64,000 nucleotides of DNA from Amycolatopsis thermophila (GTDB lineage Bacteria > Actinomycetota > Actinomycetes > Mycobacteriales > Pseudonocardiaceae): contig NZ_JAUSUT010000001.1 in NCBI RefSeq assembly GCF_030814215.1, positions 4,774,001-4,838,000 of the forward strand. Direction: 5' to 3'. The notes beneath the pieces are model-generated. The model had not been told where the DNA came from, made no database searches, and worked only from the letters and a program-made list of their open reading frames with translations. Shown here piece after piece: positions 1-64,000 of the stretch (position 1 is the stretch's first letter; every line of letters begins with the position of its first letter). Both the position numbers and the translations under genes were made by a program.

Positions 1-733
1 CGTAACCGGCCGCCGGGGTGGCCAGGAACGCCACCACCGCGGCCACCTCGCGCGCGTGCCCGGTCCGGCCCAGCGGCACGCCCGGGCGGACCTGGTCGTG
101 CGGGTTCACGTCGGTCTGGCCGGTCATCGGCGTGGAGATCTCGCCCGGCGCCACCGAGTTGACCGTGATGCCGTACTCGGCCAGCTCCAGCGCGAGCACC
201 TTGGTCAGCATGCCCATGCCGGCCTTCGCCGCGCAGTAGGGCGCCGCGCCGACCTTCGGGGCGTGCTCGTGGACGCTGGTGATGTTGACGATCCGCCCGC
301 CCCGGCCGGCGTCGATCATGCGCCGCGCCGCCCGCTGCGCGCACAGGAACGCGCCGTCCAGGTCGACCGACAGCACGTGCCGCCAGGTGTCGAAGTCCAT
401 GTCCATGACCCGCCGGCCGGTGCCCGTGCCGGCGCAGTTGACCAGCACGTCGACCCCGCCGAGCGCGTCGGCGAGCTCGTCGACGGCGGCCGCCGCCGTC
501 GGCAGGTCGCCCAGGTCCAGCCGGCGCACCTCGGCGCGGGCGCCGGCCTCGCGCACCTGCTCGGCGGTGTCCCGTGCGCCGTCTTCGTCGCGGTGCCACG
601 TGATGCCGACGTCGACGCCGCCACCACCGAGCGCGACGGCGACCGCGCGTCCGATACCGGAGTCGGAACCGGTGACGATCGCGGTGCGCGGCCGCCCGGC
701 CTGCTCGTCGGGAAGGGGAGCTGTGTGCGTCAT
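1..733 (-). CDS. SDR family NAD(P)-dependent oxidoreductase (C-terminus cut by window edge)
   Basis: About 244 residues are visible on the minus strand from an ATG at 733; the C-terminus runs off the left edge. The Rossmann cofactor motif TGSDSGIG lies near residue 20, followed by the NCAG structural motif and the catalytic YCAAK motif (YxxxK) that defines classical short-chain dehydrogenases. The tail visible at the edge (VAFLATPAAGY) is where a roughly 250-residue SDR would be nearly complete, so only a few residues should be missing. It lies 28 bp downstream of the htrA-like gene on the same strand and may be read through from it. The substrate cannot be told from sequence; a glucose or 3-oxoacyl type SDR is possible. 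Confidence 0.85.
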   Translation of the reverse strand, partial: MTHTAPLPDEQAGRPRTAIVTGSDSGIGRAVAVALGGGGVDVGITWHRDEDGARDTAEQVREAGARAEVRRLDLGDLPTAAAAVDELADALGGVDVLVNCAGTGTGRRVMDMDFDTWRHVLSVDLDGAFLCAQRAARRMIDAGRGGRIVNITSVHEHAPKVGAAPYCAAKAGMGMLTKVLALELAEYGITVNSVAPGEISTPMTGQTDVNPHDQVRPGVPLGRTGHAREVAAVVAFLATPAAGY

Positions 734-761
734 GCGGTCGAGCTACCCGGCCGCCCGGTGG

Positions 762-1922
762 TTAACCCACCGGCCCCTCGACCAGGGCCGCGCTCGTGGT
801 GTGCTGCTGCCCGGACTGGTCCAGCCACGTCACCGGCACGTGGTCGCCGGGATGGAGCGTGTCCATCGTGGCGGTCAGGTCGGTGGCCGAGCCGATCGTG
901 CGGCCGTTCAGCCCGGTGATGACGTCGCCGGCGGCCAGGCCCGCGTCGTCCGCCGGCCCGCCGGAGACCACCTGCTGCACCATCGCGCCGGAACCGCCCG
1001 CGTCGCTCACCGACACCCCGATGAACGCCGACGGTCCGATGTGGACGGTTGCGGAGCCGGTGCCCGTCTCGATCTGGCGGGCCAGTTGCAGCGCGTCGTC
1101 GATCGGGATGGCGAACCCGCTCACGTCCGCGCTGCGCCCGTCGCGGCCCAGCTGGTACCCCGTCGAGGCGGCGGTGTTCATGCCGATCACCCGGCCCTGG
1201 CTGTCGGCCAGCGCGCCGCCCGAGTCGCCGGACTGGATGTTCGCGTCCACCTGGATCAGCCCGGTCAGCTGCTCGGAACTGCCCGTCGACTCGTCCGTCG
1301 CGGTGATCGACTGGTGCAGCGCGGTCACCTTCCCGGGGGAGACGCTCGGTTCGCCGCCGTCCCCGCCCGCGTTGCCCAGACCCACCACGGGGTCACCGAC
1401 CGTCACCTCGGCGGAGTCGCCCGTGGTCACCGGGTCCAGTCCCGAGGCGTTGTGCAGCTTGAGCACGGCGACGTCGGCCGGGCGGCTGTACCCGACGACC
1501 TCCGCGCGGTAGCTGCGGCCGGTGTCCACGTCGGTCACGCGGATGCTCGTGGCACCCGCGACGACGTGGTTGTTGGTGAGGACTTCCCCGTCGCCGGTCA
1601 GCACCATGCCGGTGCCCGCGGCCTGCTGGCCGGAGTAGCCCAGCGTGGAGTAGATGTCGAGCAGGCCCGGCTTGACCTTCGCCGCGACGGCGTCCGCGTC
1701 GAGCGTCCGGTCGCCGGTCTGCTCGTTGTTCAGGGTGCGCTCGAGCGGGGACGCGACGCCGCCCGTCCGCGACGGCGCCCGGCCCAGGTCCCAGGCCACG
1801 AACCCCAGCGCGAGCAGCACGACCAGGCCGAGCACGCTCAGCACCGCGCCCGGCCCGCGCCGGCGACGCGGGGGTGGCGGCGGCGGAGCCCACGGGTCGT
1901 ACTGCGGTGGGTAGTAGCTCAT
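762..1922 (-). CDS. membrane-anchored HtrA/DegP-type serine protease (S1C) with PDZ domain
   Basis: 386 residues. The start is the ATG at 1922 because a strong GGAGGAGGGG ribosome site precedes it and the protein then opens with a Tyr/Pro-rich cytosolic tail. One membrane segment follows (about residues 25-45), so the protease domain is extracytoplasmic. The catalytic triad is complete: His119 in TNNHVVAG, Asp150 in RPADVAVLKL, Ser234 in SGDSGGAL. A single PDZ domain fills residues 300-386. The family degrades or refolds damaged envelope proteins. A 7-bp stem (755-773) straddles the stop codon. It is transcribed divergently from the lipoprotein operon across about 120 bp. The target substrates are unknown. 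Confidence 0.93.
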   Translation of the reverse strand: MSYYPPQYDPWAPPPPPPRRRRGPGAVLSVLGLVVLLALGFVAWDLGRAPSRTGGVASPLERTLNNEQTGDRTLDADAVAAKVKPGLLDIYSTLGYSGQQAAGTGMVLTGDGEVLTNNHVVAGATSIRVTDVDTGRSYRAEVVGYSRPADVAVLKLHNASGLDPVTTGDSAEVTVGDPVVGLGNAGGDGGEPSVSPGKVTALHQSITATDESTGSSEQLTGLIQVDANIQSGDSGGALADSQGRVIGMNTAASTGYQLGRDGRSADVSGFAIPIDDALQLARQIETGTGSATVHIGPSAFIGVSVSDAGGSGAMVQQVVSGGPADDAGLAAGDVITGLNGRTIGSATDLTATMDTLHPGDHVPVTWLDQSGQQHTTSAALVEGPVG

Positions 1923-2041
1923 GCTGCCCCTCCTCCGCCTCCAGTGAACGCCTCCTGACTGAGATGCGCCTTCGGGCGGGTTGTGAAACACCTGAGAAGG
2001 AGGTGCGTTTGCGCAGTTGACCTTGGGGTACACCAGGCCAG

Positions 2042-2479
2042 ATGCGGAAGGGGACGGCTTTCGCGGGCCTCGCGCTCGCGGCGACGCTCACCGCCTGTTC
2101 CGGCAGCTCGGCATCGAGCTACGTGGACAGCGCGGTCGTCCGCGCGCAGGACGGGCTCAGCGCGGTCGGCACCCTGCACGACATCATCCGGGCCCACACC
2201 GAGGGCAGGCTGTTCCCGGCGTTCACCACCGCCGCGGTCGACGACGTGCTCGCCACGGCCACCAAGGCTCTCGACGAACTGGACAGCCAGCAGCCGCCCA
2301 CCCCCGGCACCCGGCAGGTCTACGACGAGCTGCACCCCCGGCTGCAGGACGCGGTCGCCCGCGCCAGCGAGGCGCAGGAAGCACTGGACGCGGGCGACCC
2401 GGCGCGCATCGGCGCGGCCGACGCCCAGCTCGAGCGGGTGACCGGCGAGCTGACCGCGTTCGTGGAGAGCCACCGGTGA
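2042..2479 (+). CDS. small secreted lipoprotein, function unknown
   Basis: 145 residues. A basic, hydrophobic signal peptide ends in the lipobox LTAC, so Cys19 should be lipidated and the protein anchored outside the membrane. The mature part is alanine-rich and predicted helical, with no family I recognise. Its TGA overlaps the GTG of the next gene (GTGA), so it is translationally coupled to the Nramp-like transporter and may assist it at the cell surface; that link is inference from position. No strong Shine-Dalgarno precedes the ATG. Confidence 0.8.
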   Translation: MRKGTAFAGLALAATLTACSGSSASSYVDSAVVRAQDGLSAVGTLHDIIRAHTEGRLFPAFTTAAVDDVLATATKALDELDSQQPPTPGTRQVYDELHPRLQDAVARASEAQEALDAGDPARIGAADAQLERVTGELTAFVESHR

Positions 2480-3708
2480 AGAAAGCCCTCGCCGTCACCC
2501 TGGGCATCCTGACCGCCATCGGCGGTTTCGTCGACATCGGCGACCTGGTGGCCAACGCCGAGTCCGGGGCGAGGTTCGGCATGCGGCAGGGGTGGATCGT
2601 GGTCATCGGCGTGATCGGCATCTGCGTGTTCGCCGAGATGTCCGGCCGGGTCGCGGCGGTCAGCCAGCGGCCGGTGTTCGACCTGGTGCGCGAACGGCTC
2701 GGGCCGCGCGTGGCCATGGCCAACCTCGTCGGGTCCTACCTGGTCACGCTGCTGACCCTGGCCGCGGAGATCGGCGGCGTCGCGCTGACGATCCAGCTCG
2801 CCAGCGGCCTGCCGCACCTGCTGTGGGTCCCGCTGACCGCGTTCGCGGTGTGGGTCGTGCTGTGGCGGCTCAAGTTCGAGCTCATGGAACAGATCTTCGG
2901 CGTCCTCGGGCTGGCGCTCGTGGTGTTCGTGGTCGCCCTGATCGCGCTCGACCCGCCGTGGGGCACGTTCGCGCAGCAGCTGATACACATCTCCCCGCCG
3001 TCCGGGGAGAACTGGGGCACCTGGGGCTACGTGGCGGTGTCGCTGTTCGCCTCGGCCCTGACCCCGTACGAGGTGTTCTTCTTCTCCTCCGGCGGCGTCG
3101 AGGAGAAGTGGACGACGAAGGACCTCGCGACCGAACGCAGCAACACGCTCGTCGGTTTCCCGCTCGGCGGAGTGCTCGGCCTGGCGATCATGGGGTGTGC
3201 CGCGGCGGTCTACGAGCCGGCCGGCGTCCAGGTTTCGCAGCTGAGCCAGACCGCCCTGCCGGTCGCCTTGTCGCTGGGCAAGATCGGCCTGGTCGTGGTC
3301 CTGATCGGGTTCTTCGCGGCCACCTTCGGCGCCGCGCTGGAGACCGGGCTGTCCACCGGCTACTCGGTCGCCCAGTACTTCGGGTGGCAGTGGGGCAAGC
3401 GGGTCCGCCCGCGCGAGGCGGCGCGGTTCCACACCGTGATCCTCATCAGCGTGCTGCTGGGCACGGCGGCGCTGCTCACGACCGTCGACCCGGTGCAGAT
3501 CACCGAGCTGTCGCTGCTGTTCAGCGCGGTGGTGCTGCCGCTGACGTACCTGCCGATCCTGGTCGTGGCCAACGACCGGGACTACCTCGGTGACCACGCC
3601 AACGGCCGGATCCAGAACGCGCTCGGCGTGGTGTTCCTGATCGTCATCCTCGTCGCCGCGGTCGCCGCGATCCCGCTCATGATCATCACCGGGATGGGGC
3701 AGTCATGA
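2476..3708 (+). CDS. divergent Nramp-family metal-ion transporter
   Basis: 410 residues and about 11 hydrophobic segments, with Nramp-like spacing. Canonical Nramp proteins use a DPGN motif in helix 1 and an MPH motif in helix 6 to bind Mn2+ or Fe2+. Here helix 1 reads VDIGDLVANAESG, keeping an Asp and an Asn but not DPGN, and the helix 6 region reads ALTPYEVFFFSSGG with no Met-Pro-His. The start is the GTG at 2476, overlapping the stop of the lipoprotein gene. The two following PRC-barrel genes overlap it in turn, so the four form one operon. The altered motifs suggest a different ion from Mn2+/Fe2+; Nramp-related Mg2+ transporters are a precedent, but the ion is not proven here. Confidence 0.8.
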   Translation: MKKALAVTLGILTAIGGFVDIGDLVANAESGARFGMRQGWIVVIGVIGICVFAEMSGRVAAVSQRPVFDLVRERLGPRVAMANLVGSYLVTLLTLAAEIGGVALTIQLASGLPHLLWVPLTAFAVWVVLWRLKFELMEQIFGVLGLALVVFVVALIALDPPWGTFAQQLIHISPPSGENWGTWGYVAVSLFASALTPYEVFFFSSGGVEEKWTTKDLATERSNTLVGFPLGGVLGLAIMGCAAAVYEPAGVQVSQLSQTALPVALSLGKIGLVVVLIGFFAATFGAALETGLSTGYSVAQYFGWQWGKRVRPREAARFHTVILISVLLGTAALLTTVDPVQITELSLLFSAVVLPLTYLPILVVANDRDYLGDHANGRIQNALGVVFLIVILVAAVAAIPLMIITGMGQS

Positions 3709-4100
3709 TCCTCGGACGACCGGACCCGCTGCGCGTCGAGTTCCACCTGCTCGACCGCCAGATCGTCGACGTCGAGGGGGAGCCCGTCGGCAAGGTCGAC
3801 GACATCGAGCTGGCGCGCAACCCCGACGGCACCTACCGGATCACCGCGTTGCTGGTCGGGCAGTACGTGCTGGGGCAGCGGATCGGCGGGCTGCTCGGGC
3901 GCGTGGTGTGCTGGCTGGCGGCTCACCTGGGCGGCGGGCAGACCGAGCCGCTGCGCATCACCTACGAGCACGTGAAGCAGGTCAGCAGCCACGTGACGCT
4001 GTCCCTGCGGGCCGAGGTGCTGGAGGTGCCGCCGTTGGAGAACTGGTTGCGGCGCAAGGTGATCGGGCGCATTCCGGGGGCGGGCCATGCCGGCGGATGA
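3705..4100 (+). CDS. PRC-barrel domain protein
   Basis: 131 residues, ATGA overlap with the transporter gene. Residues 10-50 form a PRC-barrel: the segment VEGEPVGKVDDIEL is the usual turn-and-strand signature, in which a short label follows G-x-x-V/L-G-K-V. The rest (IGGLLGRVVCW, then a second beta-rich part) may be a second, weaker barrel copy. PRC-barrel proteins bind RNA, other proteins or metal-linked partners; next to an ion transporter this one may be a cytosolic regulatory or sensing subunit. That role is inference from the operon. Confidence 0.8.
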   Translation: MILGRPDPLRVEFHLLDRQIVDVEGEPVGKVDDIELARNPDGTYRITALLVGQYVLGQRIGGLLGRVVCWLAAHLGGGQTEPLRITYEHVKQVSSHVTLSLRAEVLEVPPLENWLRRKVIGRIPGAGHAGG

Positions 4101-4368
4101 CGTGGTCCGGGCCAGCGAGCTGCTCGGACGGAGGGTGTACGACGAGCGGGGGCGGCGGCTGGGAAAGGTGACCGACCTGATCACCCGGCTGGACTCGCTC
4201 GGGCAGGAGCAGACCGTGGCGGTTCTCGTGACACCCGGCCGGCGGGGCCGGTTGCTCGGGTACGAGCGCAGCAGTCAGCGGGGACCGTGGCTGCTGGCCT
4301 GGCTGGCGGCGGTGCTGCACCGGGGGACGCGGGAAGTGCCGTGGTCGGAGGTGCGGTGGAACCCGTAG
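4087..4368 (+). CDS. short PRC-barrel domain protein
   Basis: 93 residues, overlapping the end of the previous gene by 14 bp in another frame. The signature LGRRVYDERGRRLGKVTDL marks a single PRC-barrel. It is the last gene of the lipoprotein/Nramp-like/PRC operon: a hairpin terminator begins 8 bp after its stop. With the preceding protein it gives a pair of barrels, probably a hetero-oligomer, working with the transporter (inference). Confidence 0.78.
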   Translation: MPADDVVRASELLGRRVYDERGRRLGKVTDLITRLDSLGQEQTVAVLVTPGRRGRLLGYERSSQRGPWLLAWLAAVLHRGTREVPWSEVRWNP

Positions 4369-4376
4369 GCGCGCCC

Positions 4377-4396
4377 CCACCACGCGGTCGTGGTGG
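4377..4396 (+). terminator. hairpin terminator of the Nramp-like operon
   Basis: Perfect 8-bp stem CCACCACG / CGTGGTGG with a 4-nt loop, starting 8 bp after the last stop codon of the operon. No T-run follows, which is common in high-GC actinobacteria. The rest of the gap to 4565 shows nothing I can identify. Confidence 0.6.
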
Positions 4397-4565
4397 TCGA
4401 GCCCGCCGAGTTCCGCACCCGCACCCTCCGCAACGCCCTGGCCGCCACCTCTCGATCGGCCTGGGCACGCGCCACCGGTCCTGGGTGCGGGTGTTCACGC
4501 TCACCGCACCCACCCCGTCCTGATCGACGTGGGCACCTGAACACCGGCCGGGCCGCCGCCCGCCG

Positions 4566-5795
4566 TCACACCGAAGCCAGGTACTCCTCGGTCTTGCCCG
4601 GGTCCAGCAGCCAGTGCTGGAAGTCCGTCGGGTTGTTGAAGCCGTTCACGAACCGTTTCGCCACCTTCGGGTTCGTCTGCGCCGCCCCGAGGATCTGCTG
4701 CACGTGCGGCGGTGGCGGCTGCAGCATCGCGTTGGTGAACGTGGTGACCCACTGGGCGTGTTCCCAGTACCGGTCGAACGCGCGCTGCATCCACTCCCGG
4801 TCGAACGGCCGGTCCTCGTTCTCCAGGATGCTCCCCAGGTACGACTCCGCGCACTTGGCCGCGTTGTTGGCGCCCTGCCCGGTGATCGGGTCGTTGGCCA
4901 CCACGACGTCCGCCATGCCGAGCACGAACGCACCCGAGGGCAACTCGCCGACGGGGTGCCGGACGACGGGCGCGTACCCGCCGACCAGCACGGCCTTGCC
5001 GTCGGTCAGCTCCACGTTCTTGGCCCGCTCGTACTCCCAGGGGATGTACTGCCGGAACAGCTCGAGGTGCCGCCGCAGCTGCTCGGCCGCGGGCGGCCGG
5101 TCGGCGAAGGAGTCGAACGGGCCACCGGGGATGCCCGACACGTAGAAGATGTCGCACGGCCCGGACAGCGTGTAGCCCGGGATGTTGATCAGCTCGCCGA
5201 CGCCGGGGATGATGTTCATCCACACGTCCGTCGTGCCGGGACGCTCCGGCCGCGCCTCCTGACCGTGCACATAGGACACCGACAGCCGGCGCTGCGGCTT
5301 GGTGTAGGGCGATCGCGACGGATCGCGGTCGAACAGCTGCACCAGCTCGCCCTTGCCGGCCGCGACGATCACCAGCTCGTACATCCGGGCCAGCGCGTTC
5401 AGGTCCGCCGTGGTGACCCCGTGGATGACCACGTTGCCGCCGCGGTCCTCGAACAGCTCCAGCCACGCCGACATCTTCACGCGCTGGTCGATCGACTGCG
5501 CGGGACCACCGTCCCACGACTCGATCCAGTTCAGCGCGCGCTGCCCGTCCGGGCCGGCCATCGAAAACCCTTGCCCGGCAACGCGGGGAGCGACGTCGTC
5601 CCACAGGTTGAGGCCGTGCTCGCGCTCGATGGCGAGCGCGTCGGCGAACATGCACTGGGTCGAGGTGACCCAGCCGCCGCGGATCTCGTCCGGCGTGCGC
5701 GCGGACATCACGGTGACGTCGTAGCCGTGCTCCTGCAGGCTCAGCGCGAGCTGCAGGCCCGACTGGCCCGAACCGACGATCAGGATCTTACGCAT
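4566..5795 (-). CDS. styrene/indole monooxygenase (StyA)-like FAD protein, last gene of a conservon
   Basis: 409 residues. The N-terminus RKILIVGSGQSGLQLALSL is an FAD-binding Rossmann fold with GxGxxG, and the following SARTPDEIRGG and VIVAAGKGELVQLF segments match the StyA-type monooxygenases, which epoxidise styrene or indole using FADH2 from a separate reductase (StyB). No StyB-like reductase is present nearby. The gene overlaps the upstream GTPase gene by 8 bp and is the fifth gene of a tight cvn-type operon, so it is probably an effector or partner of the GTPase module rather than a free-standing catabolic enzyme. The family call is firm; substrate and link are inference. Confidence 0.88.
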   Translation of the reverse strand: MRKILIVGSGQSGLQLALSLQEHGYDVTVMSARTPDEIRGGWVTSTQCMFADALAIEREHGLNLWDDVAPRVAGQGFSMAGPDGQRALNWIESWDGGPAQSIDQRVKMSAWLELFEDRGGNVVIHGVTTADLNALARMYELVIVAAGKGELVQLFDRDPSRSPYTKPQRRLSVSYVHGQEARPERPGTTDVWMNIIPGVGELINIPGYTLSGPCDIFYVSGIPGGPFDSFADRPPAAEQLRRHLELFRQYIPWEYERAKNVELTDGKAVLVGGYAPVVRHPVGELPSGAFVLGMADVVVANDPITGQGANNAAKCAESYLGSILENEDRPFDREWMQRAFDRYWEHAQWVTTFTNAMLQPPPPHVQQILGAAQTNPKVAKRFVNGFNNPTDFQHWLLDPGKTEEYLASV

Positions 5796-6402
5796 GGGCG
5801 CGGATCCGGCCCCCCTCCGAAACCTCGGCCAGTGACAGCGTGTGGGACACCAGTTCCTGCAGCGTCCCGAGCACGGACGCCTTGTCCCGCGCGTCGCAGG
5901 TGACCAGCGGAACGTCCGGGCTGAGCGCGAGCGCTTCCCGGACCTCGTCGACGTCGTGCGCGAGCTGCCCGTCGAACAGGTTGATCGCCACGATGAACGG
6001 CAGGTCCGAGTCGTTCTCGAAGTAGTTGATCGCGGCGAACGACTGGTCCAGCCGCCGCGTGTCGACCAGCACGATGGCGCCGAGCGCGCCGCGCGAGAGG
6101 TCGTCCCAGAGGAACCAGAACCGCGACTGACCCGGCGTGCCGAACAGGTACAGCATCAGGTCGGGGTAGAGGGAGATCCGGCCGAAGTCCATCGCGACGG
6201 TGGTGGTGGTCTTGCCGCCGTCCGGCGGCAGCTCGTCCACGCCCTCACCGGCCTCGGTCATCCAGGCCTCGGTGTTCAGCGGCGGTACCTCGGACACGGA
6301 CCCGACCAGCGTCGTCTTGCCCACCCCGAACCCGCCCGCGACGACGATCTTCGCCGAGATCGTCAGCGGGCCGGGATCAGACGGGGAGCTGCTTGAGTCC
6401 AT
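5788..6402 (-). CDS. conservon Ras-like GTP-binding protein (CvnD-type)
   Basis: 204 residues. The P-loop GGFGVGKTT is at residues 23-31, the switch region contains DFGRI and FGTPGQSRFWFLWDDL, and AINLFDG replaces the usual NKxD guanine motif, as is typical of conservon GTPases (MglA/Arf-like). The ATG at 6402 lies inside the DUF742 gene (26-bp overlap) and fits the family's short Ser-rich N-terminus. In Streptomyces, CvnA-D form a membrane-linked complex resembling a eukaryotic GPCR module. Here the GTPase is coupled to the StyA-like flavoprotein by an 8-bp overlap. Confidence 0.95.
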   Translation of the reverse strand: MDSSSSPSDPGPLTISAKIVVAGGFGVGKTTLVGSVSEVPPLNTEAWMTEAGEGVDELPPDGGKTTTTVAMDFGRISLYPDLMLYLFGTPGQSRFWFLWDDLSRGALGAIVLVDTRRLDQSFAAINYFENDSDLPFIVAINLFDGQLAHDVDEVREALALSPDVPLVTCDARDKASVLGTLQELVSHTLSLAEVSEGGRIRAHA

Positions 6403-6757
6403 TGAGGATCCTCTCGAGCATGTTCCGGTCGTGGGAATAGGCGTGGGCGGTCGGGTGGATGAACACCGCGCCCTGCCCGGCCAGGTCGCTGACCAGCACC
6501 CGCACCACCCCGAGCGGGATGGTGAGCAGCGAGGACAGCTCGGCGATCGAGACCTGGGAGCGGGCCCGTTCGTACAGGGCGCGCGATTCCGGCATCAGCT
6601 TCTCGGCCAGGGCCGGGTCGTACCGCGGCACCGAGATGAGCGTCTCGACCAGCAGCTGGTGGCGTGCCCGGGTGCGGCCGCCGGTGAGGGTGTACGGGCG
6701 GATCCGCTTGCTGCGCGGTTTGACCACCGTCTCCTCCGGCCCGGTCTCCTGGGACAT
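6377..6757 (-). CDS. DUF742 conservon protein (CvnC-type)
   Basis: 126 residues from the ATG at 6757, chosen because an AGGA element sits about 10 nt upstream and because MSQETGPEE... begins where DUF742 proteins usually do. The core YTLTGGRTRARHQLLVETL is typical of the family. A winged-helix-like stretch (SIAELSSLLTIPLGVVRVLV) follows, suggesting DNA or protein binding. It lies 25 bp after the roadblock gene and overlaps the GTPase gene. Confidence 0.93.
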   Translation of the reverse strand: MSQETGPEETVVKPRSKRIRPYTLTGGRTRARHQLLVETLISVPRYDPALAEKLMPESRALYERARSQVSIAELSSLLTIPLGVVRVLVSDLAGQGAVFIHPTAHAYSHDRNMLERILNGLKQLPV

Positions 6758-6782
6758 CGTGATCACATCCTGTCGGGACCGC

Positions 6783-7214
6783 TCAGGCCTGGGGCCGGCG
6801 GCCGGTGAGCACACGGCGCAGGTCCGCGCGCATCTCGGGGGTCAGCGCGTGGCCCGCGCTGGAGACGAACTGGGTCATCTCGTACGCGACGACCTTCATG
6901 TCGCAGTCGGGCGTGGTCAGCACGGCCAGCCCGGCCTGCGTGTCGATGCCCATGAACAGGAAGTACCCGTGGGTGAGCCGGATGATGATCTGCTCGCAGG
7001 TGCCCTTGTCGAACAGCGCGGCGCTGTTGCGCGCGAGGCTGAGCAGGCCGCTGGCGATCGCCGCGAGCTGCTCGCGCTCCTCGGTCGACATGTCGTCCGA
7101 CGCGGTCAGCGGGAACCCGTCCGACGACATGATCAGCGCGTGCGACACGCCGTGCACCTTGCGGACGAAGTCGTTGATCAGCCAGGTGAAGTCCTGGCCG
7201 GTGTCGGCGGTCAC
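6783..7214 (-). CDS. roadblock/LC7 domain protein (CvnB-type)
   Basis: 143 residues, GTG start overlapping the stop of the kinase-like gene (GTGA). The whole protein is one roadblock/LC7 domain: VHGVSHALIMSSDGFPL, then LAAIASGLLSLARNSAALF and a central strand around YFLFMGIDTQAGLAVLT. Roadblock proteins of this type are predicted GTPase-activating or GDP/GTP-state partners of the CvnD-type GTPase. It is conserved in size and place in conservons. Confidence 0.95.
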   Translation of the reverse strand: MTADTGQDFTWLINDFVRKVHGVSHALIMSSDGFPLTASDDMSTEEREQLAAIASGLLSLARNSAALFDKGTCEQIIIRLTHGYFLFMGIDTQAGLAVLTTPDCDMKVVAYEMTQFVSSAGHALTPEMRADLRRVLTGRRPQA

Positions 7215-8431
7215 TGCTGCTTCTCCCCGGGTTCGTCGGCGCCCTGCTGCTCCCGTGCCTCGCGCTCACCGGCGGTGAAGGCACCGAGATCGGCGAGCAG
7301 TTTCTCGTGCCCGGCCGCGCGGTCCTCGGCAGGGGCCGGCCCCGCCGGCTCCGGCGCCTGGCCGGTGGGGTTCTTCAGGCTGTGCGAGACCCGGCGCGGC
7401 AGCCCGCTGGCCGTGGTGCCGCCGACCATCGAACCGGGCTGGGGGCGGTGCGGCTGCGGCGCCGGCTTCGGCGGGGGCGCGGCCGGGGTGCGCTTGGGCA
7501 GGCCGGAGCGCGACCGGGCGGGCGCGGGCGCCTCGGCGACCGCGGTGCCGCGCGGCGCCTGCGGGAACACCACCGTCTGCTGACCGGACCAGGTCGCCTC
7601 CGGCAGGTCGGCGATGAGCCCGGCGGGCAGCAGCACCGAGGCGGTGGTGCCGTGCGGGACGCGCCGGTCGAGCCAGGTGCGCATGCCGTGCCGCGCGGAC
7701 AGCCGCCGCACGACCGCCAAACCCATGTGGCGCACCGCGGAGTCGTCCAGCACCGGTTCGCCGGAGAGGCGGTCGTTGAGCTCGGCCAGCCGGTCCGGCG
7801 GCAGTCCGATGCCCTCGTCCTCGATCCGCAGCAGCACGCTGCCCTGCTCGGTCAGGTGCGCGCTGACGCGCACCGGCGTGTTGGGCGCGGAGGACTTCGT
7901 CGCGTTGTCGAGCAGTTCGGCGAGCAGGCGGCTGAGGTCCTCGCTGGCGAACCCGACCACGCCCAGCGACACGACGCGCCCGATGGTGACGCGGCTGTAC
8001 TGGTCGATCGACGACATCGCGCCGCGGACGGCGTCGACGAGCGAGGTGGTCTCGGTGGTCGCGTCGGTGGCGTCGCGGCCGGCGAGCACGCGCAGGTTCT
8101 CCGCGTTGCGGCGCAGCCGCGTCGCGAGGTGGTCGAGGCGGTACAGCTCGCCGAGCCGGTCGGTGTCCTCCTCCCTGGCCTCCATCTCCTCCAGCTGCGA
8201 CAGCAGGGAGTCGACCAGGTTGAGGTCCCGCAGCGCGACGTTCGCGCACAGCGCGGCGAGCGCTTCCTCGGCCGCGCGTTCGCGTTCGGCCTGCGACGGC
8301 GACTGCGCGACGACCGGCGGCCGCGGTGGCGGCTGCGTGGGTGGGGGACCGAAGAGCTGCGAAGCCGCTTCCCGTGAGCGGTCCAGCAGCGCGCGTGAGC
8401 GGATGAGCAGGTCTCGAGCACGCGTCGCCAT
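7211..8431 (-). CDS. conservon histidine-kinase-like ATPase (short CvnA-type)
   Basis: 406 residues, first gene of the conservon. Residues 100-150 hold a DHp-like helix with LDHLATRLRRNAENLRVLAG, including a His. The HATPase_c domain follows, with an N-box (LAELLDNATKSS), G1 box (IEDEGIGLP) and G2 region (GLAVVRRLSARHG). The C-terminal 130 residues are Pro/Ala-rich and disordered. Many CvnA proteins are longer, with membrane and sensory domains; this one has no membrane segment, so it is a soluble form and must get its signal another way. An AGGA element precedes the ATG at 8431. Confidence 0.92.
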   Translation of the reverse strand: MATRARDLLIRSRALLDRSREAASQLFGPPPTQPPPRPPVVAQSPSQAERERAAEEALAALCANVALRDLNLVDSLLSQLEEMEAREEDTDRLGELYRLDHLATRLRRNAENLRVLAGRDATDATTETTSLVDAVRGAMSSIDQYSRVTIGRVVSLGVVGFASEDLSRLLAELLDNATKSSAPNTPVRVSAHLTEQGSVLLRIEDEGIGLPPDRLAELNDRLSGEPVLDDSAVRHMGLAVVRRLSARHGMRTWLDRRVPHGTTASVLLPAGLIADLPEATWSGQQTVVFPQAPRGTAVAEAPAPARSRSGLPKRTPAAPPPKPAPQPHRPQPGSMVGGTTASGLPRRVSHSLKNPTGQAPEPAGPAPAEDRAAGHEKLLADLGAFTAGEREAREQQGADEPGEKQQ

Positions 8432-8615
8432 GTCGTCCTAACTGCCTGGGTTCGTCACGTGCGAAGGGCCTGCCGCCACGGGAACACCGGCCCCGCGTCT
8501 GGTCGCACCCCCGCGCCGGTACACGCCATGCAACCACTCCGACCCGGTCCGTGTCCACCACTCTCCGCGATCTTGACGCACCGTGGCCGGGGGGTGCACG
8601 CATGGTGCAGCACGG

Positions 8616-8645
8616 CCGTTTCCCCTGGCGGGCCAGGGGAAACGG
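8616..8645 (-). terminator. strong hairpin terminator of the MFS operon
   Basis: A perfect 13-bp stem (CCGTTTCCCCTGG / CCAGGGGAAACGG) with a 4-nt loop, 13 bp beyond the stop of the repeat protein at 8658. It separates that operon from the conservon start at 8431. Apart from this hairpin and the conservon promoter, the 226-bp gap shows nothing recognisable. Confidence 0.75.
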
Positions 8646-8657
8646 GCTGATCACACC

Positions 8658-9437
8658 TCAGGCGAGGTGCATGTCGAGACGGGTGCGCCCGTGCCCGGCC
8701 CGCACCGCCCGCCGGACCGGTGCGTAACTGGTAGCGACGACGGTGTAGGTGCCGGGATCCAGGTCGTGGAAAGCGTACCGGCCGTCGTCGCCGGCGTGCG
8801 TGCTGCGCACGACGTCGCCCGACTCGTCCAGCAGGCTCACCGTGATCCGCGGCCACGGCCGCGGCGCCTCGGGCACGTGGACCGAACCGCGGATGACCGC
8901 CGCGTCGGCGAGGTCGACGTCCTGACGCACCGCCGCGTCGGTCATGGTGACCGCGACGGCCGTCGGCCGGTATCCGGGTGCGTTCACGGCGAGCGTGTAG
9001 GACCCGGCGGGCAGCGCGCCGAAGGAGTACTCGCCGCTCTCCCCGGACAGGTACGAGCCGATCACCTCGCCCCGGAAGTCGGTCAGCGTCACCGTCGCGC
9101 CCATGACGGGCACGCCGGTGGAGTCGGCCCGCACCACGCCGCCGAGCCCGGTGGCGCCGGTCATCACCAGGTCCAGGCCGGCCGGCGCGTCCCCGACGGT
9201 CACCGTGGCCGCCTCGGGCCGGAACGCGGGCGCCGACGCGATCAGCACGTAGACACCGCGACCCGGCGCGGGCAGGCGGTAGGTGCCGTCGTCGCCGGTG
9301 GTGGCGCGGGCGACCTGCTGCCCGCTCGAATCGACGAGCGTGACGGCCACGCCGGGCAGCGCCGCGCCCGTCTCACCGCGCACGCGTCCGGCCACCTCGC
9401 CGCCGCGGGCCTGCCGCGGGATGGGCCCGCCGGTCAT
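8658..9437 (-). CDS. protein of three carboxypeptidase-regulatory-like beta-sandwich repeats
   Basis: 259 residues, ATG overlapping the stop of the MFS gene (ATGA). It has no signal peptide and no membrane segment. Three repeats of about 80 residues each start with a G-x-V strand, carry a DDGTYRL or ESGEYSF turn and end in GxYRP/AFRPEAATV-type strands, the pattern of carboxypeptidase-D regulatory-like (transthyretin-like) domains. These repeats resemble the three at the C-terminus of the adjacent MFS protein, so this gene probably arose from it by duplication or fission. Such domains usually work outside the cell; without an export signal this protein should stay inside with the transporter's C-terminus. 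Function unknown. Confidence 0.82.
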   Translation of the reverse strand: MTGGPIPRQARGGEVAGRVRGETGAALPGVAVTLVDSSGQQVARATTGDDGTYRLPAPGRGVYVLIASAPAFRPEAATVTVGDAPAGLDLVMTGATGLGGVVRADSTGVPVMGATVTLTDFRGEVIGSYLSGESGEYSFGALPAGSYTLAVNAPGYRPTAVAVTMTDAAVRQDVDLADAAVIRGSVHVPEAPRPWPRITVSLLDESGDVVRSTHAGDDGRYAFHDLDPGTYTVVATSYAPVRRAVRAGHGRTRLDMHLA

Positions 9438-12016
9438 GACCGCGCCTGCTCGGGCCGCCCGGACAGCAGGTCGACGTCGACGGTCGCCTGCTCGCCGCCG
9501 GCGAGGTCGACCTGCCGCACCGCGGGTTCGAACAAGCTCGTGACGACGGTGTAGTCGCCGGGCGCCAGCCCGGTCAGCTCGTAACCGCCGTGTTCGTCGG
9601 TGACGGTCTCCGCGGCGAGCTCGCCGGTGGCGTCGGACACCGTGATCCGCGCGCCGGGCACGGGCTGCCCCTCCGGGCCGGTCACCGTGCCGTGCAGCGC
9701 GCCCGCCGCCTGGACGAGCAGGTCGGCGACGGCGGGTTCGCTGCCCGACACCGCGACGGTGGCCGCCTCCGGGCGGTGGCCGTCGAGGTGCGCGGTCACG
9801 GTGATCTCCCCGGCGGGCAGGCCGGTGAGCTGGAACGCGCCGTCGTCGAGGGTGCGGGTCTGGCCGACGACCCGCCCGCTGCCGTCCGTGGCGACGACCG
9901 CGGTGTCGCCGATGCCCGTGCCGCCGGGGGAGCGGCGCACGATGCCGGTCACCGTGCCGCCGCCGGCGACCACGAAGTCGCGGACCGCGCCGGCGCCCTG
10001 GACGGTCACGGTGGCCGCCTCCGGGCGGAACCCGGTGGCGGTGACGATGAGCGTGTACGTCCCGGTGGACAGGCCGGACACGGCGTAGGTGCCGTCGGCG
10101 GCGGCCCGGGCGCGGCCGACCTGGTTGCCGTCGGGACCGGTCACGGTCACCACGCCGCCGGCGAGCGCGCTGCCGCCCGCGGTGCGCAGGCGCCCGGCGA
10201 TGCGGCCCGGGCCCGTGGTCACCGCGTCGTGCTCGCTGACGTCGACGATCTCGCCCGCGGCCGCGGCGAGTTCCGATCCCGCGGTTTCGTGCGCCTGGCC
10301 GGGCGCGGCCTTGCGCGCCGAGCCGGTGAACCACGACGCGAGCGCGGCGACGACGGACGCGATGATCGCGAACCAGAACGCGGCGGTCAGGCCGTCGGCG
10401 AACGGGCCGGAGATCAGCTGCGGGAAGAAGCTGCGGCCGGTGAGGTAGGTGGCCTGGTCCGGCGGCAGCGTGTGGAGCACACCACCGAGCAGCTGCTCGA
10501 TCGGGTTGTAGCCGAGGAACGCGGCGAACAGAACGCCGACCGGCGGCAGCGACGCGATCTGGCTGGCGTCCGCGGCCGGGACGCCGTGGGCGGCCAGGCC
10601 CTGCGCCATCGCGGTCGGCAGGTGGTCGGCCAGGCCCGCGATCATCAGGCTGAAGAAGAAGCCGATGGACAGCACCATCGCCGAGTTCTGGAACGTCGCG
10701 GTCATGCCCGCACCGGCGCCGCGCGCGTTGTTCGGCAGGCTGTTCATCACCTCGGCCCGGTTGGGCGAGGTGAACAGGCCCATGCCGAGGCCGTTGAGGA
10801 GCAGGATCGCGGCGAAGGCCCAGTAGTTGAAGTCGACCGGCAGAACCTCGAGCAGGACGAAGCTGACCGCGGTGACCAGCATGCCGCCGGTCGACAGCAG
10901 CCGCCCGCCGATGCGGTCGGAGATGATGCCGGAGACCGGCGCGGAGACGAGGAAGCCGATCGTCAGCGGCAGCATGTAGATGCCGGCCCACAACGGGGTC
11001 TTCTCGAAGCTGTAGCCGTGCTGCGGCAGCCAGATGCCCTGCAGCCAGATGATCAGGACGAACTGCAGGCCGCCGCGGCCGAGCGAGGCGAGCAGGTTGG
11101 CCAGGTTGCCGAAGGTGAATGCGCGGATCTTGAACAACCCGAGGTTGAACAGCGGGTTGGCCACCTTGGTCTCGATGATGCAGAAGACGATGAGCACGAC
11201 GACACCGCCGATGAGGCAGGACAGCACGAACGGGCTCGTCCAGCCCATCGTGTGCCCGCCGTAGGGCTGGATGCCGTAGGTGATGCCGACGAGCACGGCG
11301 ATGAGGCCGACCGCGAAGGTCAGGTTGCCCCACCAGTCCATCTTCGCGCGGTGCCGCTCGCTGGTGTCCTTGAGCTTGAGGTAGGCCCAGATCGTGCCGA
11401 ACACGCCGAAGGGCACGGAGACGAGGAAGACCAGCCGCCACTCGACCGGGCCGAGCAGGCCGCCGATCACCAGGCCGAGGAAGGAGCCCGCGATCGCCGC
11501 GACGCCGTTGATGCCCAGCGCCATGCCGCGCTGGTGCTTGGGGAAGGCGTCGGTGAGGATCGCGCTGGAGTTGGCCATCAGGAACGCGCCGCCGATGCCC
11601 TGCACGATGCGCCAGACGATCATCCAGATCGCCGCCGTGCTCCCGCTCATCCAGGTGACCGCGAGGAAGATCGACGAAACGGCGAAGACGGCGAATCCCA
11701 GGTTGTACATCCGGACACGTCCGTACATATCGCCCAGACGTCCGAAACCGACCACGAGCACGGCGGTGACGACGAGGAAGCCCATCATCATCCACAGCAG
11801 GTAGCTGGTGTTCGACGGCTCCAGCGGGTTGATGTCGATCCCGCGGAAGATGTCGGGCAGCGCGATGAGCACGATCGAGGAGTTGATCGTGGCCATGAGC
11901 ATGCCGAGCGTGGTGTTCGACAGCGCGATCCACTTGTACCGGGGCCCGAGCTCGCCGGATGGGCGCCGGTGTGAACCGGGGGCCGGGAGAGTCTGCGAGG
12001 CAGACTGCACTTCCAT
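9434..12016 (-). CDS. 14-TM MFS (DHA2/EmrB-type) transporter fused to three beta-sandwich repeats
   Basis: 860 residues from the ATG at 12016, preceded by TTGGAGTG. Residues 1 to about 565 are a drug:H+ antiporter of the DHA2 type: NTTLGMLMATINSSIVLIALP in helix 1, the motif-A stretch GRLGDMYGRVRM, and about 14 helices. After a linker, residues 600-860 hold three carboxypeptidase-regulatory-like repeats, each with a GF/HRPEAATV signature. With an even number of helices the C-terminus should be cytosolic, an odd place for this fold. It is coupled to the next gene, which carries three more repeats. A predicted export pump for hydrophobic compounds; the substrate is unknown. Confidence 0.88.
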   Translation of the reverse strand: MEVQSASQTLPAPGSHRRPSGELGPRYKWIALSNTTLGMLMATINSSIVLIALPDIFRGIDINPLEPSNTSYLLWMMMGFLVVTAVLVVGFGRLGDMYGRVRMYNLGFAVFAVSSIFLAVTWMSGSTAAIWMIVWRIVQGIGGAFLMANSSAILTDAFPKHQRGMALGINGVAAIAGSFLGLVIGGLLGPVEWRLVFLVSVPFGVFGTIWAYLKLKDTSERHRAKMDWWGNLTFAVGLIAVLVGITYGIQPYGGHTMGWTSPFVLSCLIGGVVVLIVFCIIETKVANPLFNLGLFKIRAFTFGNLANLLASLGRGGLQFVLIIWLQGIWLPQHGYSFEKTPLWAGIYMLPLTIGFLVSAPVSGIISDRIGGRLLSTGGMLVTAVSFVLLEVLPVDFNYWAFAAILLLNGLGMGLFTSPNRAEVMNSLPNNARGAGAGMTATFQNSAMVLSIGFFFSLMIAGLADHLPTAMAQGLAAHGVPAADASQIASLPPVGVLFAAFLGYNPIEQLLGGVLHTLPPDQATYLTGRSFFPQLISGPFADGLTAAFWFAIIASVVAALASWFTGSARKAAPGQAHETAGSELAAAAGEIVDVSEHDAVTTGPGRIAGRLRTAGGSALAGGVVTVTGPDGNQVGRARAAADGTYAVSGLSTGTYTLIVTATGFRPEAATVTVQGAGAVRDFVVAGGGTVTGIVRRSPGGTGIGDTAVVATDGSGRVVGQTRTLDDGAFQLTGLPAGEITVTAHLDGHRPEAATVAVSGSEPAVADLLVQAAGALHGTVTGPEGQPVPGARITVSDATGELAAETVTDEHGGYELTGLAPGDYTVVTSLFEPAVRQVDLAGGEQATVDVDLLSGRPEQARS

Positions 12017-12243
12017 CACTCCAACCAGGGAAGTTCGTCGCCGTTGACCGGTGCGGAAAATTAGTTGACCTATGCTAACTGATTTCCACCGGAACGGGTG
12101 ACCCGGCTCGCAGAATGGGAGTGCGTGATCCGGATCGCACCCGTCCGGAGCATTCGGCGGAAATGCCGCCAGGGCGCGTGAAAGCGACATTTTGCCTGTC
12201 CGTCTCCGGGTCGCCGCGGACCTCCCGGCCTGCGGAAGCGCCG

Positions 12244-12281
12244 TTGACAACCCGGGATCGATATCAGTAGACCTGATACCT
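12244..12281 (+). promoter_or_regulatory. leaderless promoter with overlapping inverted-repeat operator
   Basis: A TTGACA -35 box (12244-12249) is followed after 18 bp by a TAGACC -10 box (12268-12273), which would start the transcript at or next to the ATG at 12282, giving a leaderless mRNA. A perfect inverted repeat TATCAG-N5-CTGATA (12262-12278) covers the -10 box, as expected for a repressor site. Further left, 12063-12080 holds a weaker AGTT-N10-AACT pair in the MFS upstream region. The regulator is not identified; no regulator gene is adjacent. Confidence 0.6.
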
Positions 12282-13145
12282 ATGGATCCCACGCAGCTCG
12301 AGGCGATCGACGTGCACGTCCACGTCGAGACCGACGCCCACGGGCACCTGTCCCTGCCGGACGACTTCGTCGAGGCCTCCTCCGCCTACTTCGGCGCCGA
12401 GGAGAGGCTGCCCACGATCGACGAGATCGCGCGGTACTACCGCGAGCGGCGGATCGGGGCGGTCCTGTTCACCGTCGACATCGAGGCGTTCACCGGGCAC
12501 CCCGCGCTGTCCAACGAGGAGATCGCCGAGGCCGCGGCCAGGCACCCGGACGTGCTGCTGCCGTTCGCGAGCATCGACCCGGCCAAGGGCAGGGCCGGCG
12601 CGCGGCGGCTGGAGCGGCTGATCACCGACCACGGGGTGCGCGGGCTGAAGTTCCACCCGAGCCTGCAGAACTTCGCGCCCAACGACCGCAGCGCGTACCC
12701 GCTGCTGGAGATCGCGCAGGAGCACGGCCTGCCCGCGCTGTTCCACACCGGACAGACCGGCATCGGTGCGAACATGCGCGGCGGCGGGGGCGTGCGGCTG
12801 GGCCTGTCCGACCCCATGCTGCTGGACGAGGTCGCGATCGACTTCCCGGACCTGACGATCATCATGGCCCACCCGTCGTTCCCGTGGCAGGACGAGGCGC
12901 TGGCGGTGGCGACGCACAAGCCGAACGTCCACATCGACCTGTCCGGCTGGTCGCCCAAGTACTTCCCGCCGCAGCTCGTGCGCTACGCCAACAGCCTGCT
13001 GCAGGACAAGGTGCTGTTCGGTTCCGACTACCCGCTCATCACGCCCGACCGGTGGATGGCCGACTTCGCCGAGCTCGACATCAAGGAGCACGTGCGGCCG
13101 AAGATCCTCAAGGACAACGCGGTCCGCGTGCTCAACCTGGCCTGA
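12282..13145 (+). CDS. amidohydrolase family 2 metal-dependent hydrolase/decarboxylase
   Basis: 287 residues. The start at the ATG at 12282 matches the leaderless promoter; an upstream in-frame ATG at 12192 would add 30 unrelated residues. It is an ACMSD/amidohydrolase-2 TIM barrel: metal-binding DVHVHVE near the N-terminus, GLKFHPSLQ, the metal His in ALFHTGQTG, MAHPS, and the catalytic Asp in LFGSDYPL near residue 250. This family hydrolyses or decarboxylates ring-cleavage and aromatic acid products such as 2-amino-3-carboxymuconate semialdehyde or gamma-resorcylate. The CoA ligase gene follows 29 bp later, so the two probably act on one aromatic or alicyclic acid. Confidence 0.85.
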   Translation: MDPTQLEAIDVHVHVETDAHGHLSLPDDFVEASSAYFGAEERLPTIDEIARYYRERRIGAVLFTVDIEAFTGHPALSNEEIAEAAARHPDVLLPFASIDPAKGRAGARRLERLITDHGVRGLKFHPSLQNFAPNDRSAYPLLEIAQEHGLPALFHTGQTGIGANMRGGGGVRLGLSDPMLLDEVAIDFPDLTIIMAHPSFPWQDEALAVATHKPNVHIDLSGWSPKYFPPQLVRYANSLLQDKVLFGSDYPLITPDRWMADFAELDIKEHVRPKILKDNAVRVLNLA

Positions 13146-13174
13146 GGTTTCCGCCGGCTCGACGAGGAGTCAGG

Positions 13175-14707
13175 ATGATCTACCGCAGCCCGTTGCCCGA
13201 CGTGGAGATCCCGGACGTCACGCTCACCGAGTACGTGATCGGCGGCGCGGCTCGCTTCGGGGACGCGCCCGCCGTGGTGGACGGCGTGACCGGCGAGACG
13301 CTCACCTACGCCGGGTTGCGGTCCCAGGTCGGGTCCGCGGCCGCGGGGCTCGCCGCGCACGGCGTCGGGCCGGGCGACGTCGTCGCACTGATGAGCCACA
13401 ACCAGCCGCGGTTCGTCGTCGCCCTGCACGCGGCGATCGCGGCCGGTGCGGCGGTCACCCCGATCAACCCGGCGTTCACCGTGGGGGAGATCGAGAAGCA
13501 GCTGCGCCTGTCGAAGGCCCGGATGCTGATCGCCGCGGAACCGGTGGCGGACAAGGCGCTCGCGGCCGCCGGCGGGGCGGAGGTGGTCGTGCTGGGCGAG
13601 CACGACGGTGCGCTCCCGTTCGACGCGCTGCTCACCCGTGGGACGGCGCCGCGGCTCGGCCTCGACCCGGCGACCGCGGTGGCGGTGCTGCCGTTCTCCA
13701 GCGGCACCACGGGGACGCCGAAGGGCGTGCGGCTGACACACCGCAACCTCGTCGCCAACCTGGCCCAGACCCGCGCCGGGTGGCGGATCGGGCCGGACGA
13801 CGTGCAGGCCGCCGTGCTGCCGTTCTTCCACATCTACGGGTTCACGATCATCCTCAACTCGGGTCTGCTGGGCGGGGCGAAGGTGGTGACGCTGCCGCGC
13901 TTCGAGCTCGACGGGTACCTGCGGGCGCTCGCCGCGCACCGGGTCACCCGCGCCTACTTCGCGCCACCGATGGTGCTCGCGCTGGCGACCGCGCCCGAGG
14001 TGTCCGGCCACGACCTGTCCAGCCTGCGGTTCGCGCTGTGCGGGGCCGCGCCGCTGGACGTGGAGGTCACCGAGCGCGCGCAGCGCCGGCTGGGGTGCCT
14101 GATCCGGCAGGGCTACGGCATGACCGAAGCCAGCCCGGGCACGCACCAGGTGTTCGACGACGAGTTCGCGTCGACACCGCCGGGCAGCGTCGGCCGGTTG
14201 TCGCCGAACACGCTGGCGCGGGTGGTCTCACCCGGCACGGACACCGACGTCGCGCCGGGCGAGACGGGTGAGCTGCTGGTCCGCGGGCCGCAGGTGATGG
14301 CCGGCTACCTCGACGACCCCGGCGCCACGGCGGCGACCGTGGTGGACGGCTGGCTGCACACCGGCGACCTGGTCCGCGTCGACTCCGACGGGGTGTTCTG
14401 GATCGTGGACCGGCTCAAGGAGCTCATCAAGTACAAGGGCTACCAGGTGGCGCCGGCCGAGCTGGAAGCCGTGCTGCTGACCCATCCCGCGGTGCTGGAC
14501 GCCGCCGTGGTGGGGGTGCCGCACCCGGAGGGCGGGGAAGCGCCGAAGGCGTTCGTCGTCGCGTCCGCGCCGGTCACCGGGGCGGAGCTGATGGCGTTCG
14601 TGGCCGCGCGGGTGGCGCCGTACAAGAAGGTGCGCGAGGTCGAGTTCGTCGAGCGGATCCCGAAGTCGCCGACGGGCAAGATCCTGCGCCGGCTGCTCAA
14701 GGGGTGA
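13175..14707 (+). CDS. AMP-dependent CoA ligase, 4-coumarate:CoA ligase-like
   Basis: 510 residues, ATG with GAGGAG upstream. The adenylation P-loop SSGTTGTPKGV is at about residue 175; YGMTEASPG, GELLVRGPQVMAGYL, HTGDLVRVD and the C-terminal PKSPTGKILRR lysine motif are all intact, so it should form an acyl-AMP and then a CoA thioester. The N-terminus (IYRSPLPDVEIPDVTL) is typical of plant-type 4-coumarate:CoA ligases, which act on cinnamic-type acids, though related enzymes use fatty or benzoic acids. It is co-transcribed with the amidohydrolase. No enoyl-CoA hydratase/aldolase follows, so a complete feruloyl-CoA route is not present here. Confidence 0.87.
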   Translation: MIYRSPLPDVEIPDVTLTEYVIGGAARFGDAPAVVDGVTGETLTYAGLRSQVGSAAAGLAAHGVGPGDVVALMSHNQPRFVVALHAAIAAGAAVTPINPAFTVGEIEKQLRLSKARMLIAAEPVADKALAAAGGAEVVVLGEHDGALPFDALLTRGTAPRLGLDPATAVAVLPFSSGTTGTPKGVRLTHRNLVANLAQTRAGWRIGPDDVQAAVLPFFHIYGFTIILNSGLLGGAKVVTLPRFELDGYLRALAAHRVTRAYFAPPMVLALATAPEVSGHDLSSLRFALCGAAPLDVEVTERAQRRLGCLIRQGYGMTEASPGTHQVFDDEFASTPPGSVGRLSPNTLARVVSPGTDTDVAPGETGELLVRGPQVMAGYLDDPGATAATVVDGWLHTGDLVRVDSDGVFWIVDRLKELIKYKGYQVAPAELEAVLLTHPAVLDAAVVGVPHPEGGEAPKAFVVASAPVTGAELMAFVAARVAPYKKVREVEFVERIPKSPTGKILRRLLKG

Positions 14708-15173
14708 CCGTGGCCCGCAGGATGTCGCGGGTCAGCTCGAGCTGACCGTGGTGCTGGGCCAGCTCCTCGAAGACGTGCACGAGGGCCGCGCCCTGCCGCC
14801 GTCCGACCGGGGTGGCGGCGTACTTGTCCGGCACCGGGCCGCGGGGCGGGGCGTCGAAGTCGGCCGTCCCGGTGTCGCGGCGCAGCTGCTCCCTGGCCTG
14901 GGCGAGGCGTTCCAGGAGCGGCGCGACCGGCCCGGATGCCGTGAACTCGGCCTCCCGGTCGCGGTGGACGGTGCGGCCGGCGACGACCTGCCCGGCCCAG
15001 GCCGCGATCACGCCGAGGCAGTGGTTGACGATCGCATAGGGCGTGTTCGCGCCCGGCAGGCCGGGTCGCGTGTTGGCGAGGTCGTCGCCGAGCTCGGTCA
15101 GGATGGCCGCCATCCCGTCGAGCGCGCGGTCGGTGAAGAACAGGAAGCTCTCGTCGTCCAGCATGATCGTCAT
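14697..15173 (-). CDS. DinB/DUF664-type small protein
   Basis: 158 residues, four-helix DinB-like fold. The signature includes a His in AIVNHCLGVIAAWAG and a C-terminal EELAQHHGQLELTRDIL, the His-containing triad region that often binds a metal ion in this superfamily (which includes mycothiol-dependent enzymes). It overlaps the 3' end of the CoA ligase gene by 11 bp, tail to tail. The substrate is unknown; a thiol-transfer or detoxification role is only a family-based guess. Confidence 0.82.
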   Translation of the reverse strand: MTIMLDDESFLFFTDRALDGMAAILTELGDDLANTRPGLPGANTPYAIVNHCLGVIAAWAGQVVAGRTVHRDREAEFTASGPVAPLLERLAQAREQLRRDTGTADFDAPPRGPVPDKYAATPVGRRQGAALVHVFEELAQHHGQLELTRDILRATVTP

Positions 15174-15558
15174 TGTCCCGGAAACGGCGGTCCCCGCCGG
15201 GCGGCGGGGTCTGCCCGGTTTCGGTTCGACCGCTCGGCGAACGCGAGCCCTGTCCGGGAGGACGGTGATCGGGCCTGGTGGCCGACGTCCTCGCCGATCA
15301 GGCCAGGATCGCGGCGTTCATCGGCGGTGGCGGTTGTGTTGCTGCTGGGGGCGATCGGGATTGGTGGGAGTGATCGGGCCTGCTGGAGGTGACCGGGCCG
15401 TTGAACGGGGCTGGTTCGCCGTGGACGAGCCTCGTGCAGGGCGTGGTGTTCGTCATTGCGTCGACGCTGGTGGCCTTCGGGGGTGGCGAGGTCCCTTCCT
15501 GGCTTCATAGCTGGCGGGTCGATGGTTACGGTCGCCGTGCCATGAGTGCCCGTGCCAT

Positions 15559-15867
15559 GAACGGACCGTTCAAGGGCCGACCGTTGCCCCGACGACGCTC
15601 GCCACTGCATGAATGGTCCGTTCATGGCCCTACCGTTGGCGCAACGACGTTCGCCACGGCTTGGATGGTCCGTTCGTGGGCGCACCGTTGGCCCGACGAC
15701 GCTCGCCACTGCACGAATGGTCCGTTCATGGACCGGCCGTTGGCCCGTTGGTGCTGGCCGCTGCGTGAGCGGTCCGTTCGTGCCCCCGCCGCTGGCCCAT
15801 CGGGGCTCGCCGCCACGTGAACGGTCCGTTCGCGCCCGCCGCTGCCCACGGCACGAACGGTCCGTTC
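15559..15867. repeat. tandem array with exact 52-bp period and palindromic core
   Basis: Seven copies of a unit whose start is the near-perfect palindrome GAACGGTCCGTTC or a variant. Core starts are at 15559, 15611, 15663, 15715, 15767, 15819 and 15855: five steps of exactly 52 bp, then 36. The rest of the unit (ACCGTTGGCCCGACGACGCT-like) is less conserved. Since 52 is not a multiple of 3, reading frames rotate and the ORFs through it (motifs such as NGPF, ERSVRA) are probably not coding. It lies in the 1.3-kb gap between two divergent genes. Confidence 0.85.
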
Positions 15868-15879
15868 GCACCCGACGCA

Positions 15880-16400
15880 ACCAGGCGGCCCTCCGCACAC
15901 CGAACCAAGCCCAGTCGGCCCGCCCACCGAAGCCGGCCCGCCTCGGGAAGAACCATCCCGAGCGGCCCCCCAAACGAGCCCACCTCAAGCGGGCCCGCCT
16001 GACGCTGGTCCACCGAAGCCGCCCACCCCAAGCCGGCCCACCTCAAGCAGGCTCACCGGAGCCAGCCCGCCCCGAGTGGTACCACCCCGCGCAGCACCCA
16101 AGCCGGCCCACCCCGCGCAGGTCCACTCCGAGCGACCCCCCGAGCCAGCCCACCTCGGGCCGGTCCACCTCAAGCGGGCCTTCCAAGCTGGCCCACCCCA
16201 CGCCGCCCCACCTCAAGCGGGCTCACCCGACGTGGGCCACCGAACCCGGCCCACTCCGAGCGGTCCCTGAGCCGGCTACCTCAAGCGGGCCCGACCGGCA
16301 CCAAGCCGGCCCACCCCAAGCCGACCCACCTCCAGCGGGCCCGCCCCACAGCAGAACCACCCCGCCGAACCACAACCACCACACCAGAACCACCCCGAAC
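15880..16400. repeat. C/A-rich degenerate repeat region
   Basis: A strongly strand-biased stretch (plus strand rich in C and A, poor in T) built from many loose copies of a short motif close to CCACCTCAAGCGGGCC, seen for example near 15980, 16037, 16166, 16205, 16279 and 16325. It follows the 52-bp palindromic array directly, while the left flank of that array (about 15320-15540) is G/T-rich. No convincing gene is present, though long open frames cross it because stop codons are rare in such sequence. Confidence 0.6.
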
Positions 16401-16461
16401 AACACGCCCGCCTTTCACCAGATGAAAACGCGCCTCGTCCCGCCCTCCGGCACTGGCGACA

Positions 16462-16471
16462 GTGTGCACAC
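16462..16471. promoter_or_regulatory. candidate operator palindrome upstream of the Rieske oxygenase operon
   Basis: Perfect 10-bp palindrome GTGTGCACAC, 24 bp before the ATG at 16495 and next to an AGAGGAG ribosome site. Its place fits a repressor or activator site of the operon; the IclR gene at the operon's end is the natural candidate. This is position-based inference. Confidence 0.35.
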
Positions 16472-16494
16472 CATCTACACCAGAGGAGTTGCGG

Positions 16495-17538
16495 ATGAGT
16501 GCGTTCGTGCGGAACCAGTGGTATGTCGCGGCCTACGGCACCGAGGTGGGGCGCGGTCTGCTCGCCAGGACGATCCTCGGCGAGCCCATCGTCTTCTACC
16601 GGACCACCGCGGGGGACGTCGTGGCCCTCGCCGACCGGTGTGTGCACCGCCGCTTCCCGCTGTCCGAGAGCCGCCTCGACGGCGACCGCGTCGTGTGCGG
16701 CTACCACGGCTTCACCTACGACCCCTCCGGCACCTGCGTGTCCGTGCCGGGCCAGACGCGCGTCCCCCGCACCGCGCGCGTTCCGTCCTACCCCGTGGCC
16801 GAACAGGACTCCTTCGTGTGGGTGTGGATCGGCGACCCCGCCCGCGCCGACAACTCCCTCATCCCGCGCGCCCCCTGGCTCGCCGACCCCGCCTACACCA
16901 CCGTCCGCGGCAGGGAACCCCTCGCGGCGCGGTACGAACTCCTCGTCGACAACCTCATGGACCTCTCCCACGAGACCTACCTCCACGGCGGCTACATCGG
17001 GACCCCGGAAGTCGCCGACACCCCCATCACGACCGAAGTGGACGAAGAGCGCCGCGTCATCTACGTCAGCCGCCACATGGCCGACGCCGCCTGCCCGCCC
17101 TTCTACGCCAAGTCCACCGGCATCGAGGGCCGCATCACGCGCTGGCAGGACATCGAGTACCACCCGCCCTGCCTGTACCTCCTCCACAGCCGCATCGCCC
17201 CCGCCGGCGTGCTGCCCGGCGCGGACGGCACCGACCCGCACGGCTTCCACGTCGAGGTCGTCTACGCGATCACGCCGGAAACCGAGCACTCCACCCACGA
17301 CTTCTGGGCCGTGGCACGGGATTTCGCCCTCGGCGACCAGGAGGTCTCCGACTTCCTCGCCGAGAACAACCGCACCGTGGTGCTCCAGGACGTCGAGGCG
17401 CTCGACGTCCTCGAACGGGTCATCCAGCACGAACCGGACGGCTACCGGGAACTTTCCGTCAACATCGACACCGGCGGACTGGCCGCCCGCCGCATCCTCG
17501 AGAAGATGGCCGAACCGGACAGGGCCGCGGCGCGATGA
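16495..17538 (+). CDS. vanA: Rieske [2Fe-2S] oxygenase, vanillate O-demethylase oxygenase-like
   Basis: 347 residues, ATG at 16495 with AGAGGAG upstream. The Rieske cluster ligands are Cys49-x-His51 and Cys68-x2-His71. The mononuclear iron site is in DNLMDLSHETYLH (Asp152, His159, His164). Length, the opening MSAFVRNQWYVAAYG and the CVHRRFPLS stretch match VanA, which demethylates vanillate to protocatechuate plus formaldehyde in the cytosol, with electrons from VanB. It overlaps a 74-residue ORF which overlaps the reductase gene, so the three are co-translated. Related aromatic O-demethylases cannot be ruled out. Confidence 0.82.
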   Translation: MSAFVRNQWYVAAYGTEVGRGLLARTILGEPIVFYRTTAGDVVALADRCVHRRFPLSESRLDGDRVVCGYHGFTYDPSGTCVSVPGQTRVPRTARVPSYPVAEQDSFVWVWIGDPARADNSLIPRAPWLADPAYTTVRGREPLAARYELLVDNLMDLSHETYLHGGYIGTPEVADTPITTEVDEERRVIYVSRHMADAACPPFYAKSTGIEGRITRWQDIEYHPPCLYLLHSRIAPAGVLPGADGTDPHGFHVEVVYAITPETEHSTHDFWAVARDFALGDQEVSDFLAENNRTVVLQDVEALDVLERVIQHEPDGYRELSVNIDTGGLAARRILEKMAEPDRAAAR

Positions 17539-17759
17539 CCGAACGCACCGCCGTGCTGCACGGCGACACCGTCTACCGCATCCACTGGAAACTCGGCACC
17601 GACCTGCTGGTGGGCGTCTGCTTCTGCGGCGCCGAACACGAATCGGACGACCCGGTCGAGCTGTGGGACTGGCTGCTCGCACACCCCGGCGGACACGACG
17701 ACCCGCCACCGGCGCCGACCGCGGACCCGGTGCTCACCGGCGCGGGGAGGACACGATGA
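17535..17759 (+). CDS. small conserved-looking protein between oxygenase and reductase
   Basis: 74 residues, joined to both neighbours by ATGA overlaps (17535 and 17756), a strong sign that it is translated. It carries a CxC pair in VGVCFCGAEHES, followed by an acidic stretch and WDWLLAHPGGHDD, ending in a Pro-rich tail. I do not recognise a family. Two cysteines and a following Cys-Gly/His suggest a metal or thiol site. It may be an accessory or maturation factor for the Rieske oxygenase, which is inference from position only. Confidence 0.72.
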   Translation: MTERTAVLHGDTVYRIHWKLGTDLLVGVCFCGAEHESDDPVELWDWLLAHPGGHDDPPPAPTADPVLTGAGRTR

Positions 17760-18715
17760 CCACCGCGCTCGGGTCCGAAGTGGACCTCGACGTTCTCCTG
17801 GAACGCAAAGAAGAACTCGCCGACGGCGTGGTCCGGCTGACGCTGCGCCCCCCGGACGGCCGCCCACTGCCCGAGTGGGAACCGGGCGCGCACCTGGACC
17901 TGCTGCTCGGCGAGAACCTGGTGCGCCAGTACTCGCTGTGCGGCGACCCGGCCGACCGGTCGGTCCTGCAGATCGCGGTGCTGCGCGAACCCCACGGCCG
18001 CGGCGGATCGGCTCACGTGCACGACCGGCTCGCCCCGGGCGACCGCGTCCGGGTTCGCGGCCCCCGCAACCACTTCCGGCTCGTCCCGTCAGCGGAGTAC
18101 CTGTTCATCGCCGGCGGCATCGGCATCACCCCGATCGTCCCGATGATCGCCCGCGCCGAGGCCGGCGGCGCCGCCTGGCGGCTCGTGTACGGCGGGCGCA
18201 CGCGCAGCTCGATGGCGTTCCGCGCGGAGCTCCGCGCCCGCTACGGCGACCGCGTCGAGATCCGGCCGCAGGACGAGACCGGGCCGCTCGACCTCGACGC
18301 GCTGCTGGGCAAGCCCCGCGAGGGCGTCGCGGTGTACTGCTGCGGCCCCGAGCCCCTGCTGGCCGCGGTCGAACAGCGCTGCGCCGCCTGGCCACCGGGA
18401 TCCCTGCACGTCGAACGGTTCTCGCCCAGGGCGGACGAGGGGGAATGGACGTCGTTCGAGGTGGAGCTGGCCGCCTCCGGCCGCACGGTCACCGTGCCCG
18501 CGGACAAGTCGATCCTCGAGGCCGTCGAGGACGCCGGCGTCCCCGTGCTGTTCTCCTGCCAGGAGGGCACGTGCGGCACGTGTGAGACGCCGGTGCTCGA
18601 CGGCGTGCCCGACCACCGGGACTCGCTGCTCACCGACGAGGAACGGGCGGCCAACGACACGATGATGATCTGCGTGTCGCGCTCGTGCGGGCCGAGGCTG
18701 GTGCTGGATCTGTGA
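17756..18715 (+). CDS. vanB: oxygenase reductase: flavin/NAD domain plus plant-type ferredoxin (VanB-like)
   Basis: 319 residues. The N-terminal half is a ferredoxin-NADP-reductase-like flavin domain (RQYSLCGDP is the flavin-binding RxYS motif) and a NAD domain with GGIGITPIVPM and YCCGPEPLL. The C-terminus is a plant-type [2Fe-2S] ferredoxin with Cys268, Cys273, Cys276 and Cys306. This order is that of class IA reductases such as VanB, which passes electrons from NADH to the Rieske oxygenase. The start ATG overlaps the upstream small ORF. Confidence 0.86.
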   Translation: MTTALGSEVDLDVLLERKEELADGVVRLTLRPPDGRPLPEWEPGAHLDLLLGENLVRQYSLCGDPADRSVLQIAVLREPHGRGGSAHVHDRLAPGDRVRVRGPRNHFRLVPSAEYLFIAGGIGITPIVPMIARAEAGGAAWRLVYGGRTRSSMAFRAELRARYGDRVEIRPQDETGPLDLDALLGKPREGVAVYCCGPEPLLAAVEQRCAAWPPGSLHVERFSPRADEGEWTSFEVELAASGRTVTVPADKSILEAVEDAGVPVLFSCQEGTCGTCETPVLDGVPDHRDSLLTDEERAANDTMMICVSRSCGPRLVLDL

Positions 18716-18733
18716 CCGGGGCAGGATGATCGG

Positions 18734-19540
18734 GTGGACAGCGACGTCCGGACGGTGACCGGCAAGGTGCTCGCGCTGCTGGGCGCGTTCACGCCGTCCT
18801 GCCCCGAGCTGACGCTGTCCGAGCTGTCCCGGCGCGCGGGCCTGTCCCTGGCGACGACGCACCGCCGGGTCGCCGAGCTGGTCGCGTGGGGCGCGCTCGA
18901 ACGCGGGGAGGACGGCCGGTACCGCGTCGGGCTGCGGTTGTGGGAGGTCGCGTCGCTCGCGCCGCGCGGGCTGGGCCTGCGTGAGGCGGCGATGCCGTTC
19001 CTGGAGGACCTCTACGAGGTCACCCACGAGAACGTGCAACTGGCCGTGCGCGAGGGGTTCGAGCTGGTGTTCGTGGAACGGATCTCCGGCCGCCGGGCCG
19101 TTCCGGTGTGGACGCGGGTGGGCGGCCGGTTCGCCTTGCACGCCACCGGCGTCGGCCTCGCTCTGCTCGCCCACGCGCCCGCCGAGGTGCAGGAGGAGGT
19201 GCTGGCCGCGCCGTTGCGCGCCTACACGGACAAGACGGTGACGAGCCCGGCGCGGCTGCGCGAAATGCTGGACGCGGTGCGCCGCAACGGTTACGCCGTC
19301 AGCGACGGGCAGGTGACGACCGACGCCGTCTCGGTGGCCGCACCGGTGCGGACCGACGGCGCGGTGATCGCCGCCGTGTCGCTGGTCGTCCACGCCGACG
19401 GCGCCCAGCCCGCCGCCCTCGCGCCGCTCGTGCAGGCCGCGGCGCGGGGGATCGCGCGGGCCTGCGGCTCGCCGAGCGGGGCGCGGGTCTTCCCCCGCGC
19501 ACCGGTCGTCTCGGCGGCCACCGACAGATCCCGGCGCTAA
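18734..19540 (+). CDS. IclR family transcriptional regulator
   Basis: 268 residues, GTG start with an AGGA element about 9 nt upstream. The N-terminal winged helix (LTLSELSRRAGLSLATTHRRV) is followed by an IclR effector-binding domain (residues 85-250). It lies 18 bp after the reductase gene in the same direction and probably controls the oxygenase operon; IclR members often govern aromatic catabolism. A palindrome at 16462-16471 is a candidate site. Confidence 0.9.
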   Translation: MDSDVRTVTGKVLALLGAFTPSCPELTLSELSRRAGLSLATTHRRVAELVAWGALERGEDGRYRVGLRLWEVASLAPRGLGLREAAMPFLEDLYEVTHENVQLAVREGFELVFVERISGRRAVPVWTRVGGRFALHATGVGLALLAHAPAEVQEEVLAAPLRAYTDKTVTSPARLREMLDAVRRNGYAVSDGQVTTDAVSVAAPVRTDGAVIAAVSLVVHADGAQPAALAPLVQAAARGIARACGSPSGARVFPRAPVVSAATDRSRR

Positions 19541-19549
19541 CGTCGGACC

Positions 19550-20356
19550 ATGAGCTTCGCCGACCTGCATCGCGCCGGACGCCCCCTGCTGCTGCCCAAC
19601 GCCTGGGACCACGCCTCCGCCGCCGTCCTGGTGGCCGAAGGGTTCCCGGCCATCGGCACGACGAGCCTCGGCGTTGCGGCCGCCGCCGGCCTGCCGGACG
19701 GGACCGGCGCCACGCGCGCCGAAACCGTCGCGCTCGCCCGGCGCCTGACCCCCTTGCCGTGCCACGTCACCGTCGACATCGAGGGCGGGTTCTCCGAGGA
19801 CCCGGCGGAGGTCGGTGCGCTCGGCGCGGAGCTGGCGGCGCTCGGCGTCGCCGGGGTGAACATCGAGGACGGCCGCGACAACGGGCGCCTCGCCGACCCC
19901 GCGCACCAGCAGGAGCTGATCGCCGCGCTCAAGTCCGCCGCGTCCGGACTGTTCGTCAACGCCCGCACCGACACGCACTGGCTCGGCACCGGTGCGGACC
20001 CGGTCGGCCGGATCCGCGCCTACCAGGAGGCGGGCGCGGACGGCGTGTTCGTGCCCGGCCTGACCGGCGAAGTGCCGATCGCCGCTGTGGTCGCGGCGGT
20101 CGACGTCCCGGTGAACATCCTGTTCTCGCCGTCCGGTCCGGGCGTCGCTCGGCTCGCCGAACTCGGGGTGCGGCGGATCAGCCTCGGCTCGCTGCTGTTC
20201 CGGGCGGCGCTGGAGGCGGTGGTGCGCACGGTCCACGCTGTCGCCGCTGGGCAGGACATCCCGCCGGTGCCCGGCTACGCCGACGTGCAGGCGCTCAGCT
20301 CGCCCGGAACAGCCGGCGCACCACCAGCGCCAGGATCACCAGCAGCGCCGCGGTGA
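19550..20356 (+). CDS. isocitrate lyase / PEP mutase superfamily protein
   Basis: 268 residues. The TIM barrel shows VDIEGGFSED, VNIEDGRDN and FVNARTDTHW, the metal and substrate motifs of the PEP mutase/isocitrate lyase superfamily, which makes or breaks C-C or C-P bonds of oxo-acids such as oxaloacetate or methylisocitrate. The isocitrate lyase KKCGH motif is absent, so it is not a standard isocitrate lyase. The last 16 residues (Pro/Ala-rich) run into the 3' end of the MFS gene on the other strand (62-bp tail overlap) and look non-conserved. The substrate is unknown. Confidence 0.83.
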   Translation: MSFADLHRAGRPLLLPNAWDHASAAVLVAEGFPAIGTTSLGVAAAAGLPDGTGATRAETVALARRLTPLPCHVTVDIEGGFSEDPAEVGALGAELAALGVAGVNIEDGRDNGRLADPAHQQELIAALKSAASGLFVNARTDTHWLGTGADPVGRIRAYQEAGADGVFVPGLTGEVPIAAVVAAVDVPVNILFSPSGPGVARLAELGVRRISLGSLLFRAALEAVVRTVHAVAAGQDIPPVPGYADVQALSSPGTAGAPPAPGSPAAPR

Positions 20357-21515
20357 ACCCGAGCAGCGCGACCCGGATGTCGAGCACCTGGGTGGCGACA
20401 CCGAGCGCGAGCACCGGCACCGCGAGCCCGGTGTAGGCGGCGAGGAACAGCCCGGCCAGCGCCTCGCCGCGGCTGTCCGCCGGGGCCAGTTCGAGCACGG
20501 TCCCGACGCTGCCCTTGAACCCGGCACCCGCCCCGGCTCCGGCGAGCACCGCGCCGAGCAGGAACACCGCCAGGCTGGGCAACCACACCGCCACCGTCAC
20601 CAGCACGAGCCCGGTGGTCAGCAACCCGAGCCCGACCCCGAGCAACCGCCGCAGCTGCGCCCGTGCGAGCACGATCTGCGCCGCCGCCGCGGCACCGAAG
20701 ACGACGAACACGCTCACCCCGGCCAGCGCGTGGGACTGCTCGTGCAGCGTGTTCGCCAGGAAACCCGGCGCCAGCGAGGTGAACAGGCCGAACACCGCGA
20801 ACTCGGCGAGAGCGGCCGCACCGGCGGCGAGGTAGCGGGCACGGGCCTGCGGCGGGACCGACACCCGTTGCGGCCGGTAGCGCACGCGTGTGGCGGTCAC
20901 CGTCTCCGGCGTCCGGGCCACCCCGATCGCGCCGAGCAGCATCAGCGCCTGGAACACCAGGTAGGGCACGTGCAGCGGATCGCCCGCGTACTCGGCGAGC
21001 AGCCCGGCCACGAGCGGGCCGAGGCCGATGCCGCCCAGGTTGGCCGCCGTCGCCACCACGTCGGCGCGGGTCCGCGTGGCGTCCGGCCGCGCCGCGAAGT
21101 GCAGTTCGGTCAGGTGCGCGGTGGCGGTCGCGGTGAGCATGCCGATGCTGACGCCCGACACGAACCGCGCGGCGAGCAGCGCGGGCACCGACGACCACGC
21201 CAGGAACACGACCCCGGCGAGCACGTTGACCAGCACCGCGGGCACCAGCACCCGGCGGCGGCCCACCCAGTCGGACACGTGCCCGGCCATGAACAGGCTG
21301 ACGATCACGCCCAGCGCGTAGGCGGCGAAGACGAGGGTGACGGTGAACGGTCCGAACCCGTCCTTCTGCTGGTACACCACGTAGAGCGGGGCCGGGGCGG
21401 CGGAGAAGCCCATGGTCACCGCGAAGGTGTAGGCGACGAGCCAGAAGCCCGTGGCGTGGCGGTGCGAAGCCGTGGTTCCGAGGTTCACGAGGCCAGAGTG
21501 CGCCCGCGCGGTCAT
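20295..21515 (-). CDS. MFS transporter
   Basis: 406 residues from the ATG at 21515 (an in-frame TTG at 21524 is less likely; GGACGAG precedes the ATG). About 12 helices; motif A GHVSDWVGRRRVLV follows helix 2 and GFSAAPAPLYVVYQ is in helix 1. It is a predicted drug or metabolite exporter. The gene diverges from a LysR gene over only 52 bp, which contains a LysR-type box, so it is probably regulated by that protein. Confidence 0.88.
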   Translation of the reverse strand: MTARAHSGLVNLGTTASHRHATGFWLVAYTFAVTMGFSAAPAPLYVVYQQKDGFGPFTVTLVFAAYALGVIVSLFMAGHVSDWVGRRRVLVPAVLVNVLAGVVFLAWSSVPALLAARFVSGVSIGMLTATATAHLTELHFAARPDATRTRADVVATAANLGGIGLGPLVAGLLAEYAGDPLHVPYLVFQALMLLGAIGVARTPETVTATRVRYRPQRVSVPPQARARYLAAGAAALAEFAVFGLFTSLAPGFLANTLHEQSHALAGVSVFVVFGAAAAAQIVLARAQLRRLLGVGLGLLTTGLVLVTVAVWLPSLAVFLLGAVLAGAGAGAGFKGSVGTVLELAPADSRGEALAGLFLAAYTGLAVPVLALGVATQVLDIRVALLGFTAALLVILALVVRRLFRAS

Positions 21516-21543
21516 CTCGTCCAACGAATGTTTTCGCTCGCAG

Positions 21544-21562
21544 CTATCGCGGTGTTGGATAG
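21544..21562. promoter_or_regulatory. LysR-type box (ATC-N9-GAT)
   Basis: CTATC-N9-GATAG, containing the ATC-N9-GAT core typical of LysR-family sites (T-N11-A). It lies in the 52-bp gap between the divergent MFS and LysR genes, six bases before the LysR start. Binding here would allow both autoregulation and control of the transporter. Confidence 0.6.
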
Positions 21563-21567
21563 CGGGT

Positions 21568-22452
21568 GTGGAACTGCGTCAGCTGTCGTACTTCGTGGCG
21601 GTCGCCGAGGAACTGAGCTTCACGCGCGCCTCGCAGCGGCTGCGGATCGTGCAGTCGGCGGTGTCGACGGCGATCCGCGCGCTGGAGAAGGAGGTCGGCG
21701 CCGAACTGTTCGACCGGGACAGCCGCCGGGTCGCCCTGACCGCCGCGGGGGAGGCGATGCTGCCCGGGGCGCGGGCCACCCTGGCCGCGGCGCGGGCGGC
21801 GGCGCAGGCCGCGTCGGGGGCGAGCGGCGAGGTCCGGGGCGTGGTCACCATGGGCACGCTGCTCTCGTCCGGGCGGGTGGACGTGCCGCGCGTGCTGGGC
21901 CGGTTCTCGCGGCGGCACCCGCGCGCGGCCGTGCGGCTGCAGTACTCGCCGTCCGGATCGGCCGGGCACGTGCGGGCGGTGCTGGACGGCCGCATGGACC
22001 TGGCGCTGGCGTCCGTGTCCGGGCGGGCGCCCGCGGGGCTGGCGCACGAGGTGGTCAGCAAGGAAGACCTGCGCCTGCTGTGCGGGCCGGACCACGCGCT
22101 CGCCCGCCGGGCGGAGGTGACGCTCGCCGACCTCGCCGAGGAGTCCTTCGTCGACTTCCCGCTGGGCTGGGGCAACCGGACGCTGGTGGACCGCGCGTTC
22201 GCCGGCGCCGGGCTGACTCGGTCGGTGCCGCTGGAGGTGTCGGACTACGCCACCGCCCGGTCGCTCATCTGCCAGGGCCTCGGGGTGGGGTTCGTCCCGG
22301 CCGGGGCCGCCGACGGGATGGCCGGCGTGGTCGAGGTCCCGCTCGTGCCGGAGCCGCTGCGGTGGTCGGTGTCGCTGGTGCACTCGGCCGTGCGGCCGCT
22401 GTCGCCCGCCGCGGCGGCGTTGCTGCGGGAGATTCACGCCGAACTGGACTGA
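21568..22452 (+). CDS. LysR family transcriptional regulator
   Basis: 294 residues from the GTG at 21568; the upstream extension to 21451 is not LysR-like. The N-terminal winged helix includes LSFTRASQRLRIVQSAVST and the canonical FDRDSRRVALTAAG. The C-terminal effector domain is complete. It is divergent from the MFS gene. The effector is unknown. Confidence 0.93.
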   Translation: MELRQLSYFVAVAEELSFTRASQRLRIVQSAVSTAIRALEKEVGAELFDRDSRRVALTAAGEAMLPGARATLAAARAAAQAASGASGEVRGVVTMGTLLSSGRVDVPRVLGRFSRRHPRAAVRLQYSPSGSAGHVRAVLDGRMDLALASVSGRAPAGLAHEVVSKEDLRLLCGPDHALARRAEVTLADLAEESFVDFPLGWGNRTLVDRAFAGAGLTRSVPLEVSDYATARSLICQGLGVGFVPAGAADGMAGVVEVPLVPEPLRWSVSLVHSAVRPLSPAAAALLREIHAELD

Positions 22453-22463
22453 CGAGCCTGTGG

Positions 22464-22640
22464 CCTCCGGGGTGGCCCAGCCACGTCGCACCAGGTCGGC
22501 GCGGGCTTCGTCGACGCCGTGGAACGCGTCGAGCGCCCGGCTGAACTCGTTGAGGACCTGCCAGTGCCGGCGGGTCAGGCCGAGGTCGGTCAGGACGGCA
22601 GTCACGCCGTCCTCGAGCAGGGTGTGCAGGTGGCGCAGCC
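22464..22640 (-). pseudogene. remnant of a MarR-type regulator (N-terminal fragment)
   Basis: The minus-strand frame reads HTLLEDGVTAVLTDLGLTRR then HWQVLNEFSRALDAFHGVDE and ADLVRRGWATPE, which resembles the first helices of a MarR-like protein, but no start codon with a ribosome site and no C-terminal half are present. The break lies near 22640, where the opposite-strand remnant begins. A decayed or inverted copy is the simplest reading. Confidence 0.4.
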
Positions 22641-23077
22641 AACGCCGAATCGATCGCGCAGGCGATGGCCGCGCTGCGCCGGTCCCAGTCGCGGCGCCCG
22701 CTGGCCCGGTTGCCGCGGGAGCCGGGGCGGCGCGGTGGGGTGCCGGACGCGGCCCACGAGCTGCTGGACGCCGTCGCGGCGGCGGAGCACCCACCGACCG
22801 TCATCGAGGCGGCGGCGCTGCTGGGAACGGACCAGCCGCGGGCGCGCCGCCTCGCCGCTCAGGCGCTGGACGCGGGGTTGCTGCGGCGCCGCGCCGACCA
22901 GTCCGACGGGCGACGGTCACTGCTGGAGCCCACGGCCGGCGGGTGCTGGAGGCGATCCACGCGTTCCGGGCGCGGGTGGTGGCGGAGGTGACGGCCGGGT
23001 GGGAGGCCGCCGACCGGGCGGCGCCGGCGTCGCTGCTCGTGCGGTTCGCGGAGGATTTCGGCGAGTTCGCGCGCTGA
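22620..23077 (+). pseudogene. frameshifted MarR-like regulator remnant
   Basis: In one frame, from about the ATG at 22665, MAALRRSQSRRPLARLP leads into a MarR-like winged helix (TVIEAAALLGTDQPRARR, DAGLLRRRADQSDGRRS) to about 22940. The natural C-terminal helix (GRRVLEAIHAFRARVVAEVT, then a stop at 23077) continues in another frame, so a single-base frameshift near 22940 breaks the gene. It could be a sequencing error. No ribosome site precedes the ATG. Confidence 0.5.
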
Positions 23078-23159
23078 CCGCTGGTTCTCGTACGCCGACC
23101 GCTGAGACGAGGGCCGCAGGTTTCGGCGGCTCGGTGGGCGAGCTGAGGGAGGGGCGCGC

Positions 23160-23435
23160 TCAGGCGGCGTGGGCCCGGTGGGCGCGGAGCAGCGCCAGGC
23201 CGGCCTCGGTGGGCACGACCGGCACGTCCCCAGCGCCCGCGCCCGGCTCGGCGACGATCAGTTTCCGCCAGCTGAGGCGGTCGAGGGCCTCGCACTCCCA
23301 GGGCGGCACGCGCCCGGCCGCGGTCCCGTCGGGGCCGGCCCACATGTAGCACGTCGGGGCGCCCCAGAGGCCGTTGTGGAACAGGATCAGCCCGTCGGCG
23401 GCGTCCGCCAGGGCCTGGACATCTTGCGCGGTCAT
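23160..23435 (-). CDS. small hypothetical protein
   Basis: 91 residues from the ATG at 23435 (CAGGT just upstream); the longer frame to 23597 lacks a ribosome site. It contains ADGLILFHNGLWG, then LSWRKLIVAEPG and PTEAGLALLRAHR, a pattern like the second half of a winged-helix domain. No family recognised. It lies alone beside the tandem repeat region. Function unknown. Confidence 0.55.
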   Translation of the reverse strand: MTAQDVQALADAADGLILFHNGLWGAPTCYMWAGPDGTAAGRVPPWECEALDRLSWRKLIVAEPGAGAGDVPVVPTEAGLALLRAHRAHAA

Positions 23436-23610
23436 ACCTGAAGGGTCCCCGGCGGCGAGGTGAGCACACATCCGCCGGAACACCGAACCGGCTACGTATT
23501 GTCGTCCGTCCGTGTGAGCCACACCGCACCAGCTTGCGGGCTGCGATGCGCTGGATGCGCCGCGCGGTGGGTTTTCCGGCCGGGCGGGGCTGACCACGCT
23601 GCTGCGTGGC

Positions 23611-24260
23611 GCGATTCGGCATGCGGTGAGCCGCCGTCACGGGCCGGAGGTAGTGCCCACCGTGAGACGCCCCGGGCAGGGGTTTCCAGGCGGATTCGCG
23701 GGTGGGTCGGCCGCACCGGCGGGGGAGCGCCGGTCGCGGGCTGCCCTGACCGGGTGGGCGGCGGCGCGATTCGTGCGGTGAGCCGGCTGTCACGGGCCGG
23801 AGGCAGGGCCCACCGCGGGACAACCCGCGGGCAGGGGTTTCCAGGCGGATTCGCGGGTGAGCCGGCCGCACCGGCGGGGGAGCGCCGGTCGCGGGGCCGC
23901 CCTGACCGGGTGGGCGGCGGCGCGATTCGTTCGGTGGGCTGGCCGTCACGGGCCGGAGGCAGGGCCCACCGCGGGAGGACCCGCGGGCGGGGGTTTCCAG
24001 GCGGATTCGCGGGTGGGTCGGCCGCACCGGCGGGGGAGCGCCGGTCGCGGGCTGCCCTGACCGGGTGGGCGGTCGCGCGATTCGTGCGGTGAGCCGGCTG
24101 TCACGGGCCGGAGGCAGGGCCCACCGCGGGACAACCCGCGGGCAGGGGTTTCCAGGCGGATTCGCGGGTGAGCCGGCCGCACCGGCGGGGGAGCGCCGGT
24201 CGCGGGGCCGCCCTGACCGGGTGGGCGGCGGCGCGATTCGTCGTGCGGCGAGCCGGATCC
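23611..24260. repeat. tandem repeat, unit 155/156 bp, four full copies
   Basis: Unit starts (the GCGATTCG motif) are at 23611, 23766, 23922, 24077 and 24233, giving steps of 155, 156, 155 and 156 bp; the last copy is partial. The second and fourth copies look almost identical. Each unit contains two potential hairpins: ACCGGCG / CGCCGGT with a 6-nt loop, and CCGCGGG / CCCGCGG with a 4-nt loop. The unit length is not a multiple of 3, so a continuous protein repeat is not encoded even though a long minus-strand frame crosses it. It lies in a gene-free gap before the aconitase stop. Confidence 0.85.
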
Positions 24261-24398
24261 TCCGGTGCGCCTGCCCCACCTCGGCGCGGATCCTCAGGTG
24301 CCCACGCCGCCGCCTGCGGGGGAGCGGTGCCTACCGCGGGCAGGGGACCTTCCGGCAACCGGATCAACCACAGCGTGAGCCGAGGTGGTGTGCCGGGT

Positions 24399-26333
24399 TC
24401 ACCGGCGTGCGAGCAGCGGGATGCGGCCCCCGGCGAGCACCGCCTCCACCTGCCGCGGCGAGAGCCGGTGCCGCAGGGCGATGTCGGTCTCGGTCGTGGT
24501 GTCCGTGGCCGTGATCTCCTCGCCCTCGGACAGCTGGGCGCGCACCCCGCGCAGCCGCAACACGTGCCCCTGCTCCACCCGGTCGTAATCCGCCGGGTCG
24601 GTGAACTCCAGCGCGAGGATCCCGAAGTTCGCCAGGTTCTGCCAGTGGATCCGCGCGAACGACTTCGCGACCACCGCCCGCAACCCGAGGTGCCGCGGCG
24701 TGATGGCCGCGTGCTCCCGCGACGACCCCTGCCCGTAGTTGTCCCCGCCGACCACGAAATGCCCCTCGTCGGCCGAGCGCGCCCGCTCCGGGTAGCTCTC
24801 GTCGACGCGGGTGAACGTGAAATCGGCCAGCTTCGGGATGTTCGAGCGGAACGGCAGCGCCGCGGCACCGGCCGGGGAGATCTCGTCGGTGGAGATGTTG
24901 TCGCCCACCTTCAGCAGGACCGGCCCCGCCATGTCGTCCGGCAACGGCGGGAAGTCCGGCAGCGACGAGATGTTCGGCCCCTTGACCAGCTCCTCCTTCG
25001 CCGCCTGTGCGGGCGGCAACGGCGGCACCAGCATCGCCGTGTTCACGGTGGCCCGCTCCGGCAGCTCGACCTGCGGGTATCCCATGTTCAGCTCGCGCGG
25101 ATCGGTGATCACCCCGGTCAACGCGGCCGCGGCAGCCGTCTCCGGTGAGCACAGCCAGACGCTGTCCTCCTTCGTGCCCGACCGGCCCGGGAAGTTCCGC
25201 GGGAACGTGCGCAGCGAGTTGTGCCCGGCCGCGGGCGCCTGCCCCATCCCGATGCACCCCAGGCACCCGGCCTGGTGCAGCCGCGCGCCGGCCTGCACGA
25301 GGTCCAGCGTCGCGCCCATCTTCGTCAGGTCCGCCAGGATCTCCCGCGAGGTCGGGTTGACGTCGAAGCTCACCGCGTCGCACGTCTGCCGTCCGCGCAC
25401 CATCGCGGCGGCGATCGCGAAGTCGCGCAACCCGGGGTTCGCCGACGAGCCGATCACCACCTGCCGCACCTCGGTGCCGGCCACCTCGCGCACCGGCACC
25501 ACGTTGTCCGGGGAGGACGGGCACGCGATCAAGGGCTCCAAAGTGGACAGATCGATCTCGTCCTCGAGGTCGTACACCGCGTCGGGGTCGGGCAGCAGCT
25601 CGGTGAAATCGTCCGCGCGGTCCTGTGCCCGCAGGAAGTCCAGGACCGCCTGGTCGGCGGGGAAGACCGTCGTCGTGGCGCCCAGCTCGGCGCCCATGTT
25701 CGCGATGACGTGCCGGTCCATCGCCGACAGCGACGCCAGCCCCGGCCCGTGGTACTCCACGATCCGGTTGAGGCCGCCCTTGACGCTGTGCCGCCGCAGC
25801 ATCTCCAGGATCACGTCCTTGGCCGACACCCACTCCGGCAGCGAGCCGGTCAGCCGCACGCCCCAGATCTCCGGCATCCGCAGGTACAGCGGCTCACCGG
25901 CGATCGCCATCGCGACCTCGAGCCCGCCGACGCCGATCGCGAGCATGCCGAGGGACCCGGCCGCGCACGTGTGCGAATCCGACCCGACCATCGTCGTGCC
26001 CGGCACCCCGAACCGCTGCATGTGCGTGGGGTGCGAAACCCCGTTGCCGGGCTTGGAGAACCAGAGCCCGTACCGGCGGCACGCCGAGCGCAGGAACGCG
26101 TGGTCCTCGGCGTTCTTCTCGTCGGCCTGCAGCAGGTTGTGGTCGACGTACTGGACGCTGACCTGGGTGCGTGCCCGGTCCAGCCCCAGCGCCTCCAGTT
26201 CCTGCATGACGAGCGTGCCGGTGGCGTCCTGGGTGAGGGTCTGGTCGACCCGCAGGCCGATCTCCCGGCCCGGCACCGGTTCCCCGGACACCAGGTGGGC
26301 GTCGATCAGCTTGCGGGCGACCGGTACCCCCAT
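24399..26333 (-). CDS. aconitate hydratase family protein (short, about 640-residue type)
   Basis: 644 residues from the ATG at 26333 with GGAGG upstream. The [4Fe-4S] ligands are visible as ACPSSPDN and the CxxC in HQAGCLGCIGMG, and the C-terminal swivel domain carries GGDNYGQGSSREHAA. The usual actinobacterial aconitase AcnA is about 900 residues; this is the shorter 'putative aconitase' type, so it may be an extra TCA enzyme or act on a related dicarboxylate. It starts 11 bp after the NDH-2 gene and is likely co-transcribed with it. Confidence 0.9.
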   Translation of the reverse strand: MGVPVARKLIDAHLVSGEPVPGREIGLRVDQTLTQDATGTLVMQELEALGLDRARTQVSVQYVDHNLLQADEKNAEDHAFLRSACRRYGLWFSKPGNGVSHPTHMQRFGVPGTTMVGSDSHTCAAGSLGMLAIGVGGLEVAMAIAGEPLYLRMPEIWGVRLTGSLPEWVSAKDVILEMLRRHSVKGGLNRIVEYHGPGLASLSAMDRHVIANMGAELGATTTVFPADQAVLDFLRAQDRADDFTELLPDPDAVYDLEDEIDLSTLEPLIACPSSPDNVVPVREVAGTEVRQVVIGSSANPGLRDFAIAAAMVRGRQTCDAVSFDVNPTSREILADLTKMGATLDLVQAGARLHQAGCLGCIGMGQAPAAGHNSLRTFPRNFPGRSGTKEDSVWLCSPETAAAAALTGVITDPRELNMGYPQVELPERATVNTAMLVPPLPPAQAAKEELVKGPNISSLPDFPPLPDDMAGPVLLKVGDNISTDEISPAGAAALPFRSNIPKLADFTFTRVDESYPERARSADEGHFVVGGDNYGQGSSREHAAITPRHLGLRAVVAKSFARIHWQNLANFGILALEFTDPADYDRVEQGHVLRLRGVRAQLSEGEEITATDTTTETDIALRHRLSPRQVEAVLAGGRIPLLARR

Positions 26334-26344
26334 CAGAACCTCCG

Positions 26345-27649
26345 CTACCCCCGGCTGGCCCGGACGAACTGCTCCCGCGGGTGGTGCTGCTCGCCGGTCG
26401 CGACGACCTGGCGCCGGAACGGCAGCGAGATCAGCCAGTCCGCGGCGATCCGCGTCTTGCGGTGCGCGGTCGGCATGGTCATCAGGTGGTAGGCGCGGTG
26501 CAGCGCCCACGCCGGCCAGCCCCGCAGCTTGACCCCGTAGATCTGTGCGACGCCCTGGTAGAGGCCCAGGCTGGCGACGGACCCGGCATAGGAGTGCCGG
26601 TAGCCCTCCAGCGGGCCGCCCCGCAGGGTCGCGACGATGTTCTTCGCCAGCACCACCGCCTGCCGCGACGCGTGCTGCGCCGACGGTGCGCACACCGCGC
26701 CCGGCTCCTTGCTGGTCACATCCGGCACGGCCGCCGCGTCGCCGGCGGAGAACACGCCCGGCGCGCCGTCCACCTCGAGTGTGGTCGCGCAGCAGACGCG
26801 GCCCTTGGGGTTGAGCGGCAGGTCGGTGTCGGCGAGCATCGGGCTCGGCTTGACGCCGGCGGTCCACACGATGGTGTCGGCGTCGAACTCGGTGTCGTCG
26901 CCCAGCACCACGTGGCAGTCCTCGCACGATTTGAGCGTCGTGCCGAGGTGGACCTCGAACCCGCGCTTGGTCAGCAGGCCGAGTGTGTAGGTCGCCAGCG
27001 ACGAGCTGACCTCCGGCATGATCCGGTCGGCCGCCTCGACCAGCACCCAGCGCAGCTCGGAGCGGTCGATGGCGTAGTCCTTCAGCGCGTGGCGGGTCAT
27101 GTCCTCCAGCTCCGCCATCGCCTCGATCCCGGCGTAGCCGCCGCCGACGAACAGGAACGTCAGCAGCTTGCGGCGCAGCTCCCGGTCCACCGTGCTGGCC
27201 GCGAGGTCGAGCCGGGACAGCACGTGGTTGCGCAGGTAGACGGCCTCCTCCAGGGTCTTGAAACCGATGCCGTGCTCGGCCAGGCCCGGGATGGGCAGCG
27301 TCCGGGACACCGACCCCGGCGCCACGACGAGGATGTCGTAGCCGATCTGCTCGACGTGCCCGTCGGCCACCCGCAGGGTCACCGACTTCGACGTCGTGTC
27401 GACGCCGGTCGCCTCGGCGGACATCACCTTGCAGCCGGGCAGGACCTCGCGCAGCGGCACCACCACGTGTCGCGGCTCGACGGAGCCGGCCGCGGCTTCG
27501 GCGAGGAACGGCTGGTAGGTCATGTAGGACCGCGGGTCGATGACGGTCAGCTGGGCTTCGTCGGCGGAGAGGCGCTTGCGCAGCTGCCTCGCCGTCGTGG
27601 CGCCCACGTAGCCGCCGCCGATGATCACGATCCTGGCCGGGTCACCCAC
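26345..27649 (-). CDS. NAD(P)/FAD-dependent oxidoreductase, type II NADH dehydrogenase (NDH-2)-like
   Basis: 434 residues. The N-terminal FAD motif VIIGGGYVGATTARQL, the second dinucleotide motif FLFVGGGYAGIEAMAEL, and the C-terminal FAD contact GVFSAGDAAAVPD are intact. The C-terminal 80 residues are amphipathic, as expected of a peripheral membrane protein. NDH-2 passes electrons from NADH to quinone without pumping protons. An 8-bp overlap with the small acidic gene, and the aconitase gene 11 bp after it, suggest one operon joining TCA flux with NADH oxidation. Confidence 0.88.
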   Translation of the reverse strand: MGDPARIVIIGGGYVGATTARQLRKRLSADEAQLTVIDPRSYMTYQPFLAEAAAGSVEPRHVVVPLREVLPGCKVMSAEATGVDTTSKSVTLRVADGHVEQIGYDILVVAPGSVSRTLPIPGLAEHGIGFKTLEEAVYLRNHVLSRLDLAASTVDRELRRKLLTFLFVGGGYAGIEAMAELEDMTRHALKDYAIDRSELRWVLVEAADRIMPEVSSSLATYTLGLLTKRGFEVHLGTTLKSCEDCHVVLGDDTEFDADTIVWTAGVKPSPMLADTDLPLNPKGRVCCATTLEVDGAPGVFSAGDAAAVPDVTSKEPGAVCAPSAQHASRQAVVLAKNIVATLRGGPLEGYRHSYAGSVASLGLYQGVAQIYGVKLRGWPAWALHRAYHLMTMPTAHRKTRIAADWLISLPFRRQVVATGEQHHPREQFVRASRG

Positions 27650-27872
27650 GCAGGGCCTCCTCGTCCGTCTCGTACTCCACTTCCCGCTGCTGCTCCGCGA
27701 CGTCCCCGGGGTCGGCCTCGGCCGGCAGGCCGGGCGACAGCCCGGTGCGCGGCGGCGGGTTCGTCACCTGCCGCTGCTCCAGCGCGTCCGCCTCGGGCGC
27801 CTCGGGATCGGGCGGCAGCGGGGACTCCTGCTCCAGCGCTTCGCGCACGGACTCCTCGTCGGGCTCGGTCAC
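27642..27872 (-). CDS. small acidic Glu/Pro-rich protein
   Basis: 76 residues, GTG start with a GGGAG ribosome site. It is almost entirely acidic and Pro-rich (EQESPLPPDPEAPEADALEQ), so probably disordered. It ends 8 bp inside the NDH-2 gene and is the first member of that operon. No family recognised. Confidence 0.6.
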   Translation of the reverse strand: MTEPDEESVREALEQESPLPPDPEAPEADALEQRQVTNPPPRTGLSPGLPAEADPGDVAEQQREVEYETDEEALRG

Positions 27873-27884
27873 CAGATCACTCCC

Positions 27885-28436
27885 TCAGTCGATTTCCGCG
27901 ACGGCGCGCTCGACGCCGGCGACCACGTCGGGGTGGCCCAGCGGCAGCGGTGCCGGGATGCGGTCGTCCTCGCCGCCGGTGCTGTGCGCCACCACGCGCA
28001 CCCGCACCCCGGATGCCGCCAGGCCGTCGATCCGCTCGCGGTGGTCGTTCTCCCAGTGCCGGTCCGCGGTCTCGCCGTGCCCCGGGGGCACGAACCGCTC
28101 GGCAGCCGGGTCCACCAGCAGCACCGAACGCACGGATCCGGTGTGCTGTTCGGCCAGCCGCAGCGCGCCGTCGGCGAACGGTCCGCTCGCCACCACGTGC
28201 ACCGTCTGGCCGGGCGGGTCGGACAGGATGTCGTCGGCCTGCGTCAGCCCGCCGTCCGCGGGCAGGCGGCACCACACGATCTGCCAGTCGTCCGTCTTGT
28301 CCCGCCACGTCGCAGGCAGGCCTTCGTGCTTGGCCAGCCCGGTCGGATCGAGCACCAGCACGGTCGGCCCGTCCGGGGTACCTTCGGTTACGGCGGCCGG
28401 GCCCTCGGCACGCACCGGGTCCGGGGAGTAGTTCAT
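27885..28436 (-). CDS. hypothetical protein, alpha/beta-hydrolase-like fold
   Basis: 183 residues from the ATG at 28436 (GAAAGGAGC upstream). It follows the alpha/beta-hydrolase order: TVLVLDPTG, then VHVVASGPFADGAL where the nucleophile elbow would be, then SVLLVDPAA. The elbow lacks the usual GxSxG; Ser-Gly-Pro replaces it, so catalysis is doubtful. It lies just upstream of the acidic-protein/NDH-2 operon in the same direction. Confidence 0.62.
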   Translation of the reverse strand: MNYSPDPVRAEGPAAVTEGTPDGPTVLVLDPTGLAKHEGLPATWRDKTDDWQIVWCRLPADGGLTQADDILSDPPGQTVHVVASGPFADGALRLAEQHTGSVRSVLLVDPAAERFVPPGHGETADRHWENDHRERIDGLAASGVRVRVVAHSTGGEDDRIPAPLPLGHPDVVAGVERAVAEID

Positions 28437-28514
28437 CAACCGCTCCTTTCTCCGGTCCCCGGCTACCCCGGGTACCGCCGCCCTACACGGATCACGTGCA
28501 GACAGGGGATGGAC

Positions 28515-28724
28515 ATGCGTGAGCACTTGCGGGAGGTCGCCGACTTCAACGTGCCGGTGACCTCGGCCGAGGACACCGAACTGATCGCCGACCAGCGCCG
28601 CCGCGCCGTGCGCGCGGTGGCTTCCGCGGCGCGCAGCGCGGAGGACTGCGCGCTGCTGCTGGACGCCCTCGGCCTCAAGCCGGGCGAGGGAGTCACGCCG
28701 GTTCCGGCCCAGCGACTGGGCTGA
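28515..28724 (+). CDS. small conserved-looking actinobacterial protein
   Basis: 69 residues. The ATG at 28515 is preferred over the one at 28509 because CAGGGG sits at the right distance. Helical and charged (EHLREVADFNVPVTSAEDTE, then RRRAVRAVASAARSAEDCAL), with no recognised domain; similar short proteins are common in this order, from memory. It is divergent from the hydrolase-like gene, 78 bp away. Confidence 0.58.
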   Translation: MREHLREVADFNVPVTSAEDTELIADQRRRAVRAVASAARSAEDCALLLDALGLKPGEGVTPVPAQRLG

Positions 28725-28796
28725 TCGGGTGTAAGCGGGGTGTAACGCTGGTCACGGTCGGCGCCGGGAGGGGAACGGCCCGGCCGTGATCGCGTT

Positions 28797-28823
28797 GCCA
28801 GTGGTGAGGCACCGACCACTGGC
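28797..28823 (+). promoter_or_regulatory. inverted repeat directly before the glutathione peroxidase ribosome site
   Basis: A perfect 9-bp inverted repeat GCCAGTGGT / ACCACTGGC with a 9-nt loop ends one base before the GGAGG ribosome site of the peroxidase gene at 28835. As DNA it could be an operator; as RNA it could form a hairpin next to the ribosome site. No known regulator is adjacent. Confidence 0.45.
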
Positions 28824-28834
28824 GGAGGTTTTCC

Positions 28835-29326
28835 ATGGCCCTGGCTGACATCGAGCTGCGCACGCTCGCCGGCGAACCCGCGACACTGGGCGGGCTGGGC
28901 CGCAAGGCGCTGCTCATCGTGAACGTCGCGTCCCGGTGCGGGCTGACCCCGCAGTACGCCGGACTGGAGCGGCTGCAGGAACGCTACGGCGACCGGGGGT
29001 TCTCCGTCGTCGGCTTCCCGTGCAACCAGTTCGCCGGCCAGGAACCGGGCTCCGCCGAGGAGATCGCCACCTTCTGCTCGGCCACCTACGGCGTCACGTT
29101 CCCGATGTTCTCCAAGATCGAGGTCAACGGGCCCGGCCGGCACCCGGTCTACGCCGAGCTGGTCGAGACGCCGGACGCCGAGGGGCAGCGCGGGGACGTG
29201 CAGTGGAACTTCGAGAAGTTCCTCGTCGACCCCGACGGCAAGGTCGTGGCCCGGTTCCGGCCGCGCACCGACCCGGAGGCCCCGGAGGTCGTCGAGGCCA
29301 TCGAGGCCGTCCTGCCCGCCGCCTGA
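28835..29326 (+). CDS. glutathione peroxidase-family thiol peroxidase
   Basis: 163 residues with GGAGG upstream. The catalytic Cys35 lies in NVASRCGLT; FPCNQFAGQE holds the resolving Cys and catalytic Gln, and WNFEKFL holds the catalytic Trp/Asn. It is a Cys-based, not Sec-based, enzyme and in actinobacteria probably uses thioredoxin or mycoredoxin rather than glutathione. It converges with the MarR gene. Confidence 0.9.
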   Translation: MALADIELRTLAGEPATLGGLGRKALLIVNVASRCGLTPQYAGLERLQERYGDRGFSVVGFPCNQFAGQEPGSAEEIATFCSATYGVTFPMFSKIEVNGPGRHPVYAELVETPDAEGQRGDVQWNFEKFLVDPDGKVVARFRPRTDPEAPEVVEAIEAVLPAA

Positions 29327-29328
29327 AT

Positions 29329-29349
29329 CGGTCAAAGTTTTGATGACCG
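29329..29349. terminator. hairpin between the peroxidase and MarR genes
   Basis: CGGTCA-N9-TGACCG, a perfect 6-bp stem just after the peroxidase stop, between convergent genes. Its core also reads TCAAA-N2-TTTGA, the same as a site upstream of the MBL gene, so it may be an operator as well. Confidence 0.4.
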
Positions 29350-29386
29350 TGGCGCGGTGGTGCGGTGAGCGGCGCCACTTCGCCGG

Positions 29387-29926
29387 CTAGAAGCGGCGTT
29401 TCGCTTCGAGTGCCGCCGAACTCGTCGTGAGCTTCTCGAGCAGTCCGATGAGGATGGTCTGCTCCGGCTTGGTGAGCGCGTGCGCCCACGCCTGCTCACG
29501 GGCGTTGTGCGCCTCGTATGCGCTGGTGATCGCCTCGTGGCCGGCCTCGGTGAGGGTCAGCAGCACCGCCCGCCGGTCGTGCTCGGCCTGCTTGCGCGAC
29601 ACCAGTCCGTCCCGTTCCAGCGTGTTGACCAGCGCCGACACGGCCGCGCGGCTCATCCCGGACAACCGCGCGACCCGTTTGGCCTCCATCGGCCCGGCCA
29701 GCCACAGCACGAACAGCACCCGGAAGCCGCCCCAGCTCCAGCCGCGCGGCCGGTGCACCGTGGACTCCCAGTCGTAGACGAGTGCGCTGGTCAGACGGTG
29801 CAACGTCAGGCCGAGGCGCATCGCGGTGGCGTCGACCGCGGGCAGCTCCGCGGTCGTCTTGGCGATCGCGTAGTCCACGAACGTCAGGTAGTCCAGCTCA
29901 TCGCGAGCAGCCGGGTCTGCGGTCAT
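29387..29926 (-). CDS. MarR family regulator of the adjacent aromatic operon
   Basis: 179 residues. The winged helix (MEAKRVARLSGMSRAAVSAL, LERDGLVSRKQAEHDRRAVL) is intact. The N-terminal 40 residues add an extra helix. It is divergent from the MBL/FAD-hydroxylase operon across about 150 bp containing the palindrome at 30046-30057. MarR proteins in this setting usually act as ligand-responsive repressors of aromatic catabolism. Confidence 0.9.
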   Translation of the reverse strand: MTADPAARDELDYLTFVDYAIAKTTAELPAVDATAMRLGLTLHRLTSALVYDWESTVHRPRGWSWGGFRVLFVLWLAGPMEAKRVARLSGMSRAAVSALVNTLERDGLVSRKQAEHDRRAVLLTLTEAGHEAITSAYEAHNAREQAWAHALTKPEQTILIGLLEKLTTSSAALEAKRRF

Positions 29927-30045
29927 GCGCTTCAGGCTAGGCCCCTGCGCGCCCCCCGTTCGACCAACGTCCGGGTTACCGCCGGGTTCGGGAAGTAGGC
30001 TTCCGTTACGGGGTGACCCGGGTTACGCTGACGTCCACCAAATAG

Positions 30046-30057
30046 TCAAAGGTTTGA
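30046..30057. promoter_or_regulatory. candidate MarR operator
   Basis: TCAAA-N2-TTTGA, 17 bp upstream of the GTG of the MBL gene and in the same divergent gap as the MarR gene. The same core occurs at 29332-29343. Repressor binding would sit just before the AAAGGAGGTG ribosome site. Confidence 0.45.
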
Positions 30058-30074
30058 TCAAAAGGAGGTGCGGG

Positions 30075-31037
30075 GTGGCTCAGAAGTCGTTCGCCTCGTC
30101 CGGCGACCTGACGGAGAAGGAACAGACCCTGGAGGTGCTCGACGACGGCGTCTACGCGCTCACCGCCGAAGGCGACCCCAACGTCGGCGCCATCGAGGGC
30201 GAGGACTTCCTGGTCTGCTTCGAGGCGCTGGCCACGCCGGTCGCGGCCCAGGACTGGCTCGCCAAGCTCCGCGAGCACACCGACAAGCCGGTGCGCTACC
30301 TCGTGCTCTCGCACTACCACGCGGTGCGCGTGCTGGGCGCGTCCGCGTTCGACGCCGAGGTGATCGTCGCGCACGAGAACACCCGCGCGCTGGTCGCCGA
30401 GCGCGGCAAGGAGGACTGGGAGAGCGAGTTCGGCCGCATGCCGCGGCTGGCCAAGGCCGCCGACTCGGTGCCCGGTTTGACCTGGCCGACCCTCACCTTC
30501 TCCGACCGGCTCACCATCGACCTCGGCGGTGACCGCGGCGACCTCGTCCTGCAGTACTGCGGCCGCGGGCACACCGAGGGCGACATCGTGGCCTGGCTGC
30601 CCCGGCAGAAGATCCTCTACGCCGGCGATCTGGTCGAGGCCGAGGCCGCGCTCTACACCGGCGACGCCTTCCACCGCGACTGGGCATCGTCCACTCTGGA
30701 CCGGGTGAAGGCCTTCGGCGCGGAGGCGCTGATCGGCGGCCGCGGCGCGGTCAGCCGGGGCCGGGACGCCGTCGACGCGGCGATCGAGCAGACCCGCGGC
30801 TTCCTCGACGTGATGATCCGCGAGGTCGGCGCCGTGCAGCGGGCCGGTGGCACGCTCAAGGAGGCCTTCGAGCGCACCCACGCGGCCCTGTCGCCGAAGT
30901 TCGGGCACTGGCCGATCTTCGAGCACTGCCTGCCCTTCGACGTTTCGCGCCTGTGGGACGAGCTGTCCGGCATCGAGCGCCCGGTGATCTGGACGGCGCA
31001 GCGGGACCGCGAGGTCTGGGACCAGCTGCAGGGCTGA
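30075..31037 (+). CDS. metallo-beta-lactamase-fold hydrolase with altered metal motif
   Basis: 320 residues from the GTG at 30075; the ribosome site AAAGGAGGTG is near perfect. It has the MBL order (LVLSHYHAVRVLG, CGRGHTEGDIVAW, LYAGDLV). The canonical HxHxDH reads HYHAVR, so the Asp and third His of the first metal site are replaced, suggesting one metal ion or a changed activity. It is the first gene of an operon with the FAD hydroxylase 3 bp downstream and the SDR after that, so it probably hydrolyses a ring-cleavage product. Confidence 0.85.
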   Translation: MAQKSFASSGDLTEKEQTLEVLDDGVYALTAEGDPNVGAIEGEDFLVCFEALATPVAAQDWLAKLREHTDKPVRYLVLSHYHAVRVLGASAFDAEVIVAHENTRALVAERGKEDWESEFGRMPRLAKAADSVPGLTWPTLTFSDRLTIDLGGDRGDLVLQYCGRGHTEGDIVAWLPRQKILYAGDLVEAEAALYTGDAFHRDWASSTLDRVKAFGAEALIGGRGAVSRGRDAVDAAIEQTRGFLDVMIREVGAVQRAGGTLKEAFERTHAALSPKFGHWPIFEHCLPFDVSRLWDELSGIERPVIWTAQRDREVWDQLQG

Positions 31038-31040
31038 GAC

Positions 31041-32642
31041 ATGACCACGACACGAGACCGCGCGGTGGCGGTGATCGGCAACGGACCGGTCGGGCAGACG
31101 ACCGCGCTGCTGCTGGCCAGGTGGGGCGTGCCGGTGCTGCTGCTGGACGGCCGCGCGGAACGCGACCTGGTCGGCTCCAAGGCGATCTGCCAGCAGCGCG
31201 ACGTGCTCGACGTGTGGGAGGCCGTGGGCGCCGGACGGCGCATCGCCGACGAGGGCGTCACCTGGACCACCGCGCGCACGTTCCACCGCGACCGCGAACT
31301 GTTCGCCTACGAGATGGCCGATCCGGGCGTCTCGGCGTTCCCGCCGTTCGTCAACATCTCCCAGGCCCGCACCGAGGAGATCCTGGACGAGCGGATCGCC
31401 GCCGAGCCGCTGATCGACGTGCGCTGGCGCCACCGGGTCACCGGCATCGCCCAGGACGTCGGCGGGGTGACCCTCACCGTCGACGGCCGCGGCGACCTGC
31501 GCGCCGCCTACGCCGTGGCGTGCGCCGGGGCGCGGGGTGACGACCTGCGCCGCGTGCTCGGTGTCGGCTTCGCCGGCCACTCCTTCGACGACCGGTTCCT
31601 CATCTGCGACATCCGCGCCGAGCTGCCCGGCTGGGCGCAGGAACGGCGGTTCTACTTCGACCCGTCGTGGAACCCGGGCCGCCAGGTGCTCATCCACCCG
31701 TGCCCGGACTCGACGTTCCGCATCGACTGGCAGGTCCCCGGCGACTACGACCTGGCCGCCGAGGAGGCCAGCGGCGCCCTCGACGCGCGGATCCGCGCGA
31801 TCATCGGGGACCGGCCGTACGAGATCGTGTGGAAGTCGGTCTACCGGTTCCACTCGCGGGTGGCCGAGCGGATGCGCGTGGGCCGCGTGCTGCTGGCCGG
31901 GGACTGCGCGCACCTGGTGTCGCCGTTCGGCGCGCGCGGCCTCAACTCCGGCGTCGGTGACGCGGAGAACGCCGCGTGGAAGCTCGCGTTCGTCCTGCAC
32001 GGGTGGGCGGGCGAGGAGCTGCTCGAGTCCTACCACGACGAGCGGCACGCGGCGGCGTGCGAGAACATCGCGGTCACCACGGCCACGATGGACTTCCTGG
32101 TCCCGCAGACCGACGAGCAGCACCACCGCCGCCGCTCGGTGCTCGAGGCCGCCGCCACCGACCCGGCGATGCGGGCCCAGGTCGACTCCGGACGGCTCGC
32201 CGAACCCTTCTGGTACACCGGGTCGCCGCTGACGACGCCCGATGACTCGCGGCCCTTCGCCGGGCGCCCCCCGCGCGGCGAGGTGCCTGCGGCGGGGCCG
32301 GGGATCCTGGTGCCGGACGTGCCGGTGTCGGTGACCGGTTCGGCGTGCAGCCGCTTCCGGGAACTGGCGCGCGACGGCGTCCTGCTGCTGGCCACCGACG
32401 GGGCCGACGTCGACCCGCCGGGGGACGTCCGGGCGCCGATGCGGACCCTGCGGCTGTCCGATGTCGACGTGACCGGCAAGCTCGCCGAAGCACTGGCCGC
32501 GCGGCCCGGCGAGGTGTGGGTGATCCGGCCGGACGCCTACGTGGCCGCGGTCGTCACCGATCCCGCCGGCCTCGCGGCGGCGGTGAACCGGGCGCTCGCC
32601 TGGCCGGTCACCGAACGTATCCTGCCCAACGCCGGCCGGTGA
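31041..32642 (+). CDS. FAD-dependent aromatic hydroxylase (phenol/MhpA type)
   Basis: 533 residues. The FAD motif AVIGNGPVGQTTALLLARWG is at the N-terminus, the second motif is CAGARGDDLRR, and the third GDCAHLVSPFGARGLNSGVG, all typical of group A flavoprotein hydroxylases such as 3-(3-hydroxyphenyl)propionate and phenol hydroxylases. A C-terminal thioredoxin-like region (residues 400-530) is present. It would add an OH to a phenolic ring using NAD(P)H and O2. It starts 4 bp after the MBL stop. Confidence 0.9.
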   Translation: MTTTRDRAVAVIGNGPVGQTTALLLARWGVPVLLLDGRAERDLVGSKAICQQRDVLDVWEAVGAGRRIADEGVTWTTARTFHRDRELFAYEMADPGVSAFPPFVNISQARTEEILDERIAAEPLIDVRWRHRVTGIAQDVGGVTLTVDGRGDLRAAYAVACAGARGDDLRRVLGVGFAGHSFDDRFLICDIRAELPGWAQERRFYFDPSWNPGRQVLIHPCPDSTFRIDWQVPGDYDLAAEEASGALDARIRAIIGDRPYEIVWKSVYRFHSRVAERMRVGRVLLAGDCAHLVSPFGARGLNSGVGDAENAAWKLAFVLHGWAGEELLESYHDERHAAACENIAVTTATMDFLVPQTDEQHHRRRSVLEAAATDPAMRAQVDSGRLAEPFWYTGSPLTTPDDSRPFAGRPPRGEVPAAGPGILVPDVPVSVTGSACSRFRELARDGVLLLATDGADVDPPGDVRAPMRTLRLSDVDVTGKLAEALAARPGEVWVIRPDAYVAAVVTDPAGLAAAVNRALAWPVTERILPNAGR

Positions 32643-32673
32643 GCCGCGGGGCCGGCACGTGAGAAGGAGGACG

Positions 32674-33525
32674 ATGGGCACGATCGCCGTCACCGGGGCC
32701 ACCGGTCAGCTGGGTGCGCGGGTTTCCGCGCTGCTCGCCGAGCGGGGTGTCGCGCAGCGGCTGTGCGTGCGCGACCCGGCGCGGGCGCCGGAGGCCGCGG
32801 GCGCCGAGGTCGTCGCGACCAGGTACGAGGACACGGCCGGCTTCCGGGACGCGCTGTCCGGCGTCTCGACGCTGTTCCTGGTGTCCGGTCACGAGGGGCC
32901 GGAGCGGATGGACCTGCACCGCAGCGCCGTGCGGGCCGCCGCCGAGGCCGGGGTCGGCCGCGTCGTCTACACCTCGTTCCTCGGCGCGGCCCCGCTGGCG
33001 ACGTTCACCTTCGCCCGCGAGCACGCCGAGACCGAGCGGCTCATCCGGGAGTCGGGGATGCGGCTGACGGCCCTGCGCAACACCCTGTACGCGGACGTCG
33101 CACCGCATTTCGTCGGCTCCGACGGCGTGCTGCGCGGCCCGGCCGCGGACGGGCGGCTGGCGTGGGTGGCGCGGCAGGACGTGGCGCGGCTGGCCGTGGA
33201 GTGCCTGCTCGACGACGCACACGCCGACCAGGTCTACGACGTCACCGGCCCGGAGGCGATCGACCTGGACGAGACCGCGGCACTGCTGAGCGAGGTGTCC
33301 GGCCGGGAGATCACCTACCACGCCGAGACGCTCGACGAGGCGCGCGCGTCCCGGGCGGGCGCCCAGCCGTGGCAGATCGACGGCTGGGTCGGGTCGTACG
33401 CGGCGATCGCGACCGGCGAGGTGGCGGTCACCAGCCACACGATCGAGCACGTCACCGGCCGCCGCCCGTGGACGTTCGCCGAGTTCCTCGCGGCGGAACC
33501 CCAGGCGTGGGCGCACCTGAAGTGA
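32674..33525 (+). CDS. NmrA/atypical SDR NAD(P)-binding protein
   Basis: 283 residues from the ATG at 32674, with AGAAGGAGG upstream. The N-terminal motif VTGATGQLG is the GxxGxxG of atypical SDRs (NmrA/quinone oxidoreductase 2 type). YTSFLGAAPLATFTFAREHA resembles QOR2 quinone reductases. It closes the MarR-linked operon and may reduce a quinone made by the hydroxylase (inference). Confidence 0.87.
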   Translation: MGTIAVTGATGQLGARVSALLAERGVAQRLCVRDPARAPEAAGAEVVATRYEDTAGFRDALSGVSTLFLVSGHEGPERMDLHRSAVRAAAEAGVGRVVYTSFLGAAPLATFTFAREHAETERLIRESGMRLTALRNTLYADVAPHFVGSDGVLRGPAADGRLAWVARQDVARLAVECLLDDAHADQVYDVTGPEAIDLDETAALLSEVSGREITYHAETLDEARASRAGAQPWQIDGWVGSYAAIATGEVAVTSHTIEHVTGRRPWTFAEFLAAEPQAWAHLK

Positions 33526-33629
33526 CCTGCGCGCGAAACGTTCAGCGTGCTGACGGTGGCCTTCACGCTCCCCGGAACCGGTGACTATCATCGAGACCCG
33601 AGAAGATCAACCCCCGAGAGGCACCGCGC

Positions 33630-33905
33630 ATGGCGTCGGAGAGACCGGCATCCCCCTCGGTCGACCGCACGCTGACCGTGCTGGAGACCCTTGTCGAGGC
33701 CGGTGAGGGCCTCACCCTCACCGCGCTGGCGCGTGCCACCGAAATCCCGCTGGCCACCTGCGCGTCGATCGTCTACACCCTGGAAAGCCGCGGGTACGCC
33801 CGCCGCCGGGTGGTCGGCCGCAGCCACTTCTGGCGCGCCACGCCCCGGCTGTACGAGGTCGCCGCGCCACTGGCCGGCCAGGCGCTGCCGGCGCGGCCGG
33901 GATGA
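33630..33905 (+). CDS. IclR-type DNA-binding domain only (truncated regulator)
   Basis: 91 residues: the N-terminal winged helix of an IclR protein (SVDRTLTVLETLVEAGEGLT, ATEIPLATCASIVYTLE) but no effector domain. It stops in a Pro-rich tail whose codons overlap the ATG of the antiporter gene (33902). A GAGAGG ribosome site precedes the ATG. A candidate promoter lies at about 33562-33591 (TTCACG-N18-TATCAT). It could be a remnant or a functional short repressor coupled to the antiporter. Confidence 0.72.
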   Translation: MASERPASPSVDRTLTVLETLVEAGEGLTLTALARATEIPLATCASIVYTLESRGYARRRVVGRSHFWRATPRLYEVAAPLAGQALPARPG

Positions 33906-35752
33906 TCGTCGCCCTCGAGCTGGCCGCGCTCGTCGTCGCCGTCCTGGCCGTCTCCGGTATCGCGCAGCGGCTGAACTGGTCCCCGCCGTTGCTGCTCGTC
34001 CTGACCGGTGTCGCGGCCTCGTTCGTGCCCGGCGTGCCGGACTACCACCTCGACCCCGAGGTCGTCCTCGTCGGCCTGCTGCCCCCACTGCTGTACGCCA
34101 CCGCGATCCGCACACCGCTGTTCGACTTCCGCGCCAACCGCCTGCCGATCGCCGCGCTGTCGGTCGGGCTCGTCGTGTTCACCACGCTCGCCGTGGGCTG
34201 GGTGGTGTGGCTCATCGTGCCCGGGATCCCGCTGGCGGCCGGGTTCGCGCTCGGCGCGGTCGTCGCCCCGCCGGACGCGGTCGCGGCCACGGCCGTGGGC
34301 AGGCGGGTCGGCATGCCACGCCAGATCGTGCGCATCCTCGAGGGCGAGAGCCTGCTCAACGACGCCGCCGCGCTGGTCGGTCTGCGCACCGCCGTCGCCG
34401 CGATCGCCGGCGCCGTCAGCCTGTGGGAGGTCGGCGGCGACTTCCTGCTCGCCGCGGGCGCGGGAGCGGCGGTCGGCGGGCTGATCGGGTGGGCGGCCAG
34501 CGCGTTGCGGCGGCGGCTCACCGACCCGGTGGCCGACACGGCGTGGTCGTTCGTCATCCCGTTCGTGGCCTACCTGCCCGCCGAGGCGATCCACGGCTCC
34601 GGGGTGCTGGCGGTCGTGGTGGCCGGGCTGATCGTCGGGCACCAGATGCCGCGCCTGCTGTCCGGGCCGTCCCGCCTGGCCAGCAGGCTGAACTGGCGCA
34701 CCGTGCAGTTCCTGCTGGAGAACGTGGTCTTCCTGCTGATCGGACTGCAGGTGCGGCGCATCGTCGAGGAGGTCGGCCACGTCGGGCTGTCGGCCTGGAC
34801 GCTCGTGCTCATCTGCGCCGGTGTGCTGGCGGCGACGATCCTGACGCGGGTCGTGTGGGTCTTCGGGTACGGGTTCGTCAGCCGCCTGCGGCCGGGCGGC
34901 CGGACCCCGTGGTCGTACTTCGCGGTGATCTCGTGGGCGGGCATGCGCGGCGTGGTGACGCTCGCGGCCGCGTTCGTGCTGCCGGACGGCACGCCGGGAC
35001 GGCCGGTACTGGTGCTGGCCGCGTTCGTCGTCGTGGCCGGAACCCTGTTGCTGCACGGCATGACCCTGCCCGGGCTGGTGCGCCGGCTGAGCCTGCCGCC
35101 GCCCAACCCGGCCGAGGACGCCCTGCAGGAAGCGGCGCTGCTGCACGAAATGACGTCGGCGGGCCTGGCGCGGCTGGAGGAGATCCGGCGGCCGCAGGAC
35201 CCGCCGGAGGTCATCGACCGGTTGCGCGACAAGCAGTCCTACCGCTCGGACTCGGCGTGGGAGAACCTCGGCCGGGGCAGCGCACTGGAGGAGACCCCCA
35301 GCGACGCGTACCGTCGGCTGCGGGCCGAGATGCTGGAGGCCGAGCGGAGCGTCCTGCTGACGGCGCGGCACAACGGCACCGCGGACGACGAGGTGCTCCG
35401 GCGGGTGCTCGACGGGCTGGACATCGAGGAGTCGCTCCTGGAGCGACCCGAGGAGGAACCGGGCATGGAACGCGAACTGGACACCCCGGAGGCCACCGCG
35501 GGCACCTGCGTGCACCTGGAGACGGCGGGCGCGCCGGAGACGGACGCTTCGGGGTGCGTGGACTGCCTGCGCGAGGGCACGACGTGGGTGCACCTGCGGC
35601 TGTGCCTGGAATGCGGGCACGTCGGCTGCTGCGACTCGTCCCCGCGCAAGCACGCGACGCAGCACTTCCACGACACCCGCCACCCGGTGATCCGCAGCTA
35701 CGAGCCGGGGGAGAACTGGCGCTGGTGCTTCGTGGACGGGATCGTCGGCTGA
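33902..35752 (+). CDS. CPA1 Na+/H+ antiporter with C-terminal UBP-type zinc finger
   Basis: 616 residues. About 12 helices to residue 400 form a NhaP/NHE antiporter: ALGAVVAPPDAVAAT, EGESLLNDAAALV and GMRGVVTLAAAF hold the conserved acidic and PDA motifs. A helical cytosolic linker follows. Residues 536-616 form a UBP-type zinc finger: CVHLETAG, CVDCLREG, CLECGHVGCCDSS and HFHDTRHPVIRS supply the Cys/His ligands. In eukaryotes this finger binds free ubiquitin C-termini; in actinobacterial antiporters it probably binds another partner. Co-translated with the truncated IclR gene. Confidence 0.9.
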   Translation: MIVALELAALVVAVLAVSGIAQRLNWSPPLLLVLTGVAASFVPGVPDYHLDPEVVLVGLLPPLLYATAIRTPLFDFRANRLPIAALSVGLVVFTTLAVGWVVWLIVPGIPLAAGFALGAVVAPPDAVAATAVGRRVGMPRQIVRILEGESLLNDAAALVGLRTAVAAIAGAVSLWEVGGDFLLAAGAGAAVGGLIGWAASALRRRLTDPVADTAWSFVIPFVAYLPAEAIHGSGVLAVVVAGLIVGHQMPRLLSGPSRLASRLNWRTVQFLLENVVFLLIGLQVRRIVEEVGHVGLSAWTLVLICAGVLAATILTRVVWVFGYGFVSRLRPGGRTPWSYFAVISWAGMRGVVTLAAAFVLPDGTPGRPVLVLAAFVVVAGTLLLHGMTLPGLVRRLSLPPPNPAEDALQEAALLHEMTSAGLARLEEIRRPQDPPEVIDRLRDKQSYRSDSAWENLGRGSALEETPSDAYRRLRAEMLEAERSVLLTARHNGTADDEVLRRVLDGLDIEESLLERPEEEPGMERELDTPEATAGTCVHLETAGAPETDASGCVDCLREGTTWVHLRLCLECGHVGCCDSSPRKHATQHFHDTRHPVIRSYEPGENWRWCFVDGIVG

Positions 35753-35776
35753 GGGGGCGCCGGGCGGCGCCCCCTC
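35751..35776. terminator. bidirectional hairpin terminator
   Basis: A perfect 11-bp stem (GAGGGGGCGCC / GGCGCCCCCTC, 4-nt loop) between the antiporter stop (35752) and the aldehyde dehydrogenase stop (35784), so it can end both convergent transcripts. Confidence 0.75.
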
Positions 35777-35783
35777 GTGGCCG

Positions 35784-37244
35784 TCAGAACGGGTAGCCGG
35801 CCACGTCGCCACGCATCGTGACCCACCGGGTCTCGGTGAAGGCCTCGATGTTGGCCGCGGGGCCGCCGAAGCGGGAGCCCGTGCCGGAGTCGAACACGCC
35901 GCCGAACGGCGCCAGCGCCTCGTCGTTGACCGTCTGGTCGTTGATGTGCGCGATGCCGGTGGGGATCCGCTCCGCCAGCGCCAGGCCCTTCGCCACGTCC
36001 GCGGTGATGATGCCCAGCGACAGCCCGTACTCGCTCTCCGACGCCAGCTTCGCCGCCTCGTCCAGGGTCGAGAACTTCGCCACCGGCGCGACCGGGCCGA
36101 ACACCTCGTGGTCGTAGGCCGGCACCGACGGGCCGGCGCTGGCGAGCACGGTCGCCCGGTAGAACAGGTCCTCGTACGTGCCACCGGCGGCGACCTTCGC
36201 CCCGGCGTCCACGCTGGACGTCACCAGGCCGTGGATCTTGTCGCGCTGGCCGGCATCGATGATCGGGCCCAGGGCGACCTGCTCGGTGAACGGGTTGCCC
36301 ACGGGCAGGTGGTTCGCCTTGTCCGCCAGCCGGTCGACGTACTCGTCGTAGAGCGAGGCGTGCACCAGGTGCCGCCCGGTGGTCATGCAGATCTGGCCCT
36401 GGTGGAAGAACGACCCCCACGCGGCGGCGCTCATGGCCTGCTCCAGGTCGGCGTCGTCGAGCACGATCAGCGCCGAGTTGCCGCCCAGCTCCAGGTGCGC
36501 GCGCTTGAGGTGGCGCCCGGCCGATTCACCGACCGCGCGGCCGGCCGCCGTCGAGCCGGTGAACGAGATGACGCGGACGTGCTCGTCCTCGACCAGCGCC
36601 GCACCCACGTCCGGACCGCCGGGCAGCACGTGCAGCACCCCGGCTGGCAGCCCGGCCTCCTCGAAGACCCGCGCCAGCGCCACCCCGCCGCACACCGCGG
36701 TCCGCGGGTCCGGCTTGAGCACGACGGCGTTGCCCAGCGCCAGTGCGGGCGCGACCGAACGGATCGACAGGATCAGCGGCGCGTTGAACGGCGCGATCAC
36801 GCCCACCACCCCGGCCGGCACGCGGCGCGCCATGCTCAGCCGCGGCGCCTCGCTCGGCAGCACCTCGCCGGTCGGGTGCGAGGGCAGCGCGGCGGCTTCG
36901 TGGCACTCCTGTGCGGCCACGTGCAGTTCGAAGTCGGCCTTGCCGGGAATGCTGCCGGACTCCCGGATCAGCCAGTCCTTCAGCTCGGCGGCGTGCTGCT
37001 GCCACAGGTCGCCGGCGCGGCGCAGGACCGCTGCGCGTTCCTGGAACGAGGTCGCCGCCCACGCGCGCTGCGCCTCGGCGGCCGTCTTCGCGGACGCGGC
37101 CAGGTCCTCGGGCGAGGCGATGCCCACCCGGCCCAGCTCGTCACCGGTCGCCGGTTCGACGACCGCGGCGTCGCCGCCCGCCGCGCGCTCCCAGCTGCCG
37201 GTGAAGACGCGGCCCGTCCACTTCTCGTCGTCGAGAAAGCTCAC
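35784..37244 (-). CDS. vdh: vanillin-type aldehyde dehydrogenase
   Basis: 486 residues from the GTG at 37244, chosen because AGGAG lies 5 nt upstream. The aldehyde dehydrogenase signature is complete: catalytic Cys in FFHQGQICMTTGRH, general-base Glu in HLELGGNSALIV, NAD loop FTGSTAAGRAVGE. The N-terminus SFLDDEKWTGRVFTGSWER and the whole length match, from memory, the vanillin dehydrogenase of Amycolatopsis sp. ATCC 39116, which oxidises vanillin to vanillate. Benzaldehyde dehydrogenases are close relatives. It lies downstream of the HxlR gene, 170 bp away. If vanAB at 16.5-18.7 kb works on vanillate, the two steps join. Confidence 0.83.
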   Translation of the reverse strand: MSFLDDEKWTGRVFTGSWERAAGGDAAVVEPATGDELGRVGIASPEDLAASAKTAAEAQRAWAATSFQERAAVLRRAGDLWQQHAAELKDWLIRESGSIPGKADFELHVAAQECHEAAALPSHPTGEVLPSEAPRLSMARRVPAGVVGVIAPFNAPLILSIRSVAPALALGNAVVLKPDPRTAVCGGVALARVFEEAGLPAGVLHVLPGGPDVGAALVEDEHVRVISFTGSTAAGRAVGESAGRHLKRAHLELGGNSALIVLDDADLEQAMSAAAWGSFFHQGQICMTTGRHLVHASLYDEYVDRLADKANHLPVGNPFTEQVALGPIIDAGQRDKIHGLVTSSVDAGAKVAAGGTYEDLFYRATVLASAGPSVPAYDHEVFGPVAPVAKFSTLDEAAKLASESEYGLSLGIITADVAKGLALAERIPTGIAHINDQTVNDEALAPFGGVFDSGTGSRFGGPAANIEAFTETRWVTMRGDVAGYPF

Positions 37245-37414
37245 TGTCACTCCTGGTCGTGGCTCGTGCGCGGGTTTTCCGCCATCCTCCGGGGCTGGTC
37301 CGGCGACACCAGGGGGTCTTCCACTCACCGGAAGGCGGGCAAGCAGTCGCTCCACCAAGGACCAGAGGGGTGGGACGGCGGGCCGGGTCGGACGCCGGTC
37401 GGCGCGACGGCGGA

Positions 37415-38044
37415 TCAGGCGCTCGGGCGGGGGAAGCAGTGGGTGAACCGCTCGGCCACGCCGCGGTCGCCGGTGACGGACAGCGCCCCCGAGCGCTCGG
37501 CCTCCTCGAGCGGCGCGCCGAGGAACACCAGCGACCGCAGCGTGCGGGGGTCGGTCGCCAGCACCGCGTGCGGTTGGTCGGCGGCGCCCCGCCGGATCGA
37601 GAACTTCCCGGAATCGATCGTCGCGGTGAACGTGTCGTCGTCGAGGCGCAACTCCAGGTGGCAGTCCGGGCCGTCCTGGAACGTCGTCCGCAGCGCCAGG
37701 ACCAGGGCGTCCGCGCTCAGGTCCCTGCCCGCCGGCACCGGGCGCCGGCTGCCCCACCGCGCGAGCGCCAGCACGACCTCCTCCAGGTCGGCGCCCTGCT
37801 CGGTCAGCTCGTACACGCTGGTGCTCGCCGGCGGCCCCAGCTTCCGGCGCCGCACGACGCCGGCAGCCGCCAGCTCGCGCAACCGCTGCGACAGCACGTT
37901 CTGGCTGATCCCGGGCAGGGTGCGGCTCAGGTCGCGGAACCGCTTCGGCCCCAGCAGCAGCTCGCGCACCACCAGCAGCGCCCAGCGCTCGCCCACCGCG
38001 TCCAGCGCCCGCGCCACCCCGCAGGGGTCGTCGTAACTCCGCAC
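37415..38044 (-). CDS. HxlR-type regulator with C-terminal SCP2-like domain
   Basis: 209 residues. Residues 5-100 are an HxlR winged helix (ERWALLVVRELLLGPKRFRD, LPGISQNVLSQRLRELAAAG). The C-terminal 100 residues (DCHLELRLDDDTFTATID, then FSIRRGAADQPHAVL) look like an SCP2 sterol-carrier domain, a known HxlR-fusion and a possible ligand pocket. It is divergent from the PPOX gene, with the perfect palindrome 38074-38092 between them, and lies upstream of vdh. Confidence 0.9.
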   Translation of the reverse strand: MRSYDDPCGVARALDAVGERWALLVVRELLLGPKRFRDLSRTLPGISQNVLSQRLRELAAAGVVRRRKLGPPASTSVYELTEQGADLEEVVLALARWGSRRPVPAGRDLSADALVLALRTTFQDGPDCHLELRLDDDTFTATIDSGKFSIRRGAADQPHAVLATDPRTLRSLVFLGAPLEEAERSGALSVTGDRGVAERFTHCFPRPSA

Positions 38045-38073
38045 GAAAAAAATACTAGCGCAGTGACACTCGT

Positions 38074-38092
38074 TACTCCTAAATTAGGAGTA
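38074..38092. promoter_or_regulatory. perfect 19-bp palindrome, probable HxlR operator
   Basis: TACTCCTAA-A-TTAGGAGTA: 9-bp arms around one base. The right arm contains the AGGAG ribosome site, and its last base is the A of the ATG of the PPOX gene. It lies 30 bp from the HxlR start. The TACT...AGTA ends resemble those reported for some HxlR regulators (YodB/CatR group), from memory. Confidence 0.7.
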
Positions 38093-38586
38093 TGACGCCG
38101 CCACTCCGCCAAGGAGACCTCGCACTGCTCGACACGGACGTCGCGCGGCGGCTGCTCGCTTCGACCGAGCTGGCCCGCCTCGCCTACGTGGCCACCGACG
38201 GCACGCCCCGCGTGCTGCCGATGCTGTTCCACTGGAACGGACACGAAGTGGTCATGTCGACCTTCGCCGGCACCGCCAAGATCGCCGCGCTGCGCGCCCG
38301 CCCGGCTGTCGCGATCACGATCGACCGCGCCGGCCCGCCGCCGGAAGTGCTGCTGGTGCGCGGGAACGCGGTGGTGACCGACGTCGACGGCGTGGTGCCC
38401 GAGTACGCCGCCGCGCAGCACCGCTACTACGGCGAGCAGGGCGACGCCGGGGTCGCGGAACTGGACCGGCCCGGCCTGAAGATGGCGCGCATCGCGGTGC
38501 GGCCGGAGTGGGCCGGCACCTTCGATTTCCAGGAGCGGTTCCCGGGCGGCACCACGCCCGAGGAGTTCGCGCGGCGGGGGCGGTGA
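38092..38586 (+). CDS. pyridoxamine-phosphate-oxidase (PPOX)-fold flavin/F420 protein
   Basis: 164 residues. The split-barrel fold shows LARLAYVATDGTPRVLPMLF and VMSTFAGTAKIAALR, typical of PPOX-class proteins that bind FMN or F420. It starts inside the palindrome that also supplies its ribosome site, so operator binding should block both transcription and access. The alpha/beta hydrolase gene starts 1 bp after its stop. Probably an oxidative or electrophile-defence reductase (inference from the HxlR setting). Confidence 0.85.
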   Translation: MTPPLRQGDLALLDTDVARRLLASTELARLAYVATDGTPRVLPMLFHWNGHEVVMSTFAGTAKIAALRARPAVAITIDRAGPPPEVLLVRGNAVVTDVDGVVPEYAAAQHRYYGEQGDAGVAELDRPGLKMARIAVRPEWAGTFDFQERFPGGTTPEEFARRGR

Positions 38587-38587
38587 C

Positions 38588-39235
38588 ATGGCCACGTTCG
38601 TGCTGATCCCCGGCGCCGGCGGTCAGGCGTCCTACTGGCACCGGCTGGTGCCCGAGCTGACCGCGCGCGGCCACGAAGCGATCGCCGTCGGCCTGCCCGC
38701 CGGGGACGATTCGGCGGGCCTGCCCGAGTACGCCGACGTGGTGGCCGACTCGATCGGCGGCCGCGGCGACGTGGTCCTCGTCGCCCAGTCGATGGGCGGC
38801 TTCACCGCCCCACTCGTCTGCGAGCGCGTCCCCGTGCGGCTCCTGGTGCTGCTCAACGCCATGGTCCCGGTTCCCGGCGAGTCCGGCGGGCAGTGGTGGG
38901 CCACCACCGGCTACCGGGAGGCGCACCCGGAGGAGATGGACGTCGAACGCGACTTCTTCCACGACCTCCCGCCCGGCGTGCGGGCCGAGTTGCTGCGCGA
39001 GGGCGAGCCGCAGCAGTCGGGCACTCCCTTCGAGCAGCCGTGGCCGCTGGAGAAGTGGCCGGAGGTGCCCACGAGGTTCGTCCAGGGCCGCGACGACCGG
39101 TTCTTCCCGCTGGAGTTCCAGCGGCGGGTCGTGCGGGAGCGGCTGGGGCTGGAGCTGGACGAGGTGCCCGGTGGCCACCTGGCCGCGCTGAGCCGCCCGC
39201 GGGAGCTGGCCGACCTCCTGGCGTCCTGGTGTTGA
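38588..39235 (+). CDS. alpha/beta hydrolase
   Basis: 215 residues. VLIPGAGGQASYWHRLVPEL is the oxyanion-region motif, Ser68 in VAQSMGGF is the nucleophile, FVQGRDDRFFP supplies an Asp, and GGHLAAL the His. A salicylate-methylesterase-like small hydrolase; substrate unknown. It is co-transcribed with the PPOX gene (1-bp gap). Its TGA lies within the promoter of the next gene. Confidence 0.88.
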   Translation: MATFVLIPGAGGQASYWHRLVPELTARGHEAIAVGLPAGDDSAGLPEYADVVADSIGGRGDVVLVAQSMGGFTAPLVCERVPVRLLVLLNAMVPVPGESGGQWWATTGYREAHPEEMDVERDFFHDLPPGVRAELLREGEPQQSGTPFEQPWPLEKWPEVPTRFVQGRDDRFFPLEFQRRVVRERLGLELDEVPGGHLAALSRPRELADLLASWC

Positions 39236-39260
39236 CATCGCTTCGAACGCGTGTTCGACT
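39232..39260 (+). promoter_or_regulatory. SOS (LexA) box within a leaderless promoter
   Basis: TCGAAC-GCGT-GTTCGA at 39243-39258 is an exact match to the actinobacterial/mycobacterial LexA box (TCGAAC-N4-GTTCGA). It lies between a TTGACA -35 (39232-39237) and a weak TCGACT -10 (39255-39260, 17-bp spacing), which would place the start of transcription at about 39267, the GTG start codon of the radical SAM gene. LexA would block RNA polymerase here until DNA damage. Confidence 0.85.
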
Positions 39261-39266
39261 GAGGTG

Positions 39267-41030
39267 GTGAGGTGGGAGAACCAACGCGCCGGCCGTGAAC
39301 CGCAGCTGCCCCTGCCCGGGCTGGTCCGGACGGTCACGTCACCGGAGTTCCGGGGCGTGACGTTCCACGAGGTCCACGCGCGTTCCGTGCTGAACAAGGT
39401 CCCGGGGCGGTCGATGGTCCCGTTCGACTGGACCGTCAACCCCTACCGCGGCTGCAGCCACGCCTGCACGTACTGCCTGGCCGGCGACACGCCGATCCTG
39501 ATGGCCGACGGGCGCACCCGGCCGCTGGCCGACCTGCGCGTCGGCGACGAGATCCAGGGCACCGAGGTCCGCGACGGCCACCGCCGCTACGTCACCACGA
39601 CGGTGCTCGCGCACTGGTCCACCGTGAAGCCCGCGCACCGGATCACCCTGCGGGACGGCACGAGCCTCGTCGCCAGCGGCGATCACCGGTTCCTCACCGC
39701 CGAGGGCTGGAAACACGTCACCGGACCGGACCGCCCGCACCTCCGGCCCGGCGACACGCTGGTCGGCACCGGCCGCTACGCCACGGCCCCGGTCGCCTCA
39801 CCGGCCTACCGGGAGGGTTACCTCGCGGGCCGGATCCGCGGCGAAACCCGGGGCGAGGACCCGCAGTGGCAGCAGGGTTTCCTCGCCGGTGTCTTCGACG
39901 AGTCGGGCACGTTCGCCCACGGCGACCTGCGGATCGCCGAGCCGGACCCGGAGGTCGCCGAGGCCGTGGCCCTCGCGCTGAAGAGCCTCGGGTTCGAGGT
40001 CGAGCACGCCGAGGACATCAGGCTGACCGGGGGGTTCCCGGCCGGCCTGCGGTTCCTGCACACCGTCGACCCCGCCCTGACCCGCAAGCGCGCCATCGCG
40101 GGCGAGCCGGTCGAGCCGCGCCCGGAGCTGGCCGTCGTCGCGGTCGAGGACCTCGGGCGGGAGCAGACCCTGTTCGACGTCACCACCGGCACCGGTGACT
40201 TCCTGGCCGACGGGGTGGTCAGCCACAACTGCTTCGCGCGCAAAACGCACACCTACCTCGACTTCGACGCGGGGCGCGACTTCGACACCCAGGTGGTCGT
40301 CAAGGTCAACGCGCCCGAGGTGCTGGCCGCCCAACTGCGCAAGCCGGGCTGGAAGCGTGAGCACGTCGCCATGGGCACCAACACCGACCCCTACCAGCGG
40401 GCCGAGGGCCGCTACCGCCTGATGCCCGGCATCATCCGCGCGCTGGCCGGCTCCGGCACGCCGTTCTCGATCCTCACCAAGGGCACCGTCCTGACCCGTG
40501 ACCTGCCGCTGCTGACCTCCGCCGCCGAGGACGTCGGCGTCGGCATGGCCGTGTCGATCGCCCTGCTCGACCGGGAGCTGCAGCGCAGTCTCGAACCCGG
40601 CACCCCGAGCCCCCGCGCGCGGCTGGACCTGGTCCGCCGCATCACCGACGCCGGCCTGCCCTGCCACGTGATGGTCGCCCCGGTGCTGCCCGGCCTGACC
40701 GACACCGAGGAGGCGCTGGACCCGCTGTTCGCCGAGATCGCCGCCGCCGGGGCCACCCGGGCCACCGTGCTCGCGCTGCACCTGCGGCCCGGCGCCCGTG
40801 AGTGGTTCGGCCGCTGGCTCGGCGCGCACCGGCCGGACCTGGCCGAGCGCTACCGCGAGATCTACGGCCGCGGCAGCTACGCCATGCCCGCCTACCGCCG
40901 GGCCCTGTCCGCGCGGGTCGCGCCCCTGCTGCGGCGGCACGGCCTGAACCGGCGGGAGGATTCGCACCGCCTGCCCGCGCCCCGGGAACCGGAGCGCCCG
41001 GCACCGGGCGAGCAGCTGAGCCTGCTGTAG
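39267..41030 (+). CDS. Rv2578c-family radical SAM protein interrupted by an intein
   Basis: 587-residue precursor. Start GTG 39267: it gives VRWENQ, like the MRW start of Rv2578c, and fits the leaderless promoter; GTG 39264 is possible. The radical SAM cluster motif CSHACTYC is split: after Tyr the 252-residue intein starts with its own Cys1, and the extein resumes with the +1 Cys in CFARKTH, so only splicing rebuilds the CxxxCxxC site. Downstream extein motifs (MGTNTDPYQRAEG, FSILTKGT, HVMVAPVLPGLTD) match SPL/Rv2578c-type radical SAM proteins. The Rv2578c gene is in the LexA regulon of M. tuberculosis, from memory, and an SOS box is seen here. Function unknown; DNA-repair-linked. Confidence 0.93.
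   Translation: MRWENQRAGREPQLPLPGLVRTVTSPEFRGVTFHEVHARSVLNKVPGRSMVPFDWTVNPYRGCSHACTYCLAGDTPILMADGRTRPLADLRVGDEIQGTEVRDGHRRYVTTTVLAHWSTVKPAHRITLRDGTSLVASGDHRFLTAEGWKHVTGPDRPHLRPGDTLVGTGRYATAPVASPAYREGYLAGRIRGETRGEDPQWQQGFLAGVFDESGTFAHGDLRIAEPDPEVAEAVALALKSLGFEVEHAEDIRLTGGFPAGLRFLHTVDPALTRKRAIAGEPVEPRPELAVVAVEDLGREQTLFDVTTGTGDFLADGVVSHNCFARKTHTYLDFDAGRDFDTQVVVKVNAPEVLAAQLRKPGWKREHVAMGTNTDPYQRAEGRYRLMPGIIRALAGSGTPFSILTKGTVLTRDLPLLTSAAEDVGVGMAVSIALLDRELQRSLEPGTPSPRARLDLVRRITDAGLPCHVMVAPVLPGLTDTEEALDPLFAEIAAAGATRATVLALHLRPGAREWFGRWLGAHRPDLAERYREIYGRGSYAMPAYRRALSARVAPLLRRHGLNRREDSHRLPAPREPERPAPGEQLSLL
39474..40229 (+). other. intein (252 residues) with degenerate LAGLIDADG endonuclease region
   Basis: Intein residue 1 is the Cys of CLAGDTPILMADGRTRPL (block A); block B is GTSLVASGDHRFLTAEGW; block F is LFDVTTGTGDFLADGVV; the last residues are His-Asn, followed by the +1 Cys of the extein. 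The usual nucleophiles for class 1 splicing (Cys1, block B His, C-terminal His-Asn, Cys+1) are present. The middle holds FLAGVFDESGTF and GYLAGRIRGE, two degraded LAGLIDADG-like motifs, so the endonuclease is probably inactive or shrunken. It sits exactly in the FeS motif of the host protein. Confidence 0.92.
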
Positions 41031-41135
41031 CAAAACCTGGTGGACTCGCCCCGCGGTGCGTTCGTTAGCCTCATACCGGCAGGAAAACGCCTGCTGACGC
41101 CACGAGCAGAACGCCTCGCAAGGAGAACAACCCCA

Positions 41136-42905
41136 GTGCTTCGCACCCACGACGCCGGCACCCTGCGTGCCGAGCACGCCGGCCAGATCGTCACGCTCAC
41201 CGGGTGGGTCGCCCGGCGTCGCGATCACGGCGGGGTGATCTTCATCGACCTGCGGGACGCGAGCGGCGTCGCCCAGGTGGTGTTCCGCGAGGGCGAGATG
41301 GCCGAGCGCGCCCACCAGCTGCGTTCCGAGTTCTGCGTCAAGGTCACCGGCGAGGTCTCCCGGCGTCCCGAGGGCAACGAGAACCCGGAGATCCCGACCG
41401 GCGCGATCGAGGTGCTGGCCACCGGCCTGGAGGTGCTGTCCGAGGCCGCCGTGCTGCCGTTCCCGATCGACGACCGCGTCGACGTCGGCGAGGAGGTGCG
41501 GCTCAAGTACCGCTACCTCGACCTGCGCCGCAGCGGCCCGGCCCGCGCGATCCGGCTGCGCAGCGAGGTCAGCCGCGCCGCCCGCGAAGTGCTGCACGGC
41601 CAGGGTTTCGTCGAGGTCGAGACCCCGACGATGACCCGCTCCACCCCGGAGGGCGCCCGCGACTTCCTGGTGCCGGCCCGGCTGCGCCCGGGCTCCTGGT
41701 ACGCGCTGCCGCAGTCGCCGCAGCTGTTCAAGCAGCTGCTCATGGTCGGCGGCCTGGAGCGGTACTACCAGATCGCGCGCTGCTACCGGGACGAGGACTT
41801 CCGCGCCGACCGGCAGCCGGAGTTCACCCAGCTCGACATCGAGATGAGCTTCGTCGACCAGGACGACGTGATCGCCGTCGGCGAGCAGGTCGTGTCGGCC
41901 CTGTGGAAGCTGATCGGCCACGACATCCCGCGCCCGATCACCCGCATGACCTACGCCGACGCGATGGCCAAGTACGGCACCGACAAGCCGGACCTGCGGT
42001 TCGGGCTCGAGCTGACCGACCTGACCGAGTACTTCGCCGACACCCCGTTCCGCGTCTTCCAGGCGCCCTACGTCGGTGCCGTCGTCATGCCCGGCGGTGG
42101 CGACCAGCCGCGCCGCCAGCTCGACGCGTGGCAGGAGTGGGCCAAGCAGCGCGGCGCCAAGGGCCTGGCCTACGTGCTCGTCGGCGAGGACGGCACGCTG
42201 TCCGGCCCGGTGGCCAAGAACATCTCCGAATCCGAGCGCGCGGGCCTGGCCGAGGCCGTCGGCGCCAAGCCCGGCGACTGCGTGTTCTTCGCCGCCAACA
42301 AGCCGAAGGAGGCCCGCGCCCTGCTCGGCGCGGCGCGCGTGGAGATCGGCCACCGGCTCGGCCTGATCGACGAGAGCGAGTGGTCGTTCGTGTGGGTCGT
42401 GGACGCGCCCCTGTTCGAGCCGGCCGACGAGACCGACGACGTCGCCGTGGGCTCGGGCAAGTGGACCGCGGTGCACCACGCCTTCACCTCGCCGACCCCG
42501 GAGTGGATCGACAAGTTCGAGACCGACCCGGGCAGCGCCCTGGCCTACGCCTACGACCTGGTCTGCAACGGCAACGAGATCGGCGGCGGCTCGATCCGTA
42601 TCCACCGCGCCGACGTGCAGAAGCGCGTGTTCGAGGTGATGGGCCTGTCGGAGGCCGAGGCGCAGGAGAAGTTCGGCTTCCTGCTCGACGCGTTCGCCTT
42701 CGGCGCCCCGCCGCACGGCGGCATCGCGTTCGGCTGGGACCGCATCGTGATGCTGCTGGCCGGGGCCGAGTCGCTGCGCGACGTCATCGCGTTCCCCAAG
42801 ACCGGCGGCGGGTACGACCCGCTGACCGGCGCGCCCGCCCCGATCACCGCGCAGCAGCGGCGGGAGGCTGGGGTTGACGCGAAGCCGCCCGCACCGAAGG
42901 GCTAG
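41136..42905 (+). CDS. aspS: aspartyl-tRNA synthetase
   Basis: 589 residues from the GTG at 41136; AAGGAG lies 11 nt upstream and the N-terminus [16 protein letters not shown] is the normal AspRS start. It has an N-terminal OB-fold anticodon-binding domain ([20 protein letters not shown]), class II motif 2 ([20 protein letters not shown]), a bacterial GAD insert (residues 290-410) and motif 3 ([13 protein letters not shown]). It charges tRNA-Asp in the cytosol. The DUF389 gene follows 3 bp later. Confidence 0.97.
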
Positions 42906-42908
42906 CCG

Positions 42909-43862
42909 GTGCTGCACCTGCGGGTCGTCACTCCGGCGGACACGACCGAGCGGGCGCTGGACGTGTTGCGGGACCGGCCGGGCACGGCGCACCTGATCGT
43001 GCACCGCGGCGCGGCCGTGTCCCCGGCCGGTGACCTGATCGAGGCGGACGTGGCCCGCGAGGCCGCGGACGAGGTCCTGGAAGCGTTGTGCGGCCTCGGC
43101 CTCGACCACAGCGGCGCGATCACGCTCGAAGCGCTCGACACCGCCCTGTCCGACGCGGCCGACCGAGCCGAGGCGACAGCGCCCGGTGAAGGTGCGGACG
43201 CGGTCGTCTGGCAGGAACTGGTGAACCGGACCGGCGAGGAGTCCCGGTTCAACGCCACGTTCCTGGCGTTCCTGACGATCGCGTGCCTGCTGGCCTCGGT
43301 CGGGATCGTGACGGACTCGCCGGTCACGATCGTCGGCGCGATGGTGGTCGGCCCGGAGTTCGGCCCCCTCGCGGCGATCGCGGTCGGGCTCGTGCTGCGC
43401 CGGTGGGACCTCGTGCGGCGCGCCGCGCTGGCGCTGGCGCTGGGGTTCCCGATCGCGATGCTGGTGACGGCCGGGGTGACGATGCTGACTTGGGTCATCG
43501 GGCTGCTGGATGTCAGCGGCTTCCGCGAGTCCCACGACGTGGACTTCGTCTACCGGGTCGGCTGGTACTCGCTGATCGTCGCGCTGCTCGCCGGTGCCGC
43601 CGGGATGTTGTCGATGACATCGGCGAAATCGGCCGCGCTGGTGGGGGTGTTCATCTCGGTCACGACCGTTCCGGCCGCCGGGTACGCGGTGGTCGCGGCG
43701 GTGGTGGGGGAGTGGTCGAAGGCGGCGCAGTCGTTCGGCCAGCTGGCGGTGAACCTCGCCGGGATCGTTGCGGCGGCGGCGGTCGTGTTGCTGGTGCGGC
43801 GGCGGAAACGCGCGTCCGTCACCGTGCGGCCGCTGCCGGAAGTGGAAAAATCGTTGTGGTGA
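42909..43862 (+). CDS. DUF389 family membrane protein
   Basis: 317 residues, GTG start. The N-terminal 100 residues are soluble (ALDVLRDRPGTAHLIVHRGA); the rest is about six helices with the DUF389 signature VGAMVVGPEFGPLAAIAVGL and the region SMTSAKSAALVGVFISVTTV. The family's job is unknown. The gene is probably co-transcribed with aspS. Confidence 0.88.
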   Translation: MLHLRVVTPADTTERALDVLRDRPGTAHLIVHRGAAVSPAGDLIEADVAREAADEVLEALCGLGLDHSGAITLEALDTALSDAADRAEATAPGEGADAVVWQELVNRTGEESRFNATFLAFLTIACLLASVGIVTDSPVTIVGAMVVGPEFGPLAAIAVGLVLRRWDLVRRAALALALGFPIAMLVTAGVTMLTWVIGLLDVSGFRESHDVDFVYRVGWYSLIVALLAGAAGMLSMTSAKSAALVGVFISVTTVPAAGYAVVAAVVGEWSKAAQSFGQLAVNLAGIVAAAAVVLLVRRRKRASVTVRPLPEVEKSLW

Positions 43863-43894
43863 GCGACGTTCGCCCGCTAGTAGGGTCGAAGGCG

Positions 43895-45364
43895 ATGACG
43901 GTGGACACTTCCCCAGGCACGGAGGACGACCAGGACCCGGTTGCCGCGGCTGTTCCGGTCAGCGGAACCGAGGCGGTTGACGCTGCCGTCCAGGCCGCCG
44001 AAACCGTGCTCACCCGGCGCTTCGGGAGCGCGATCGGGCTGGTGGACCCGGAGGCGCTGCCCGGCAGCGGGCCGGCGACGGTGGTCCGGGCGCGCATCGC
44101 CGCGTCCCCGTTCGGGCTGCCGCGCACGCTCGTGATCAAGCACTACCCGGAGGCGCCGCCGCGGGGCGTGGCCGACCCGTTCGCGCAGGAGGCGGTGAGC
44201 TACCAGCTGTTCACCGCGCTGCCCGCCGAGGACCGGATGTGCCCCGAGCTGCTGGCCCACGACGGGCCGCTGCGTGTGATCGTGATCGACGACCTGGGCC
44301 GCGCGCCCACCCTGTGGGACAAGCTCCGCGGCGACGACGCGCGCCTGGCCGAGCGTGCGCTGTTGTCGTGGGCGCGGTCGCTGGGCCGCCTGCACGCGAC
44401 GACCGCGGGCCGGGAGGCCGATTTCGAGGCGTTGCTGCGGCGGCTCGGCGGGTTCGTGCCGGACGAGGACACCACGCCGGCGGTGGCGTGCGCGCGCCTG
44501 CCGACGCTGCTGGAGGAGGCGGTGGGGGTCGGGACGCCGGACGAGGTGCGGGCGTACGCGGAGCGGGTGTGCGAGGCGTCGGCGGCGTCGTCGTACCGTG
44601 CCTTCAGCCCGGTGGACCTCAGCCCGGACAACAACCTGGTGACCAGCGGGGGTGTGCAGTTCCTGGATTTCGAGCGCGGGCTGGTGCGGGACGCGCTCGT
44701 GGACGCCGCCCACCTGCGCGTGCCGTTCGCGACGTGCGCGGACGCCCGCGCGCTGCCGACGGGCATGAGCGAGGCGATGGTCGCCGCGTGGAAGGCCGAG
44801 GTGTCCGGGGTGTGGCCGGCCCTGGCGGACAACGAAGTGCTCACCGCGCACCTGCTGGACCACCAGATGCTGCTCGTGTGGGTGACCACGTGGGCCGACC
44901 TCGGCGGGGCGGCCGTCGCGCCGGGGTGGCCGGCTTCGCTGGGGCGTGGGACTTCGGTGGGCCGGGCGACTTCGGCGGGGCGTGCGGCGTCGGCGGGGCA
45001 GGAGGTCTCGCCGGGCCGGGCGACTTCGGCGGGGCGGCCGGGGATGCCGGCAGCGCCCGGAGCCGGGGCGCCGGTCTCGTCGGAGCGGGCGCCTTCGCCG
45101 GCGCACGAGGTCTCGCCGGGTCTGGAGGTCTCGTCGGGCCGGGCGGCTTCGGCGGGGCGTGGTGCTACGCCGGGGAGCCGCGCGCGGGCCGGCGTCTCGT
45201 CCGGACGCGCGGCGGCGCTGGTGAGCTGGTGGAAGGACCTGGCCGTCTACGCCGAGCGCGGCGGGAAGGACGAGGTCGCCACCCACGCCCGCACGGTCGC
45301 GGCGGCGCTCGATGAGCGGTTCGGGCCCGGGCTGGAGTTGCCGCTGTACCCGGCGTTCCGCTGA
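43895..45364 (+). CDS. aminoglycoside-phosphotransferase-like kinase with low-complexity insert
   Basis: 489 residues. The kinase core has LVIKHYP (Lys), the catalytic-loop region SPVDLSPDNNLV (the usual His before Asp is missing) and VQFLDFERG for the metal-binding Asp. Between residues 346 and 434 a Ser/Ala/Gly-rich run (motifs SAGRATSAGRAA, EVSPG) interrupts the fold before ALVSWWKDLAVYAERG. Removing it gives a normal-length APH-type protein, so the insert is an in-frame repeat expansion. Substrate unknown. Confidence 0.8.
   Translation: MTVDTSPGTEDDQDPVAAAVPVSGTEAVDAAVQAAETVLTRRFGSAIGLVDPEALPGSGPATVVRARIAASPFGLPRTLVIKHYPEAPPRGVADPFAQEAVSYQLFTALPAEDRMCPELLAHDGPLRVIVIDDLGRAPTLWDKLRGDDARLAERALLSWARSLGRLHATTAGREADFEALLRRLGGFVPDEDTTPAVACARLPTLLEEAVGVGTPDEVRAYAERVCEASAASSYRAFSPVDLSPDNNLVTSGGVQFLDFERGLVRDALVDAAHLRVPFATCADARALPTGMSEAMVAAWKAEVSGVWPALADNEVLTAHLLDHQMLLVWVTTWADLGGAAVAPGWPASLGRGTSVGRATSAGRAASAGQEVSPGRATSAGRPGMPAAPGAGAPVSSERAPSPAHEVSPGLEVSSGRAASAGRGATPGSRARAGVSSGRAAALVSWWKDLAVYAERGGKDEVATHARTVAAALDERFGPGLELPLYPAFR
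44930..45195. repeat. in-frame low-complexity repeat inside the kinase-like gene
   Basis: Imperfect units around GGGCGACTTCGGCGGGGC and GAGGTCTCGCCGGG recur through this stretch and encode SAGR, EVSPG and similar runs. All lengths keep the frame open. It resembles a young minisatellite within a coding gene. Confidence 0.65.
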
Positions 45365-45626
45365 GGCGCGGCGCGCCGTTCCGCTGGGACATGGAGGTGT
45401 TCCACCGAGGCCAGAGTTTCGGTGTGGTGGGCAGTTCCGCGGTGGCCTAGCGTGTCGGTGTGGTGGGAGTTTCGCGGTGGCCTGGGGACCTTGGTGAGCC
45501 GCCGGGGACTTTGGTGAGCTGGGGACTTCGGTCAGCTGGGACTCCGGTGAGGCCGAGCCTTTCGGCGATCGCGAACCGCGGGTGTGGGCCGCCGCCTCGC
45601 CAATGGTGCAGCTAAGGGCGCCCCAC

Positions 45627-45921
45627 AATAGGTCCGTTCGCGGCCGTTCCAATGGCACTCCCGCTCGGTGGTGCGTGGGTTGGTCCGTTCGCGCGGCTAT
45701 CGATGGCCCTCTCGCGCGTGTTTGCTGCACCAGTGGTCCGCTCGCCGCCGCACCGCTGCTCCTTTCGTGTGTTCGTGTCGTGCCGCCACGTCCGGCCCAA
45801 CCGTTCCGCCGCCGTCGGCGCAACCGCTCCTCCGCGACTGGCGCAGAGGCGCCGCCACGAACGGTCCACTCGCCCTGCGCCGACGGGTCCAGAGGCGCCG
45901 CTACGAGTGGCCCGCTCGCCC
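45627..45921. repeat. second palindrome-cored repeat island
   Basis: Degenerate copies of the GGTCCGTTC core with core GG at 45631, 45682, 45735, 45863 and 45909 (steps of 51, 53, 128 and 46 bp), clearly related to the 52-bp array at 15559. The left flank (about 45380-45590) is G/T-rich and the right flank (about 45940-46160) C/A-rich, as in the first island. The whole 45365-46218 gap otherwise shows no gene I can support. Confidence 0.6.
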
Positions 45922-46218
45922 CGTGACGACCACCCGCTCGCCCCACCACTGCCGGCCAAGCGCCTACCACCCCCAACCCCAAGGCCACGAACCTCACCCT
46001 CCAACACACCCACCGCGCCCCAAGCCCCAGCCGACCCCTCAAGCCCCGACCCTCCCCTCCAGCCCCGGCACACCCCCCAAGCCACCCACCAACCGCCCAG
46101 GCACAAACACCCAGGCGCAACCGCCCAGGCGCAAACACCCAGACGTTCGCTGAGCCGTCCGGACCGTGTTACCCGGCGCTCACGTGGTGGGCGGGTCCAT
46201 CCCTGATGGTCTTCAGAC

Positions 46219-47070
46219 GTGACTGCGGTGCGTGAAGAATTCACCCAGACCCCCGATCCGCTTCCCCGCCGGGCCGCGCGCCTGGCCGTGCTCGGCGACT
46301 CGACCGCCGTGGGGCTCGGCGACCCGGTGCCCGGCGGCGCCTGGCGCGGTGTCGGCCCGTTGGTCGCCGCCGCGTTGGGCGTTCCGCCGTCCGGGTACCT
46401 CAACACCGCCTTCACCGGCGCCCGCATGCGCTGCGTGCGCACCGACCAGCTGCCCGCCGCGCTCGGGCACCGGCCCGATGTCGCCGTCGTGATCGTCGGC
46501 ATGAACGACACGCTCCGCTCGGACTTCGACGCCCCCGCGATGGCCCGCGACCTCGAACACGTGGTCACCTCCCTGCAGTCCGCCGGCGCCACCGTGGTCA
46601 CGATGCGCTTCCACGACCACAGCCGCGTCTTCCGGCTGCCCGGCCCGCTGCGCCGCGCCCTCACCGCCCGCATCACCGAACTGAACGACGTCATCGACGT
46701 CGTCACCCGCCGCCACGCCGCGGCCTGCCTCGACCTGGGCGCGCTGCCCGGCGCCTACGACCTGGCCGCCTGGAGCGTCGACCGGCTGCACCCGTCGGAG
46801 CTGGGCCACCGGCTCCTCGCGCGCGGTGTCACCGAACTCGTCGCCGCCGCCGGGATCGCCGTACCGGCACCGGTCAGCCTGGTCTGCTCCGGCGGCATCA
46901 CCCCGCGCACCATCGACCACGTCGGCTGGCTGGTCGTCAAGGGCATCCCGTGGCTGTGGCGCCGCGGCCGGGACCTGTTGCCCTACGCGGCCGCCATCGT
47001 CGCCCGCTCGATGGTGCGGTCTCGCCACGCCGAGCCCCTCGAGCTGGAACCCGCGCCCGTCGAGCAGTGA
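46219..47070 (+). CDS. SGNH/GDSL-type hydrolase
   Basis: 283 residues. Start GTG 46219 (46228 also possible; no strong ribosome site). The SGNH blocks are [12 protein letters not shown] (catalytic Ser), VIVGMNDTL (Asn) and [15 protein letters not shown] (Asp-x-x-His). The C-terminal 60 residues contain a hydrophobic stretch that may bind the membrane. SGNH members are esterases or lipases; substrate unknown. It follows the second repeat island and lies 28 bp before rarA. Confidence 0.85.
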
Positions 47071-47098
47071 CCGCCGCGTCCCGCATTACGGTGGAGGA

Positions 47099-48463
47099 GT
47101 GCAGGACGAACTCTTCACGGTGAATCCGGACCTGGAGCCACCACCGGAACGCGTGACGGAGCCCCGGACGGCGCCCGTCCCGCCGGGTTCGCCGCTCGCG
47201 GTGCGCATGCGCCCGCGCTCGCTGGACGAGGTGGTCGGGCAGCAGCACCTCCTCGGCGAAGGCGCCCCGCTGCGCCGGCTCGTCGAGGGCGCCGCGCCGG
47301 CGTCGGTGCTGCTCTACGGCCCGCCGGGCACCGGCAAGACCACGCTGGCGAACCTGGTCTCCACCGCCACCGGCCGCCGCTTCGTGGCCCTGTCCGCCCT
47401 GTCCGCGGGCGTCAAGGAGGTCCGCGGCGTCATCGAAGAGGCCCGGCGCCGCCGCAAGTACAACGCCGAGAACACCGTCCTGTTCATCGACGAGGTGCAC
47501 CGCTTCTCCAAGACCCAGCAGGACGCCCTTCTCGGCGCCGTCGAGGACCGGACCGTCCTCCTCGTCGCCGCCACCACCGAGAACCCGTCGTTCTCCGTCG
47601 TCTCGCCGCTGCTGTCCCGCTCGCTCGTGCTGCAGCTCAAGCCCCTCACCGACGACGACGTGCGCCTGCTGATCCGGCGGGCGATGACCGACGAGCGCGG
47701 GCTGAACGGCGAACTGGAGCTCACCGCCGAGGCCGAGGACCACCTAGTCCGCCTGGCCTCGGGTGACGCCCGCCGCGCCCTCACCGCCCTCGAAGCCGCC
47801 GCCGACGCCGCCGCGGTCACCGAGCACAAGACCGTCGACCTGCCGACCGTCGAGTCCACCGTGGACAAGGCCGCGGTGCGCTACGACCGCGACGGCGACC
47901 AGCACTACGACGTCATCAGCGCGTTCATCAAGTCCATCCGGGGGTCCGACGTGGACGCCGCGCTGCACTACCTGGCCCGGATGATCGAGGCGGGGGAGGA
48001 CCCGCGGTTCCTCGCGCGCCGCCTGGTCGTGCACGCCAGCGAGGACATCGGCATGGCCGACCCGACGGCGCTGCAGACCGCGGTCGCCGCCGCGCACGCG
48101 GTGCAGTTCATCGGCATGCCGGAGGGCAGGCTCGCGCTGGCCCAGGCCACCATCCACCTGGCCACGGCGCCGAAGTCGAACGCGGTCGTCACCGGTATCG
48201 ACGCCGCGCTCGCCGACGTCCGCGCGGGCCGGCTCGGCACCGTCCCGCCGCACCTGCGCGACGGTCACTACGCGGGCGCCGCCAAACTCGGCAACGCCCA
48301 GGGCTACCGCTACCCGCACGACGTGCCCGAGGGCGTGGTGGCCCAGCAGTACCCGCCGGACGAGGTGGTGGGCGTCGACTACTACCACCCGACGCAGCGC
48401 GGCGCCGAGCGCACGCTGTCCGAGCGCGTCCCCCGGCTGCGGCGGTCGGTGCGCGGCGGCTGA
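47099..48463 (+). CDS. rarA: replication-associated recombination protein A (AAA+ ATPase)
   Basis: 454 residues, GTG start with GGAGG just before it. Walker [15 protein letters not shown], Walker [20 protein letters not shown] and sensor region [12 protein letters not shown] are all intact, followed by the MgsA/RarA C-terminal tetramerisation domain ([21 protein letters not shown]). It acts on stalled replication forks and single-stranded DNA ends. It fits the conserved actinobacterial cluster with alaS, ruvX, mltG and aroE. Confidence 0.95.
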
Positions 48464-48488
48464 CCGCGTCCGGTGCCATCATCGGGGC

Positions 48489-49376
48489 ATGCCCGACACC
48501 GAAACCACAGTCGCCGTGCTCGGCACCGGGATCATGGGCCTGCCGATGGCCGCCAACCTCGCCGCCGCGGGCCTGACCGTCCAGGCGTGGAACCGCACCC
48601 GCGACAAGGCCGAGCCGCTGGAGGACAAGGGCTGCACCGTCGCCGCCACCCCCGCCGAGGCGGTCGCCGGCGCGGACTTCGTCCTCACCATGCTCAGCGA
48701 CGGCCAGGCCGTCCACGACGTTGTCGAGACCACACGCGGGGCCGTCCCCGCCGGCGCGGTGTGGCTGCAGACGAGCACCGTCGGTCCGGAGTGGACGACG
48801 AGACTGGCCGGCCTCGCCGCGGACCTGGATCTCCGCTTCGTCGACGCCCCTGTGCTCGGCACGCGCAAACCGGCCGAGGACGGCACGCTCGTCGTGCTGG
48901 CGTCCGGTCCGGACGACCTGCGGGAGCGCTGCGCGCCGGTGTTCGACGCGGTCGGCGGTCGCACGATGTGGATCGGCCCGGCCGGGGCGGGCAGCAGGCT
49001 CAAGCTCGCCGCGAACGCGTGGGTGCTGGCGCTGACCAACGGCACAGCCGAGAGCATCGCGCTGGCGCAGGCGCTCGGCGTCGACCCGAAGCTGTTCCTC
49101 GAGGCCATCTCCGGCGGCGCACTGGACGTGCCCTACGCCCACCTCAAGGGCGGCGCCATGATCGACGGCGAGTTCCCGCTGGCGTTCGCGGCCCGGCACG
49201 CGGCCAAGGACGCGCGGCTCGTCCTGGACGCCGCGGGCGGGGAAGTCGATCTCGCCGGCACCCGCGCCGCGCTGGCGCATCTGGACGCCGCGATCGCCGC
49301 CGGGCACGGCGACGAGGACATGGCGACGCTCGTCTACGGCCTGGCGGGAGGCCTGGAGGGGCCATCCAGCCGCTGA
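48489..49376 (+). CDS. 3-hydroxyisobutyrate dehydrogenase-family NAD(P) oxidoreductase
   Basis: 295 residues. N-terminal AVLGTGIMGLPMAANL is the NAD(P)-binding GxGxxG; the substrate region DAPVLGTRKPAEDGTL and the catalytic Lys in GSRLKLAANAWVLALTNGTA follow the beta-hydroxyacid dehydrogenase pattern. Likely reduces or oxidises a small beta-hydroxyacid; related imine reductases share this fold. It lies between rarA and the DUF948 gene. Confidence 0.9.
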   Translation: MPDTETTVAVLGTGIMGLPMAANLAAAGLTVQAWNRTRDKAEPLEDKGCTVAATPAEAVAGADFVLTMLSDGQAVHDVVETTRGAVPAGAVWLQTSTVGPEWTTRLAGLAADLDLRFVDAPVLGTRKPAEDGTLVVLASGPDDLRERCAPVFDAVGGRTMWIGPAGAGSRLKLAANAWVLALTNGTAESIALAQALGVDPKLFLEAISGGALDVPYAHLKGGAMIDGEFPLAFAARHAAKDARLVLDAAGGEVDLAGTRAALAHLDAAIAAGHGDEDMATLVYGLAGGLEGPSSR

Positions 49377-49432
49377 CGGCGACGCACGGTAACCTGACCG
49401 GCATTCACGCCGCTAGCACCCGAGGAGGGCCC

Positions 49433-49831
49433 GTGTCGGCAGGGCAGATCGCCGCGTTGATCGCCGCAGGAGCGTTCGTCCTGCTGGTGCTGCTGCTGGC
49501 GATCCCGTTGATCAAGCTCGGTCGCACGCTCGACGAGGCGACGATCGCCATCCGCAAGGCGCACGAGAACTCCGACCCGATCCTGCTGGGCGCCAACGAG
49601 ACGATCACGCACGTCAACACCCAGCTCGAGCGGGTCGACGGGATCACCGCCAACGCGCAGGCCGTCAGCGGCAACGTCTCCGCGCTGTCGTCGGTGTTCA
49701 CCGCGACGCTGGGCGGCCCGCTGGTCAAGACCGCCGCGCTGTCCTACGGCCTGAGCAAGGCCATCCGGTCGCGCCGCAAGGCCAAGGCGGGCATCGAGGG
49801 CAGGCACTCGCGGAAGCGGGGCCGCAAGTGA
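49433..49831 (+). CDS. DUF948 membrane protein
   Basis: 132 residues, GTG start with CGAGGAGGG upstream. One N-terminal membrane helix (AALIAAGAFVLLVLLLAIPL) followed by a coiled-coil like helical part (LDEATIAIRKAHENSDPILL) and a very basic C-terminus. DUF948 proteins are common next to alaS in actinobacteria; the role is unknown. Its TGA overlaps the next GTG. Confidence 0.88.
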   Translation: MSAGQIAALIAAGAFVLLVLLLAIPLIKLGRTLDEATIAIRKAHENSDPILLGANETITHVNTQLERVDGITANAQAVSGNVSALSSVFTATLGGPLVKTAALSYGLSKAIRSRRKAKAGIEGRHSRKRGRK

Positions 49832-50127
49832 AGCGACTGTTCTGGCTCGGCGTCGGCGTCGTGACCGGCGTCGCGTTGTCCCGCAAGGCCACCCAAACCG
49901 CTCGTCAAGCGTCGCCGGCGGGGTTAGCCTCGAACCTGGGTGACGCCGTGTCCGAGCTGGCCGGCGCCATCGGCACGTTCGGCGCGGACGTGCGCGCCGG
50001 GATGAGCGAGCGGGAACAGGAGTTGCGCGAGATGGTGGAGGACCGGTCCGGGGTGGCGACCCCGCGCCCCTCCGAGGGCCGGCACGCGGCTCGTCGCCCG
50101 GCGCGAGCTCGCCGGGCGGAGGGCTGA
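49828..50127 (+). CDS. small membrane-associated protein (DUF6167-like)
   Basis: 99 residues, GTGA overlap with the DUF948 gene. N-terminal hydrophobic helix KRLFWLGVGVVTGVALSR, a helical middle, and a basic, disordered C-terminus. The family name is from memory. The two proteins and alaS are a conserved actinobacterial neighbourhood. Confidence 0.78.
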   Translation: MKRLFWLGVGVVTGVALSRKATQTARQASPAGLASNLGDAVSELAGAIGTFGADVRAGMSEREQELREMVEDRSGVATPRPSEGRHAARRPARARRAEG

Positions 50128-50197
50128 CCGCGGCGCTCGCCGCCGCACCGCACCCTTCGCCGACGCCGCCGCCCCCTGCCACCGCGGCGCTCGCCGC
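50127..50197. repeat. 17-bp direct repeat upstream of alaS
   Basis: ACCGCGGCGCTCGCCGC occurs at 50127-50143 and again at 50181-50197, 54 bp apart, in the short gap before alaS. Possible operator pair or replication slip; no function known. Confidence 0.4.
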
Positions 50198-50223
50198 ACG
50201 CCTTCTCCCTTGAGGACTGACCA

Positions 50224-52884
50224 GTGGAAACACACGAGATCAACAAGCGGTTCCTGGCGCACTTCCAGGGCAAGGGCCACACCCTGGTGCCCAGTGCGTC
50301 GCTGATCCTGGACGACCCGACGCTGCTGTTCGTCAACGCCGGCATGGTCCAGTTCAAGCCGTACTTCCTGGGCGAGGTGCCGCCGCCGTACCCGCGCGCC
50401 ACGAGCATCCAGAAGTGCGTGCGCACCGGCGACATCGACGAGGTCGGCAAGACCACGCGCCACAACACGTTCTTCCAGATGGCCGGCAACTTCTCCTTCG
50501 GCGACTACTTCAAGGAAGGCGCCATCGCCAACGCCTGGGAGCTGATCACGAAATCCCAGGACGACGGCGGCTTCGGCTTCGACCCGTCGCGCATCTGGGT
50601 CACCGTCTACGAGCACGACTCGGAGGCGGCCGGCCTGTGGCAGAAGGTCGCGGGCATCCCGTCGGAGCGCATCCAGGCGCGCGACGGCCGCGACAACTAC
50701 TGGGACATGGGTGTGCCCGGTCCCGGCGGCCCCTGCTCGGAGATCTACTACGACCGCGGCCCGGAGTTCGGCCGCGAGGGCGGCCCGGTCGTCGACGAGG
50801 ACCGCTACCTGGAGATCTGGAACCTCGTCTTCATGCAGGACGTGCGAGGTGAGCAGAGCCCGAAGTACGGTCACCCGCCGGTCGGCGAGCTGCCGAAGAA
50901 GAACATCGACACCGGCATGGGCGTCGAGCGCGTCGCGTACCTGCTGCAGGGTGTGGAGAACGTCTACGAGACCGATCTGGTGCGCCCGGTGATCGCGCGC
51001 GCCGAGGAGTTCTCCGGCCGCCGCTACGGCGCCGACCACGCCGACGACGTGCGCTTCCGCGTCATCGCCGACCACGCCCGGTCCGGCGTGATGCTGATCG
51101 GCGACGGCGTGACCCCGGGCAACGAGGCGCGCGGCTACGTGCTGCGCCGCCTGCTGCGCCGCATCGTGCGCTCGGTGCGCCTGCTCGGCGTGCAGGAGCC
51201 GGTGCTGCCCGAGTTCGCCGCGGTCGTGCGCGACGCGATGGCGCCGTCCTACCCCGAGATCGCGCGCGACTTCGACCGCATCAGCGAGGTCATGCGGGTC
51301 GAGGAGGAGGCGTTCCTGCAGACCCTGACCAGCGGGTCGCGGATCTTCGACCTCGCCGCGGCGGAGACGAAGAAGGCCGGCGGCAGCGTGCTGGCCGGCG
51401 ACCGCGCGTTCCAGCTGCACGACACCTACGGGTTCCCGATCGACCTGACCCTCGAAATGGCCTCCGAGCAGGGGCTGTCGGTGGACGAGGACGGGTTCCG
51501 GACGCTGATGGAGGAGCAGCGCCAGCGTGCGAAGGCCGACGCGGCGGCCCGCAAGAAGGGCCACGGTGACCTGTCGGTCTACCGCGAGATGCTGGAGCGG
51601 CACGGCGAGACCGACTTCCTCGGCTACACCGATCTGCAGGCCTCGGCCAAGGTCATCGGCCTGCTCAAGGACGGCCAGGGCGTGCCGGTCGTGCGCGAGG
51701 GCGACAAGGCGGAGCTGATCCTCGACCGGACCCCGTTCTACGCCGAAAGCGGTGGCCAGGTGGCCGACACCGGTGTGCTCATCGGGTCCGCGGGCGAGGC
51801 CAGGGTCGTCGACGTGCAGAAGGTCGTGCCCGGCCTGTGGGTGCACCGGGTCGAGGTGGTCGCGGGCGAGATCGGCCTGGACACCGAGGTGACCGGGTCG
51901 GTGGACCAGACGCGCCGCGGTTCGATCGCGCGCTCGCACTCGGCCACGCACCTGGTGCACGCCGCGGTGCGCGGCGCCTACGGCCGCCGCGCCGCGCAGG
52001 CCGGTTCGCTGAACTCGCCGGGCCGCATGCGGTTCGACTTCACCACCCCCGGCCCGGTCTCCACCGACGTGCTGACCGAGGTCGAGGAGGAGGTCAACGA
52101 CTACCTCCAGAACGACGTCGAGGTGCAGGCCTACACCACGACCAAGGACAAGGCGCTCGAGCTGGGCGCGATCGCGCTGTTCGGCGAGAAGTACGGCGAC
52201 AACGTCCGCGTCGTGGACATGGGCGAGTACTCGCGTGAGCTGTGCGGTGGCACCCACGTGGGCCGCATCGGCGAGCTGGGCCTGGTGAAGCTGGTGTCGG
52301 ACTCTTCGATCGGGTCCGGTGTGCACCGCGTCGAGGCGCTGGTGGGCACCGACGCGCTCAAGCACGTGCGCAAGGAGCAGCTGCTGGTCTCGCAGCTGGC
52401 GAGCACCTTCAAGGTGCCCAGCGAGGCGCTGCCCTCCCGCATCGAGGACGTGCTGTCGCGCCTGCGCAACGCGGAGAAGGAGATCGCCCAGCTGCGCACC
52501 CAGCAGGTGCTCGGCTCGGCCGGCTCGCTCGCGGACAAGGCGGCCGACGTCCAGGGCGTCGCGCTCGTCGCCGAGAAGGTGGACGGCGACGTCGACGCGG
52601 GCGCGCTGCGCTCGCTCGCCCAGGAGGTCCGCAACCGGCTCGGCTCGCGGCCCGGTGTGGTCGCGCTGTTCGCGCCGCAGGGCGAGAAGCTCAGCTTCGT
52701 CGTGGCGACCACGGCCGCGGCGCGGGACAAGGGCTTCGCCGCGGGCAAGCTGGTGCCCTCGTTCGCCGAGGCCGTCGGCGGCCGCGGTGGCGGCAAGCCG
52801 GACCTCGCGCAGGGCGGTGGCAGCAACCCGGCGGGCATCGAGCAGGCCATCACGGCGCTGCGTGGCGCGGTCGCGGCGGGGTGA
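50224..52884 (+). CDS. alaS: alanyl-tRNA synthetase
   Basis: 886 residues, GTG start with TTGAGGAC upstream. Class II catalytic core at the N-terminus ([31 protein letters not shown]), the editing domain with its zinc motif ([12 protein letters not shown] and [13 protein letters not shown]) and the C-terminal oligomerisation domain are all present. It charges tRNA-Ala and hydrolyses mischarged Ser/Gly. Its stop overlaps the ruvX GTG. Confidence 0.98.
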
Positions 52885-53372
52885 CCGCGCGCAAACCGGA
52901 CCGCCCCGGGGAGCACGATCCCGGGGCAGGCCGGCGGCTCGGCGTCGACGTCGGATCTGTCCGGGTCGGTGTGGCGCTCAGTGATCCGGCGCCCGTGCTC
53001 GCCACTCCTCTGGTTACCCTGTCGCGTGATGCGCACAGCGACAGCGATCTCGAGCAGCTGGCCGCACTGGTGGCCGAACACGAGGTGGTGGAGGTGATCG
53101 TGGGACTGCCGCGCACGCTCGCCGACCGCCACGGTTCGGCCGCGCAGATCGCCGCCGACTACGCCGACGCCCTGGCCGGGCGGATCGCGCCGGTCCCGGT
53201 GCGGCTCGCCGACGAGCGCCTCACCACGGTGAGCGCGTCCCGCATGCTGTCCCAGCGGGGGGTCAAGGGCCGCAAGCAGCGCGCCGTCGTCGACCAGGCC
53301 GCCGCGGTGGAAATCCTGCAGGCCTGGATCGACGGGCGCGCCGCCCACCGCGCGCGGGCAGGTGACGCGTGA
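52881..53372 (+). CDS. ruvX: YqgF/RuvX-type Holliday-junction resolvase
   Basis: 163 residues, GTGA overlap with alaS and GTGA overlap with mltG. The RNase H-like fold opens with [16 protein letters not shown] (catalytic Asp) and continues with [16 protein letters not shown] and DERLTTVSA. In bacteria it is a predicted resolvase or 16S rRNA processing nuclease. Position after alaS is conserved in actinobacteria. Confidence 0.94.
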
Positions 53373-55039
53373 CCAACGAGCACCCCCCGCGCCCCGGTTC
53401 GCCCCGGCGCCGCGCGCCTATGCCGCCCCCGCCGCCGGTCCCGCCGCGCGGAGAGCGTGGCGTGCCGCCCCGCCGTCCCGGCGCGCCGCGGCACGCACGA
53501 CCCGAGCCGCCGCAGGCGCGACCAGAACCGCCGCAGGCACGACCCGCACCGCCGCCGGCACGGCCGGCACCGCCCGAACCGCCGCAGGCACGACCCGAGC
53601 CGCCGCAGGCACGACCCGAGCCGCCGCAGGCACGGCCGGCACCGCCCGAGCCACCGCCGCAGCCGGCTCGCCGCCCGCCGGCGCGCCGTCCGGCGCCGCC
53701 GGACCACGGCCTCGACCTGTTCGACGAGCTGCCGCCGCCTCCGCCGCGGCGTCCCCGGCGCCCGCAGCCGCCCGCCGACGAGTCGCCCACCGAGATCATC
53801 CACCTCGAGGACGACTACGAGTACGACGATTACGACGACTACCCGGAGAACGCCGAGGAGGAGCGCGCCGAGCCCGAGTACATCGAGCCGGCCGACCCGG
53901 ACGACGGCGAACCGGTCCGCACCGGCCGCAAGCGCGGGCCGCTGCGCTGGCTGGTCGCGCTCGTGGTGCTGGCGGTCATCGGCGGCGGCGCGTGGTACGG
54001 CATCGACGCCGTCTTCGGCTACGACGACTACGAGGGCGACGGCGAGAACGACGTGCTGATCGAGATCAGCGCGGGCGACTCCACCGGCGCCATCGGCCAG
54101 GAGCTGGCCGGCGCGGGCGTGGTGGCCAGCGCCAAGGCGTTCGTCAAGGCCAGCGAGGACAACTCGAAGGTGCTGAGCCTGCAGCCGGGCTACTACGTCG
54201 TGAAGACGAAGATGTCCGGCGCGGCCGCGGTGGCGAAGCTGACCCAGAACGGCTCGCGGGTCGGGGTGCTGCAGGTGCGGGCGGGCACGCAGCTGGACGA
54301 CATCACGCAGCCCGACGGCACGGTGACCCCCGGCGTGTTCTCACTGCTGTCGAAGGCCTCGTGCGCCGAGCTCAACGGCAGGAGCACCTGCATCCCGGTG
54401 GAGGAGCTGCGGGACACGGCGGCGAAGGCCGACCTGGTCGCCCTGGGCGTGCCGGACTGGGCGGCGCGCGTGGCGGGCGCGTCGGCCGACGCACGCCGCA
54501 TCGAGGGCCTGGTGACCCCCGGCGTGTACGACGTCAAGCCGGGCTGGACCGCGACCGAGCTGCTCTCGTCCGTGCTCAAAACGTCGGCGACCCGGCTGCA
54601 GGCCGCCGGGCTGGGCGCGACCTCCCAGTTCCAGGGCCGCACGCCGTACGAGACGCTGATCGTCGCGTCGCTGATCGAGCGCGAGGGCGTCAAGCAGGAC
54701 TTCGAGAACATCGGGCAGGTCATCTACAACCGGCTGGGGCAGAACATGCGCCTGCAGCTGGACTCGACCGTGAACTACCTGCTGGACAAGCCGGTCGTGA
54801 CCACGACCGACGCCGACCGCGAGCGGCCCGGCCCGTACAACACGTACAAGGTGAACGGTCTGCCCCCGACGCCGATCGGGGCGCCCAGCCCGGAGGCGAT
54901 CGAGGCCGCCGAGAAGCCCTCGCAGGGCAACTACGTGTACTTCGTCAAGTGCGAGAAGAACGGGTTGTCGTGCTTCGCGGCCGACCTCCCGACCCACCGG
55001 CAGAACCAGGACCTGGCGAGGGAACGCGGTGCCTACTGA
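53369..55039 (+). CDS. mltG: endolytic transglycosylase MltG (YceG-like) with repetitive N-terminus
   Basis: 556 residues. The N-terminal 150 residues are Pro/Arg-rich with RPEPPQA repeats and an acidic patch ([14 protein letters not shown]), then one membrane helix (about 192-212), so the catalytic domain is outside the cell. That domain has a LysM-like region and the YceG core with the catalytic Glu in [17 protein letters not shown]. It cleaves nascent glycan strands and sets their length. It overlaps ruvX and aroE at either end. Confidence 0.95.
53500..53655. repeat. 21-bp tandem repeat in the mltG N-terminus
   Basis: Repeats encoding RPEPPQA (21 bp) with variants RPAPPPA and [10 protein letters not shown], several nearly identical at the DNA level. 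In-frame length variation is likely between strains. Confidence 0.75.
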
Positions 55040-55877
55040 GCGCAGGGCGGCGGTGCTGGGCAAGCCGGTGGCGCACTCGCTGTCCCCGGTCCTGCACACC
55101 GCCGCGTACGCGGCGCTGGGCCTGGACGGCTGGACCTACGAGCGGGTCGAGGTGGACGCGGCCGGCTTGCCCGGGTTCGTCCGCGGTCTGGGCCCGGAGT
55201 GGGCCGGGCTGTCGGTGACGATGCCGGGCAAGCGCGCGGCACTGGAGTTCGCGACCGCGGCCAGCCCGGTCGCGGTGGCCGCGGGCGCGGCGAACACGCT
55301 GGTGCCGACCGCGGACGGGTGGTTCGCCGACTGCACCGACGTGGCCGGGGTCGCCGGGGCGCTGCGCTGCGCGGGCGGGTTCGCCGGTGGGGACACCGGC
55401 CTGGTCCTCGGTGCCGGGGGCACCGCCGCGGCCACCGTCGTGGCGTTCGCGTCGCTGGGCATCCGGCGCGCGGTGCTCGTGGTCCGCGACCCGGCGCGGG
55501 CCCGGGAGACGGTCGAGGCCGCCGGCCGGGCCGGGGTCGAGGCCGACGTGCGGCTGTGGGCGGAGGCGGACTTCGGCAAGCTCGCCGCGGACTGCGCGGT
55601 GCTGGTGAGCACAGTGCCCCCGCCGGCGGTCGAGGCGCACGCCGCGGAGCTGGCCGGGGCGCCGTGCGTGCTCGACGTGATCTACCACCCGTGGCCGACG
55701 CCACTGGCCGAAGCCGTCGCGGCGCGGGGCGGGCGGGCCGCGACCGGGCTGGACATGCTGCTGCACCAGGCGTTCGGGCAGGTCGAGCACTTCACCGGGC
55801 AGGTGGCGCCCCGCGAGGCGATGCGGGACGCCCTGCGTGCGGCGACGGGCGACATCCTGCCGCTGCCGCTGGACTAG
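55029..55877 (+). CDS. aroE: shikimate 5-dehydrogenase
   Basis: 282 residues, GTG start 11 bp inside mltG. The substrate motif GKPVAHSLSPVLH and the catalytic Lys in VTMPGKRAAL are at the N-terminus; the NADP-binding motif GAGGTAAATVVAF is central; TGLDMLLHQAFGQVEHFTG closes the fold. It reduces 3-dehydroshikimate to shikimate for aromatic amino acids. Gene order alaS-ruvX-mltG-aroE is the same as in mycobacteria. Confidence 0.96.
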   Translation: MPTERRAAVLGKPVAHSLSPVLHTAAYAALGLDGWTYERVEVDAAGLPGFVRGLGPEWAGLSVTMPGKRAALEFATAASPVAVAAGAANTLVPTADGWFADCTDVAGVAGALRCAGGFAGGDTGLVLGAGGTAAATVVAFASLGIRRAVLVVRDPARARETVEAAGRAGVEADVRLWAEADFGKLAADCAVLVSTVPPPAVEAHAAELAGAPCVLDVIYHPWPTPLAEAVAARGGRAATGLDMLLHQAFGQVEHFTGQVAPREAMRDALRAATGDILPLPLD

Positions 55878-55887
55878 CGTGGTCCCC

Positions 55888-56829
55888 ATGAAGATCGTGG
55901 TGCTGGACGACTATCAGGACGTCGCGCGGGGTCTCGCGGACTGGGACTCGCTGGGGGCCGAGGTCGAGGTGATCACCTCGTACCTGGGTGACCACGACGA
56001 GCTGGTGCGGCGGCTGGCCGGTGCCGAGGTCGTCGTCGCGATGCGGGAGCGCACCCGGTTCACCGCCGAGCTGCTGGAGCGGCTGCCCGACCTGAAGCTG
56101 CTCGTCAGCACCGGCCGCCGGAACGCGGCCATCGACCTCAAGGCCACCGAACGGCTGGGCATCACGGTGTGCGGCACCGGCTACCTGCCGCACCCGACCG
56201 CCGAGCACACGTGGGCCCTCATCCTCGCCGCGATGCGCCACCTGGAGACCGAGCTGGCCGCCATGCGCGACGGGGCCTGGCAGTCCACTGTCGGCATCGG
56301 GCTGCACGGCAAGACGCTCGGCCTGCTCGGGCTCGGCAACCTGGGGCAGCGGGTGGCGAAGGCCGGCCAGGCGTTCGGAATGGAAACCATCGCCTGGAGC
56401 CAGAACCTGACCGCCGAGCGCGCCACCGAGCACGGCGTCACCGCCGTGTCCAAAGAGGACCTGTTCGCGCGCTCGGACGTGCTGTCGGTGCACCTGGTGC
56501 TGTCCAAGCGCACCCGCGGGCTGGTCGGCGCGGCCGAGCTGGCCGCGATGAAGCGGGGCGCGCTGCTGGTCAACACCTCGCGCGGGCCGATCGTCGACGA
56601 GCAGGCGCTGCTGGACGCCCTGCGGGAGCGCCGCATCCACGCCGCGCTGGACGTCTACGACATCGAACCGCTGCCCGCCGACCACCCCCTGCGGGCGATG
56701 CGCAACGCGACGCTGACCCCGCACCTGGGTTACGTCACGCGCGAGGTGTACGAGATCTTCTACCGCGACGCGGTCGAGGACATCGCGGCCTGGCAGGCCG
56801 GGAACCCGGTCCGCGTCATGACCTTGTGA
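55888..56829 (+). CDS. D-isomer 2-hydroxyacid dehydrogenase
   Basis: 313 residues. NAD-binding motif GLLGLGNLGQRVAKAGQAFG, the catalytic Arg in NTSRGPIVDEQAL, the Glu/Asp region ALDVYDIEPL and His in TPHLGYVTREVYE are intact. Reduces 2-oxoacids or oxidises D-2-hydroxyacids; substrate unknown. It begins 10 bp after aroE and converges with the serine hydrolase gene. Confidence 0.9.
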   Translation: MKIVVLDDYQDVARGLADWDSLGAEVEVITSYLGDHDELVRRLAGAEVVVAMRERTRFTAELLERLPDLKLLVSTGRRNAAIDLKATERLGITVCGTGYLPHPTAEHTWALILAAMRHLETELAAMRDGAWQSTVGIGLHGKTLGLLGLGNLGQRVAKAGQAFGMETIAWSQNLTAERATEHGVTAVSKEDLFARSDVLSVHLVLSKRTRGLVGAAELAAMKRGALLVNTSRGPIVDEQALLDALRERRIHAALDVYDIEPLPADHPLRAMRNATLTPHLGYVTREVYEIFYRDAVEDIAAWQAGNPVRVMTL

Positions 56830-56862
56830 GGCGGGGCGCCTCTCCGCGGAGCGGGGGCGTGA

Positions 56863-57678
56863 TCAGCCGCGGAGTTCGGCGAGCACCGCGTCGGTGAAGG
56901 GCGGCCACGCCTCGATCGCCCAGGGGCCGAAGTCCAGGTCCGTCAGCACGACGCATGCGGCGCGCGCGTCGGGGTCGACCCACAGGAACGTGCCGGACTG
57001 GCCGAAGTGCCCGAAGGTGCGGGGCGAGCTGGACGCACCCGTCCAGTGTGGACCCTTGTGGTCCCGGATCTCGAAGCCCAGCCCCCAGTCGTTGGGCTTC
57101 TGGTGCCCCAGGCCCGGCAGCACGCCGTTCAGCCCGGGGAACGCGACCGTCGTCGCCCCGGCCAGCGTCGCCGGGTCGAGCAGTTTCGGCGCCTGCAGCT
57201 CCGCCGCGAACCGCACCAGGTCGTCCACACTGGACACCCCGCCCGCGCCGGGCGAGCCCTCCAGCCGGGTCGCGGTCATCCCGAGCGGGGCCAGCAGCGC
57301 CTCGGACAGGTAGTCGGCGAACGGAATTCCCGAATGCTCGGCCAGCGTGTCGCCCAGGACCTGGAACCCGGCGTTGGAGTACATGCGCCGGGTGCCCGGC
57401 CGGGCCATCACGCGGTCGGAGTCGAAGCCGAGCCCCGCGGTGTGCGCGAGCAGGTGCCGGACGGTCGCCCCCTCCGGCCCGGCCGGCGTGTCGAGCTCCA
57501 CCACGCCCTCCTCGATCGCGATCAGCGCCGTGTAGGCGGTGAGCAGCTTGGTCACCGAGGCCAGCCGGAACGTGCGGGCGGTGTCGCCGTGGCTGCCCGC
57601 CACGGTCCCGTCGGCCCGCACCACGGCCGCCGCCGCGTGCGGGGCCGGCCACTTCTCGATCTGCTCCAGGCTGCGCAT
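56863..57678 (-). CDS. beta-lactamase-fold serine hydrolase (class C/esterase type)
   Basis: 271 residues, no signal peptide, so cytosolic. SxxK is Ser41-Val-Thr-Lys44 and the YxN motif is YSN in RRMYSNAGFQ; a third motif HFGQSGTFLW is present in place of KTG. Such proteins are esterases or D-aminopeptidases rather than antibiotic-degrading enzymes. It lies on the same strand as, and beyond the terminator of, the PTS operon. Confidence 0.87.
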   Translation of the reverse strand: MRSLEQIEKWPAPHAAAAVVRADGTVAGSHGDTARTFRLASVTKLLTAYTALIAIEEGVVELDTPAGPEGATVRHLLAHTAGLGFDSDRVMARPGTRRMYSNAGFQVLGDTLAEHSGIPFADYLSEALLAPLGMTATRLEGSPGAGGVSSVDDLVRFAAELQAPKLLDPATLAGATTVAFPGLNGVLPGLGHQKPNDWGLGFEIRDHKGPHWTGASSSPRTFGHFGQSGTFLWVDPDARAACVVLTDLDFGPWAIEAWPPFTDAVLAELRG

Positions 57679-57692
57679 GGGCCCAGCCTAAA

Positions 57693-57725
57693 CGGCGGCC
57701 GCCCCGGCACCCGGGACAGCCGCCG
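57693..57725 (-). terminator. hairpin downstream of ptsH
   Basis: CGGCGGC (57693-57699) and GCCGCCG (57719-57725) pair to a 7-bp stem, about 7 bp beyond the ptsH stop and before the serine hydrolase start. Loop of 19 nt, itself able to fold. Confidence 0.5.
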
Positions 57726-57731
57726 CCTCGA

Positions 57732-57998
57732 TCAGGCGTCCAGGTCGCCGGCGACGAGTTCGGCGACGGCGTCGACCGCCGCCTGCGCCCCGTCGCCCTC
57801 GGCGGCGATGACCACCTCGTCACCGTGTCCCGCGGCCAGCGTCATGAGGCTGAGCAGGCTCCCGGCCGGCACCGGGGCGGCGCCGTCCTTGGCGATCGTC
57901 ACCGGCACCGCCTGGGCGGCCGCGGTCTTCGCGACCAGCGCGGCGGGCCGGGCGTGCAGGCCCACCTTGCTCGCGACCGTCACACGTCGTTGCGGCAT
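57732..57998 (-). CDS. ptsH: PTS phosphocarrier protein HPr
   Basis: 88 residues; the phosphorylated His15 is in KVGLHARPAALVAK. The regulatory Ser region is VPAGSLLSLMTL. It passes phosphate from enzyme I to the EIIA protein in the cytosol. It is the third gene of a GntR-EIIC-HPr operon (11 bp after the EIIC stop), with GAGGGAAG as ribosome site. Enzyme I (ptsI) is not in the window. Confidence 0.95.
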   Translation of the reverse strand: MPQRRVTVASKVGLHARPAALVAKTAAAQAVPVTIAKDGAAPVPAGSLLSLMTLAAGHGDEVVIAAEGDGAQAAVDAVAELVAGDLDA

Positions 57999-58009
57999 GT
58001 CTTCCTCCC

Positions 58010-59251
58010 TCAGCTGTTGGCCGTGCGGGCGTCGGCGGCCTCGGCCGGAGCGTCGGCGTCGTCCTCCCGGCCCGGCGTGCGCAGGTTCCACTTCGTGATG
58101 ACCCACTTGAACAGGAAGTAGTAGATCACCGCGTAGACCAGGCCGATCGGGATCAGCAGCCACGCGCGGTGCGCCGCCGGTGCCGTCGAGTTCAGCGCGA
58201 AGTCGATCGCGCCGGCCGAGAACGAGAACCCGAGGTGGATGTCCAGCGCGTTGCAGATCGCCAGCGACAGGCCGGTCAGCACCGCGTGGATGAGGTACAG
58301 CGGCCACGCCACGAACATGAACGCGAACTCGATCGGCTCGGTCACACCGGTCAGGAACGAGGTGAACGCACCGGCGATCATGATGCCGCCGACCACCTTG
58401 CGCTGACCCGGCCGCGCGGTCCGCCAGATCGCCAGCGCGGCGGCGGGCAGCGCGAACATGAAGACCGGGAAGAAGCCGGTGGTGAACGTGCCCGCGGTCG
58501 GGTCGCCGTCGAAGAACTTGGTGATGTCACCGCCGTCGAAGATGAACCACACCGGCACGTTGATCAGCTGGTGCAGGCCGACCGGCAGCAGCAGGCGGTT
58601 GAGCACACCGTAGACCCCGCCGCCGGCGATGTCGTTGCCGGTCACCGCGTCACCGAGCCACTGGATGCCGTTGTCGACCGCGGGGAAGATCAGGCCGAAC
58701 ACGACGGCGATCAGCAGCAGCACCACCGAGTTGATGATCGGCACGAACCGGCGGCCACCGAAGAACGCCAGGTACGGCGGCAGCTTCACGCGGTGGAAGC
58801 GCTGCCACAGCACCGCGGTGACCAGGCCGACGACGATGCCGCCCAGCACGCTGTAGGGCCAGCGGATCGGCTGCAGCCACCAGCCCTCCTTGAACCCGTC
58901 CAGCTCGTTGACCGGCGCGAACACCTGCACGACCTTGTTGAACACGACGAATCCGACGACGGCGGCGACACCGGTCGAGCCATCGCCCTTGCGCGCGAAG
59001 CCGACGGCGATGCCGACCGCGAACAGCAGCGGCAGCCAGTCGAACAGGCCACCGCCCGCGGCGCCGAGCACGGCGGCGACCTTGTCCCAGCCCAGGCCGT
59101 CCTTGCCGAGCAGGTCGTCCTGCCCGAGCCGGCTCAGCAGGCCGGCGGCCGGCAGCGTGGCGATGGGCAGCATGAGGCTGCGGCCGAAGCGCTGCAGCCC
59201 CGCCATCCCCCTGCCTTTTCCTCGTGTTCCATCAGCGACGGTGGCGCTCAC
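58010..59251 (-). CDS. PTS N-acetylglucosamine/glucose-type permease EIIC
   Basis: 413 residues, GTG start with GGAGGTAACCC upstream, overlapping the GntR stop. About ten helices; the signature LNRLLLPVGLHQLINVPVWF and the conserved GVTEPIEFAFMFVAWPLYLI are typical of GlcNAc/glucose-family EIIC proteins. It moves the sugar across the membrane; EIIB and EIIA are separate genes at 60.2-60.9 kb, the actinobacterial arrangement (NagE2/NagF/Crr of Streptomyces). Confidence 0.93.
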   Translation of the reverse strand: MSATVADGTRGKGRGMAGLQRFGRSLMLPIATLPAAGLLSRLGQDDLLGKDGLGWDKVAAVLGAAGGGLFDWLPLLFAVGIAVGFARKGDGSTGVAAVVGFVVFNKVVQVFAPVNELDGFKEGWWLQPIRWPYSVLGGIVVGLVTAVLWQRFHRVKLPPYLAFFGGRRFVPIINSVVLLLIAVVFGLIFPAVDNGIQWLGDAVTGNDIAGGGVYGVLNRLLLPVGLHQLINVPVWFIFDGGDITKFFDGDPTAGTFTTGFFPVFMFALPAAALAIWRTARPGQRKVVGGIMIAGAFTSFLTGVTEPIEFAFMFVAWPLYLIHAVLTGLSLAICNALDIHLGFSFSAGAIDFALNSTAPAAHRAWLLIPIGLVYAVIYYFLFKWVITKWNLRTPGREDDADAPAEAADARTANS

Positions 59252-60015
59252 GGGTTACCTCCGTGTTCGGCGGGGACTGTGCGGTCAAGTTGCATCGACA
59301 CCTCGTACCGGTCACCCCGGTACCACGAGGTCATGTCCTCCACCGGGACTCCCGACGCGCTGGAGACCCGGCGGAAGACGAGGAGCGGGTCGCCGGTGCG
59401 GATGCCGAGCAGCCGCGCCGTCTCCCGGTCCGCCGCTTCCGACCACACCGTCTGGCGGGCGTGGTCCAAGCGGAGGTCGTAGTGCTGTGCGAGCTGCTCG
59501 TACAGCGAGGAGGTCAGGTCCAGATCCGGCAGCCCCGGCACCCGGCCGGGGTGGTACCAGCCGCGCTCGACGGCCAGCGGCGTCCCGTCCGCGCGGCGGC
59601 GGCGCACCAGCCGGTAGGCCGGCTCGCCGTGGGACAGGCCGAGCGCGCCCGCGGTCTCCGCCGGCGGCACCTCGCCGCCGCAGTGCAGCAGCTCCGTGGT
59701 GGGCTCCAGGCCGCGACGGCGCATGTCGTCGGTGAACGACATCAGGTAGAGCTGCAGCTCCATGCGCCGGGTCGCGGTGAACGTGCCCTTGCCGCGGGCG
59801 CGGGTGAGCAGGCCCTCCTCGACGAGCTTGCCGATCGCGGAGCGGACCGTCAGCCTGGACACCCGGTAGCGCTCGGCGAGCTCGCGCTCCGACGGGATCG
59901 GCGACCCCGGTGGCAGCTCGCGCTCGATCGACCGGCGCAGGATCTCGCGCAGCTGCGCGTGCTTCGGCGTCGGCCCGTCCACCACGCGGTCGGCGCTGGT
60001 CGTCGTCGCGGCCAC
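59248..60015 (-). CDS. GntR/HutC-family regulator, DasR-like
   Basis: 255 residues, GTG start with GGAGG upstream. The N-terminal winged helix (ELAERYRVSRLTVRSAIGKL, then LLTRARGKGTFT) is followed by a UTRA ligand domain (MSFTDDMRRRGLEPTTELL), as in DasR and NagR, which sense glucosamine- or GlcNAc-6-phosphate. A dre-like site lies 64 bp upstream of its start, in the divergent gap with the EIIB gene, so it probably controls both PTS operons. Confidence 0.93.
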   Translation of the reverse strand: MAATTTSADRVVDGPTPKHAQLREILRRSIERELPPGSPIPSERELAERYRVSRLTVRSAIGKLVEEGLLTRARGKGTFTATRRMELQLYLMSFTDDMRRRGLEPTTELLHCGGEVPPAETAGALGLSHGEPAYRLVRRRRADGTPLAVERGWYHPGRVPGLPDLDLTSSLYEQLAQHYDLRLDHARQTVWSEAADRETARLLGIRTGDPLLVFRRVSSASGVPVEDMTSWYRGDRYEVSMQLDRTVPAEHGGNP

Positions 60016-60078
60016 GCCACCTCCAGGTTTCGGGTTGGTTTCCGGGGTCGCACCGGCGGCCGAAGATTGGTACGTTCC

Positions 60079-60088
60079 GGTCTAGACC
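60079..60088. promoter_or_regulatory. dre-like site (DasR operator)
   Basis: GGTCTAGACC, a perfect palindrome at the core of the DasR-responsive element of streptomycetes and Saccharopolyspora (consensus close to ACTGGTCTAGACCACT). It lies between the divergent GntR and EIIB genes, 64 bp and 91 bp from their starts. Confidence 0.75.
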
Positions 60089-60178
60089 ATTTCTTGATGG
60101 GGCAGAATGCTCCGCTACCCGGACTGGTGTCAACCACCGTTACGGGTTCGTGTTCGACCGACGAGTGAGGAGACCGCG

Positions 60179-60415
60179 ATGGCGGACGACAGGCCGGAAA
60201 AGATCCTCGCGGCACTGGGTGGCGCGGACAACGTCATCGAGATCGAGGGCTGCATCACGCGGCTGCGCTGCGAGCTCGAGGACGGTTCGGTGGTGGACGA
60301 GGCGGCGCTCAAGTCGGCCGGCGCCCACGGGGTGATGAAGATGGGCTCGGTGGTGCAGGTGGTCGTCGGACCGGAGGCGGACACGATCGCCGGCGACATC
60401 CAGGACCTGCTGTGA
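60179..60415 (+). CDS. PTS EIIB component (GlcNAc/glucose type)
   Basis: 78 residues from the ATG at 60179 (GAGGAGACC upstream). The phosphorylated cysteine is Cys25 in IEGCITRLRCEL. It is the stand-alone EIIB that phosphorylates the sugar brought by EIIC. Its stop overlaps the EIIA GTG (GTGA). Confidence 0.93.
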   Translation: MADDRPEKILAALGGADNVIEIEGCITRLRCELEDGSVVDEAALKSAGAHGVMKMGSVVQVVVGPEADTIAGDIQDLL

Positions 60416-60864
60416 GCCTGCTCGTGCTGAGCCCGGTCGCGGGCCGGGTCACGCCCATGTCGCAGGTGCCGGACCCGGTGTTCGCCGGGTCGATGGTCGG
60501 GCCCGGCGTCGCGGTGATGCCCTCGGGCGGGCGGCAGGACGCGCTCAGCCCGGTGGACGGGACGGTCGTCACGCTGCACCCGCACGCGTTCGTCGTGGCC
60601 ACCGAGGGCGGTCAGGGCGTGCTGGTGCACCTGGGCATCGACACGGTGAAGCAGAAGGGCGAGGGCTTCACGCTGCACGTCGTCAAGGGCGAGTCGGTGC
60701 GCGCCGGGCAGCCGCTGATCAGCTGGGACCCGGACGCGGTCACCGCCGCCGGGTATTCACCGGTGGTGCCCGTGGTCGCGCTCGACGCGGACGCCGAGGC
60801 GCTGTCCGGGCTGCCCGACGGCGGCGACATCGGCGCCGGCGAGCAGCTGTTCACCTGGGACTGA
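60412..60864 (+). CDS. PTS EIIA component (glucose/Crr type)
   Basis: 150 residues. The active-site His73 is in VLVHLGIDTVKQKGEGF; a second conserved His is in VVTLHPHAF. It takes phosphate from HPr and gives it to EIIB. It ends 15 bp before the stop of the convergent Rieske gene. Confidence 0.94.
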   Translation: MSLLVLSPVAGRVTPMSQVPDPVFAGSMVGPGVAVMPSGGRQDALSPVDGTVVTLHPHAFVVATEGGQGVLVHLGIDTVKQKGEGFTLHVVKGESVRAGQPLISWDPDAVTAAGYSPVVPVVALDADAEALSGLPDGGDIGAGEQLFTWD

Positions 60865-60879
60865 GGACGACGCCGCGCG

Positions 60880-61329
60880 CTAGGCCGTCACGACGTTCGT
60901 GCCCTCGACCTTCACCGGGATCGGGGTGAGCCCGGTCTCGGCGGGGCCCCTCTTCAGCGCGCCGGTGAGCGTGTCGAACTGCGAACCGTGCAGCGGGCAC
61001 TGGAGGTGGTCGCCGTCCGGGGCCACCGTCCCGCCCTGGTGCGGGCACACGGCGCTGAAACAGGCCGCGGTGGTCTCGGTCGGGCGCGCCACGATGGCCG
61101 GCTTGCCCTCGACGGTGACGGACTTGGCCTGACCGACCGGGATGTCGTTCAGCGCCGCGACCGTGGTGCCCGAGGGGGCGGCCGGCGCCGCGCCGGTGTT
61201 CTGGCTGCTGCCGGAGGTGCCGCTGTCGCTGCCACCGCAGGCGGCCAGGACCACGGTGCCGGCGGCGGCGCCGGCCACGGCGACCCCGGTCGTCAGGACG
61301 CTACGGCGAGTGGGTGTCTGCGCAGTCAT
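60880..61329 (-). CDS. Tat-exported Rieske [2Fe-2S] lipoprotein
   Basis: 149 residues from the ATG at 61329. The N-terminus TPTRRSVLTTGVAVAGAAAG is a twin-arginine signal with a lipobox (VLAAC, Cys31), so a folded FeS protein should be exported and lipidated. The Rieske ligands are Cys95-x-His97 and Cys111-x2-His114 (CPHQGG and CPLHGSQFD). It may be an extracytoplasmic electron carrier. It is divergent from the ECF sigma operon and has its own SigL-type promoter, so it is probably a member of the same regulon. Confidence 0.92.
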   Translation of the reverse strand: MTAQTPTRRSVLTTGVAVAGAAAGTVVLAACGGSDSGTSGSSQNTGAAPAAPSGTTVAALNDIPVGQAKSVTVEGKPAIVARPTETTAACFSAVCPHQGGTVAPDGDHLQCPLHGSQFDTLTGALKRGPAETGLTPIPVKVEGTNVVTA

Positions 61330-61336
61330 GTCCGGT

Positions 61337-61364
61337 GACACGGGTGGTGGTCCCGGCCGGTTCA
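61337..61364 (-). promoter_or_regulatory. SigL-type ECF promoter for the Rieske lipoprotein
   Basis: On the minus strand TGAACC (61364-61359), 16 bp, then CGTGTC (61342-61337). This fits the SigL consensus of mycobacteria (TGAACC-N16-18-CGTGTC, from memory). The -10 element ends 8 bp before the ATG at 61329. Confidence 0.72.
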
Positions 61365-61378
61365 ATCCGCTCCCGGAT

Positions 61379-61406
61379 TGAACCCGATCGCGCTCCCTTC
61401 CGTGGT
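61379..61406 (+). promoter_or_regulatory. SigL-type ECF promoter for the sigma operon
   Basis: TGAACC (61379-61384), 16 bp, then CGTGGT (61401-61406), 38 bp before the ATG at 61444. It mirrors the divergent promoter at 61337-61364; the two -35 boxes form an inverted pair 14 bp apart. Confidence 0.7.
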
Positions 61407-61443
61407 GAACGGGTGCAAGGATCGCCGGTGAGGAGGTCGGGTC

Positions 61444-61833
61444 ATGGTGACGTGGCTGTTGCGGATCCTGGTGGTCCTCGGGCTGCTCGGATCCGCCTGG
61501 GTGCACTACAACCTGTGGGCCAACGAGGGCTTCGACCAGATCAGCACGATCGGGCCGTTGTTCCTGGTCAACGCGGTCGCCGGGGTCGTGATCGCACTGG
61601 CGGTGCTGGTCTGGCACCACTGGCTGCCGGTGCTGGCCGCGATCGGCTTCGGGGCGGCGACGCTCGGTGCCTACCTGATTTCGCTGACACCGGGCGGGTT
61701 GTTCGGGGTGCGGGAGCAGTTCGTGACGGCCGCCGAGAAGTGGGGCGTGATCACCGAGGCCGGGTGCATCGTGTTCGGGATCGCGTTGCTGTTCACGCAG
61801 CGGGTGCGGCGGAAGCAGGGCGTGCTGGTGTGA
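61444..61833 (+). CDS. small four-helix membrane protein
   Basis: 129 residues, GAGGAGG upstream. Four membrane helices (LLRILVVLGLLGSAWVHYNL in the first) and no soluble domain. Its stop overlaps the GTG of the sigma gene (GTGA), so it is the first gene of the sigma operon. No function known; a DoxX-like or sensor role is possible. Confidence 0.82.
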   Translation: MVTWLLRILVVLGLLGSAWVHYNLWANEGFDQISTIGPLFLVNAVAGVVIALAVLVWHHWLPVLAAIGFGAATLGAYLISLTPGGLFGVREQFVTAAEKWGVITEAGCIVFGIALLFTQRVRRKQGVLV

Positions 61834-62342
61834 AGGAGGCCGCGGAGGACCAGTTGATGCGGGCGCTGCACGACGATCACGCGGCGGCCCTGTGGTTCTA
61901 CGCGCTCCGGCTGACCGGAGGTGACCGCGCCCGCGCCGAGGACGTCGTGCAGGAGACCCTGCTGCGGGCGTGGAAGCACCCGCGGGTGCTGGACCAGACG
62001 CAGGGGTCCGCGCGGGCGTGGCTGTTCACGGTGGCCCGGCGGATCGCCATCGACGACTGGCGTTCGGCCGCGCACCGCTCGGAGGTGACCACGGACGCGC
62101 CGCCCGAGGTGGCCATGCCCGACGACACCGACCGGGCGTTGCAGGGCTGGTTGGTGGCCGAGGGGCTGAAGGAGTTGTCCGTGGCGCACCGCGAGGTGCT
62201 GTTGTTGTGCTATTTCCAGGGTTTCTCGGTCGCCGACGCGGCGGCGCGGCTCGGGATCTCGCCCGGGACGGTCAAGTCGCGGACGCACTACGCGTTGCGG
62301 GCGTTGAAGCTCGCGTTGGAGGAGAAGGGGGTGACCCGGTGA
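61830..62342 (+). CDS. ECF RNA polymerase sigma factor (SigL-like)
   Basis: 170 residues, GTG start. Region 2 (DRARAEDVVQETLLRAWKHP, RAWLFTVARRIAIDDWRS) and region 4 (SVAHREVLLLCYFQGFSVAD, LGISPGTVKSRTHYALRAL) are complete; there is no region 3, as in all ECF sigmas. The two matching promoters upstream suggest autoregulation. It overlaps the anti-sigma gene by GTGA. Confidence 0.94.
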   Translation: MKEAAEDQLMRALHDDHAAALWFYALRLTGGDRARAEDVVQETLLRAWKHPRVLDQTQGSARAWLFTVARRIAIDDWRSAAHRSEVTTDAPPEVAMPDDTDRALQGWLVAEGLKELSVAHREVLLLCYFQGFSVADAAARLGISPGTVKSRTHYALRALKLALEEKGVTR

Positions 62343-63001
62343 GCAGGGCCGAGGAGCAGCCGATGACCAGGCGGGACGACGATCCGTTCGTCGCCTACGA
62401 CGCGGCCTACGTGCTGGGCGCCCTGTCCCCGGAGGACCGCGCCGAGTTCGAGGCGCACCTGCGGGTCTGCGACCGGTGCTCGCGGGCGGTGGCGGAGCTG
62501 GCCGGGCTGCCCGGGCTGTTGTCGCAGGTGACGCCCGACATGGCCGAGGAGGAGGCGCCGCCGGACCGGTTGTTGCCGGCGTTGTTGCGCCACGTGCGGC
62601 GGGTCCGCCGGCGGCGTACCTGGACGACGTTCGGGGTGGCGGTGGCCGCCGCGGCGGCGGTGCTGGCGGCGATCTTCGTGCCCCAGACGGGCGGCGGTGC
62701 CGGCGGGACGGCCATGACGCCGCTGGGGGCGTACCCGGTCCAGGCGACGGCCGCGGTGGCGGCGGTGTCCGGCGGTAGCCGGGTGGACATGTCGTGCAGC
62801 TACCACGGTTCCTACCGCGCGGCGGGATACCTGCTGGTCGCCGTCCGGCGGGACGGCTCGGAGGCGGAACTGGCGAAGTGGACGGCCGAACCCGACCGCG
62901 ACGCGCGGATTTCCGTGGGGACGGACGTGCCGCCGGAGCAGATCCAGGCGCTGGAAATCCGCACGACGAGCGGGGTTGCCTTGCTGCGGTGGAATCCCTG
63001 A
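62339..63001 (+). CDS. zinc-binding anti-sigma factor (RslA/RskA-like)
   Basis: 220 residues. The N-terminal zinc-binding motif HLRVCDRC (His40, Cys44, Cys47) is the HxxxCxxC of ZAS anti-sigma factors. A membrane helix lies at about residues 95-112, and the extracytoplasmic part contains a further CSYHGSYRAAGYLLVAV segment. It holds the ECF sigma inactive until a signal at the membrane releases it, probably redox since the zinc site contains thiols. Confidence 0.93.
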   Translation: MSRAEEQPMTRRDDDPFVAYDAAYVLGALSPEDRAEFEAHLRVCDRCSRAVAELAGLPGLLSQVTPDMAEEEAPPDRLLPALLRHVRRVRRRRTWTTFGVAVAAAAAVLAAIFVPQTGGGAGGTAMTPLGAYPVQATAAVAAVSGGSRVDMSCSYHGSYRAAGYLLVAVRRDGSEAELAKWTAEPDRDARISVGTDVPPEQIQALEIRTTSGVALLRWNP

Positions 63002-63850
63002 GCGTGCACCTGGTTGCGCTCCCGCGGATGAAGCCGGGCACACTCGGCGGACTTCTCCGCCTGGCGCCGAAACTGCCGTCCTGAGACTCGCTCCGTGTTC
63101 GACCCACGGGCTGTCCGCGGGGACCTCGGTGGCCGTGCTGGGAACGCCGGCCGGCCTGGTGGTGATCTGGCCCTGTCGGCCTCGTTGGGACGACCTCGTT
63201 GACCGGTTTGGGCGGCGGGTTCGTTCAGCAGGTTCGACCTGCGCTGCCGTGACGCACGTGCGGCCGCTGCGCGCAGGGCCTGCTGGAGATCTGCCATCTC
63301 GGGAACTCCGGCGGGGTTGTGGCCGGCTCGTGGTGCGGGACCCCGAGCTCAAGGCGCGCGTCGCGAAGCCGATCCGGGAGGTGGGCGAGGCCGCGCAGTG
63401 CGAGTACGGTCACCGCAGCGCGCTCGTCGGCTGCCGCACCGCGTGTGGTGGTTTGCCTGGTGAGTTGTGTGTTTGCTGGGGTTGGTCGGTCCGGTCGTGC
63501 CGGGTGTCGTGGCTTCGTGCCAGGTTCTGCATCCGCTGGTGGTTGAGCTGGTCGGTCCCATCGCACCGGGTGTCGTGGCTCTGACTGGTTCTGCATCCGC
63601 TGGCTGCGAGCCAGTCGGACCCCTCCTGGTCTGGCCCGGGTTTCCCTGGATCGCCCGCCGGTCCGCATGGACCGTGAAGTCCTCCAGTCGCACGTTGACG
63701 AGTGGGATTTTCGCTCGGCCACGAGGTGTCGTCTCGTGCCATCGCGAATGGCGGCGACGGCGCGGTGCGCCCACTTGATATCCCCCGGACGGCGGCGTGT
63801 ACGCACCATTGGTCATCTCACGCCGCTACTAGCGGAACACTTGTGCCCCA
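63002..63850. other. gene-poor region with a partial tandem duplication
   Basis: No supported gene. Open frames on the minus strand (for example from ATG 63816 and ATG 63297) lack ribosome sites or codon bias and may be decayed remnants. Two near copies of about 55 bp start at 63484 and 63551 and share CCGGGTGTCGTGGC and GGTTCTGCATCCGCTGG. The left part is G/T-rich on the plus strand, as at the two repeat islands. Confidence 0.45.
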
Positions 63851-63898
63851 ACGAAAGTCCCACTCGCACGACCCGTTTTGCGTGAGTGGGACTTTCGT
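63851..63898. repeat. long perfect inverted repeat
   Basis: ACGAAAGTCCCACTC (63851-63865) and GAGTGGGACTTTCGT (63884-63898): 15-bp perfect arms, 18-bp loop. It could be a terminator, but no gene ends close by. Its arm (GAGTGGGACTTTC) is built like the GAACGGTCCGTTC cores of the two islands. Confidence 0.7.
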
Positions 63899-63945
63899 GC
63901 GCGCTCGTATTTGGCGTTCCCGCTCCGACTGGCCAAGCTGGAATC

Positions 63946-64000
63946 ATGAACTGGGGAGCGGTGGCGGCGATGGGTGCGGCGGGGACGTGCGTCGGCGCGG
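63946..64000 (+). CDS. possible start of a gene cut by the right edge
   Basis: An ATG at 63946 opens a frame (MNWGAVAAMGAAGTCVGA) that runs off the window. It follows the inverted repeat and shows high-GC codon use, but only 18 residues are visible and there is no clear ribosome site. No function can be given. Confidence 0.35.
   Translation, partial: MNWGAVAAMGAAGTCVGA

Follow-up and report, generated by a model that had tools for sequence, protein, structure and literature searches.

How is a radical-SAM gene that is interrupted by an intein switched on, and does the intein take part in this control? The question is raised by a gene in a 64,000-nt stretch of the Amycolatopsis thermophila genome, here called the window. 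The gene (39267..41030, + strand) encodes an Rv2578c-family radical-SAM protein as a 587-aa precursor that contains the intein (NF038136, NF038135, PF04055), and its membership in the family is clear from bit scores of 847 for NF038136 (cut-off 700) and 517 for NF038135 (cut-off 430). A preceding reading made from the letters alone (the sequence-only reading) had proposed an exact SOS box within a leaderless promoter in front of this gene, and had seen in the intein a further layer of control. We assign a probability of about 0.85 to the reading that the gene has a LexA-repressed, leaderless SOS promoter, an estimate built on sequence comparison, and in the following we describe the box, its conservation in orthologues, the promoter geometry, the intein and the gene product, and weigh the alternatives.

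The SOS Box and Similar Boxes in the Genome

The predicted LexA operator is the palindrome TCGAACGCGTGTTCGA at 39243..39258 (no strand assigned), which agrees with the Actinomycetota-type SOS box TCGAAC-N4-GTTCGA at 12/12 positions with 0 mismatches, so that a box of the type expected for a LexA regulon of this phylum is present in the promoter. From base composition, 0.0010 exact boxes are expected in the window, which has 1, and 0.109 in the 7.315-Mb genome, which has 9, and the claim of an exact SOS box is thereby borne out. When up to two mismatches are allowed, the window contains one further match, at 19059, and the total of 2 is about that of shuffled sequences (mean 2.10). With at most one mismatch, the whole genome has 83 such places vs. 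14 for the reversed-pattern control.

Both lexA and recA are present in the genome, each preceded by this type of box: three 11/12 boxes lie about 190–285 nt upstream of the matched start of its own lexA (G000:C1:4090175), and one 11/12 box about 175 nt upstream of its own recA. The window's own 16-mer also precedes a two-gene run, which we take to be ImuA'/ImuB-like; the second of its proteins contains IMS, a Y-family polymerase domain. At L242 (G000:C1:320061-320669) the genome encodes another LexA-like protein, which has DNA-binding as well as S24 peptidase domains, and no box of at least 10/12 was found near its gene in the stretch fetched. Other boxes mark candidate SOS genes, namely a DUF4253 gene preceded by two exact boxes (L009, G000:C1:2904222 and 2904292) and a HEPN_SAV_6107 gene preceded by an exact box with an 11/12 neighbor (L010, G000:C1:4037417). 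At L007 (G000:C1:1893956) an exact box is positioned about 360 nt before a frame that resembles, by eye, a helix-turn-helix protein; the next gene, likewise named by eye, would encode an ImmA/IrrE-like peptidase. Three of the 10 proteins beside boxes in this genome had no Pfam match.

Conservation of the Box in Orthologues

The order sample comprised 200 genomes, 143 of which had a match to the family; the match was over the cut-off in 118 including the window's own genome, and the other 117 loci were fetched. Parsing succeeded for 117/117 loci of the order, 61/64 of the rest of the class and 25/25 of the set named genome_contigs. The codon before Arg/Lys-Trp was assigned as the start codon, and box distances are therefore measured to that codon. 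Two order rows (L055, L151) had no start codon before Arg/Lys-Trp and were left out, hence 115 of 117, together with four of the 64 class rows (L227, L233 and L235, unparsed, and L211, with no start codon at that place) and one of the 25 genome_contigs rows (L039).

A box of at least 10/12 is found within 150 nt upstream in 112 of the 115 order orthologues (at least 11/12 in 107, exact in 35), in 46/60 from the rest of the class and in 24/24 from genome_contigs, counts that are not independent events because of relatedness within genera and because two genes of the order sample recur in genome_contigs. Dinucleotide shuffles of the upstream regions reached 10/12 in 22/2300, 5/1200, and 3/480 cases for the order, class and genome_contigs, respectively, and stretches of equal length inside genes did so in 8/115, 1/60, and 0/24. 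Among the 112, the box of L116 at -116 is probably a chance match. The box starts 23–26 nt before the assigned start, which we call the fixed geometry, in 103/115 order and 40/60 class genes (143 in total), and at least one gene of each of the ten order families with genes over the cut-off has such a box. In genome_contigs, 21 boxes are located at -24 or -25 and three (L040, L041, L043) at -14, where they overlap the start codon. Orthologues without a 10/12 box number 3/115 in the order and 14/60 in the class, and 12 of the latter 14 belong to a single genus (g77) and carry GGGAAC-N4-GTTCTA 46–49 nt upstream. In diverged homologues below the family cut-off, whose start codon is not always fixed, the box is seen in 3/13, with two further loci of this kind (L239, L240) outside the 13 counted. 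L157 shows a variant, TCGAAC-N5-GTTCGA, in which the half-sites are five letters apart rather than four and which lies close to the usual position. The comparison supports a LexA-type operator upstream of the intein-containing gene, as the sequence-only reading had suggested.

Promoter Geometry and the Start Codon

The -35-like hexamer TTGACA (39232..39237, + strand) begins 11 nt upstream of the first letter of the SOS box, which leaves 5 nt between the two, and shares letters with the stop codon (39233-39235) that ends the alpha/beta-hydrolase gene upstream. A 17-nt spacer leads from the hexamer to the -10 register TCGACT (39255..39260, + strand), which matches TATAAT at 3/6 positions and overlaps the end of the box, and this is followed by GAGGTG and by the GTG at 39267, 6 nt after TCGACT and 8 nt after the box. 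The box had been placed between the -35 and -10 elements; it does come after the -35, but because its final TCGA forms the first four letters of the -10 register it does not lie strictly between the two. A consensus promoter scan of 38500-41200 found none. The arrangement is repeated in relatives: the best match to TTGACA in the 20 nt before the box is 5 or 6/6 in 93 of the 143 fixed-geometry orthologues, and the hexamer begins 11 or 12 nt before the box in 106 of the 110 that score at least 4/6. The T at 39260, which is the last letter of the -10 register and stands outside the palindrome, is T in 138/143 of them, and an A at position 2 of the -10 hexamer occurs in 0/143.

There are two in-frame GTGs in the window, at 39264 and 39267. 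The former was rejected as the start, since TGG stands at its place in L059 and L050, the closest congeners, and the distance to the box in relatives, where the start codon before the conserved Arg-Trp keeps the same spacing, favors 39267. The start codon at 39267, as the sequence-only reading had it, is in this way supported by the constant box distance and by the place before Arg-Trp. Another in-frame start codon no more than 9 nt upstream is common to 35/143 fixed-geometry genes, and the window is of that kind (GTG 39264).

The GTG at 39267..39269 (+ strand) is also the predicted transcription start of a leaderless mRNA. The gap from box to start is 7–10 nt in the 143 fixed-geometry genes, and these lack a Shine-Dalgarno sequence: one of at least 5/6 is present in 3/143 of them vs. 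23/27 of the genes with a distant box (Fisher p 2.6e-21, with relatedness ignored). This comparison covers 175 order and class rows and admits 9/12 boxes into the distant group, and five rows fall in neither group (one with a box at -27, and L081, L150, L157, and L229 with weak boxes). Box geometry and the absence of a Shine-Dalgarno sequence in orthologues together argue for the leaderless start at the GTG that had been claimed, and the comparison as a whole supports a leaderless SOS promoter with start codon 39267; the poor -10 register and the consensus scan without a hit speak against a good promoter. In genus g77 (L174-L199), the box GGGAAC-N4-GTTCTA at 46–49 nt upstream is accompanied in most genes by a strong Shine-Dalgarno sequence, and represents the promoter in a leadered form. 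The association of Shine-Dalgarno sequences with box distance allows leaderless and leadered forms of a single SOS promoter to be compared cleanly, and the near-constant distance from box to start provides start codons and likely transcription starts for this gene family from sequence alone.

The Intein

The intein is 252 aa long (39474..40229, + strand), beginning with Cys1 and ending in Ser-His-Asn before a Cys, and it is followed directly by the third cysteine of the CxxxCxxC Fe-S cluster motif. Its splice motifs are CLAGDT at the start, GDHRFL, which we take to hold the block-B His, and SHN at the end followed by C, and the residues expected of a splicing-competent intein are in place. The homing-endonuclease part is shortened. 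Because the stretch between two blocks, presumably LAGLIDADG-like, is largely missing, the homing part of this intein is probably dead. A profile of 13 Rv2578c-family members has a weak match to I-DmoI, a homing endonuclease (E about 0.003 to 0.007). The insertion place before the third cluster cysteine is the same in 73/73 intein genes with a readable junction (71 distinct sequences, the window included; L155, the junction of which was not read by the motif used, was left out). The alleles at this one site range from 143 to 358 aa with intermediates, and look like a series of homing-endonuclease erosion.

The Gene Product

A structure model of an intein-free orthologue was made from 13 sequences, with a mean pLDDT of 71. 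At this confidence, its best match among solved structures is spore photoproduct lyase (PDB 4fhg, 4fhc; TM about 0.5, 15–16% identity), and the next matches are other radical-SAM enzymes. A residue-level alignment of the family to spore photoproduct lyase by sequence was not obtained. The hydrogen-donor cysteine of the lyase would presumably have its counterpart after the cluster motif, and no conserved cysteine was found at the presumed place; in the interval 30–70 residues after the third cluster cysteine, cysteines occur only at offset 53, in 48/200 proteins, and the window's protein is not one of these. A paper on a Streptomyces phage site cautions, in its passages on the Rv2578c-type radical-SAM family, against the name SplB, and states that loss of the Streptomyces family member had no evident cost and that the link to DNA repair is speculative (PMC12924846). 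The Rv2578c-family protein would then be an SplB-like radical-SAM enzyme, and its regulation is what connects it with DNA repair. The near constancy of the box in the family (112/115 in the order) argues for a damage-related role of this enzyme without a known substrate.

Proposed Mechanism and Alternative Explanations

In the proposed mechanism, LexA bound at 39243-39258 would sit on the spacer and on the larger part of the -10 register, and would exclude RNA polymerase. DNA damage would lead to RecA-driven self-cleavage of LexA and free the promoter, transcription would begin at GTG 39267 or beside it, and ribosomes would translate the leaderless mRNA directly. The precursor would splice out the intein and thereby join the third cysteine to the Fe-S cluster motif, and only the spliced enzyme would bind the cluster. 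We infer LexA binding, induction, the transcription start, splicing and the SplB-like role in DNA repair from the features described above.

The poor -10 and the close upstream neighbor suggest a different course of events, in which the gene is read mainly from the promoter of the alpha/beta-hydrolase gene (38588..39235, + strand; PF12697), LexA acts as a roadblock or modulator, and a leadered mRNA is translated from 39264 or 39267. The stop codon of the hydrolase gene is 31 nt from the start of the radical-SAM gene. The end of the hydrolase gene falls within the -35 and the region 38500-41200 yielded no terminator-like site, therefore a leadered transcript that reads through into the radical-SAM gene is possible, and congener L059 shares the upstream sequence. 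However, the upstream sequence differs in L047 and L050, yet TTGACA, the box and the start keep their places, and a Shine-Dalgarno sequence of at least 5/6 is absent in 140/143 fixed-geometry orthologues. Taken together, we regard such read-through as an unlikely main source of the transcript.

Two further explanations concern the intein and the palindrome. The intein might form a two-step control together with the SOS box, a second signal such as cysteine oxidation gating splicing and activity; an insertion that precedes the third cluster cysteine in each of the 73 readable intein genes would suit such gating, although homing inteins usually insert into the most conserved motif. Stress-gated splicing has been described for the M. 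smegmatis DnaB intein (PMC6195587). Against a coupled control, a box of at least 10/12 in the order is alike in frequency with the intein (37/37) and without it (75/78; p 0.55). The class shows 15/16 and 31/44 (p 0.086), and the order and class pooled give p 0.024, but of the 16 intein-free genes that have no box, 12 fall in the one genus (g77) that has a different box. Within the window's genus, two of the four genes (window, L047, L050, L059) are free of the intein, and an exact box keeps its position in all four; the two intein-free congeners have 90% and 75% extein identity, and one at 91% has the 143-aa form. The box thus occurs as often without the intein as with it in the order, and either way in the window's genus, for which reason the intein was rejected as part of the SOS circuit, and the view of it as a second layer of SOS control was not supported. 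Judged from these sequences, it looks like a separate passenger rather than a part of the SOS switch, and we think a two-step control quite improbable. It would be more surprising still if the palindrome at 39243-39258 were a chance match or the site of another regulator. An ArsR motif is described as resembling the mycobacterial SOS box (PMC8151990), but only 0.001 such boxes are expected per window, the same motif stands near the genome's own lexA and recA, and each of the ten order families with genes over the cut-off retains the box at this position in one member or more. A chance origin was rejected on its rarity against base composition and its conservation in orthologues.

The leaderless SOS promoter, which we prefer, could be extended to a broader scenario: an order-wide promoter of this type, with operator, -10 and start within about 30 nt, combined in the intein lineages with splicing at the Fe-S cysteine as a redox check. 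This combination is speculative and, on present sequences, doubtful. If it were true, the redox check would mean that the damage-induced enzyme is active only when its cluster can be built.

Comparison with Known Systems

The window's gene belongs to the family that NCBIfam describes as intein-containing Rv2578c radical SAM (NF038136), its intein being 252 aa within a range of 143–358 aa at the site. Among the matches listed for leaderless LexA or SOS-box starts, the titles and opening abstracts do not describe the layout of the Rv2578c family; those for inteins, radical SAM and actinobacteria include none, by title, on the window's gene, and the passages found on Rv2578c do not treat SOS control. 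The 2002 list of M. tuberculosis LexA targets (Davis et al.) reportedly includes Rv2578c.

A close published parallel is the S. venezuelae radical-SAM gene vnz_31145, a possible orthologue, which is likened to thymine-crosslink repair enzymes, is a LexA target by ChIP and is induced 20-fold with mitomycin C, and which differs in having a box at -61 with a poorer match (PMC9380542). The exact pattern of its printed box was found before the Rv2578c-family start in 0/392 genomes of one genus, and the fetched orthologue upstream regions contained no match of at least 12/14. By analogy, and strengthened by the LexA and mitomycin data on vnz_31145, we infer that the window's gene may respond to DNA damage. 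A “DNA repair photolyase” is induced in a RecA-dependent manner in M. tuberculosis, in a passage that gives no gene number (PMC8151990), the core SOS regulon of Gram-positive bacteria includes a radical-SAM protein (PMC7739468), and SOS control of splB / COG1533 genes is reported for several groups (PMC3323433, PMC8565304). The splB / COG1533 and core Gram-positive cases share with the window an SplB-like radical-SAM gene under LexA, whereas they concern other lineages and partly other LexA motifs, and their relevant passages describe no leaderless layout. A leaderless actinobacterial SOS gene is represented by M. tuberculosis lexA, for which the passage in question gives a start codon at the transcription start and a leaderless mRNA (PMC2897130), although it is another gene. 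Both elements are known already, SOS control for SplB-like radical-SAM genes and the leaderless layout for another SOS gene, and the locus described here is a very well conserved further case.
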